A stretch of DNA of 34,198 nucleotides, taken from contig CALXAU010000005.1 in the NCBI GenBank assembly GCA_944386355.1, forward strand, positions 1 to 34,198, written 5' to 3'. Of the stretch, positions 1 to 34,198 are shown piece after piece (the first letter of the stretch is position 1; each line of letters starts with the position of its first letter). The notes under the pieces were generated by a model, which was not told the origin of the DNA, searched no databases, and saw nothing but the letters and a program-made list of their open reading frames with translations. The stretch comes from an uncultured Clostridia bacterium (GTDB lineage: Bacteria > Bacillota > Clostridia > TANB77 > CAG-508). The position numbers and the translations under genes were made by a program.

Positions 1-221
1 ACAATTACAGGCAATATAACTCCATATTGTTTTATACTTTTTACCATTTCTTCCATTTTATCATCGTCTTTTACTTTAAAAGGATGATTTGGAAAATCTG
101 ATATTTTACTAATATCAATTTCTTCTACCTTTTCTGCTCTTTCATAATCTCTTTGAGCTTGACTTGTAAATAGATCATCTAACTTTGGAAGTTTCATTTT
201 TTGTTCTTGCTCTTTCATCAT
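1..221 (-). CDS. ParB-family partition protein, N-terminal part (cut by window edge)
   Basis: Only the first 73 codons are in the window; the gene runs off the left edge. The start is ATGATG at 221/218, preceded by a perfect AGGAGG at 228-233. The visible protein opens with a charged leader (MMKEQEQKMKLPKLDDLF) and then reads ISKISDFPNHPFKVKDDDKM, followed by SIKQYGVILPVIV. This is the typical opening of the ParB/Spo0J nuclease-like domain, which sets out a preferred position and then the 'GVLxPxxV' strand. ParB proteins bind centromere-like sites and work with ParA in segregation. The start lies 47 nt inside the end of parA, so the two are translationally coupled. The 'FPNHPFKVKDD' wording resembles ParB proteins of Firmicutes conjugative elements more than chromosomal Spo0J; that placement is inference. 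Confidence 0.85.
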   Translation of the reverse strand, partial: MMKEQEQKMKLPKLDDLFTSQAQRDYERAEKVEEIDISKISDFPNHPFKVKDDDKMEEMVKSIKQYGVILPVI

Positions 222-993
222 CTAAAACCTCCTTTGCTAATTCTTTATAACTTAAAGCTACTGGACTATTTTTATCAAACTCAAAAATACTTTTACCAGT
301 AGAAGTTGACTTTGCCGTATTGATAGCTTTTGGAATTTCTGTATTATATATCTTTACAAATTGCCCATAGTTTTCATTTATGGTATTTCTAACTTCTTTA
401 GATAGATTTGTTCTCTTATCTACAAGGGTTAGCAATACTCCACCTATTTTTAAATTAGGATTTATTTGTTTATGAATTCTACTTACAGTTTTTAATAAAT
501 GTCCCATTCCTTTTGCTGCTAAATATTCTCCTTGAACTGGAATTATAATTTTATCACTACAAGCTAAAGCATTTATTGTTATCATTCCTAAACTAGGCAT
601 ACAATCAATTAAGATATAGTCATAATTATCTTTTATATCTCTTATTGAATTTTTAAGTGTAAACTCTCTACTCATTGCATTTACAAGTGAAAATTCTATT
701 GCTGATAAATCTAAATTAGCAGGAATTAAATCTATTCCTTCTTTATGATGAATAATAGCTTTTTCTGCATCTACTTCATTATCATATATAGTATCAGACA
801 TTAGAGTAGCAATGGTATTTTGCAATTTGTCTTGGTCATAGTATCCCATACAAGTAGTTAAATCTCCTTGAGGATCTGCATCAATGAGTAGAACTTTATT
901 GCCTTGCTTTCTTAAAGCAACACCTAAAGAAAAAGTGGTTGTAGTTTTTCCTACACCACCTTTCTGATTTGCTATTGCAATTATTTCACTCAT
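175..993 (-). CDS. ParA/Soj-family partition ATPase
   Basis: A 272-aa P-loop ATPase of the ParA/MinD family, which moves DNA or protein cargo with ParB. Visible motifs are the deviant Walker A KGGVGKTTT (residues 11-19), the A' segment LLIDADPQGDLT (near 36-46) and Walker B YILIDCMPSLG (near 125). Length is normal for small Soj-type ParA without an N-terminal DNA-binding domain. I chose the ATG at 993 because GGAG at 1001-1004 lies 7 nt upstream; more upstream in-frame ATGs sit on or too close to that site. The gene overlaps the preceding 205-aa gene by 8 nt and the following parB by 47 nt, so the three form one operon. Chromosomal soj usually lies near gidB/rnpA; nothing of that kind is here, so a plasmid or integrative element is more likely. 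Confidence 0.93.
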   Translation of the reverse strand: MSEIIAIANQKGGVGKTTTTFSLGVALRKQGNKVLLIDADPQGDLTTCMGYYDQDKLQNTIATLMSDTIYDNEVDAEKAIIHHKEGIDLIPANLDLSAIEFSLVNAMSREFTLKNSIRDIKDNYDYILIDCMPSLGMITINALACSDKIIIPVQGEYLAAKGMGHLLKTVSRIHKQINPNLKIGGVLLTLVDKRTNLSKEVRNTINENYGQFVKIYNTEIPKAINTAKSTSTGKSIFEFDKNSPVALSYKELAKEVLDDERARTKNETSKVR

Positions 994-1603
994 TGACATT
1001 CTCCTTTTCTTCATTTTTTATACTCTTTCTAAAGCTAACAAACTGCTCATATAATTCGTGATTTTGTATATCGTCTACATATTCCTCTGCGTTTTCTACA
1101 AAATCCTTAATATTTTCATTTATAGTAATGCAAATATCTTTATAGCTTGGTGTTTCATAAAGTTCTTCAAAAATCAATGTCAGAGTTTCTGCTATTTCTT
1201 CCTCTAAGTCCACCATATAATATAAGTTCCTAGACATTTCTGGAATTTCTTGTTTAAAACAATGTTTTATTTCTTCTGTTGATAGCATTTTGAGTAACAA
1301 TAAATACAAACTATCTTCAGAAATTTGTGCAAAATGTAAAGAATTCCTTAATCTATCTTGTGCATTTCTGATTTTTCTTAATTCTTCTTCTGTTTTATTT
1401 TCTTTAAGTAGCAAATTAGTTATCTCTGTCATATCTGGATCCATATAATTTTCATATTTAATACAATCTTTAATTGTATTTATTAACATTTCCTTTATTG
1501 TCTCATGCAATGTTCTTTCATCCAGTCCTTTTAAAGCTCCCTTATTTAAAAGTTCATCCTGAACATCATATTTCTTTTCAAAATCATAAATTGTTTTTTT
1601 CAT
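986..1603 (-). CDS. Hypothetical protein, first gene of the parA-parB operon
   Basis: A 205-aa soluble, acidic protein, probably mostly alpha-helical, that I do not recognise. It is rich in Glu, Lys, Asn and Leu, with no signal peptide, membrane segment, cysteine motif or catalytic signature. The start at 1603 has a strong AAGGAGG site about 9 nt upstream. It ends inside the start of parA (8-nt overlap), so its product is probably made together with ParA and ParB and may be an accessory partition or regulatory factor; that role is only inferred from position. A strong hairpin terminator at 1639-1674 ends just 36 nt before the start, leaving almost no room for a separate promoter. Confidence 0.7.
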   Translation of the reverse strand: MKKTIYDFEKKYDVQDELLNKGALKGLDERTLHETIKEMLINTIKDCIKYENYMDPDMTEITNLLLKENKTEEELRKIRNAQDRLRNSLHFAQISEDSLYLLLLKMLSTEEIKHCFKQEIPEMSRNLYYMVDLEEEIAETLTLIFEELYETPSYKDICITINENIKDFVENAEEYVDDIQNHELYEQFVSFRKSIKNEEKENVNE

Positions 1604-1638
1604 TTAATTTTACCTCCTTAAAATTATTTTTTGAGGCA

Positions 1639-1674
1639 ATAAAAAAGAAGCTAACTTATTTCTAAATTAACTTC
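1639..1674 (-). terminator. Rho-independent terminator after the KilA-N gene region
   Basis: Read on the minus strand, GAAGTTAATTTA pairs with TAAGTTAGCTTC across a short GAA/A loop (12 pairs including two G-T wobbles), followed directly by a run of six Ts. It lies between the frameshifted small gene and the 205-aa gene. Its T-run ends only about 20 nt before the next ribosome site, so it may act as an attenuator for the parA operon. Confidence 0.75.
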
Positions 1675-1792
1675 TATATGTTAGATATTATTTCAATAAC
1701 TGCATTATTTTATCTTTTTTGGCTTAAATATGTAATAATCTACTTTCATAAAATGTTGATTTTTCAACGTTTTCTCTTGTTTTTCCATAAAT

Positions 1793-1980
1793 TCATCTCG
1801 CCCAGTTGATATTTGTTGAGTTCTGTTGATCGTTCATTATTATCACTTCCCTTGCTTTTCTTTTATCTATTTTTATAGAACTTCTTTCATCAACATCGTC
1901 TAGAGTTACATCTTCTAAATTAACGTTTCTAGATCTATCTAATTTTTTTCCAATTCTTTTACATTATATTTATTCTTCAT
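1793..1980 (-). pseudogene. Small gene broken by a shift in an A7 run
   Basis: An ATG at 1980 overlaps the end of the KilA-N gene and has GGAGAG just upstream. It reads MKNKYNVKELEKN and stops. If the seven-A run (1943-1949) had eight As, the frame would continue ...ELEKKLDRSRNVNLEDVT... through DDVDERSSIKIDKR to a stop at 1793, giving 62 aa. The downstream sequence to about 1700 also reads openly in another frame (an ATG-initiated stretch ending VDYYIFKPKKIK), so more than one lesion is possible. The 'NVNLEDVTLDDVDE' part recalls small accessory proteins of Firmicutes conjugative elements, but I cannot assign a family. The stretch 1604-1792 otherwise holds only the terminator. A sequencing error in the homopolymer is a real alternative. 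Confidence 0.5.
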
Positions 1981-2557
1981 TTTTCTCTCCTAATAATTTT
2001 ATCTTTTCTGCATACTTTAACCATTCTTTATTTTTATAATAATCATTATCAGGTAATATATAATTTTTAATAGCATCAGTATGTATTAAATAATTATTCT
2101 TTGTTAAAATTCTTTTTACATCCCATTCTCTATTACTATTTTCTAATGTCTTTAATCTTTCAAATTCTTTTATCAAGTATAACTTAAAAACAGGACTAAT
2201 AGAAGAGGCAAATTCAAAAGCAATATCTTTATGAGCATAAGTTCCACCATATTTACCACGTTTCGAATATATACCAATTGCATTTGTTTTATTACACCAT
2301 TCAGTAACACTCAATGTAAAAGTATGAAGCTCTGCTTCTTTTCTAAACCCGTCGAATTCGACGGAATTAAAATTTAGATTATATATTGATTCCCAAGTTC
2401 CTAAAAATTCTAAAGTGATTCTATTTCTTAACCAATTTCTAATAATATCATCTGAAGCCGATTTTCCATCTTTAAATTTTGCAAAATCAGAAATACAAAT
2501 ATAATCGTTATTATTTATATTTGCTATATTTTTACCTATTTTGAATGATTTTAGCAT
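1970..2557 (-). CDS. KilA-N domain protein
   Basis: A 195-aa protein whose first about 135 residues are a clear KilA-N domain, a DNA-binding module common in phages and mobile elements. Recognisable blocks are the opening strand NDYICISDFAKFK, the helix block IIRNWLRNRITLEFLGTWE, and the core VTEWCNKTNAIGIYSKRGKYGGTYAHKDIAFEFA followed (after two residues) by SPVFKLYLIKEFERLK; quoted continuously only in part here. The C-terminal part (RILTKNNYLIHTDAIKNY) starts like the longer C-terminal domain of many KilA-N proteins but stops early, so the protein is probably shortened. No convincing ribosome site precedes the ATG at 2557; AT-rich sequence lies directly upstream. A perfect 16-bp palindrome is embedded in the gene at 2349-2364, and a diverged copy lies upstream of the start. 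Probable DNA-binding regulator of the mobile element; that role is inference. Confidence 0.88.
   Translation of the reverse strand: MLKSFKIGKNIANINNNDYICISDFAKFKDGKSASDDIIRNWLRNRITLEFLGTWESIYNLNFNSVEFDGFRKEAELHTFTLSVTEWCNKTNAIGIYSKRGKYGGTYAHKDIAFEFASSISPVFKLYLIKEFERLKTLENSNREWDVKRILTKNNYLIHTDAIKNYILPDNDYYKNKEWLKYAEKIKLLGEKNEE
2348..2374. repeat. Palindromic motif inside the KilA-N gene (copy 1)
   Basis: Contains the perfect 16-bp palindrome CCGTCGAATTCGACGG (2349-2364) followed by AATTAAAATT. Aligned with 2599-2625, 22 of 27 positions agree. It may be an operator-like site or a small duplicated segment. Confidence 0.55.
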
Positions 2558-2598
2558 TTTTTATTACTTTAATTTTATAATACTATAAAATTTTCCAC

Positions 2599-2625
2599 CC
2601 TATTGAATTCAACGCAATTAAAATT
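2599..2625. repeat. Palindromic motif upstream of the KilA-N gene (copy 2)
   Basis: A diverged copy of the motif at 2348-2374. Its palindromic core is TTGAATTCAA, followed by the same AATTAAAATT. It lies 42-68 bp upstream of the KilA-N start codon, where an operator would be expected. Confidence 0.5.
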
Positions 2626-2651
2626 AAAGAATTACATAAATTTTCTTTAAT

Positions 2652-3134
2652 CTATAATGTCCTATAATTATTTTTATCTGCTCTTTCATCTAGTTCTCTA
2701 TCAAATTGTTTATTTTTATAAAACCAATCTGTTTTTTTATCTACAGGATGAGCCTTTCTTCCTTTATCTAATAACAAATCTAATAGTACAGCAATAGGTA
2801 TTATCATTCCTACTAATGAAACAAATGCATTAAAATAAGTTATAGTGTTAACTGTTACTTCTGGATTTATCATATCCATAACTGAATTATATAAATATAC
2901 TCCAAAATACATACCATATGCCATTAGATAAATTAAAGCTCCTGTAATTTTTCTTTTTACTATTAATATTAAACATAATATTACTACAAATAACAAGATT
3001 ATTTCTAATTTTTGATTTAATGGTTCTACCCCTATTAAATCCATTTTAAATTCAAAACTTATTGCTACAACTAACCTAAATAGCCAAAATAAAATCATGA
3101 ACATTACTAACATCCATGTAGAAAAATTTTTCAT
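2652..3134 (-). CDS. Four-helix membrane protein with T[DE]WFY tail, function unknown
   Basis: A 160-aa protein with about four hydrophobic segments (near residues 5-27, 42-60, 64-86 and 98-122) followed by a charged cytoplasmic tail, KKTDWFYKNKQFDRELDERA. I do not recognise a named family. The four-helix plus T-D/E-WFY layout is shared with the first part of the gene at 21287-22075 (NTEWFYSYK), so the two may be paralogues. The start at 3134 has an AAGGAGG site 7 nt upstream. That site abuts the T-run of the terminator of the preceding operon, so expression may depend on readthrough. The gene sits between the chromosomal operon and the mobile-looking region. Confidence 0.75.
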   Translation of the reverse strand: MKNFSTWMLVMFMILFWLFRLVVAISFEFKMDLIGVEPLNQKLEIILLFVVILCLILIVKRKITGALIYLMAYGMYFGVYLYNSVMDMINPEVTVNTITYFNAFVSLVGMIIPIAVLLDLLLDKGRKAHPVDKKTDWFYKNKQFDRELDERADKNNYRTL

Positions 3135-3148
3135 TTGTTTTCCTCCTT

Positions 3149-3176
3149 AAAAAATAATAGGCGGATATTGTCCGCC
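3149..3176 (-). terminator. Terminator of the ireB-ruvX-DUF1292 operon
   Basis: On the minus strand GGCGGA pairs with TCCGCC across a 5-nt loop (CAATA), followed by TATTATTTTTT. It is one of the few GC-rich spots in the window and lies 28 nt past the DUF1292 stop codon. Confidence 0.85.
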
Positions 3177-3203
3177 CTCCTTACCTCTTTTTTATTACTT
3201 TTT

Positions 3204-3515
3204 TTATTCTTCATCAATAAAATCAAATTCATCTTTAAATTTTTCTTTAAATATTTGAAATACTTTATTTAAAATTTCTTCGTCTTCTACTCCTACGTAT
3301 GATTCTTCATCTGAGTCTTCATCATCATTATCTTCTACTTTTAAGATAACAACTTCTCCTTCATCTTCTTCCCCTTCTTCTGTTACTGGTAATAAGACAA
3401 CATATTCTTCGTCATCTAATTCTACTAAATCTAAAAATTCAAATTTTACTTCATTACCTTCTTCATCATTTAATGTTACTATGTTATCAATTTCTTCATC
3501 AAAATTTTCTTCCAT
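3204..3515 (-). CDS. DUF1292 family protein (YrzB-like)
   Basis: A 103-aa, very acidic protein matching the DUF1292 family of Firmicutes. The recognisable parts are the opening DNIVTLNDEEGNEVKFEFLD, then ELDDEEYVVLLP and the EVVILKVED strand. The centre (about residues 65-78) is an Asp/Glu-rich stretch, and the C-terminal helix is VFQIFKEKF. The molecular role of this family is not established. It is the last gene of the conserved ireB-ruvX-DUF1292 order (yrzL-yrrK-yrzB in Bacillus), which supports the call. A GGAG site precedes the ATG at 3515, and a GC-rich hairpin terminator follows at 3149-3176. Confidence 0.9.
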   Translation of the reverse strand: MEENFDEEIDNIVTLNDEEGNEVKFEFLDLVELDDEEYVVLLPVTEEGEEDEGEVVILKVEDNDDEDSDEESYVGVEDEEILNKVFQIFKEKFKDEFDFIDEE

Positions 3516-3579
3516 ATTTTTCTCCTTTCAAATTTATAATTTTAAATAATATTAAAATCTTTTATATAATAACTTATTT

Positions 3580-4014
3580 TTACTTTTTTTGCAAGCTATT
3601 TTTTGTTTTATTTAAATATGTTTCTAAAATATATTCTGCACTAATAGTATCAACTATATTTTTCTTTTTATTCCTATTTACATCTAAAAAGTTCATTGTT
3701 TTTTGAGCTTCTACTGTTGTTAATCTTTCGTCAATGGTTTCTATCTTTATTTTAGGATATTTGCATTTCAGTTTATGTATAAATTTTTCTGTTATTTGTG
3801 CTCTTTCAGATTTATCTCCATTCATATGTAGTGGCATTCCTACAACTATAGTGTCTATTTCGTATTTTTCTAATATTTCATCTAGTTTTCTTAATATTAT
3901 TTTATCTGAATTTTGTCTAATTAATGTTTCTAGACCTTGCACTGTTATATTGAGTGGATCTGTTATTGCTATTCCAACTCTCATTGCACCATAGTCTATA
4001 CCTAACATTCTCAT
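3580..4014 (-). CDS. ruvX: RuvX/YqgF family putative Holliday junction resolvase / pre-16S rRNA nuclease
   Basis: A 144-aa protein with the RNase H-like fold of the YqgF family, active in 16S rRNA 5'-end processing and proposed as a Holliday junction resolvase. Motifs are the first strand MLGIDYGAMRVGIAITDP (catalytic Asp 6), the middle IDTIVVGMPLHMNG, and the C-terminal IETIDERLTTVEA with the conserved Asp-Glu-Arg. The family also keeps a final Asp near the end, seen here as NIVDTISAEYILETYL. Length is typical. The ATG at 4014 follows a GAGGT site. It lies between ireB and DUF1292, the usual Firmicutes neighbours. Confidence 0.95.
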   Translation of the reverse strand: MRMLGIDYGAMRVGIAITDPLNITVQGLETLIRQNSDKIILRKLDEILEKYEIDTIVVGMPLHMNGDKSERAQITEKFIHKLKCKYPKIKIETIDERLTTVEAQKTMNFLDVNRNKKKNIVDTISAEYILETYLNKTKNSLQKK

Positions 4015-4169
4015 TTTTTACCTCATTTCTTTTTCGGTTACTTTCTATATTAGAATTTAAATTTATATTTATGATTAATTATTCTAGCAGAATGTCTTTT
4101 TTATATATTAGGAAATAATATGTAACTTTTTAGTTTATTAACTTATAGTGAAAATAAATATTTAAAATT

Positions 4170-4418
4170 TTATATTCCTATATAGTTTCTTACTAGCTTT
4201 TCTAAAAGTTCGTCTCTTTCTATCATTCTAATTTTATTTCTAGCATCTTTATGACTTGTTATATATGTTGGATCTCCTGATAAAATATATCCAACTATTT
4301 GGTTTATAGGGTTATACCCTTTTTCTGTTAATGCTTCATAAACTTCTTTTAATATTTTTTTTGTGTCTACATTTTCTTCTTTTTCCATTTTAAAATTCAT
4401 AGTTTTATCAAATTCCAT
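4170..4418 (-). CDS. ireB: IreB family regulatory phosphoprotein (DUF965)
   Basis: An 82-aa protein of the DUF965/IreB family. In Enterococcus IreB is phosphorylated by the Ser/Thr kinase IreK and influences cephalosporin tolerance. Diagnostic stretches are DKTMNFKM near the start, [25 protein letters not shown] and the C-terminal [18 protein letters not shown] block. I chose the ATG at 4418 over an in-frame GTG at 4427 because AAAGGA lies about 11 nt from the ATG but only 2 nt from the GTG. In many Firmicutes alaS precedes this gene; here a GAF/GGDEF-like gene ends 26 nt upstream instead. Confidence 0.92.
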
Positions 4419-4453
4419 TTTTATCACATTCCTTTCTTGACATAACTGTAATT

Positions 4454-5596
4454 TTATATACTTGTAATGTCGCTTTCGCTTTTGTCTGCATTATCTATGT
4501 ATTCTTCTAGTTTTTTCAAAACTTCTTCAAGTCCTGTTCCTTTATAATATGATGATAGGACAAAATTTAATTTTGGAACTGCCACTTGTTTTTCTTTTTG
4601 TTTTTTTGTTTTCTTTTTATTTTTTGTATCTTCGATTTCTATTTCTTCAATATCTTCATCATCATCTAATGATATTTGCATTTTTTCTACACTATCTTTT
4701 AAGTCATTTAGAAAATCTGCAACTCCGTCTGTTTCTACTCCTGAAAAGGCAATTACAAATTTAGGTCCCATATATCTAACAAAAATATAGTCTTCTGATA
4801 TATTTGCTTTTACATATTCACTAATTTCTGTAATGACCTTATTTCCTAATTCTCTAGAGAATGTTTGGTTTATTTCTTCTAAATTAGTTATTCTAAACAT
4901 ACTTATTGTTGAGATTGTATATTGATCTATAAGTTTTTTTCCTTCATTATATAAATATTCTCCAGAGTATAGTCCACTATATAAGTCTTTTCTTACAAGT
5001 GATTCTAATGTCTTTTGATGTACTACTGTTTTTAATACAGAAACTATATTGTCTTTTATTACTTCTAAAACAGTTGTGTCCACATTATCAAAATCATGTG
5101 GTGTTCCACTTTCTATTATCCAATATCCAATGTATACATTGTCAATATAAAGTGGGAAGAATATCGCTGCCTTTGCTCTTCCAAATTCCATTTGTTGGTA
5201 AGGAAGTCTTTCGTCTTCTTTATTAACTGTAATATATTTAGGAGTTGCTGTTGCAATGCTGTCTTTAAAAATTTCAACATCTTGCAAACATGTAAGTGCT
5301 CTCCAATGTTTTTCGTCTACATTTGAAGCTTTTATTTCGTATTCTGCACCATTATATACAACTATTGTAGAGTATTTTATTTCATATCTTTCTATTAATA
5401 TGTTATTTATCTTTTTAATTTTATCATCTACTGTTGATGTTTCTCCTATTGCATTCATAAAGTCTTGTACGACTGTTAGATTATTTATTCTTTGATTTAT
5501 ATTTCTAAATGTTTGTATTTTTTTATATATACTAAGATTATATATAACTAAGCCTATTACAACAACTACTAATATGATAACAACTCCTGTAAGCAC
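4454..5596 (-). CDS. Membrane-anchored GAF plus degenerate GGDEF protein
   Basis: A 380-aa protein with one N-terminal membrane helix (residues 4-23), a GAF-like sensor domain (about 50-195, including [19 protein letters not shown]) and a GGDEF-like domain (about 205-370). In the GGDEF domain the signature loop reads [11 protein letters not shown] (274-284), so the GG[DE]EF residues are missing and cyclase activity is unlikely. A Lys/Glu/Asp-rich insert (311-337) interrupts the fold. The start is a GTG at 5596, with GGAGG 9 nt upstream. It follows the CpaE-like ATPase gene by 21 nt and probably shares its mRNA. Such proteins usually act as sensors, c-di-GMP-binding or scaffold partners; which applies here cannot be told. 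The GAF assignment is by pattern only. Confidence 0.8.
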
Positions 5597-5617
5597 AGTG
5601 ATTTTCCTCCTTTTAGT

Positions 5618-7927
5618 TTAATATTTTCGTTTCATTTGATTTAAAGTATCATTCATGCTTGGTGAAAATCTTCCATTAGAATATCCTGTTGTTTGATTTT
5701 TGTATCCTCCTTTTGATGTTTGTTGAGGTATATATGGATATACCATATTTCCCAATTCTTTAAGTATTTGCATAAAGGTTTTTGAGTATCCTTTTAAAGA
5801 TATTTCACAATTTATTATTTCTGCTAAATATTTAGTATATATTTCTTCTTCAAATGGTATAGAAATATATTTTATTGTATTTCTATCAAATAATTCTGTC
5901 ATAAAAGACATTGCTGGATCATTATAAAATGCCATTCCCCCAATAATTGTTTTGTCTGTTATTCCTCTTACACTAACGTTTTTATTAAGAATTATTCTTA
6001 GTTTTTGCTCTTCTAATATATTTCTTGCCTTTAATTCTCTTAAAAATGCTGTTAATGGTTGTATTGTTAAAATATCTAGAGATTGAATTAAATAAGTCTC
6101 TTGAGATTGTTTAAAATATCCAAATGGTGTTTCGAAATCTGTATCAATTAATATTAATGAATGATTTTGCAATAAAGTCTCAAGTATTGCATCTACATTA
6201 TTTATTGCATCATCTACATCTGGTAATGATGTATATACTGTTAAATTTGGATTTACTCTTATTCCTTCTGCTTGTCCTAATTGTAAATTTTCTATACATG
6301 CTGATGCTATGTTTCTTAAATTTTCTTCATTCTTTGTATAGATATAATATGCATTTCTATTTTGTGTTGTATCTAAAATTGCTGTATTTATTCCCATAGA
6401 AGACAATAATTCTGCTAAATTATTTACAATAAATGATGTTCCATTTTTACTTGTTCCTACAAATGTAACAATTTTTTTGTCTGGTGTTAGTAGTCTTGAG
6501 AAATCTACTGTACTATTATATTCTTTTCTTGAAGAATTGTTTTTATATGTTGTTTCTTCAATTCTATTATAGGTTTGAGTAACTGGTCTACTATTATATA
6601 CATTATTTGGAACTATTTCCTCTTCTTCATCTTCAAATCCTGGTAATACACTTTCTTCTTCGTCTTCCTCTTCTTGCATATAGTTATCATTTTGATAATC
6701 ATATTCATTTGTTTGATTTATATTATCAAATCCTGGTAGTACATTTTCTTCTTCATCTTCATCTTCTTCAAATCCTGGTATTACTAAATTTTCTTCTTCT
6801 CTTATAGGTGGTTGTTGTTTTTTTGGTCTTCCTCTTCCTCTTTTTGGTTCTTGTATAGGATTGAAGTCTTCTTCAATTTGAATTTGTTCTGGTACAGGAT
6901 TTTTTCTTGGTCTTCCTCTTTTCTTTTTTGGAGGCTCTTGAACTTCCTCTATTTTTTCTTCTTTAGTTTTATTAATATTATTTTCTTTTGCCATTTTTCC
7001 TAAATTTTCTCCTTGCAAAATTTCTTTATTTGTTAAAATTGGTTTTGGTTTTGAAAGTTTTCTTCCTCCTTCTGTATTAACAGAAGACGGAATAACTACT
7101 GGTTTTGACATAACTATATTTTTCTTTTGTCCTAATAATTTTTCACTAGGACCGCTATTTTCAGTATCTTCTTCGCCTTTTTTAGATTTTTTTGTAGTGC
7201 TAGTTTTTCTTATTTTGTCTGATACTGCATTATTAAAAGACATTACTGTTTGATATTTAGGTGATTTTTCTTCTAATACTGCTTTTACATTTAATGGTAA
7301 AAATTTTATAATTATTCTAAGTTGTGTATCATTATATTGTGCTGCAATATTATCAAAACTTTCTACATATCTTTTTTCATCTTTTCCTAATTTTTTATAA
7401 TATGCTAATATGTTTTGTATTTCTAACTCACTTACATCATTTTCGTTTTCAGCTTGATAATTTGCATCTTCTGCATCTATCTTATAGTATGTTTTTCCTT
7501 CTTTTTTTAAACGAGGTCTTTTAATTAATCGACATACTTCTTCTATACTTCTATCATTTCCAATTATCGCATTATAAATACCTATTGAAAATAGTTTTAC
7601 TAATATAGGCTCTGATTTTGTTCTTCTATCTGAACATATTAAAATGATAGGAATGTCATTACCTTTTATATTAGAAGCTTCATCACTTATGTTGTCCAAT
7701 TTATCAAAAATAAATTTGTCTATCTGGTCATATTGTGTATTTGAAAAGCTCTCTAAATCTTCACTAATTACAATTCTATCATATGTTTTGTCTTTTTGTA
7801 TTTCTTTTAATATTGCATTAAAGTAATAAACATTTTTATATGTGATAATTTGTTTATATTCTTTTTGATATTTATTTACTATAGATTTTGAGATTTCTTC
7901 ATTACTTACTGCAAATAAAACTTTCAT
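5618..7927 (-). CDS. TadZ/CpaE-like ATPase with receiver-like N-terminus and AT-hook linker
   Basis: A 769-aa, three-part protein. Residues 1-130 resemble an atypical response-regulator receiver (MKVLFAVSNEE, DRIVISEDLE, IPIILICSDRR). A long charged linker (about 240-480) carries two AT-hook motifs, KKRGRPRKNP (near 335) and KRGRGRPKKQQ (near 363), and three 'V-L/I-PGF' repeats in acidic context (near 382, 396 and 427). The C-terminal about 280 residues are a MinD/ParA-like ATPase of the CpaE/TadZ kind: VTFVGTSKNGTSFIVNNLAE at the P-loop, then NTAILDTTQN and SLILIDTDFE. The P-loop lacks the usual KGGVGKT, as in atypical TadZ proteins. CpaE/TadZ proteins position pilus or envelope machines at the membrane. 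It starts 3 nt after the small two-helix membrane protein gene. Confidence 0.8.
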   Translation of the reverse strand: MKVLFAVSNEEISKSIVNKYQKEYKQIITYKNVYYFNAILKEIQKDKTYDRIVISEDLESFSNTQYDQIDKFIFDKLDNISDEASNIKGNDIPIILICSDRRTKSEPILVKLFSIGIYNAIIGNDRSIEEVCRLIKRPRLKKEGKTYYKIDAEDANYQAENENDVSELEIQNILAYYKKLGKDEKRYVESFDNIAAQYNDTQLRIIIKFLPLNVKAVLEEKSPKYQTVMSFNNAVSDKIRKTSTTKKSKKGEEDTENSGPSEKLLGQKKNIVMSKPVVIPSSVNTEGGRKLSKPKPILTNKEILQGENLGKMAKENNINKTKEEKIEEVQEPPKKKRGRPRKNPVPEQIQIEEDFNPIQEPKRGRGRPKKQQPPIREEENLVIPGFEEDEDEEENVLPGFDNINQTNEYDYQNDNYMQEEEDEEESVLPGFEDEEEEIVPNNVYNSRPVTQTYNRIEETTYKNNSSRKEYNSTVDFSRLLTPDKKIVTFVGTSKNGTSFIVNNLAELLSSMGINTAILDTTQNRNAYYIYTKNEENLRNIASACIENLQLGQAEGIRVNPNLTVYTSLPDVDDAINNVDAILETLLQNHSLILIDTDFETPFGYFKQSQETYLIQSLDILTIQPLTAFLRELKARNILEEQKLRIILNKNVSVRGITDKTIIGGMAFYNDPAMSFMTELFDRNTIKYISIPFEEEIYTKYLAEIINCEISLKGYSKTFMQILKELGNMVYPYIPQQTSKGGYKNQTTGYSNGRFSPSMNDTLNQMKRKY

Positions 7928-7930
7928 TTG

Positions 7931-8338
7931 TTACCCCCTTCCAAATTTTACAAATACTGCAAATGCTAATGGTAAAATTTGGCATATAATTAATATAGTT
8001 ACAAAACTAACAATAAGTGCCATACCTTTTTCTAAAGTATCTAACTTTCTAACACCTATTACATATTGATGTATTGCTCCTATTGCAATTCCTAAAAAAC
8101 AAAGTGGAATACTATATATTCTTACTTGATTTAAAATGTAAGCAACTAATCCATATGTATCTGAGCCGTATTTTTGCTTATAATCTTCTAAAGATTTGGC
8201 TGTGTTTTCTTTTATCTCTACTAGTTTGCTTTCTGTATTTTCATCTAATACTTTTTCTGTAGCATATACAGGATTTATTATACTTATTATTGATAGTATA
8301 ATAATTCCAAGAAAAATTATACTTGCTACTTTTTTCAT
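7931..8338 (-). CDS. Small secreted/membrane protein with signal peptide and two C-terminal helices
   Basis: A 135-aa protein beginning with a classic signal peptide (residues 1-26, likely cut after PVYA), then a short charged region (27-60), then two hydrophobic segments (about 74-95 and 106-131) joined by the basic turn VRKLDTLEKG. This is the layout of VirB2/TrbC-type pilins and of small conjugation membrane proteins, but no diagnostic residues prove it. The ATG at 8338 has an AAGGGG site upstream. A longer reading frame extends to 8458 but would overlap the upstream gene and put 40 residues before the signal peptide, so I reject it. It is followed after 3 nt by the CpaE-like ATPase, which suggests the two products work together. 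Confidence 0.75.
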   Translation of the reverse strand: MKKVASIIFLGIIILSIISIINPVYATEKVLDENTESKLVEIKENTAKSLEDYKQKYGSDTYGLVAYILNQVRIYSIPLCFLGIAIGAIHQYVIGVRKLDTLEKGMALIVSFVTILIICQILPLAFAVFVKFGRG

Positions 8339-8444
8339 TTTTTGTTTACCCCTTTCTTTAGAGTATTTACGGAATTTACATATTTTATATACTATTCTAT
8401 CATACAATAAGTTTAAAAAAATAGCAATAATTTTCTTGAAAAAT

Positions 8445-9650
8445 TTACAATTTATCATATAAGTAGCTCATATGACTATATACTTTGTTTGCCCAGTTTT
8501 TATCAGTTGCATATCTTTTATTTACTCCACTTAATGTTGGTCCATTATAATATGTTCCTATTGCTTTTTCATTACTATATATGCTTGTACCTTTAGGATT
8601 CAAGTAATATTTAACAAAAACTCTTGCAATTAAATCGATTCCTTCTGAAACATTTGAAAAATTATATGCACTTTTATATGGACTATTATCATATGCACCA
8701 TATCCAAAAAGATTATTTTTTTGTTTTGATATATTTGAAGTCCCCCAATTACTTTCATGAATTGCAACTGCTGCTACAAAAACTCCATTAATATTATATT
8801 GTTTTTCTATATAATAAAAATATTCTGCATTTTGTGAAAATATTTTATTTACATCTTTTGAATCTGTTAATATTTGCTTAAATTGTTCTAAACTCAAGTT
8901 ACTAGGTTTATTTAATTGTATATCAAAATTTATATTTTTTGTTATATTTGAATTGTTATTTTGAACTTCTTCTTGTATTTCATAATTTTTGTTTGATGCT
9001 ATTGATTCTTTCTTTACCCAACCTGTTGCATTTTTACTATTAATATAATACCAATACTCATTTTTTTCTAAAATTGTAATTTCATCTGTTTTTAAAAGTG
9101 TTGCTATTTTTTGGCTATCTTCTTTAGGTTCTATCATAACTGATAATCTATCAGAAGTTACATATGCTGTTTCTCCAATTTGTGGATCATATTTTTTTAT
9201 TGTACTAGAAGAACCAACTTCTACAATTTTATTAATTGACGATTTCAATATTTTTGAGCTTAGTTGTTCTTCCGAGATCACATTACCATTTTCATATTTT
9301 TTCTTAATAACAACTTCTTGCATCCCAGTTCTTCCTTCTTGAATAACTTGTAATGTGCCTTTTGGTAATTTGTTATTTGTTTTATATTCAGTTATGTATT
9401 CTATTTCTTCTTGCTTTGTTTCTATTTTTTCTATAGGCTCATTAAGATTTGCTTTTATTTTTTCTTCTATATCTTTTTCATCTATTTTATTTGCATTACT
9501 AATTTTTATTTCTTGTTCTATACTTGTTTCTTTTGCATATATTTCATTATTTAAAAAATATAGGTTATAAAATGTTAATATGTATAATAAAATAATAATG
9601 GAAGTAAAAAATAGAATTATTTTTTTTATTGTTATTTTTTTATTTTTCAT
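8445..9650 (-). CDS. Secreted G5-SH3-glucosaminidase cell wall hydrolase
   Basis: A 401-aa exported protein. An N-terminal signal/anchor helix (about 7-30) is followed by a charged region, a G5-like domain (about 85-155, with GRTGMQEVVIKKKYENG), a bacterial SH3 domain (about 160-225, ending WYYINSKNATGWVKKESI) and a C-terminal N-acetylglucosaminidase domain (about 255-401). The catalytic region is AAVAIHESNWGTS, with the expected Glu, followed by NNLFGYGAYD. The enzyme should cleave the glycan backbone of peptidoglycan. The ATG at 9650 has AGGTG 8 nt upstream, and a near-consensus sigma-A promoter lies at 9670-9698. It is the first gene of the block leading to the two-helix protein and the CpaE-like ATPase. 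Confidence 0.9.
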   Translation of the reverse strand: MKNKKITIKKIILFFTSIIILLYILTFYNLYFLNNEIYAKETSIEQEIKISNANKIDEKDIEEKIKANLNEPIEKIETKQEEIEYITEYKTNNKLPKGTLQVIQEGRTGMQEVVIKKKYENGNVISEEQLSSKILKSSINKIVEVGSSSTIKKYDPQIGETAYVTSDRLSVMIEPKEDSQKIATLLKTDEITILEKNEYWYYINSKNATGWVKKESIASNKNYEIQEEVQNNNSNITKNINFDIQLNKPSNLSLEQFKQILTDSKDVNKIFSQNAEYFYYIEKQYNINGVFVAAVAIHESNWGTSNISKQKNNLFGYGAYDNSPYKSAYNFSNVSEGIDLIARVFVKYYLNPKGTSIYSNEKAIGTYYNGPTLSGVNKRYATDKNWANKVYSHMSYLYDKL

Positions 9651-9669
9651 TCGTTTTTCACCTACGTTT

Positions 9670-9698
9670 ATTTTAATTGTTTAAGTATTTTTTGTCAA
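9670..9698 (-). promoter_or_regulatory. Sigma-A promoter of the wall hydrolase block
   Basis: On the minus strand TTGACA (9698-9693), a 17-nt spacer and TAAAAT (9675-9670). Transcription should begin near 9663, only some 13 nt before the start codon of the glucosaminidase gene. Confidence 0.75.
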
Positions 9699-9735
9699 TT
9701 GTAAAATTTGTTACAAGTTAAGATTATTCAACTAC

Positions 9736-9764
9736 TTGCTTTTATGCAAAAATTGTAATATATT
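9736..9764 (+). promoter_or_regulatory. Probable sigma-A promoter for the plus-strand gene pair
   Basis: TTGCTT (9736-9741), a 17-nt spacer and TATATT (9759-9764), divergent from the hydrolase promoter. Transcription would start near 9771, giving a leader of about 80 nt that contains the tiny reading frame at 9787-9834. Confidence 0.55.
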
Positions 9765-9786
9765 ATATTTAAATTACTAAGGAGAA

Positions 9787-9834
9787 ATGTTGAAAAATAA
9801 TTACAATTCTTTTCCAAACCAATTTATATTTTAG
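9787..9834 (+). CDS. Possible 15-aa upstream peptide
   Basis: AAGGAGAA precedes ATG at 9787 (TTG at 9790 is better spaced). The frame reads MLKNNYNSFPNQFIF and stops at 9834, 19 nt before the next gene's start codon. The good ribosome site is the only support; it could be a leader peptide or chance. Confidence 0.25.
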   Translation: MLKNNYNSFPNQFIF

Positions 9835-9853
9835 GAAGGAATGAGATTAATTT

Positions 9854-10660
9854 ATGACTAAAAAGAAAAAATTTTTTCTAGTTATTTTTGTTGTTTTAAG
9901 TATTATTCTTCTTTGTTCTTTTATTTTTATATTTTCTATTAAAATGATACAAAAATATAATTTTGAAAAAAGTTTTTTAAATGAAGCACAAATGAATACA
10001 GAAACTATCTTTTCTGTAAAAAATATTGTTTTTTTTAGTGGTGTTGATGTAAAAAATAGGACAAGTTCTGTTACAAATTTTACTATTGAAAATTTATTTC
10101 AATATACAGATATGGCTATTTTTATAGATAATCATATAAATACTAATGAAAATAATCTAAAAAATACTTTAAAAGCTTTAAGAATTGAAAACATAAATTT
10201 TACAAAACTACCTGAATTAGGGAATGTTTCTTTATACTATAGAAATTTTTCTAATTTTGCAAAAAGTAGTTTTTCTGAAGATAAGAAAATAGAAAAAGAT
10301 TTTTCTTTTTTAATTACAGCTGATGAGCAAACAACTTTTGAAGAACCTTATTTATATAATAATTGTGCAAATCCAATTACACTTACATTTGAAAATTCTA
10401 ATATAAAAACAGATTATACTATTACAGATACATCTATTCCCATTACATATGACGGAACTTTATTAAAAAGATGTAATGTTTTACTAAGTTCTATTAGTTG
10501 TGCTTTTTCTTTTGATATAATAATTACTAATAATTTAGATCAAGAATTCAAATGCACTGTTTTTATTGATATCCCACTAGAGGATACAAATTCTTCTATT
10601 TTAGACGGAAAAATAATAACTAAAAAGGAATTGAATTCTGCATTTTATAGATATAAATAA
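9854..10660 (+). CDS. Hypothetical membrane-anchored protein
   Basis: A 268-aa protein with a lysine-rich start and one strong N-terminal membrane helix (about 8-30), then about 235 residues probably outside the cell. That part is rich in Asn, Thr, Phe and Ser, with beta-strand-like alternation and four cysteines (in NNCANP, KRCNVLL, SSISCAF and EFKCTV) that could form disulfides. I do not recognise a family. A GGAAGG site lies 13 nt before the ATG. It is 36 nt upstream of the acyl-CoA synthetase start and on the same strand, so the two are likely co-transcribed. Substrate or wall association is possible but not shown by any motif. Confidence 0.7.
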   Translation: MTKKKKFFLVIFVVLSIILLCSFIFIFSIKMIQKYNFEKSFLNEAQMNTETIFSVKNIVFFSGVDVKNRTSSVTNFTIENLFQYTDMAIFIDNHINTNENNLKNTLKALRIENINFTKLPELGNVSLYYRNFSNFAKSSFSEDKKIEKDFSFLITADEQTTFEEPYLYNNCANPITLTFENSNIKTDYTITDTSIPITYDGTLLKRCNVLLSSISCAFSFDIIITNNLDQEFKCTVFIDIPLEDTNSSILDGKIITKKELNSAFYRYK

Positions 10661-10696
10661 TATAATTTGTGCTTTGAGAAAGGAATGTGTTTAAAA

Positions 10697-12433
10697 ATGA
10701 AACAAGAAAAAAAAATAATAAGTGAAGAACTAAAAAGCAAGTACCATAAAACAGAAGAAGTAACAAATTTTAAGGACATGCTCTATAGAAGTGCTAGTAT
10801 TTATAAAACTAGAACTGCTTTTAAATTAAAAGATAAAGATAATAAGATTTATAATTTATCATATGAACAATTTAAAGATGATGTTGTAAGTTTAGGAACT
10901 TATCTAATTTCAAAAGGATTTCTAAATAAAAAAATTGCCGTTATTGGAAAAAACAGTTATAATTGGGCTGTTAGCTATCTAGCCGCTTCAATTGTAGGCA
11001 TTGTTGTTCCAATAGATAAAGAATTACATTCTGATGATGTAATTAATTTTATGAATGTTTCAGAAGCTGTTTGTATTATAGGAGATAATAAAAATCTAAA
11101 TCAAATAATAGAAAAAAAAGAAAAGCTTTCAAAATCTGATATTTGTTTTATAAGTTTTGAGAATGATAATAATTTTTTAGATTTTTCTAAAATAAAAAAT
11201 TTAGGTACAGAATTATTTAAAAATGGAGATACATCATTTGAAAAAATTACTATTAATCCTGATGAAATGAGAATTTTGTTATTTACTTCTGGAACAACTG
11301 GTAATGCAAAGGGTGTTTGTTTATCTCAAAGAAATATATGTTCAAATATTTTGTCTACTTATGGAATTGTAAAAGTAAAAAGAAGTGATTTATTTTTTTC
11401 TATTTTGCCTTTACATCATACTTATGAATGCACTTTAGGTTTTTTACTACCAATATACAGTGGTGCAAGTATAGCATATTGCGACGGTCTTAGATATATA
11501 TCACAAAATATGCAAGAATATCATCCTTCTGTTATTTTATGTGTTCCTTTACTCTTAGAAAATGTTTATAAAAAAATTGTTAAATCTTTAAATACTTCTT
11601 TACCTGAAAAGTACAGAGATAAAGAAAATAAAAATCCTTTTTCTTCATTACCTTTTTTTATGAAGCCTATTGTTAAAAATAAAATTAAAAATACTTTAGG
11701 TGGAAGATTAAGAGTTTTTATTGTAGGAGCTGCTGCAACTAACCCTCTTATTGTAGACGATTTTGAAAAATTAGGGTTACTTACACTTCAAGGATATGGC
11801 CTTACTGAATGTTCTCCTTTAGTTGCAGGAAATAATGATTTTTATCACAAATCTGATAGTGCAGGTCTTCCTATCCCTAATGTTGATTATAAAATAGATA
11901 ACCCAAATGATGAAGGTATAGGAGAAATTATAGTTAAAGGTCCTAATGTTATGCTTGGATATTATAATAATGAAGAAGAAACAAAGAGAGTTTTAGTTAA
12001 TGGATGGTTTCACACTGGTGATTTAGGTAAAATTGATGAAAAAGGATATTTATATATTACTGGTAGATGTAAAAGTGTTATTGTAACAAAAAATGGAAAA
12101 AATATTTATCCAGAGGAAGTTGAATATTACTTAAATGATAGTCCTTTAATTTCTGAATCATTAGTTTTAGGAATTCATAAAGAAAATGATGATGAAACAT
12201 ATATTAATGCTCAAATTTTTCCTAATATGGAAGCAATTATTGAATATTTTAAGGGAAGTGTTCCTACAAAAGAAGAGATTAAAAAGATTATTTCTGATGT
12301 AGTTTCTAGTGTTAATAGCAAATTACCTAATTACAAACATATTAAAGGGTTTGTTATTCGTGATAAAGAATTTGATAAGACTACAACACAGAAAATAAAA
12401 CGTTATGGAGATAATATAAATAATAAATCGTAA
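10697..12433 (+). CDS. Long-chain acyl-CoA synthetase / AMP-binding ligase
   Basis: A 578-aa adenylate-forming enzyme of the long-chain fatty acid-CoA ligase type, which activates a carboxylic acid with ATP and CoA. All core motifs are present: the phosphate-binding loop LLFTSGTTGNAKGVCLS, the adenine-site QGYGLTECSP, the hinge and ribose-binding region GWFHTGDLGKIDEKGYLYITGR, GKNIYPEEVE, and a C-terminal Lys in KTTTQKIKRYG. I prefer the ATG at 10697 (AAAGGA 12 nt upstream) over the in-frame ATGs at 10667 and 10685, which lack a well-spaced site. The exact acid cannot be told. The stop codon lies inside a bidirectional terminator hairpin shared with the convergent prepilin peptidase gene. Confidence 0.93.
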   Translation: MKQEKKIISEELKSKYHKTEEVTNFKDMLYRSASIYKTRTAFKLKDKDNKIYNLSYEQFKDDVVSLGTYLISKGFLNKKIAVIGKNSYNWAVSYLAASIVGIVVPIDKELHSDDVINFMNVSEAVCIIGDNKNLNQIIEKKEKLSKSDICFISFENDNNFLDFSKIKNLGTELFKNGDTSFEKITINPDEMRILLFTSGTTGNAKGVCLSQRNICSNILSTYGIVKVKRSDLFFSILPLHHTYECTLGFLLPIYSGASIAYCDGLRYISQNMQEYHPSVILCVPLLLENVYKKIVKSLNTSLPEKYRDKENKNPFSSLPFFMKPIVKNKIKNTLGGRLRVFIVGAAATNPLIVDDFEKLGLLTLQGYGLTECSPLVAGNNDFYHKSDSAGLPIPNVDYKIDNPNDEGIGEIIVKGPNVMLGYYNNEEETKRVLVNGWFHTGDLGKIDEKGYLYITGRCKSVIVTKNGKNIYPEEVEYYLNDSPLISESLVLGIHKENDDETYINAQIFPNMEAIIEYFKGSVPTKEEIKKIISDVVSSVNSKLPNYKHIKGFVIRDKEFDKTTTQKIKRYGDNINNKS

Positions 12434-12458
12434 TTAAAAATATTAATTGCGATTTATT
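12422..12458. terminator. Bidirectional terminator between convergent genes
   Basis: A 15-bp stem, AATAAATCGTAATTA (12422-12436) against TAATTGCGATTTATT (12444-12458), one wobble, 7-nt loop, flanked by A- and T-rich sequence. It contains the stop codon of the ligase gene and reaches the stop of the prepilin peptidase gene. Confidence 0.75.
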
Positions 12459-13206
12459 ATTTATATAAACCTAAAGTAAAAATTTGTAATAATATCATTT
12501 TTATTGTTTCAAAAGGTACATATATACTAATTAAAGCACCTAATACGATAAATGGGCCAAATGGTATGTATTCATTAGATTTTTTTATATGTGTTGCAAG
12601 TAAAAATATACTTAGTACAGCACCTATTAAAAAAGATAATAATGTAATTATTATTATATTAGAAAGTCCAAAAACTATTCCAAGTGCTCCCATTAATTTT
12701 ACATCACCAAATCCCATTGCTTCTTTTCCATAGAATAATCCTCCTAAGAAAGTTATAATAAAGAATATTCCTGCTCCTGCACACATTCCAAGTAACATAT
12801 TTATAGATATTGCTACATCTGATAAACCATATAAAAAAGCAAATACTATACCAACTTCTAATAATGTTAGATTAAGCCTATTTGGAATTATTTGATACTT
12901 ATAATCAATTACAAATACTGATAATAGCATTGGTGTAACTATTAAAAATTTTATTAGATCTAAATTTTCTATTACAGAATTATGAATTCCATAAACATAT
13001 ACTAAAAATACGTATATTATTGAAGTTAATATCATTAATATGTAATTTGGTTTAAATTCTAATTTATATTCTTTTATAATGTCTAAAGAAATTACTTTTT
13101 TATATTCTGGAAGTCTTTTATTTGTCCAATCCACAATTTGCCCTACAAATAAACCTATTATTGCAAATATAGCATAATAAAATATTGGTACATCATTTAT
13201 ATACAT
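12457..13206 (-). CDS. A24 family prepilin peptidase
   Basis: A 249-aa polytopic membrane protein with about seven hydrophobic segments. Both catalytic aspartate motifs of type IV prepilin peptidases are seen: VIDYKYQIIPNRL (Asp near 103) and MGFGDVKLMGALG (GxGDxK, Asp near 170). The N-terminal zinc/methyltransferase domain of PilD/ComC is absent, as in many short Firmicutes A24 enzymes. It should cut prepilin leaders at the cytoplasmic face of the membrane. A plausible substrate is the prepilin-like segment encoded at 20977-22075. The ATG at 13206 has AAGGAG upstream. It follows yqeG by 11 nt. Confidence 0.93.
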   Translation of the reverse strand: MYINDVPIFYYAIFAIIGLFVGQIVDWTNKRLPEYKKVISLDIIKEYKLEFKPNYILMILTSIIYVFLVYVYGIHNSVIENLDLIKFLIVTPMLLSVFVIDYKYQIIPNRLNLTLLEVGIVFAFLYGLSDVAISINMLLGMCAGAGIFFIITFLGGLFYGKEAMGFGDVKLMGALGIVFGLSNIIIITLLSFLIGAVLSIFLLATHIKKSNEYIPFGPFIVLGALISIYVPFETIKMILLQIFTLGLYK

Positions 13207-13217
13207 CTATTTTCTCC

Positions 13218-13715
13218 TTATTTTAATATTTTTTCTTTTATTTTATTTTTCAAATTATTTTCTATAGGTCTTTTCCATGCCGTATACCAATAGTCTTTTT
13301 CATTTATGGGATCAACTAATATTGTAAACATATTACATCTGTTTCCTCCAATAATATCTGTAAATAGTTGATCTCCTACTACTCCTATTTGTTCCGGACT
13401 TTCTCCAATTTCTTTTTGAATTTTTAAAAAATTAAGCTTTAATGGCTTTTTGGCAAATGTCTTATATTGCACTTGCAGCTCATTTGCAACTTTTTCTACT
13501 TTTTGTTTTTTATTTGAGTTTGATAAAATATATAATTTTATTCCATTTTCTCTTAACTCTTTTGCCCATTGCTTTTTTGTGCTTGATAAATTTTCTTTAT
13601 AATCTATTAGAGTATTATCTACATCGAGTATTAATGCCTTTAATTTTTTTTTTCTTAAAAATTCTATTGTTATATCTTCTACTTTTAAAAAATATGCTTT
13701 TGGATATAAGATCAT
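13218..13715 (-). CDS. yqeG: YqeG family HAD IIIA-type phosphatase
   Basis: A 165-aa HAD-superfamily phosphatase of the YqeG type. Motif I is LKALILDVDNTLIDYKE (nucleophile Asp plus Asp), motif II IKLYILSNSNKKQKVE, Lys in FAKKPLKLNFLK, and motif III IGVVGDQLFTDIIGGNR. The YPKAYFLKVEDITIEFLRKK leader is typical for the family. The substrate in bacteria is not certain; eukaryotic relatives dephosphorylate phosphatidylglycerophosphate, and a pgsA gene is present further right in this window. I chose the ATG at 13715 because GGGAG lies 5 nt upstream, whereas the in-frame ATG at 13730 has none. It begins 17 nt after the SleB-like gene. Confidence 0.92.
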   Translation of the reverse strand: MILYPKAYFLKVEDITIEFLRKKKLKALILDVDNTLIDYKENLSSTKKQWAKELRENGIKLYILSNSNKKQKVEKVANELQVQYKTFAKKPLKLNFLKIQKEIGESPEQIGVVGDQLFTDIIGGNRCNMFTILVDPINEKDYWYTAWKRPIENNLKNKIKEKILK

Positions 13716-13732
13716 TTCTTCTCCCTTCATTT

Positions 13733-14419
13733 TTATTTACAAAATCTGTGGTTTCCAATAGTTACTGTCATTGGTCTAGACCAAATCCACTTATTTGTTG
13801 CAGTTGCTGGATTAAAATAATATATTGCTCCATAGCTTGGATCCCAGCCATTTAATGCATCTTGTGCTGCTTTTCTTGCTGTAGAGTTAGGTGTTAAATT
13901 TATTTGTCCGTCTGCTACTGCATCAAATGCTCCAGATTGGTATACAACTCCTGCTAATGTATTTGGAAATGAACTACTTTTAACCCTATTTAAACATACT
14001 GCGGCTACCGCTACTTGTCCTGCATATGGTTCTCCTCTTGCTTCTCCATAAACAACTCTACTTAAAAGATTTAAATCATTTGAATTACTAGATGTTCCAC
14101 TACTACTAGATGATGAAGAATATATCCCCATTGCCTGCAATGTTTTTGGTCCTGCAATTCCGTCTACTGATAATCCATTTTTTCTTTGAAAATATTTTAC
14201 TGCTTCTACTGTTTGACTTCCATAAATTCCGTCAATATTTCCTTTATAATATCCCCACCTTTTTAATTTAGTTTGGATTTGTGTAACTTCTGAACCTCTT
14301 GAACCATACTTAGATAAAGCTTCAACTTCATTATTTTGAAAAAATATTAAAAAAGTTATTATCCCTAAAACTATAACAAAGAATAAGCCTATTATAAATA
14401 TTTTTTTATTTTTTAACAT
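13733..14419 (-). CDS. SleB-like cell wall hydrolase with peptidoglycan-binding domain
   Basis: A 228-aa exported protein: a signal/anchor helix (about 6-27), a peptidoglycan-binding type 1 domain (about 35-97, GSEVTQIQTKLKRWGYYKG and DGIAGPKTLQAMG), a Ser-rich linker, and a SleB/CwlJ hydrolase domain (about 115-228, LSRVVYGEARGEPYAGQVAV with the likely catalytic Glu, then SGAFDAVADGQI and GAIYYFNPATATNKW). Relatives are spore cortex-lytic transglycosylases, used in germination, though non-spore wall hydrolases have the same layout. AGGTG lies 6 nt before the ATG at 14419; an in-frame GTG at 14428 overlaps that site. It stops 17 nt before yqeG. Confidence 0.92.
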   Translation of the reverse strand: MLKNKKIFIIGLFFVIVLGIITFLIFFQNNEVEALSKYGSRGSEVTQIQTKLKRWGYYKGNIDGIYGSQTVEAVKYFQRKNGLSVDGIAGPKTLQAMGIYSSSSSSSGTSSNSNDLNLLSRVVYGEARGEPYAGQVAVAAVCLNRVKSSSFPNTLAGVVYQSGAFDAVADGQINLTPNSTARKAAQDALNGWDPSYGAIYYFNPATATNKWIWSRPMTVTIGNHRFCK

Positions 14420-14588
14420 AAATCTCACCTCATAATATGTTACTATTCACAAAGCTTTGTAAATTAGCAAATGATATATTTATATATCCTTTGCCATCTA
14501 TAAAATTTTACAGCTGTGAATTGTAACCAAAATATTAATAAACATTATTTTCTATTATTTTTATCCAAAAAAGGTGAGTTTATACATT

Positions 14589-15611
14589 CTATCCACAATA
14601 TGCACATAATATTGTTTCAATACCTATTTGTAAATCTATTTCCCCAATTTTATATTTATAATCTAAATCATATAACTCTCTTAAAATTCGTCTTAATTCT
14701 TCTTCTTTGAAATACGCTACTTGCATTTTATATTTTTTTACTAAAAACATTTGATTAGGTTTTAATTCTAAACTATCTATAATATCTTTGTTTTCTTTTA
14801 TTGCTATTTTTACAATATATAATTTCTTAAAATGATTATATAATGTAACTAATATTTTTTGCAATGGTTCTTTCTCATATATTAAATTTTTTAAAACTTC
14901 TAATGCTTTAGTTATATTTTTTTTTGCTAAATTATCTGTTAAATCAAAAATAACACTTTCTATTTTTTTTGTACATAATTTATCTATATCTTGATTCTCT
15001 ATTTTCCCATTTTCTCCAGCATATTCAATTAATTTTCTAATTTCATTAATTAATTCTTGCATATTTGTTCCACAACATTCTATAAAATATTGTAAAGTTT
15101 GTTTTTCTATTTCAACATGATATGCATTACAAATTGCCTTAATTCTTTTTTCTATTTCTATGGGTTTTAGAAAATCAAAATTACACGTAACTCCTATTTT
15201 ATCTATTGTGTTGAATAATTCTTTTTTTTCAACTTCATCTTCTACAATTATTATTACTAAAGTTTCTTCTACTAGTTTTGCATTTTCTATTAAAAATGTA
15301 TTAAAATTTTCTTTTATTTTACTTAGTTGAATATTTTTCTTTTTTCCTTCTTTTTTCAATAGTCCAGTATTTTTTATAATTATTAATTTTTTTTCATATC
15401 CAAATGCTGGTGTTATTAGATGTGAATTTAATTCTTGTATATTATTTTCTTCTATTATTATTTGATTTATTCCATTAATTGTTTCTCCGAATAGATTTTT
15501 TATTTTTTTTATACAATTCTCTAATAAATATAATTCTTCTCCATAAAGTAAATATATACAGTTTAAGTTGCCTTGTTTTAAATCTCTTTCTAATTCATTT
15601 ATTGTTTTCAT
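14589..15611 (-). CDS. holA: DNA polymerase III subunit delta
   Basis: A 340-aa protein matching HolA, the clamp-loader delta subunit that opens the sliding clamp. The N-terminal region reads YLLYGEELYLLENCIKKIK, the family's conserved 'GEExYL' opening. Middle segments include FFIECCGTNMQELINEIRKL-like helices (seen as YFIECCGTNMQELINEIRKL), and the C-terminal domain contains KITKALEVLKNLI-type helices and FLVKKYKMQVAYFKEEEL. No Walker motifs are expected or seen. It starts 3 nt after ruvC, so the two are co-transcribed; the ribosome site before 15611 is weak, suggesting coupling. Between its stop and the next gene (14420-14588) I see only AT-rich DNA and a 12-bp palindrome, ACAAAGCTTTGT. Confidence 0.92.
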   Translation of the reverse strand: MKTINELERDLKQGNLNCIYLLYGEELYLLENCIKKIKNLFGETINGINQIIIEENNIQELNSHLITPAFGYEKKLIIIKNTGLLKKEGKKKNIQLSKIKENFNTFLIENAKLVEETLVIIIVEDEVEKKELFNTIDKIGVTCNFDFLKPIEIEKRIKAICNAYHVEIEKQTLQYFIECCGTNMQELINEIRKLIEYAGENGKIENQDIDKLCTKKIESVIFDLTDNLAKKNITKALEVLKNLIYEKEPLQKILVTLYNHFKKLYIVKIAIKENKDIIDSLELKPNQMFLVKKYKMQVAYFKEEELRRILRELYDLDYKYKIGEIDLQIGIETILCAYCG

Positions 15612-15614
15612 TTT

Positions 15615-16100
15615 TTATAGCCTTTCTGAAAATTTTGCAGAATGTGCATGACAAATTCCTATTGCCATACTATCTGTAATATCATCTAACTTTGGAAGTT
15701 TTTCTGTATTTAAAATCATTTTTACCATTCTTTGTACTTGTATTTTATCTGCTCTTCCATATCCCACAACTGCTTGTTTTACTTGAAGAGGTGTATATTC
15801 ATATGTTGCCAATCCATTAATTCTTGCAGTAACTAAAATTACTCCTCTTGCTTGTGCAACATTAATTGCTGTTTTTGCATTATTATTGAAAAAGAGTTCT
15901 TCTATTGACATACTGTCTGGTTTATATTCTTTTATAATTTCATTTAAATCTGTATATATCTTTTCTAATCTTAGAGGAAAAGATACTCCAGCTTTGGTTG
16001 TTATAGCTCCTGATGTTATTAATTTGAATTTATTTCCTATATAGTCAATTATGCTATAACCTGTAATTGCAAAACCAGGATCTATTCCTAAAATCCTCAT
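15615..16100 (-). CDS. ruvC: Crossover junction endodeoxyribonuclease RuvC
   Basis: A 161-aa Holliday junction resolvase. Catalytic acids are all in place: Asp7 in ILGIDPGFAITGY, Glu in SIEELFFNNNAKTA (near 67-68), and Asp in LDDITDSMAIGICHAH (near 140-143). The family's VKQAVVGYGRADKIQVQ segment is also clear. It acts as a dimer with RuvAB in recombination; ruvAB are not in this window. A short spacer (18 nt) separates it from the debranching enzyme gene upstream. Length is normal. Confidence 0.96.
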   Translation of the reverse strand: MRILGIDPGFAITGYSIIDYIGNKFKLITSGAITTKAGVSFPLRLEKIYTDLNEIIKEYKPDSMSIEELFFNNNAKTAINVAQARGVILVTARINGLATYEYTPLQVKQAVVGYGRADKIQVQRMVKMILNTEKLPKLDDITDSMAIGICHAHSAKFSERL

Positions 16101-16118
16101 TTTTGTTTTTCCTTTCTG

Positions 16119-18152
16119 TTATTCTGCTATTATTCTGTATATTTCAGCTACACTCCAGGCTTGAGCAATTGCTCCTTTTGGTAGAAAAGGTCTTTTTGAA
16201 TCATATAATTCTGAAATACTACCAATACAACCAGTTTGAGTTATTTCTTTTTCGAATGTTTTATATATATTTTGTTTAAATTTTTCAATTTTTTCTTGCA
16301 TTTCATTTTTTGCTTTTTTAGTTTTTTGAACACTTTCTATATTTTTTAATGAGTTATAATATAGACCCAAAAGCCAAGGCCATGTAATTCCTTGATGATA
16401 GCTAAAGTCTCTTCTAAATCCGTCTCCTTCATATACTTCTACATAGTTTTCTTCACCTTTTGCAAGCGTTTTTAAACCATATTTATTAAGTAATTTTTTC
16501 TCTACAGTTTCTATTATTTCTTTTGCTTCTTCTGAAGCTGGATTTATTATTGGATAACTTAAGCTTAATGCAAATAATTGGTTTGGTCTTATTTTGTTAT
16601 CTCCTAATACATCAAATAAACATTTTCTTCTTTTATTATAGAATTTAGCAACAAAAGATTTTTTACATTTGTCTGCAAGTTCTTTATATTTTTTCGCTTC
16701 TAATTTTTTTCCAAATTTTTTAGTTAATTCTTCCATTATTTTTAGTGCATTATACCATAAGCTATTTATTTCTACTGCTTTTCCATTTCTTGGTGTTACC
16801 GCAATTCCGGCATATTTCGCATCCATCCAAGTGTTTTGAGTATCTTTTGTTCCTGATGAAATTAAATAGTCTTTATCTAAATAGATATTATTGTTATCTA
16901 AATCTATTCCTTGTACATAGTTATTTATTATATTTTCTAGTTTATTATATAGCTTTTCTTTTATAAATTTTTCATCATTTGTATATTCTAAATATTTTTG
17001 TATTTGCTCAAATAATAAAAGTGAACTATCTACACTATTATATAATGGTCTATTGTCAAATCCTGAATATCCATTTGGAACTAAACCATATTTAATATCT
17101 CTTATCATTGTTAATAATATTTCTTTTGCAATTTCATATTTTTTTGTTTTTAAACATAACCCTTCAAATGCTATTAAAGTATCTCTTCCCCAATCTAAAA
17201 ACCATGGATATCCCGCAATTATTGTATGTAATCCAAAAGAAGGCCTGTATACAATAAAATTATCTATTGCTATTGAGAATAATTTCATTATTTCTTGTTT
17301 TTTTAGTTCTTCTTTTTTTTCTAAATTTCTGTCTTCTAGTATTTGCCCACTTTCTTTAAATACTTTATCTAGCCTATTTTTTTCGTTTTGAATCAAATCT
17401 TCTACATCTATTTCATCTATATTATCTTCTAATGAACATATAAAAGAAATTTTCTTTTCCTCGTTTTTATTTATTTTTATTTGAAAAGTTCCTGGAACTA
17501 TATGATTTTCTTCTGGATAAAATCCTCTTTTTTCTTCTTCTATATAAAACATATGTGAAAATATATTATTTTCGTAATTTTGATATGTTCCTTCAGATGT
17601 TTTCATATAAATTGGTGTCCATGAATTTTCATCTATAACCATTTTTATTTTGTTTTTATTTATATCTTGTCTTAGCTTAAAATTATGATCTGTATTCATT
17701 GTATGAAAATCTCTATAATTTATAACAGGTGTAAGTTTTAATGTTGCATCTTTATTTCCATTTTTTATTTTATATAAAACTCCTACTGTATTTTTTCCAT
17801 ATTCCATACATATACTTTTTTCTATTAATATATCTTCTATTTTATATGAAAATATTGGGATTTCGACTTTTTCAAATTTTTCTTGATACTCAAATCCTTT
17901 TGATATATAGTTTTGACAAATATTTGAGTAAAAATTATATTCCTTTCCCTCTATTTCTAATGCTTCATCTAATTTTGAAAGTATTAAAAATCTCCTTGCA
18001 GGTGGTGTTAATGGCGCTATTAATAATCCATGATATTTTCTTGTGTTAATTCCTATTATTGTTGAACTTGCATAACCTCCAATTCCATTTGTTATAAGCC
18101 ATTCTTTATTAAGACCTTCTTCTAGTGTAAGATTTTCCTTTGTAAATATCAT
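16119..18152 (-). CDS. Glycogen debranching enzyme (amylo-alpha-1,6-glucosidase, GDE type)
   Basis: A 677-aa cytoplasmic protein with the two-domain layout of archaeal/bacterial GDE. The N-terminal beta-rich domain opens LNKEWLITNGIGGYASST and INTRKYHGLLIAPL. The C-terminal (alpha/alpha)6 glucosidase domain (about 275-677) has YPWFLDWGRDTLIAFEGL, WMDAKYAGIAVTPRNGKAVE, RRDFSYHQGITWPWLLG and the closing AIAQAWSVAEIYRI. The enzyme should release alpha-1,6-linked glucose from glycogen or starch-derived dextrins. AAGGAGG precedes the ATG at 18152. It begins 10 nt after the YvcK-family gene; YvcK relatives affect carbon use, so the pairing may matter, but no glycogen synthesis genes are nearby. Confidence 0.94.
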   Translation of the reverse strand: MIFTKENLTLEEGLNKEWLITNGIGGYASSTIIGINTRKYHGLLIAPLTPPARRFLILSKLDEALEIEGKEYNFYSNICQNYISKGFEYQEKFEKVEIPIFSYKIEDILIEKSICMEYGKNTVGVLYKIKNGNKDATLKLTPVINYRDFHTMNTDHNFKLRQDINKNKIKMVIDENSWTPIYMKTSEGTYQNYENNIFSHMFYIEEEKRGFYPEENHIVPGTFQIKINKNEEKKISFICSLEDNIDEIDVEDLIQNEKNRLDKVFKESGQILEDRNLEKKEELKKQEIMKLFSIAIDNFIVYRPSFGLHTIIAGYPWFLDWGRDTLIAFEGLCLKTKKYEIAKEILLTMIRDIKYGLVPNGYSGFDNRPLYNSVDSSLLLFEQIQKYLEYTNDEKFIKEKLYNKLENIINNYVQGIDLDNNNIYLDKDYLISSGTKDTQNTWMDAKYAGIAVTPRNGKAVEINSLWYNALKIMEELTKKFGKKLEAKKYKELADKCKKSFVAKFYNKRRKCLFDVLGDNKIRPNQLFALSLSYPIINPASEEAKEIIETVEKKLLNKYGLKTLAKGEENYVEVYEGDGFRRDFSYHQGITWPWLLGLYYNSLKNIESVQKTKKAKNEMQEKIEKFKQNIYKTFEKEITQTGCIGSISELYDSKRPFLPKGAIAQAWSVAEIYRIIAE

Positions 18153-18162
18153 CTTTTCCTCC

Positions 18163-19770
18163 TTAATTTTTATTTAACTTTTCAAGTAATTCTGTTCTTT
18201 TTTGACTTGAGTGTTTATCTTTATATCTTTTTCCTTCTCTCTTTTCTGTTTTTTTAGGTTGTTTTTGTAACATATCTACATTTCTTCTTCTGTTTTTTTC
18301 ATCTGATTGTCTTATTGATTGTATTCTATCACTATATTTATCACTAAATTTGCTTCTTCTCTTTGAACCATGTTTTGCAATTTTAACTTTTTCTTGATTT
18401 TTGTTTTGTTTCTTTTTCATAGATTGCTTTATTTTATTTATTCGTTTTTCTTCTCTTAGTTTTGTATTTAACATCATATATTGAGGGTCATTTTGTTTAT
18501 CTTGATATTTTAAATCATCACATATTATTCCAATTATAGATGCTGCTACTAAGTTTGGATCATGTCTTATATAGTTATTTTCTATCATAGATAAGTTTCT
18601 TTGAAGACATGTTATTCCTTTTATTTTACTAATGTCTTGTTCAACTGGTTCTTGACCTTGTAAATTATATTTTTTTACAAATTCTGGTATAATTTCACCT
18701 GTATCGTAAATACAATAATCCATTATACCTTGTCCACAGTGTTCTGTTATTGCTTTAATATGATCTGATACACCATAATTATCTGTTTGACCTGGTTCTG
18801 TCATTATATTACAAATATATATTTTAGCTGCTTTACTTTCTTTTATTGCTTTTGCAACACCATTTACAAGTAAGTTTGGTATTACATTTGTATATAAGCT
18901 TCCTGGACCAATTATTATACAGTCGGCTTTTTCAATTGTTTCCAATACTCCAGGTGCTGGTCTACAATTAGATGGATTTAATGTTATTCTATTTATTTTT
19001 GTTATTTTTTCTGAAACTACCTCTGGTATTCTAGATTTTTCTTTAACCATATATCCATTTGCAAGTTCTGCTACTATTTCCATTTCTTCTAATGTTACAG
19101 GAATTACTTTTCCTATCATATTAAATATTTCATTACTGTTAATTATTGATTTTGTTATATCTCCATTTACTTCTTTCATTGCTTTAAAGTAAATATCTGA
19201 AAATTCTAAGTCTGATAATCTTCCCTCTTTAAATTTATAATGTAATAGTTTTTCTACTTCTTCTTCATCTTGTGCTAATGATACTATACTTTGTTTTATA
19301 TCTTCTAATGGCAATATTCCTAGTTCTCGTCTTGAGTTTGAAATATTTTCTCCATAATCAGATACTGTTACAATTGCAGTTAAATTTGTTGTATATTTTT
19401 TTAGTCCTTTAAGAACTGTATTTAGGCCTGTTCCTCCACCTATTATTACAATGTTTGGACCTTGATCGTATACTTTTTTATCAAATATTAATGATTTTAT
19501 ATTTATATTTTTTTTATTTCCCATTCTTTCATCTGTTGATTCTATTAATATTTCTAATGTTCTTTTATTTAAAAATATTAATCCAGAAACAATTGCTAAA
19601 AATCCTACAACAAAAATTGCTACAATTTTTGCAACTTGCTCAAAAGAAATTTCTTTTAGCACTAATATTTCAGCTATAGTGTAACATACTAGTATAATTC
19701 CAATTAAAATTAAAAACATCCACCTTTTCATTTTATTACTAGATTTAAACCATTGGAAAAAGCCCTTCAT
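18163..19770 (-). CDS. YvcK/CofD-like protein with membrane anchor and basic tail
   Basis: A 535-aa protein of the gluconeogenesis factor YvcK family (CofD-like fold), which binds nucleotide sugars and supports wall synthesis on gluconeogenic carbon. The core (about 100-430) shows NIVIIGGGTGLNTVLKGLKK, RRELGILPLEDIKQSIVSLA, CIIIGPGSLYTNVIPNLLV and YICNIMTEPGQTDNYGVSDH. Two membrane helices (about 17-37 and 46-67) precede it and a Lys/Arg-rich tail (about 435-535) follows; Bacillus YvcK has neither. The family's DDGGSSGRLRRE loop reads SDYGENISNSRRE here, so ligand binding may differ. It lies between murB and the debranching enzyme; the usual partners rapZ and whiA are missing. Confidence 0.88.
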   Translation of the reverse strand: MKGFFQWFKSSNKMKRWMFLILIGIILVCYTIAEILVLKEISFEQVAKIVAIFVVGFLAIVSGLIFLNKRTLEILIESTDERMGNKKNINIKSLIFDKKVYDQGPNIVIIGGGTGLNTVLKGLKKYTTNLTAIVTVSDYGENISNSRRELGILPLEDIKQSIVSLAQDEEEVEKLLHYKFKEGRLSDLEFSDIYFKAMKEVNGDITKSIINSNEIFNMIGKVIPVTLEEMEIVAELANGYMVKEKSRIPEVVSEKITKINRITLNPSNCRPAPGVLETIEKADCIIIGPGSLYTNVIPNLLVNGVAKAIKESKAAKIYICNIMTEPGQTDNYGVSDHIKAITEHCGQGIMDYCIYDTGEIIPEFVKKYNLQGQEPVEQDISKIKGITCLQRNLSMIENNYIRHDPNLVAASIIGIICDDLKYQDKQNDPQYMMLNTKLREEKRINKIKQSMKKKQNKNQEKVKIAKHGSKRRSKFSDKYSDRIQSIRQSDEKNRRRNVDMLQKQPKKTEKREGKRYKDKHSSQKRTELLEKLNKN

Positions 19771-19796
19771 TTTTTATCATCCTTTCTTGAGATAAC

Positions 19797-20810
19797 TTAT
19801 TCTTCTCCTATTATTTGTACTTCTAATTCTATTTCTTTATTAAATTTTTCTTTTAGTATTTTTTTTACATATTCAACTAATTCTAATACATCTTTTGCTG
19901 TTGCATTTTGCTTATTTATTATAAATCCTGCATGTTTTTCTGAAACACATGCTCCACCAATTGTTTTTCCTTTTAATCCTGCTTCATCTATAAGTTTAGC
20001 AGTTATGAAGTCATTTCCTCTCTTGAAAGTACTTCCTGCACTTGGATATTCTATTGGTTGTTTTTCTTTTCTATTTTGTAAATATTCATTCATTTGTAAT
20101 TCAATTTCTTCTTTTTTACCTTTTTCTAGCTCTAATTTTGCACCTAAAATGATTAGATCATTAGTAAAAAATATACTATGTCTATATTCAAAGTTTAATT
20201 CTTTGTTTTCAATTTCGTGTATATTTCCTTCCCTATCCATACATGTTACAGTCTTTATAATGTCTTTCATTTCTTTTCCATATGCCCCTGCATTCATTTT
20301 TATTGCTCCACCTATTGTTCCTGGTATTCCAGAGGCAAATTCTAGTCCTTTTATACTTTTTTGCGCTAATTTATGAGCTAGATTTGAAAGTTTGTTTCCA
20401 GCTCCTACTTTTATTTCTATTTTTTCTTTTTCTTGAATTTCCAGTTGTTCAATTGAAATTTCTATTACTATTCCTTTTATTCCTTTATCTCTTACTAATA
20501 CATTGCTTCCATTTCCTAAAATTGTTATTGGTATTCCATTTTCTCTTATTTTTTTATTTTCATTTATATTTCTTTCTTGATTTATTTTCTGTTCTGTTTG
20601 TTCTTCTTTTTGTGATTTTAATTGTTTTTTATTCTCTTTATTTACTTCTTGTATTATTTGTTTTAATTCCTCTATACTTTTTACTTTTATAAAACATTCG
20701 GCTTTTCCACCTATTTTAAAACTAGTGTGTTTATTCATTGGTTCATTAAAAAAAATTCTGCTTTTGTCTATTATAAAGTTTTTGTTTTCTATCCATTTTT
20801 TTAGTTCCAA
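19797..20810 (-). CDS. murB: UDP-N-acetylenolpyruvoylglucosamine reductase MurB
   Basis: A 337-aa FAD enzyme that reduces UDP-GlcNAc-enolpyruvate to UDP-MurNAc in peptidoglycan synthesis. Motifs are NKHTSFKIGGKAECFIKV, ILGNGSNVLVRDKGIKG (FAD site), GLEFASGIPGTIGGAIKMNAGAYG, FEYRHSIF, the proton-donor region PSAGSTFKRG and the C-terminal Glu in ELEVQIIGEE. I chose the TTG at 20810: AGGAG lies 8 nt upstream, and the protein then begins MELKKWIENK. The in-frame ATG at 20843 is part of a dispersed family B repeat and lacks a proper site. A low-complexity Gln/Lys/Glu insert (about residues 62-86) sits between IIQEVNKENK and GIPITILG. It is followed after 26 nt by the YvcK-family gene. Confidence 0.95.
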   Translation of the reverse strand: MELKKWIENKNFIIDKSRIFFNEPMNKHTSFKIGGKAECFIKVKSIEELKQIIQEVNKENKKQLKSQKEEQTEQKINQERNINENKKIRENGIPITILGNGSNVLVRDKGIKGIVIEISIEQLEIQEKEKIEIKVGAGNKLSNLAHKLAQKSIKGLEFASGIPGTIGGAIKMNAGAYGKEMKDIIKTVTCMDREGNIHEIENKELNFEYRHSIFFTNDLIILGAKLELEKGKKEEIELQMNEYLQNRKEKQPIEYPSAGSTFKRGNDFITAKLIDEAGLKGKTIGGACVSEKHAGFIINKQNATAKDVLELVEYVKKILKEKFNKEIELEVQIIGEE

Positions 20811-20833
20811 AAAAATCACTCCTAAATTTATTT

Positions 20834-20967
20834 TAAAATTCATTTCTTTCTCGCTTCACTTAGAAAGCACATATAGTTATGAAAGCTTTTTCCTTCATAC
20901 TAAAATTCATTCTTTTCTCGCTTCGCTCGAAAAGCACACATAGTTATGAAATCTTTTTCTTTCATTT
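20834..20967. repeat. Family B hairpin repeats, copies B1 and B2 in tandem
   Basis: Two copies, about 20834-20899 and 20901-20967. Each has a hairpin (B1 CTTTCT/AGAAAG around a 10-nt loop at 20846-20867; B2 CTTTTC/GAAAAG around an 11-nt loop at 20912-20934) followed by CACAYATAGTTATGAAA and a T-rich tail. They fill the gap between the prepilin-like gene and murB. Confidence 0.75.
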
Positions 20968-20976
20968 TAATATTAC

Positions 20977-21309
20977 TTAATTTTCTTCTTTAGAATATGT
21001 ATATAAAGGTTTTCCTGTTTTTGTTACTAGTTTTGTATTATTTATTACCTCTCCTGTTTTATAATTTACTATATATGTACTTTTACTGTTTTCTACACCT
21101 ATTTCTTCAAGTTCGTTTTGTTCTAGTAAATAATAGTCTTCTTCATTTCCCTTTTTTTGTATTTGTTCTTCTTCTGTAGATTTTTTAGAATTTATTTCTT
21201 GTATTATTTCGTCGATTTGTATTCCTTCGTCTAAAAGTGTTTTTCCAGGCAAGCTCTCCTTTGTTATATTTGCTTTTGTATATGTTTCATATACTGCATG
21301 TTGTATCAT
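20977..21309 (-). pseudogene. Displaced C-terminal part of the prepilin-like gene
   Basis: Read in this frame the protein is about 110 aa (MIQHAVYETYTKANITKESL onward, ending LYTYSKEEN), with Glu/Gln-rich middle part and a beta-rich end (TYIVNYKTGEVIN). The same frame stays open upstream to about 21353 and reads GTDSVQEKADIAELT before the Met. This is the natural continuation of the prepilin stem GITLVTLVITI...SITGGIK encoded in the next frame: 'KADIAEL' stems follow such leaders in Clostridia pseudopilins. One extra base near 21353-21356 (in TTCCGCTTTA) explains the break. It is annotated as a fragment; independent translation from the Met at 21309 has no good ribosome site. Confidence 0.65.
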
Positions 21310-22075
21310 AGTAAGTTCTGCTATGTCTGCTTTTTCTTGAACACTGTCTGTTCCGCTTTATTCCTCCTGTTATTGATATTGAGGCAATTATTAATAACAC
21401 TACTATTGTAATTACTAGTGTAACTAATGTAATTCCTTCGTTTTTTCTTTGGTTTTGCATTTTTCTTTCCATTCTCCTTTTTTCTTTTTCTATAAGTCTA
21501 TTTGTTTCTTCGTTATATGTTACTTCATCAATTTCTCCTGAGTCTAATAATTCTTTCCATTCTGAAAGTTCTTTTTCTATTTTGGCTTTTCTTTTTTCTT
21601 CTTTATCATCTGTTGCTTCAGTTTTATATGAATAAAACCATTCTGTATTTTTTATTGTTTTTCTATTAGGTTTTCTATATTCAATTTTATGTATTTCGTT
21701 TTTTTGCCTTATTACACTTCCTGCTTTCATGTACATTCCACATTCCATGGAAAGAGAAATAAATGTTAGAAATGGTGGGGCAAAAAATTCTATTAATACT
21801 GCTCCTAATCCTATTAAATATCCTACTATTACTTCTGGTTGATTTGTAAGATTGAATATTATCATTATTACTGAACCCATGGCTAATATAAATTGCGCAA
21901 TTCCTAACATTAATGCAAGATTTGTATAATTATAAAAAAAGTCTAATTCTCCATTTACTATTGCTCCAAGACTTGTAGCAAATTGTATTAATAGTAAAAT
22001 TACAAGTATCATTTTTAATGCTCCTACTCCAAAAAGAGCATACCCAAATATTTCATTTATTTTTTTTAAAATCAT
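21287..22075 (-). CDS. Four-helix SHOCT protein fused to a prepilin-type leader (frameshifted at the end)
   Basis: A 262-aa reading frame. Residues 1-120 hold about four membrane helices. A T-E-WFY motif (NTEWFYSYK, near 146) follows, then a SHOCT-like short domain (ELSEWKELLDSGEIDEVTYN, about 172-200). A basic stretch leads into a type IV prepilin-like leader and helix, NEGITLVTLVITIVVLLIIA (about 214-233). The last about 30 residues after SITGGIK (IKRNRQCSRKSRHS...) are out of frame; a single-base change near 21355 would join this to the 110-aa fragment at 20977-21309. Either the two halves were separate genes now fused, or this is a real fusion. A GGGGAA site precedes the ATG at 22075. A prepilin peptidase gene lies in the same strand run at 12457-13206. 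Confidence 0.75.
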   Translation of the reverse strand: MILKKINEIFGYALFGVGALKMILVILLLIQFATSLGAIVNGELDFFYNYTNLALMLGIAQFILAMGSVIMIIFNLTNQPEVIVGYLIGLGAVLIEFFAPPFLTFISLSMECGMYMKAGSVIRQKNEIHKIEYRKPNRKTIKNTEWFYSYKTEATDDKEEKRKAKIEKELSEWKELLDSGEIDEVTYNEETNRLIEKEKRRMERKMQNQRKNEGITLVTLVITIVVLLIIASISITGGIKRNRQCSRKSRHSRTYYDTTCSI

Positions 22076-22256
22076 CTCTTGTTCCCCTTTTATTTTTCTT
22101 TACATGTGAATATAACTTTTTTTAATTTATAAATTTAAAATACTTTTATCATACTACTATTATTTTAAAATTTAATTTATCTATTTTATATATTTATAAG
22201 TATATGTTATTTTTACTTTTTTGTAAATAACAATACGTTAAAATAATGAACTTTTT

Positions 22257-22417
22257 GTTACTCGTTAATGGTTTTTCACTTTTTATTACCCAAAAGTATT
22301 GATATATTAATATTTTGCAGGCAAGCCCCAGATTGTTAAACCCCAGCTATGTTTTGCCAAATAATATTAATATATCAATACTTTTGTTATTTATCATTAA
22401 AATCATTAACTAGTAAC
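22257..22417. mobile_element. Family A MITE-like element, copy A1
   Basis: A 161-bp non-coding element. Its ends GTTACTCGTTAATG and CATTAACTAGTAAC are near-perfect inverted repeats, continued inward by an exact 20-bp inverted repeat (AGTATTGATATATTAATATT and complement) around a core of about 48 bp (GCAGGCAAGCCCCAGATTG...). It is flanked by the 8-bp direct repeat AACTTTTT (22249-22256 and 22418-22425), as expected of a target duplication. No coding capacity. The rest of 22076-22256 is featureless AT-rich DNA upstream of the SHOCT gene. Confidence 0.8.
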
Positions 22418-22443
22418 AACTTTTTGTTTTTGAAGTTTTTAGC

Positions 22444-22484
22444 AAAAAAATATCTACCACTTTGTATTGTGATAGATATTTTTA
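22444..22484 (-). terminator. Terminator after the GLUG-repeat gene remnant
   Basis: On the minus strand AAAATATCTATCAC pairs with GTGGTAGATATTTT across an 8-nt loop (ACAATACAAA region, one mismatch or wobble), ending in a run of seven Ts. It lies about 50 nt beyond the stop of the GLUG-repeat frame. Confidence 0.7.
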
Positions 22485-22533
22485 GGGAAAAATTTATTAA
22501 AAAACTTCGGAAAACTTCTCCTACTGTCTTGTA

Positions 22534-23246
22534 TTATTCTTTTTTACCTTCAATCCATGTTAAAAATTCTTCATATGTTTCTATATTATCTTCTACTTTT
22601 TCTGTTACTCCTATGGTATCTTCTACTGGATTTTTCGTTTCCATATCATCTGATTCGCTTCCTATTCCTTTTGTTTCACTTTCTGTATAATAATAACAAT
22701 TTTCTATTGTTGAACCTGTCATTCTTTGTCCAACTATATTTCCTAATATATCTTTATCTCTTCCTATTATTTCTCCTTTATTATATGAATATTTTATTAT
22801 ATAATCTTGTCCTTTTGCCGTTGCTGCAACTATTCCTCCTGCAATCCCGATTTTATTGTTTAAATTTTCTACTTCTACAGTTCCACTATTATATGCATTT
22901 TCTAATGTTCGAACTATTTGTATAGCTATTCCTCCAGCCATTGCTGGTATAGCTTCAGAACCTTTTGCATAAACCTTCCCTGTGTTTGATACATTTTTAA
23001 TTTCTCCAAATATTAATGGTGCTATACCTCCTATATATGATACTCCTTCAATATTACCTTGATTTACACAATTTATAAAACTTCCAGTATAGCCTGATAT
23101 TCCACCAACAAAGCTCCCTTTCGCACTTATGTTACCTTTATTTATGCAATTTTCTACTGTTCCTACCTCTATAGATCCAACAATTCCTCTTTTAGTTCTA
23201 GTTGTTGTAAATTTTTTCTTTGGTTTTCTAATCCTTTTTTTCTCAT
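22534..23246 (-). pseudogene. GLUG-motif surface protein fragment
   Basis: A long open frame from about 23225 to the stop at 22534 encodes repeats of the GLUG type found in secreted adhesin-like proteins: GSFVGGISGYTGSFINCVNQ, GNIEGVSYIGGIAPLIFG, EAIPAMAGGIAIQ and IGIAGGIVAATAKGQ, each followed by an N-x-G turn (NKGNI, NQGNI, NTGKV, NSGTV). The C-terminus is acidic and low in complexity. The first in-frame Met is at 22941, in mid-repeat. A better start, ATG at 23246 with GGAAGG upstream, is out of frame by one base at an A7 run (23235-23241). There is no signal peptide, so this is probably the 3' end of a larger gene or a decayed copy. It lies between inverted family A elements. Confidence 0.6.
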
Positions 23247-23310
23247 TTTGTTTTCCTTCCTTTTATATCTGATTTTATTTTTCTATAACTTTTAGTAGTC
23301 CTTTAATTTT

Positions 23311-23382
23311 CATATTAAATTCCATTCCTTTCTTGCTTCGCTCGGAAGGCACACATAGTTATAAAATACTTTTCTTGCAAAT
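23311..23382. repeat. Family B hairpin repeat, copy B3
   Basis: One copy: ATATTAAATTC leader, hairpin CCTTTC/GGAAGG (23327-23349, one wobble) around loop TTGCTTCGCTC, then CACACATAGTTATAAAAT. It lies about 65 bp upstream of the GLUG gene remnant. Otherwise 23247-23743 shows only AT-rich DNA with no supportable gene. Confidence 0.75.
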
Positions 23383-23743
23383 TATACTTTTGCACTTTTA
23401 AAAATTCATTTATTATCGTTATTAATAGAATGACAAGTTTTATTTTTTAGTTGTTTAAATTGTGTTATAAGTATATTAATAACTTATATAATTTAATTAA
23501 TTATTTACTAAAAATTATGAATTGTTATAATCAGATTTTTCTTTTATTCTTCCCTTTTAACGTTCTTTTTATTCTTCTGTTTATGTTTAATAGTATATTC
23601 TATCTTTTTCTTTTTGTAAATACATTTTTTTAATGTAATATTCTTTTAATATTTCTGTAATATTTTCGTAATAATTTCTTAAAAATTATATGCAATTACT
23701 TAAATAGCATTGTGTGAATTGTAACAAATAGTAAAAAATACCT

Positions 23744-23904
23744 GCTACTAGTTAATGGTTTTAATGATAAATAACAAAAGTATTGATATATTAATATTAT
23801 TTGGCAAAACATAGCTGGGGGTTAACAATCTGGGTCTTGCCTGCAAAATATTAATATATCAATACTTTCGAGTAATAAGAAGTGAAAAAACATTAACAAA
23901 TACC
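23744..23904. mobile_element. Family A MITE-like element, copy A2 (inverted relative to A1)
   Basis: Also 161 bp, and the reverse complement of A1 with scattered changes; the 20-bp inner inverted repeats are unchanged. The left end is GCTACTAGTTAATG; the right end (CATTAACAAATACC) is more diverged. The octamer AAATACCT occurs at 23736-23743 and again at 23898-23905, overlapping that diverged end, so a target duplication is possible but not clean. It lies about 45 bp upstream of the deoD promoter. Confidence 0.78.
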
Positions 23905-23948
23905 TATAAAAGAATTTAAAATTTGTGGTAAAAAAAAGAGAACAATGC

Positions 23949-23954
23949 TATAAT
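23949..23954 (+). promoter_or_regulatory. Extended -10 promoter of deoD
   Basis: TGCTATAAT (23946-23954) is a perfect extended -10 element. No good -35 is seen at 17 nt, which extended -10 promoters tolerate. It lies about 88 nt before the deoD start codon. Confidence 0.6.
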
Positions 23955-24042
23955 AATAATAACTTTTTCGAAAGAATGAAATGATTATAATTAGACTTTT
24001 TATTTATTCTAATTAAATATTAAATTTTAAGGAGGTTATATT

Positions 24043-24777
24043 ATGCCAACACCACATAATGAAGCAAAGAAAGGAGATATTTCAAACATTGTTTTAATGC
24101 CAGGTGATCCTTTAAGAGCTAAATATATTGCTGAGAATTTTTTAAATGATTACAAATTAGTAAATCAAGTAAGAGGAATGTATGCTTATACTGGTAATTA
24201 CAAGGGTATAAATATTACAGTTATGGCTTCTGGAATGGGTATGCCTAGTATGGGAATTTATTGTTATGAATTATATAAATTTTATGATGTTGATTTAATA
24301 ATAAGGATTGGTTCTTGTGGAGGATACAAAGAAGACTTAAATTTATTTGATATTATACTTACAGAAAATGTATATTCAGAAAGTAATTTTGCTCTAACTT
24401 TTAATAATGATGATTGTCATGTTGTTTCAGCAAATAGTGATGCTAATAAAATTATTTTTGACACATCAAAACAAATTAATATTCCGGTAGTTTGTGGTAA
24501 TACAATTTGTACTGATTGTTTTGATTTATATATGAGTGATGTGGATAAATTTTTAGACAGATTTCCTAAGAATTCAAATATAATTGGAGCTGAAATGGAG
24601 GCTTTTTCATTATTTTATATAGCTAATTATTTAAACAAAAAAGCTGCTTGCCTAATGAGTGTTGTTGACTCTAAGCATATTTCTAGACAAGTAAGTGCAA
24701 GTGAAAGACAAACTGGTTTAAACAATATGATTTTACTTGCTTTAGAAAGTTGTCTTAATTTTAAAGAACTCAAATAA
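24043..24777 (+). CDS. deoD: Purine-nucleoside phosphorylase, DeoD (hexameric) type
   Basis: A 244-aa enzyme that splits purine (deoxy)nucleosides with phosphate for salvage. Motifs are the N-terminal MPTPHNEAKKGDISNIVLMPGDPLRAKYIA (opening and phosphate-site GDPLRA), MASGMGMPSMGIY, RIGSCGGY (phosphate Arg), and GAEMEAFSLFYIA (ribose-site Met-Glu). The base-site Asp is in SVVDSKHIS. Length matches DeoD rather than the trimeric PNP family. A perfect AGGAGG lies 7 nt before the ATG. It stands alone on the plus strand, between a family A element upstream and tandem family C elements downstream. Confidence 0.96.
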   Translation: MPTPHNEAKKGDISNIVLMPGDPLRAKYIAENFLNDYKLVNQVRGMYAYTGNYKGINITVMASGMGMPSMGIYCYELYKFYDVDLIIRIGSCGGYKEDLNLFDIILTENVYSESNFALTFNNDDCHVVSANSDANKIIFDTSKQINIPVVCGNTICTDCFDLYMSDVDKFLDRFPKNSNIIGAEMEAFSLFYIANYLNKKAACLMSVVDSKHISRQVSASERQTGLNNMILLALESCLNFKELK

Positions 24778-24814
24778 AGTTTTAAAAATAGTACAGTTCA
24801 AACATTTTTTATAT

Positions 24815-25076
24815 AGAACAAATCGGAAAGCCTTAACATTTATACTATTTTTAACTTTTGCTTTTGGCTTTCCGTAAATTTGTTCTGTGCCAATTTTACG
24901 TAAGTAAAATTGTGTACAATTATTGGAGCGAAGCGACTTTTCTACAATAGGAAAGTATAACTTTCCTATTGTAGAACAAATCGGAAAGCCTTAACATTTA
25001 TACTATTTTTAACTTTTGCTTTTGGCTTTCCGTAAATTTGTGTTCATTGTTAGAGCAAAACGACTTTTATACAATA
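24815..25076. repeat. Family C two-hairpin repeats, copies C1 and C2 in tandem
   Basis: C1 begins at 24815 and C2 at 24973; their first 69 nt are identical. Each forms a hairpin from ACAAATCGGAAAGCC against GGCTTTCCGTAAATTTGT. C1 is followed by a second hairpin, CAATTTTAC/GTAAAATTG (24891-24912), missing in C2. A perfect 16-bp stem (24940-24955 with 24961-24976) joins the copies. They fill the space between convergent deoD and greA and could also serve as terminators. Confidence 0.8.
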
Positions 25077-25080
25077 TGAA

Positions 25081-25124
25081 AATACCTTCTTAAGTATTTG
25101 TAAAAAAACATTTAAGAAGGTATT
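25081..25124. terminator. Terminator of greA
   Basis: A perfect 13-bp stem, AATACCTTCTTAA against TTAAGAAGGTATT, around an AT-rich loop of about 18 nt. It lies 17 nt past the greA stop. The minus-strand tail is TTTTCAT, so it is a modest terminator. Confidence 0.65.
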
Positions 25125-25140
25125 AATAAATACTATCTAA

Positions 25141-25617
25141 TTATTTATTAATAGCTAATATTTTATATTTCATAACTCCTGCTGGTGCATTTACTTCTAC
25201 TGTTTGATTATTTTTTGCTCCAAGCAGAGCTTTTCCAAGTGGAGATTCGTTAGAGATTTTATTTTCTGCTAAATTTACTTCTGTAGAACCTACTATTGTA
25301 TAATTTACTTCTTCATTAAATTCAATGTCTAATACTTTTACAATATTTCCTACCTGTACTGTTTCTGTATCTATATCCTTTTCATCAATTATTTTTGCAT
25401 ATCTTATTTTATTTTCTAATTCTGCAATTTTTAATTCATTTTCTGTTTGAGCATTTTTAGCCTCATCATATTCAGAATTTTCAGATAAATCTCCAAAGCC
25501 TAATGCTATTTTTATTCTATCTGCTATTTCTGTTCTTTTCTCTGTTCTTAAATAATTTAATTCCTTTTCTAATTTTTCAAATCCCTCTTTTGTTAGGATT
25601 ACTTCTTTTTCTTCCAT
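25141..25617 (-). CDS. greA: Transcription elongation factor GreA
   Basis: A 158-aa factor that enters the RNA polymerase secondary channel and triggers cleavage of stalled transcripts. The N-terminal coiled coil (VILTKEGFEKLEKELNYLRT to LENKIRYAKII) has the acidic tip GDLSENSEYDEAKNAQ with the conserved Asp-Glu pair. The C-terminal FKBP-like domain includes VGNIVKVLDIE, YTIVGSTEVN and ISNESPLGKALLGAKNNQ. Length is normal. AAGGAG lies 9 nt before the ATG, and a near-consensus promoter lies at 25715-25743. The leader carries a 10-bp hairpin. Confidence 0.97.
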   Translation of the reverse strand: MEEKEVILTKEGFEKLEKELNYLRTEKRTEIADRIKIALGFGDLSENSEYDEAKNAQTENELKIAELENKIRYAKIIDEKDIDTETVQVGNIVKVLDIEFNEEVNYTIVGSTEVNLAENKISNESPLGKALLGAKNNQTVEVNAPAGVMKYKILAINK

Positions 25618-25651
25618 TTTTCATTTCTCCTTTTCTTTTATATTACATTAG

Positions 25652-25681
25652 AGGAAATTGCATATAAATACGCAATTTCCT
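25652..25681 (-). other. Hairpin in the greA leader
   Basis: AGGAAATTGC pairs perfectly with GCAATTTCCT over a loop of about 10 nt. It lies inside the predicted greA leader, about 35 nt before the start codon, with no T-run on the minus strand. A leader structure rather than a terminator seems likely. Confidence 0.5.
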
Positions 25682-25714
25682 TAAAATTTTTTTAAATTTT
25701 TAAAATCTTTATCT

Positions 25715-25743
25715 ATATTAAGACACAAATTATTTTTTGTCAA
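25715..25743 (-). promoter_or_regulatory. Sigma-A promoter of greA
   Basis: On the minus strand TTGACA (25743-25738), 17-nt spacer, TAATAT (25720-25715). The start point near 25708 gives a leader of about 90 nt. Confidence 0.75.
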
Positions 25744-25812
25744 GTACTTTTTTATCTATATTATTTTTATTACCATGAATTGTAACACAGTTTATTTTAT
25801 ACTTTAAACTAT

Positions 25813-26406
25813 TTATTTAGTAGTCAAATCTTTTGCGTTTTTCATATAATCTATTCCAGAAAAAATTGTAGCAATTACTTGAATTATCATCATTATTGTA
25901 ACAAATAAATTTAGAAAATAATCTATTCCTGTAAGTTCTCCTGTAAAGCACTCTGCAAAAGCATTCTTATCTATAAATGCAAATATTATTGCTATCATTT
26001 GTGTTACTGTTTTTAGCTTTCCCCATATTGAGGCAGCTATTACAATTCCACCTTTTTCTACTGCAACTAATCTGTAGCCTGAAACCATAAATTCTCTTGC
26101 TAAAACTATTATTGGTATCCATGCAGGTAATTTATTCATTTCTACTAACATTATCATTGCCGCTAAAACTAATATTTTATCTGCTAAAGGGTCTAAGAAT
26201 TTACCAAAAGTTGTAACTTGATTTTTAGATCGTGCAATATAACCGTCTAATTTATCTGTTATTGAAGCTATAATAAATATTGCATCTATTATAATACATG
26301 TAATTGGTATTTCAAATAAATTCCCTTTAATGTTTAAAAAAGGTATTATTACCATTATTGGAACTAATATAATTCTAAAAATTGTTAATTTATTTGCTAA
26401 ATTCAT
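25813..26406 (-). CDS. pgsA: CDP-diacylglycerol-glycerol-3-phosphate 3-phosphatidyltransferase
   Basis: A 197-aa integral membrane enzyme that makes phosphatidylglycerophosphate, the precursor of phosphatidylglycerol. It opens MNLANKLTIFRIILVPIMVI, as usual for PgsA. The CDP-alcohol phosphotransferase motif is complete: DKLDGYIARSKNQVTTFGKF followed by LDPLADK, giving D..DG..AR...G...D...D. Several hydrophobic helices follow. An AAGGGG site precedes the ATG at 26406. The gene lies 29 nt downstream of the ctpA-like gene, so they probably share an mRNA. YqeG-type phosphatases have been linked to the next step of this pathway in other organisms; one is encoded at 13218-13715. Confidence 0.95.
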   Translation of the reverse strand: MNLANKLTIFRIILVPIMVIIPFLNIKGNLFEIPITCIIIDAIFIIASITDKLDGYIARSKNQVTTFGKFLDPLADKILVLAAMIMLVEMNKLPAWIPIIVLAREFMVSGYRLVAVEKGGIVIAASIWGKLKTVTQMIAIIFAFIDKNAFAECFTGELTGIDYFLNLFVTIMMIIQVIATIFSGIDYMKNAKDLTTK

Positions 26407-26435
26407 AAAATTTACCCCTTTTTGTTTCTGGTTTT

Positions 26436-27653
26436 TTAATTTTCGCTTTTTAGTATTTCTATTGCCTTTTTTAATTGAGTATCTTCTTCTTCTTTAACTA
26501 ATAGGACATTTTCTACTGTTTCTGGCAATTCTACTTCTACATCTGGCGAAATTCCTACTTTATTTATTTCATTTTTATTTGGAGTTTTATATTGTTCACA
26601 AGTAATTTTTATGCCACTTCCGTCTTTAAATTCTATTAATTGCTGTATAACTCCTTTTCCATATGTCTTTGTACCCACTATTTTAGCTTTTCCTAAGTCT
26701 TTTAAAGCTCCTGCTAAGATTTCCGATGAACTTGCTGTATTTTCATTTGTAAGTATTATTATTGGAACATTTATAATAGGATCATTTTTAGATTTTCTTA
26801 CTTTTTCGTTATTGTTTTTATCTATTTCATATAATAATACAGAGTCTTTTTCTGTCATAAAATCTGCTATTTCTAGTGCTTCGTCTACAATTCCTCCACC
26901 ATTATTTCTTAAATCTATTATTAAAGATTTAGCATTTTGTTTTTCTAATTCTTCCCATTTACTCTTAAAGTCATTTGCTGTTTCTTCATCAAATGAAGGT
27001 ATTTCAATATATGCAATGTTATCTTCTAACATTTTTCCTTCTATTTGGTTAACTTTAATTTTTTCTCTTTTAATATCAAAATTTAATGTTTCTGTTCCTC
27101 TAATTATTTCTAATTTTACAGAACTACCTTCTTCCCCTTTTATTTTAGCTGCTGCAACTGACATTTCATCACCTGTGTATTCTACTCCATTAATGCTTTT
27201 TATTATATCTCCAGGCAATATTCCAGCAGCCTGTGCTGGACTATTTTTTATAGGAGACAATACTTCTATTGTGTTGTTTTGAGTATTTTTTACCATATAT
27301 ATTCCTATACCGACAAAATTTCCTAATGTGTCAGCAAGATAATCTTCCATATCTTCTTTTGTTATGTATTCCGTATATGGATCATTTAGGCCTTCTATAT
27401 ATCCTTTTATTGCTCCTTCTTTTAAATCTTCTTCATTGACTTCTCCTAAATAATATTCATCTATTACTTTTTTTAGTTTATTTATTTCTGTTTCTATATC
27501 TGTATTATTAGAATTAGTTAAGACAAATTTACCTACTTCATTATCTGAAAAATGAGTATATAATACAATACTTGTTATCATAAATGTAATAAATGCTGTT
27601 AATACTACCAGCATTACAATTTTATATATTTTATATCTTTTTGGCTCTTCCAT
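26436..27653 (-). CDS. S41 family C-terminal processing protease (CtpA/CtpB-like)
   Basis: A 405-aa protease with one N-terminal membrane helix (about 11-32) and an extracytoplasmic body. A PDZ domain (about 95-180) contains NFVGIGIYMVKN and the carrier loop AAGILPGDIIKSINGVE. The S41 core has AYIEIPSFDEET, SLIIDLRNNGGG, the nucleophile Ser in NENTASSSEILAGAL, and the Lys base in YGKGVIQQ. The family trims or degrades exported proteins; Bacillus CtpB acts in sporulation signalling. It sits between the ftsEX/M23 cluster and pgsA, and Bacillus also keeps a Ctp gene near ftsEX. The exact subtype cannot be fixed from sequence alone. Confidence 0.93.
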   Translation of the reverse strand: MEEPKRYKIYKIVMLVVLTAFITFMITSIVLYTHFSDNEVGKFVLTNSNNTDIETEINKLKKVIDEYYLGEVNEEDLKEGAIKGYIEGLNDPYTEYITKEDMEDYLADTLGNFVGIGIYMVKNTQNNTIEVLSPIKNSPAQAAGILPGDIIKSINGVEYTGDEMSVAAAKIKGEEGSSVKLEIIRGTETLNFDIKREKIKVNQIEGKMLEDNIAYIEIPSFDEETANDFKSKWEELEKQNAKSLIIDLRNNGGGIVDEALEIADFMTEKDSVLLYEIDKNNNEKVRKSKNDPIINVPIIILTNENTASSSEILAGALKDLGKAKIVGTKTYGKGVIQQLIEFKDGSGIKITCEQYKTPNKNEINKVGISPDVEVELPETVENVLLVKEEEDTQLKKAIEILKSEN

Positions 27654-27734
27654 TTAAGTACACTTTCCTTTCAACCAATTTTTAAAATCTTTTTTACAAA
27701 GTTTGAACTCTTGCTATAAAATGTAATATATAAA

Positions 27735-27842
27735 AGCCATTGTATACAATTTTACTTGCGTAAAATTGGAACAGAACAAATTTACGGAAAGCCAAAGAGA
27801 AAGTTAAAGTTTGCATTAAATTAGGGCTTTCCGATTTGTTCT
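27735..27842. repeat. Family C repeat, copy C3 (inverted)
   Basis: The reverse complement of the C1 layout: CAATTTTAC/GTAAAATTG hairpin (27747-27768) and then the large hairpin ACAAATTTACGGAAAGCC (27776-27793) against GGCTTTCCGATTTGT (27825-27839). Stems match C1 closely while the loop differs. It lies between the ctpA-like gene and an M23 peptidase gene. Confidence 0.75.
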
Positions 27843-27864
27843 TGTATCGAAAAATTTCATTTTC

Positions 27865-29112
27865 TTATGGTAAATAATTTCTTGGATTTACTCTACATGA
27901 ATATGTTCCTGGACTTGTTCTTACTTCAAAATGTAAATGTGGTCCTGTTGAATTTCCTGTACTTCCAACTCTCATAATTTGTTGACCTTTAGTTACTTTC
28001 TGTCCTTCTGAAACAGTTATTGAACCAGCTTGCCCATGTGCATATAAAGTATATAAACCATTATAGTGTGCAATTATAATATGATTTCCATAACTAGTTG
28101 TAAGTCTCTCAACTGAAACTACAATACCGTCTGCTACTGCAACAACTGGAGCACCTGATATTCCACTAGAGCCAAAATCTACTGCTCCATGATATGCTCC
28201 ACTAGAATAATATAATCCTGTAGTTATTGTTGGATGTGAAGGTACTGGACACATAAATCCAACTGAACTTACAGCTCCTCCAGAGCTTGAAGATCCATTT
28301 GATGAGCTTCCACTTCCAGATGAATTGTTACTATTATTTTGCTTTTTTTGTTCTTCTTGTGCTTTTCTAATTTCTTCTTGTATTTGTGCTTGTTTTTGTT
28401 TTATTTTTGCATCTAATGTTTTATTATATTCAGCCAATTCGTCTATTTGTTCTTGAAGTTCTTTTTCTTCTGCTGATAGTTGTGAAACATATTGTGTTTT
28501 TTCTTTTTTGCTATTTTGTAATTCTGTTGATACTTGTTGTTTACTTGCTTTTGTTGTATCTAATTCTTTTTTACTATTTTCAAGAGAAAGTTTTGAAGCT
28601 TCTATTTCTTTCTTTTGAGCTTCTATTTGCTCTAATAATTCTTTATCTCTGTTTGCAATTTCTGATGCAACATAATATTTTGAAAGAAAATCTGAAAGAC
28701 TATTTGAACTTAGAATAAAGTCAAGATAAGAAGTTTCTCCAGCTTCATATATTGCTATCATTCTTTTCTTTAATGCTTCTTCCCTTTTTTCATAATCTTT
28801 TTGTGCACTTTCTAAATTTTGCTCTGTTTCTTTTATTTTATTATTTAACTCATCTATTTTAGAATCTAATTCTTCTATTTGACTCTCATATTCTGATATT
28901 TTTGTCGATAATTCTTCCACTTGTTCTATTGTTTCATTTTTTTGTTGTGTTACTTCCTCTTTTTTCTTTTCTGTTTCGTCTATTTTACTTTGTGTATCAT
29001 TTTTTTCGTTTTGCATTTGTGTTATTTCATTTGCTGCTATTACTATATTACTATTTAATAGAAATATTCCTATAATTATTACTGTGATTATTTTTAAACT
29101 TATTTTTTTCAT
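27865..29112 (-). CDS. Coiled-coil M23 peptidase (EnvC-like), first of two downstream of ftsX
   Basis: A 415-aa exported protein: signal peptide (1-27, cut near VIAA), a long coiled coil (about 30-255, heptads rich in Glu, Lys and Gln), a Ser/Gly/Asn linker (about 256-290) and a C-terminal LytM/M23 zinc peptidase domain (about 295-415). Metal ligands are visible: HGAVDFGSSG (His and Asp) and GPHLHFEV (HxH), with YAHGQ between them. It should cut peptidoglycan cross-links. The coiled coil is the type that is controlled by the FtsEX complex. An AAGGAGG site precedes the ATG at 29112. It follows the second M23 gene by 30 nt; the two are close paralogues. Confidence 0.94.
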   Translation of the reverse strand: MKKISLKIITVIIIGIFLLNSNIVIAANEITQMQNEKNDTQSKIDETEKKKEEVTQQKNETIEQVEELSTKISEYESQIEELDSKIDELNNKIKETEQNLESAQKDYEKREEALKKRMIAIYEAGETSYLDFILSSNSLSDFLSKYYVASEIANRDKELLEQIEAQKKEIEASKLSLENSKKELDTTKASKQQVSTELQNSKKEKTQYVSQLSAEEKELQEQIDELAEYNKTLDAKIKQKQAQIQEEIRKAQEEQKKQNNSNNSSGSGSSSNGSSSSGGAVSSVGFMCPVPSHPTITTGLYYSSGAYHGAVDFGSSGISGAPVVAVADGIVVSVERLTTSYGNHIIIAHYNGLYTLYAHGQAGSITVSEGQKVTKGQQIMRVGSTGNSTGPHLHFEVRTSPGTYSCRVNPRNYLP

Positions 29113-29142
29113 AAGTTCCTCCTTCTTTTAATCCATGTACTT

Positions 29143-30384
29143 TTATTCGTTTTCAGTAGTATTTGTTTGTTCTGTTGTATTACTTGAATTGGTTGTATTT
29201 GTTGTATTATCTGTATTTGATGTATTCTGATTTACACCTTCTGGCAATTTGTTACTTGTAATATATTCTATAGGATTTGTAACAACACCATTTATTCTTA
29301 CTTCAAAATGTGCATGTGGTCCTGTTGAATATCCAGTAGATCCAACTTTTAAAACAGATTCTCCTCTTTTTACAGTTTGTCCAACTTCTACTAATATTTC
29401 TGAGCCATGTGCATATAATGTTGAAATTCCTCCACCATGATCTATTACTACCATTTTACCATATGCTGAGTTGTACTCTGCCTTTACTACAATTCCGTCT
29501 GTTACTGCTATAAAGTTTGCTCCCATTGGTGCTCCTATATCCACTCCTGTATGAAGTTTATATACACCTGTTATTGGATGTGTTCTCATTCCATAATTTG
29601 ATGTTATTCTGGTATATCCTGGAACAGGCCAAGCCATTATTCCTCCAATATATGTTGTTTGTTCTCCATTTAATGCTAATTCTAAAATTTCTGCATTTAC
29701 TTCTGCAAATCTTGCTGTATATTCATCTATTTGTGTTTGTATTTCTTTTTCTCTTTCTGATAATTGTGAAATATAATTTTCTCTTAATGTTTTTGTATTT
29801 TGAAGAATTTTTGATGTTTTTGTCTGATTTTGCTTCATTGTTGTTAATAGTTCTTTATCTTTTTGTAAATTTTCTTTTGATTGTTCTATTTCTTTTTTCT
29901 GACTTTCTACTTCATCTAGTAGTTGTTTGTCATAACTTGCAACTTCACTTATTAAATAGTATCTTGATAAAAAGTCAGATAGGCTTTTTGATCCTAGTAT
30001 TACATCTAGATATTGAGTTTCTCCTGCTTCATAAGTACTAATTATTCTCTTTTTTAATATTTCTCTTCTTTTTTCATAATTTTTTTCTGCTGTTTCTAAA
30101 TTTTTTTCTACTTCGTCTATTTTAGTTTGTAAATCTGTAATTTCCTTTTTTAATTCGTCTAATTCTGTTTGAGATGAGCTTATTTTTTCATCTAATTTTT
30201 GAACCTGTATTAAGTTATCTGATAATTCATTTTGCAAATCTTCTAAATTAGTACTTGCATCCTGAATTTGATTTTGCAATGTTTGATGTTCTTGTTGTAA
30301 ATCTGTTATTTCATCTTCTGCATATGAAATTATAGTAAAACTACAAATTATATAGATTAAAACTATACATAAAATTTTACGCAT
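29143..30384 (-). CDS. Coiled-coil M23 peptidase (EnvC-like), directly after ftsX
   Basis: A 413-aa paralogue of its neighbour. A signal peptide (1-22, cut near SYA) is followed by a coiled coil (about 25-240), an M23 domain (about 255-375) and a Thr/Asn-rich tail (about 380-413). Metal ligands are HTGVDIGAPMG and GPHAHFEV, with TLYAHGS between. Both proteins share AGETxYLDxILxSxSLSDFLSxYY in the coiled coil. The start follows the ftsX stop by only 10 nt with GGAG upstream, so this is the likely direct FtsEX partner. The Thr/Asn tail, absent from the other copy, may reach into the wall. Confidence 0.94.
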   Translation of the reverse strand: MRKILCIVLIYIICSFTIISYAEDEITDLQQEHQTLQNQIQDASTNLEDLQNELSDNLIQVQKLDEKISSSQTELDELKKEITDLQTKIDEVEKNLETAEKNYEKRREILKKRIISTYEAGETQYLDVILGSKSLSDFLSRYYLISEVASYDKQLLDEVESQKKEIEQSKENLQKDKELLTTMKQNQTKTSKILQNTKTLRENYISQLSEREKEIQTQIDEYTARFAEVNAEILELALNGEQTTYIGGIMAWPVPGYTRITSNYGMRTHPITGVYKLHTGVDIGAPMGANFIAVTDGIVVKAEYNSAYGKMVVIDHGGGISTLYAHGSEILVEVGQTVKRGESVLKVGSTGYSTGPHAHFEVRINGVVTNPIEYITSNKLPEGVNQNTSNTDNTTNTTNSSNTTEQTNTTENE

Positions 30385-30394
30385 GTTTTCTCCT

Positions 30395-31303
30395 TTACAC
30401 TTTTAAATATTTTCTCATAGAAATTACACTTCCAATTGCTCCTATTCCTATTCCTAATAGCATGTATACGAAAATAATTGAATTAAACATTTCTCCAAAT
30501 GATACTAAACTTGCATTTATTAATTCTATGAAATTGTCTTGTAAAACTTTTTCTGCAATAAAGCTATATGATACACCTATTATTACAATTGATATAGCAC
30601 TGGCTATAACTCCTATAATCATACCTTCTACTATAAAAGGCCACCTGATAAAACCATTTGTTGCTCCTACATATTTCATTATTGAAATTTCTTTTCTTCT
30701 TGCATGCACTGTTAATTTTATTGTATTTGATATTATAAATGTAGATATTATAATAAGTAAAATTAATATTACTCCTGTAATTATTTTTATTCCATTTGCA
30801 ATACTTATTAATTTTGTAACTGTTGTATCTCTACTTTGTATATTTTTTACCATTTCAAAAGAATCTATTGTTGAGTAAACTTCTTGACTTAAATTTAAAT
30901 CTGTAAGTGTTATAACATATGATGCTGAAAGAAAATATTCTTCATCATCAAAGCCTTCTATTAATTCAGGATAATCTTTAAACATTTCCTTTGCATCTTC
31001 TAGTGCTTCTTCTTTTGATACATATTCCACTGTGTTTACACCATTTAATTCTCTTATGCTTTTTCCTAGTTCATCTATTTGTTCTTGCGTTGCTTCATCT
31101 TTGATAAAAACTTGCATTCCTTGTTTTGACTCAACTTCTTTTACAAGATGATTTATATTTTGTCCTAATATTAAAAATATACCAAATATTATCATAGTTG
31201 CACACATAATCATAAGTGATGCACCTGTTGATTTTTTGTTTTTGAATACGTTACTAAATCCTTCTCCTATTAAATATCCTAATATATTATATTTCACTGT
31301 CAT
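30395..31303 (-). CDS. ftsX: Cell division ABC transporter membrane subunit FtsX
   Basis: A 302-aa membrane subunit with a cytoplasmic N-terminus (YLIGEGFSNVFKNKKSTGAS), a first helix (about 27-48), an extracellular domain of about 110 residues containing MQVFIKDEATQEQIDEL and YVSKEEALED, then three helices in the FtsX C-terminal domain with IKLTVHARRKEISIMKYVGATNGFIRWPF. FtsX passes the FtsE ATPase cycle to wall hydrolases outside the cell. The start is either ATG at 31303 or GTG at 31297; the GTG is better spaced from GGTGG, while the ATG is the stronger codon. It overlaps the end of ftsE, showing coupling. Long forms starting at 31321 are unlikely. Confidence 0.94.
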   Translation of the reverse strand: MTVKYNILGYLIGEGFSNVFKNKKSTGASLMIMCATMIIFGIFLILGQNINHLVKEVESKQGMQVFIKDEATQEQIDELGKSIRELNGVNTVEYVSKEEALEDAKEMFKDYPELIEGFDDEEYFLSASYVITLTDLNLSQEVYSTIDSFEMVKNIQSRDTTVTKLISIANGIKIITGVILILLIIISTFIISNTIKLTVHARRKEISIMKYVGATNGFIRWPFIVEGMIIGVIASAISIVIIGVSYSFIAEKVLQDNFIELINASLVSFGEMFNSIIFVYMLLGIGIGAIGSVISMRKYLKV

Positions 31304-31973
31304 ACCCACCTTTTTTATCATCTCTTACAATTTCGCCTTTGTTTATTTGTATTACTCTTTTTTTCATTTGATCTACTATGTCTTTTGCATGTGTTGCAAC
31401 AACTACAGTTGTTCCTCTCATATTTATATCATTTAATAAATTCATTATATCCCATGCTGTGTCTGGATCTAAGTTTCCTGTTGGCTCATCTGCAATTAAC
31501 ATTGATGGATTATTAACTAGCGCTCTTGCTAGTGCTACTCTTTGTTGTTCTCCTCCTGATAGTTCATTTGGATACATTTTTGCTTTTCCACTTAATCCTA
31601 CTAATGATAATACCATTGGAACTTGTCTTCTTATATGTCTTGGTGTTGCTCTTACTATGTACATTGCATATGCTACATTATCATATACTGTTTTATCTGG
31701 TAGTAATCTAAAGTCTTGAAAAACAACTCCCATACTTCTTCTTAAATATGGAACTCTATTTGGCTTTAAAAAAGTTGTATCTTTTCCATTTATTATTATG
31801 TTTCCAGATGTTGGTTCTTCTTCTTTTAATATTAATTTTATTAATGTAGATTTTCCACTTCCAGAAGCTCCTACTAAAAATGCAAATTCTCCTTTATCTA
31901 TGAAAAAACTTGCATTTTTTACAGCCTTTGTTCCTGTATCATATGTTTTTGTTACATTTCTAAATTCTATCAT
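31287..31973 (-). CDS. ftsE: Cell division ATP-binding protein FtsE
   Basis: A 228-aa ABC ATPase that pairs with FtsX to activate peptidoglycan hydrolases. It opens MIEFRNVTKTYDTGTKAVKN, with Walker A LVGASGSGKSTLIKLI, Q-loop VVFQDFRLLPDKTVYDNVAY, signature ELSGGEQQRVALARAL and Walker B MLIADEPTGNLDP, ending with the His-switch VVVATHAK. Length is normal. AAGGAG precedes the ATG at 31973 and a good promoter lies about 35-65 nt upstream. It heads a run ftsE-ftsX-M23-M23, followed by ctpA-like and pgsA across a repeat-filled gap. Confidence 0.97.
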   Translation of the reverse strand: MIEFRNVTKTYDTGTKAVKNASFFIDKGEFAFLVGASGSGKSTLIKLILKEEEPTSGNIIINGKDTTFLKPNRVPYLRRSMGVVFQDFRLLPDKTVYDNVAYAMYIVRATPRHIRRQVPMVLSLVGLSGKAKMYPNELSGGEQQRVALARALVNNPSMLIADEPTGNLDPDTAWDIMNLLNDINMRGTTVVVATHAKDIVDQMKKRVIQINKGEIVRDDKKGGYDSEI

Positions 31974-32008
31974 TATAGTGTCTCCTTATAATTTACATGT
32001 TCCTTTTA

Positions 32009-32037
32009 ATCATATCAATAAAACATTTTTTTTGCAA
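32009..32037 (-). promoter_or_regulatory. Sigma-A promoter of ftsE
   Basis: On the minus strand TTGCAA (32037-32032), 17-nt spacer, TATGAT (32014-32009), about 36 nt before the ftsE start codon. Confidence 0.7.
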
Positions 32038-32051
32038 TAGTTTTTTATTTA

Positions 32052-32088
32052 AAAAAATGTAAAAAATATACCTTTTTTTACATTTTTT
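32052..32088. terminator. Terminator after the transketolase genes
   Basis: AAAAAATGTAAAAAA pairs with TTTTTTTACATTTTTT across a 6-nt loop, with T-runs on both strands. It lies about 47 nt past the transketolase C-half stop and just before the ftsE promoter. Confidence 0.7.
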
Positions 32089-32134
32089 ACTGTTTTTCTC
32101 TTTTTTTCTTTATTTTATATATTTCACAGAAAAT

Positions 32135-33076
32135 TCACATTGAAATATTGCTTTTTATAGTTTTTATTAAATATTCTGCATCAATATTATATAAATTCAT
32201 TAATTCTTTAGCATTTCCAGACCTTCCAAAAGTATCTTTAATTCCTGTTCTTATCAATTTTTTTGGATATAAATCTGTTAGTACTTCTGAGATTGCACTT
32301 CCTAGCCCTCCTATTATATTATGATCTTCTATACTTACTAAAAGTTTTGTTTCTTTTGCACATTTTAATATCATTTCTTTGTCTATTGGCTTAATGGTAT
32401 GTACATCTACTACTCTTACACTTATTCCTTGTTTTTTTAATTCTCCGCTCGCGTTAATTGCTTGTTCTACTGTTACGCCTGTTGCAAAAATAGTTACATC
32501 TTCTCCTTTTGTTATTTCTACCATTTTACCTATTTCGAATTTTTGGCTTTCTGGATATATTATGTTTGTTGCAAGTCGTGCAAGTCTTAAATATACTGGC
32601 CCTTGTATTTTACTTATTTCCTCTACTGCCCATTTAGTTTGAGTGTCATCAGATGTTGAAAGTACTGTCATATTAGGAAGTGTTCTCATTAAAGAGATAT
32701 CTTCTATCATCTGATGTGTAGCTCCGTCCTCCCCTACAGTTATTCCTGCATGTGTTGCTACAATTTTCACATTTAAATTTGGATAACATACACTATTTCT
32801 TATTTGATCATATGCTCTTCCTGCTGCAAATACAGCAAATGTGCTTGCATATGGAATTTTTCTACATGTAGAAATTCCACTAGCTGTACTTATCATGTCT
32901 TGCTCTGCAATTCCCATATCAAAAAAACGGTCTGGAAATTCTTTTGCAAATAAATCTGTTTTTGTTGCTCCTGCTAAATCTGCATCTAAAACAATTATAT
33001 CTTTATTTTTTCTTCCTAATTCAAGTAATGCTTCTCCATAGCTTTGTCTAGTAGCTTTTTTCTTTATATTTTCCAT
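32135..33076 (-). CDS. Transketolase, C-terminal subunit
   Basis: A 313-aa protein holding the pyrimidine-binding and C-terminal domains of transketolase. Visible are the opening ATRQSYGEALLELGRKN, DADLAGATKTD, FFDMGIAEQDMISTASGIS (with the ThDP-activating Glu), THAGITVGEDGATHQMIEDI and the C-terminal VSIEDHNIIGGLGSAISEVL and FGRSGNAKELMNLY. It pairs with the N-terminal subunit encoded next to it to move two-carbon units between sugar phosphates. Such split transketolases are common in Clostridia and archaea. The two genes are unusually far apart here (142 nt), the gap being two family B repeats. A weak AAAGGA site, 13 nt from the ATG, lies within the repeat edge. Confidence 0.95.
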   Translation of the reverse strand: MENIKKKATRQSYGEALLELGRKNKDIIVLDADLAGATKTDLFAKEFPDRFFDMGIAEQDMISTASGISTCRKIPYASTFAVFAAGRAYDQIRNSVCYPNLNVKIVATHAGITVGEDGATHQMIEDISLMRTLPNMTVLSTSDDTQTKWAVEEISKIQGPVYLRLARLATNIIYPESQKFEIGKMVEITKGEDVTIFATGVTVEQAINASGELKKQGISVRVVDVHTIKPIDKEMILKCAKETKLLVSIEDHNIIGGLGSAISEVLTDLYPKKLIRTGIKDTFGRSGNAKELMNLYNIDAEYLIKTIKSNISM

Positions 33077-33210
33077 ATTAAATTCAATTCCTTTCTTACT
33101 TTATATAGGAGGTACACATAGTTATGAAAGATTTTTCTTTCAAACTAAAGTCCTTTTCTTTCTTGCTTCGCTCAAATGCACACATAGTTATGAAATAATT
33201 TCTTTCAAAT
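33075..33210. repeat. Family B hairpin repeats, copies B4 and B5 in tandem
   Basis: Two copies, about 33075-33143 and 33144-33210, between the transketolase subunit genes. The shared end CACATAGTTATGAAA is intact in both. The B4 stem (CCTTT with GGAGG, 33090-33112) is weak, with wobbles, and the B5 stem is largely lost, although its TTGCTTCGCTC loop is kept. Confidence 0.72.
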
Positions 33211-33218
33211 TATTCCTT

Positions 33219-34037
33219 CTATATATTACTTAATTCTTTCATTGCTATTTTATATTGTTCTTCTGTTGGTGCTTTTCCATGCCACTCCACTCTATTTTCC
33301 ATAAATGAGATTCCTTTTCCTTTTATAGTTTTTGCTATAATACATGTTGGTTTATTTTTAACATTTTTTGCGACTTCAAAAGCATCCATTATTTCTTGTA
33401 TATTATGCCCGTCTATATTTATTATTTGAAATCCAAAACTTTTGAATTTTTCATCTATTGGATATGAACTCATTACTTCTTCTATACTTCCGTCTATTTG
33501 TAAATTATTATTATCTATTATTACACATAAATTATCTAATTTGTATTTGTTAGAAGTCATTGTTGCTTCCCAAATTTGTCCTTCTTCTATTTCTCCGTCT
33601 CCTAAAATTGCATATACTCTATAATTTTTATTCTGTAATTTTCCCATTAATGCTATTCCATTTGCAATTGAAAGACCTTGACCTAAAGAACCTGTCGTCA
33701 TATCTACTCCTGGTACTTTATTTTTGTCTGGATGACCTTGCAGATAACTATCTATTTTTCTAAATGTTTTTAAATCTTCCACTTTAAAAAATCCTCTGTT
33801 TGCTAATACACTGTATAATGCTGGAGAACAGTGTCCTTTTGATAATATTACTCTGTCTCTTTCTTCCCAATCTGGATTGTTTTCATCTATTTTTAGTTCA
33901 TTAAAATATAAAACTGTAAGTATATCAGCTATTGAAAGTGATCCTCCTGGATGTCCTGATTTTGCTTCATACACTGCTTCTATAATACCTTTTCTTATTG
34001 TTTTTGCTTTTTTTTCTAACTCTTCCACTTTACTCAA
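33219..34037 (-). CDS. Transketolase, N-terminal subunit
   Basis: A 272-aa protein holding the thiamine diphosphate-binding domain. Motifs are EAKSGHPGGSLSIADILTVL, DRVILSKGHCSPALYSVLAN, VPGVDMTTGSLGQGLSIANG, and the ThDP/metal motif ILGDGEIEEGQIWEA with NNLQIDG. It should form one transketolase with the C-terminal subunit. No ATG is available: GTG at 34046 lies on the AGGTG site, so the TTG at 34037, 10 nt past AGGTG, is the better start; both remain possible. A TATAAT at 34069-34064 (minus strand) may be its -10 box. A cut family A element lies about 45 bp upstream of that box. Confidence 0.94.
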   Translation of the reverse strand: MSKVEELEKKAKTIRKGIIEAVYEAKSGHPGGSLSIADILTVLYFNELKIDENNPDWEERDRVILSKGHCSPALYSVLANRGFFKVEDLKTFRKIDSYLQGHPDKNKVPGVDMTTGSLGQGLSIANGIALMGKLQNKNYRVYAILGDGEIEEGQIWEATMTSNKYKLDNLCVIIDNNNLQIDGSIEEVMSSYPIDEKFKSFGFQIINIDGHNIQEIMDAFEVAKNVKNKPTCIIAKTIKGKGISFMENRVEWHGKAPTEEQYKIAMKELSNI

Positions 34038-34114
34038 TGAATTCACTCACCTTTCTTTTTTTGATTATATTATCATATATTCTGTTTTATTTCTACTTTT
34101 ATTGGATTATTTTG

Positions 34115-34198
34115 ATACTATGTTAATGGTTTTTCACTTCTTATTACTCAAAAGTATTGATATATTAATATTTTGCAGGCAAGACCCAGATTGTTAAA
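34115..34198. mobile_element. Family A MITE-like element, copy A3 (cut by window edge)
   Basis: The first 84 nt of a third copy, in the same orientation as A1: end sequence ATGTTAATGG, TTTTTCACTTCTTATTACTC, the intact 20-bp inner repeat and the core GCAGGCAAGACCCAGATTG. The window ends inside the core, so the right end and any target duplication are unseen. Confidence 0.75.

Follow-up and report, generated by a model that had tools for sequence, protein, structure and literature searches.

ATPases of the TadZ/CpaE type have so far been treated mainly as part of the Tad pilus. Within that machine TadZ takes up a polar position and brings in further components (PMC6668835), and in Caulobacter rings of CpaE surround CpaF, the Tad motor (PMC13170226). 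TadZ-like proteins have also been reported as parts of T7SSf, where TsfV is a TadZ-like ATPase on a non-Tad secretion system (PMC11217815). No relevant report of an orphan TadZ or CpaE-like protein was found in the literature.

The protein described here, P0002, is encoded in a 34,198-nucleotide stretch of DNA (the window) from an uncultured Clostridia bacterium. With the TadZ/CpaE proteins of Tad (T4c) pili, such as that of PDB entry 3fkq, it shares a MinD-fold ATPase, a deviant Walker A motif and probably a Rec-like domain, but it lies outside a Tad locus, carries a long disordered linker, comes from a first, degenerate lineage and has a fixed partner, the membrane protein P0003. Its fold is also that of the MinD/ParA positioning ATPases MinD, FlhG and BcsQ (Z 17-21; a positioning role is presumed), from which it differs by its putative Rec-like domain and by the missing P-loop Lys. 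P0003 and P0002 form a conserved, order-wide module of two genes and not a four-gene surface appendage.

Layout of the Locus

The preliminary description singled out four tightly spaced minus-strand genes under one good promoter and read them as the parts of one machine. All four ORFs are present at the expected positions (Table 1), with gaps of 106 nt between P0004 and P0003 (counting P0003 from 8338), 3 nt between P0003 and P0002, and 21 nt between P0002 and P0001. The run is not confined to these genes but continues on the same strand, after a further 26 nt, into ireB, ruvX and a DUF1292 gene, as assigned by Pfam. Terminator-like sites number three in the region, against 1.0 expected. A promoter-like site does stand ahead of P0004, but such sites are not enriched (58 in the region versus 67.9 in shuffles), so that it stands as a candidate and not as a proven single promoter for the genes. 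Beyond the terminator-like site lies a gene for a 160-aa membrane protein (2652-3134), which has no Pfam match and is kept by part of the genus (cluster c10).

Table 1. Features of the module and its surroundings, in window coordinates.
Feature	Position	Strand	Description or basis
Promoter-like site TTGACA-17-TAAAAT ahead of P0004	9670..9698	-	11/12 match to consensus
P0004	8445..9650	-	G5-SH3-glucosaminidase wall hydrolase; lineage-specific upstream neighbour
P0003	7931..8338	-	135 aa from ATG at 8338; module core
P0002	5618..7927	-	769 aa; putative Rec-like domain, helical domain, disordered linker and MinD-fold ATPase of TadZ/CpaE lineage; module core
P0002 putative pseudo-receiver domain, residues 1-148	7484..7927	-	Alignment, model
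P0002 disordered linker	6506..7201	-	Model pLDDT <50; length varies strongly among relatives
P0002 MinD/ParA-fold domain, residues 480-733	5729..6490	-	Fold comparison
P0002 deviant Walker A GTSKNGTS	6434..6457	-	Alignment of relatives
P0001	4454..5596	-	TM + GAF-like + degenerate GGDEF (PF00990 2.9e-7); constrained accessory
ireB	4170..4427	-	Housekeeping gene after module; PF06135 8e-40
ruvX	3580..4014	-	PF03652 1.5e-40
DUF1292 protein	3204..3515	-	PF06949 2e-16; last gene ahead of terminator-like site
Intrinsic-terminator-like stem-loop 3' of DUF1292	3159..3177	-	Sequence scan

Conservation of the Pair

The relatives compared are metagenome-assembled genomes with estimated completeness values, from five families of an order of uncultured gut Clostridia. 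All 55 encode P0002, and co-occurrence statistics have no power, since it is never missing. Single-sequence searches recovered P0003 in 48 of the 55, and at least two of the missing calls are false negatives, as became clear on reading the loci (G042, G054). Wherever there was room to check, the gene immediately upstream of P0002, and on its strand, is P0003: the window's group shows this in 83/83 loci and the other families in 19/19 (102/102, including two loci with a split P0002 ORF), and the spacing can shrink to 3 nt. The pair occupies two chromosomal addresses: four families carry it before ireB, and family f2 has it after the ATP synthase operon. In the window's group ireB follows the module in 84/84 loci, in the other families in 17/19. 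The preliminary description had proposed conservation of gene order as a check on the four genes, and it holds for P0003-P0002 but not for the outer two. In the window's group P0001 comes next after P0002 in 84/84 loci, and family f5 has the same order; P0004 stands upstream of the pair in 60/76 loci of the window's group, and the other families lack it there. From this distribution, the module is taken to be P0003-P0002, with P0001 as a family-level addition and P0004 as an optional neighbour. No cargo or machine was consistently linked in cis to the pair in the loci read.

The ATPase P0002 and Its Ancestry

The assignment of P0002 as an atypical TadZ/CpaE ATPase was borne out by both fold and tree. 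In fold comparisons, the C-terminal domain matched 3ea0 (Z 21.1, rmsd 2.6, 223 aligned) and MinD 4v02 (Z 20.7), and the Foldseek matches of P0002 include Eubacterium rectale TadZ, PDB 3fkq (E 1.2e-4). A sequence search of the PDB returned low-complexity matches from the linker only, which were discarded. The Walker A motif is invariant among relatives as G-x-x-K-x-G-T-[ST], with an invariant Thr497 in place of the P-loop Lys and an equally invariant Lys494. The N-terminal domain is probably Rec-like, as its secondary structure fits Rec and its sequence aligns with the Rec-ATPases of Tad loci; its invariant Glu56 lies just past strand beta3, at the place of the phospho-acceptor Asp of receivers, a position assigned by eye. 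Homologues range from 562 to 1056 aa in total length. Those outside the window's group mostly end in a short basic-hydrophobic tail, for example KKGLFGR, which is a plausible candidate docking tail. Closely related pairs gave dN/dS values of 0.09-0.14, indicating purifying selection.

Outside the order, the close relatives of P0002 sit in Tad loci (L127, L132, L129), where two neighbouring MinD-type ATPases flank a CpaB/RcpC-like gene. In a maximum-likelihood tree, in which the outgroup Rec-ATPases are on long branches, P0002 groups with G185_first (100/99) and then with G250_first and G326_first (95/93), while TadZ from the VirB4/Tad loci described below is placed with the second Rec-ATPase type and CpaE, apart from P0002. 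The separation of first and second types in this tree appears good but not final. On this tree, P0002 derives from the first, degenerate type of Rec-ATPase in clostridial Tad loci.

In genome G365, a type VII locus (L128:160-10149, contig C2) is followed by a paralogue of the P0002 ATPase domain, immediately after EssC and YukD; the order reads as a WXG100-like gene, EssC with FHA, a YukD-like gene and then the paralogue. This invites comparison with TsfV. P0002 itself differs from TsfV in having no T7SS genes nearby, and WXG100 proteins were found in just 2 of the 55 relatives, one of them above the cut-off.

The Membrane Partner P0003

The protein had been described as a signal-peptide protein with two C-terminal helices, and this layout was recovered. 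A Sec-type leader (about residues 1-26) ends in VYA and is followed by an amphipathic helix (33-57), and the model (pLDDT 78.6) places TM helices at 60-94 and 99-133 with a short charged loop between them. Pro78 and Gly105 are invariant in the alignment, and dN/dS in closely related pairs is about 0.06-0.14, with two noisy pairs higher, again consistent with purifying selection. Structure prediction had been suggested as a check on this 135-aa protein; it yielded the two long helices, but a fold search with the model returned generic helical hairpins only, none at E <= 0.001. A class-wide sample contained no convincing homologue outside the order, the few weak matches covering the leader only. 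A P0003-like match on contig C7 of G005 proved to be a different small membrane protein.

The further suggestion that P0003 is pilin- or VirB2-like fell below every threshold and was rejected. VirB2/TrbC and T4SS_pilin proteins (PF04956, PF18895) share with it a leader, two TM helices and a short charged cytoplasmic loop, but the P0003 family remains sub-cut-off: P0003 itself gave no match, and four relatives scanned singly matched T4SS_pilin, the best at 1.7e-5 and 25.2 bits against a cut-off of 26.6. Alignment by hhalign with true VirB2-like pilins gave a probability of 23%, compared with 0.5% for a two-helix control family, and the pilin-profile HMM matches land on the leader region. The true, strong members are separate proteins in the VirB4 loci of the relatives, of which 20/20 match T4SS_pilin and 17/20 TrbC (alignment A6). 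At most, P0003 may resemble a VirB2-type helical hairpin in the way it works, while its sequence fails as a member of that family.

The Flanking Genes P0001 and P0004

P0001 was correctly recognised from the outset as a dead membrane GGDEF protein, its active-site motif being MGPKF instead of GGDEF. Across 17 sequences the motif reads MGPKF, SGSKF, SGIRL and similar, and the GG[DE]EF of active diguanylate cyclases is absent; P0001 likewise lacks the RxxD inhibitory site expected of a classical c-di-GMP receptor. The gene is absent from f3 and f4 loci. In family f2, a GAF-GGDEF diguanylate cyclase homologous to P0001 over most of its length is encoded away from the module (L095, L096), and it differs in retaining an intact FGGEEF motif. 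As P0001 is under strong purifying selection (dN/dS 0.03-0.09 in closely related pairs), it is taken to be functional though inactive, in a role other than that of a cyclase. The genome of the window also encodes one REC-GGDEF and one GGDEF-EAL protein, so that c-di-GMP chemistry is likely present.

The reading of P0004 as a G5/SH3/glucosaminidase stands, all three domains lying above the Pfam cut-off (G5 6e-18, SH3_3 4e-8, glucosaminidase 7e-16), and the gene is under purifying selection (dN/dS 0.07-0.17 in closely related pairs). In five loci of family f4 (L066, L070, L073, L076, L081), the gene just ahead of the P0003 homologue encodes a D-alanyl-D-alanine carboxypeptidase (PF00768) and takes the place of the glucosaminidase. 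The hint of a wall role offered by these two enzymes was set aside because the upstream genes of other families are unrelated.

Secretion and Pilus Machinery Elsewhere in the Genomes

As noted in the preliminary description, the window contains no Tad or T4SS secretion ATPase, with no VirB4 in cis, but such ATPases do occur elsewhere in the same genome. Contig C10 carries a type IV pilus locus (PilB/PilT/PilC/PilM-like/PilD-like), and VirB4-like ATPases are encoded on C1 and C6. TadA, TadB, TadC and Flp pilin are all absent from the window, TadA profile matches in the whole genome reach only PilT level, and no TadA was detected in the genus, in which the pair is kept. A PF00437 match on C31 was dismissed as a RecD-like helicase.

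In families f3-f5 and others, loci often found beside gyrA (L217-L223, L226-L230) combine a VirB4-like ATPase (P-loop_TraG 4e-27; CagE_TrbE_VirB above cut-off) with TadZ, TadA and TadB, an unusual Tad/T4SS mixture. The locus between gyrB and gyrA on C6 of the window's own genome (L232:8703-14735) is a remnant of this arrangement: it retains VirB4N, a VirB4 split by a group II intron (matching Rfam RF02012 and RF00029 at 10272-11589 of L232), another TadZ-like ATPase that has diverged, and a 237-aa helical protein, but has lost TadA and TadB. A VirB2(xn)-VirB3/PrgI-VirB4-VirB6-like locus is very widespread in the order (L234-L247); the copy on C1 of the window's own genome (L233:2564-12518) is missing the VirB2-like genes upstream of PrgI.

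Possible Roles of the Pair

The explanation we favour, at roughly even chances, is that P0003-P0002 is a positioning ATPase of Tad descent, paired with a membrane partner of its own and no longer coupled to any one machine. The deviant Walker A motif and the comparison with TadZ suggest that P0002 very probably binds nucleotide, hydrolyses it inefficiently and forms dimers. It would be held at the membrane by P0003 and by its own C-terminal tail and, by analogy with TadZ/CpaE, may serve an envelope machine as a hub for positioning or recruitment. The module is untied from the Tad pilus, being kept where TadA is not detected. In two families a GGDEF protein without its catalytic motif would have joined as a membrane co-factor, and the hydrolase P0004 would have joined later as an optional neighbour. 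This explanation is supported by the ATPase in every relative, the invariant adjacency, the two addresses, the MinD fold, the TadZ-type Walker A and the tree, as well as by dN/dS values of about 0.06-0.14 in most pairs and the P0002 paralogue in a type VII locus; the module is read as portable because no single system (T4P, VirB4 or TadA) is needed for its retention. Against it count the lack of a cargo or machine consistently linked in cis, the long branches of the outgroup Rec-ATPases in the tree, and the fact that TadZ-like proteins can act elsewhere too, for instance in division. If true, a TadZ-lineage ATPase kept order-wide without a pilus and with a fixed membrane partner would show a portable positioning hub, which matches the suggestion from TadZ-like proteins in type VII loci, and the pair would offer a minimal system, of only two genes, in which to test how hubs of this kind choose a membrane site.

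The GspE/VirB4-type ATPases that the preliminary description proposed to look for elsewhere in the genomes do exist, but relatives that lack one or the other keep the pair. It is unlikely that the pair is a dispersed accessory placing or anchoring the type IV pilus of C10: that locus exists, T2SSE proteins above the cut-off occur in 50/55 relatives, near the 55/55 of P0002, and the window holds a second prepilin-peptidase-like ORF, yet G032 (estimated 100% complete) keeps the pair with no T2SSE above cut-off and no T2SSF (the PilB/PilC homologues), pair and T4P genes are never adjacent in the loci read, and TadZ is a component of Tad (T4cP) pili, not of T4aP (PMC6668835). A similarly low probability attaches to a dispersed machine of Tad/T4SS lineage, comprising the VirB4-like ATPase and second TadZ between gyrB and gyrA, with TadA and TadB added in other families, in which P0002 would partner the TadZ beside VirB4 and P0003 would be a VirB2-like subunit. 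The VirB4-TadZ-TadA-TadB loci of other families, the C6 and C1 loci of the window's own genome, the adjoining first and second Rec-ATPases of outgroup Tad loci and the few T4SS_pilin matches of P0003 relatives speak for such a machine, but those matches are sub-cut-off, hhalign gives only 23%, the HMM matches land on the leader region, G013 (estimated 100% complete) keeps the pair without VirB4, and the VirB4 at gyrB/gyrA is interrupted by its intron. A broader version, rather unlikely in our estimate, puts P0003-P0002 at the universal core of an envelope machine of this order, so far undescribed, with scattered, family-wise trimmed genes, mixing Tad-lineage parts (the two Rec-ATPases, TadA, TadB) with T4SS-lineage parts (VirB4 and possibly a VirB2-like P0003).

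Less likely still is a MinD-like regulator of division or polarity built from a Tad ATPase, with P0003 as membrane anchor and no part in secretion; the MinD fold, order-wide retention beside housekeeping genes and independence of every secretion locus tested would suit it, but no link to fts or min genes was seen in the loci read. The original view of hydrolase, two-helix subunit, ATPase and GGDEF protein as one self-contained appendage or secretion device is highly improbable, since the tight co-directional order that favours it in the window's group is contradicted by distribution: the hydrolase is missing from 16/76 loci of that group and from all other families, three of the five families lack P0001 at the locus, and there is no motor in cis. 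The relatives estimated 100% complete that lack T4P (G032) or all VirB4 (G013) keep the pair. A positioning module is a better fit than an appendage.

Two further ORFs of the window lie outside the module. One (12457-13206, minus strand) encodes a prepilin-peptidase-like (A24) membrane protein, in addition to the prepilin-peptidase-like gene of the C10 pilus locus. The other (21287-22075) is a 262-aa ORF whose C-terminal part reads like the N-terminus of a type IV prepilin (GITLVTLVITIVVLLIIASISITGG); this ORF may hold a frameshift or two merged genes.
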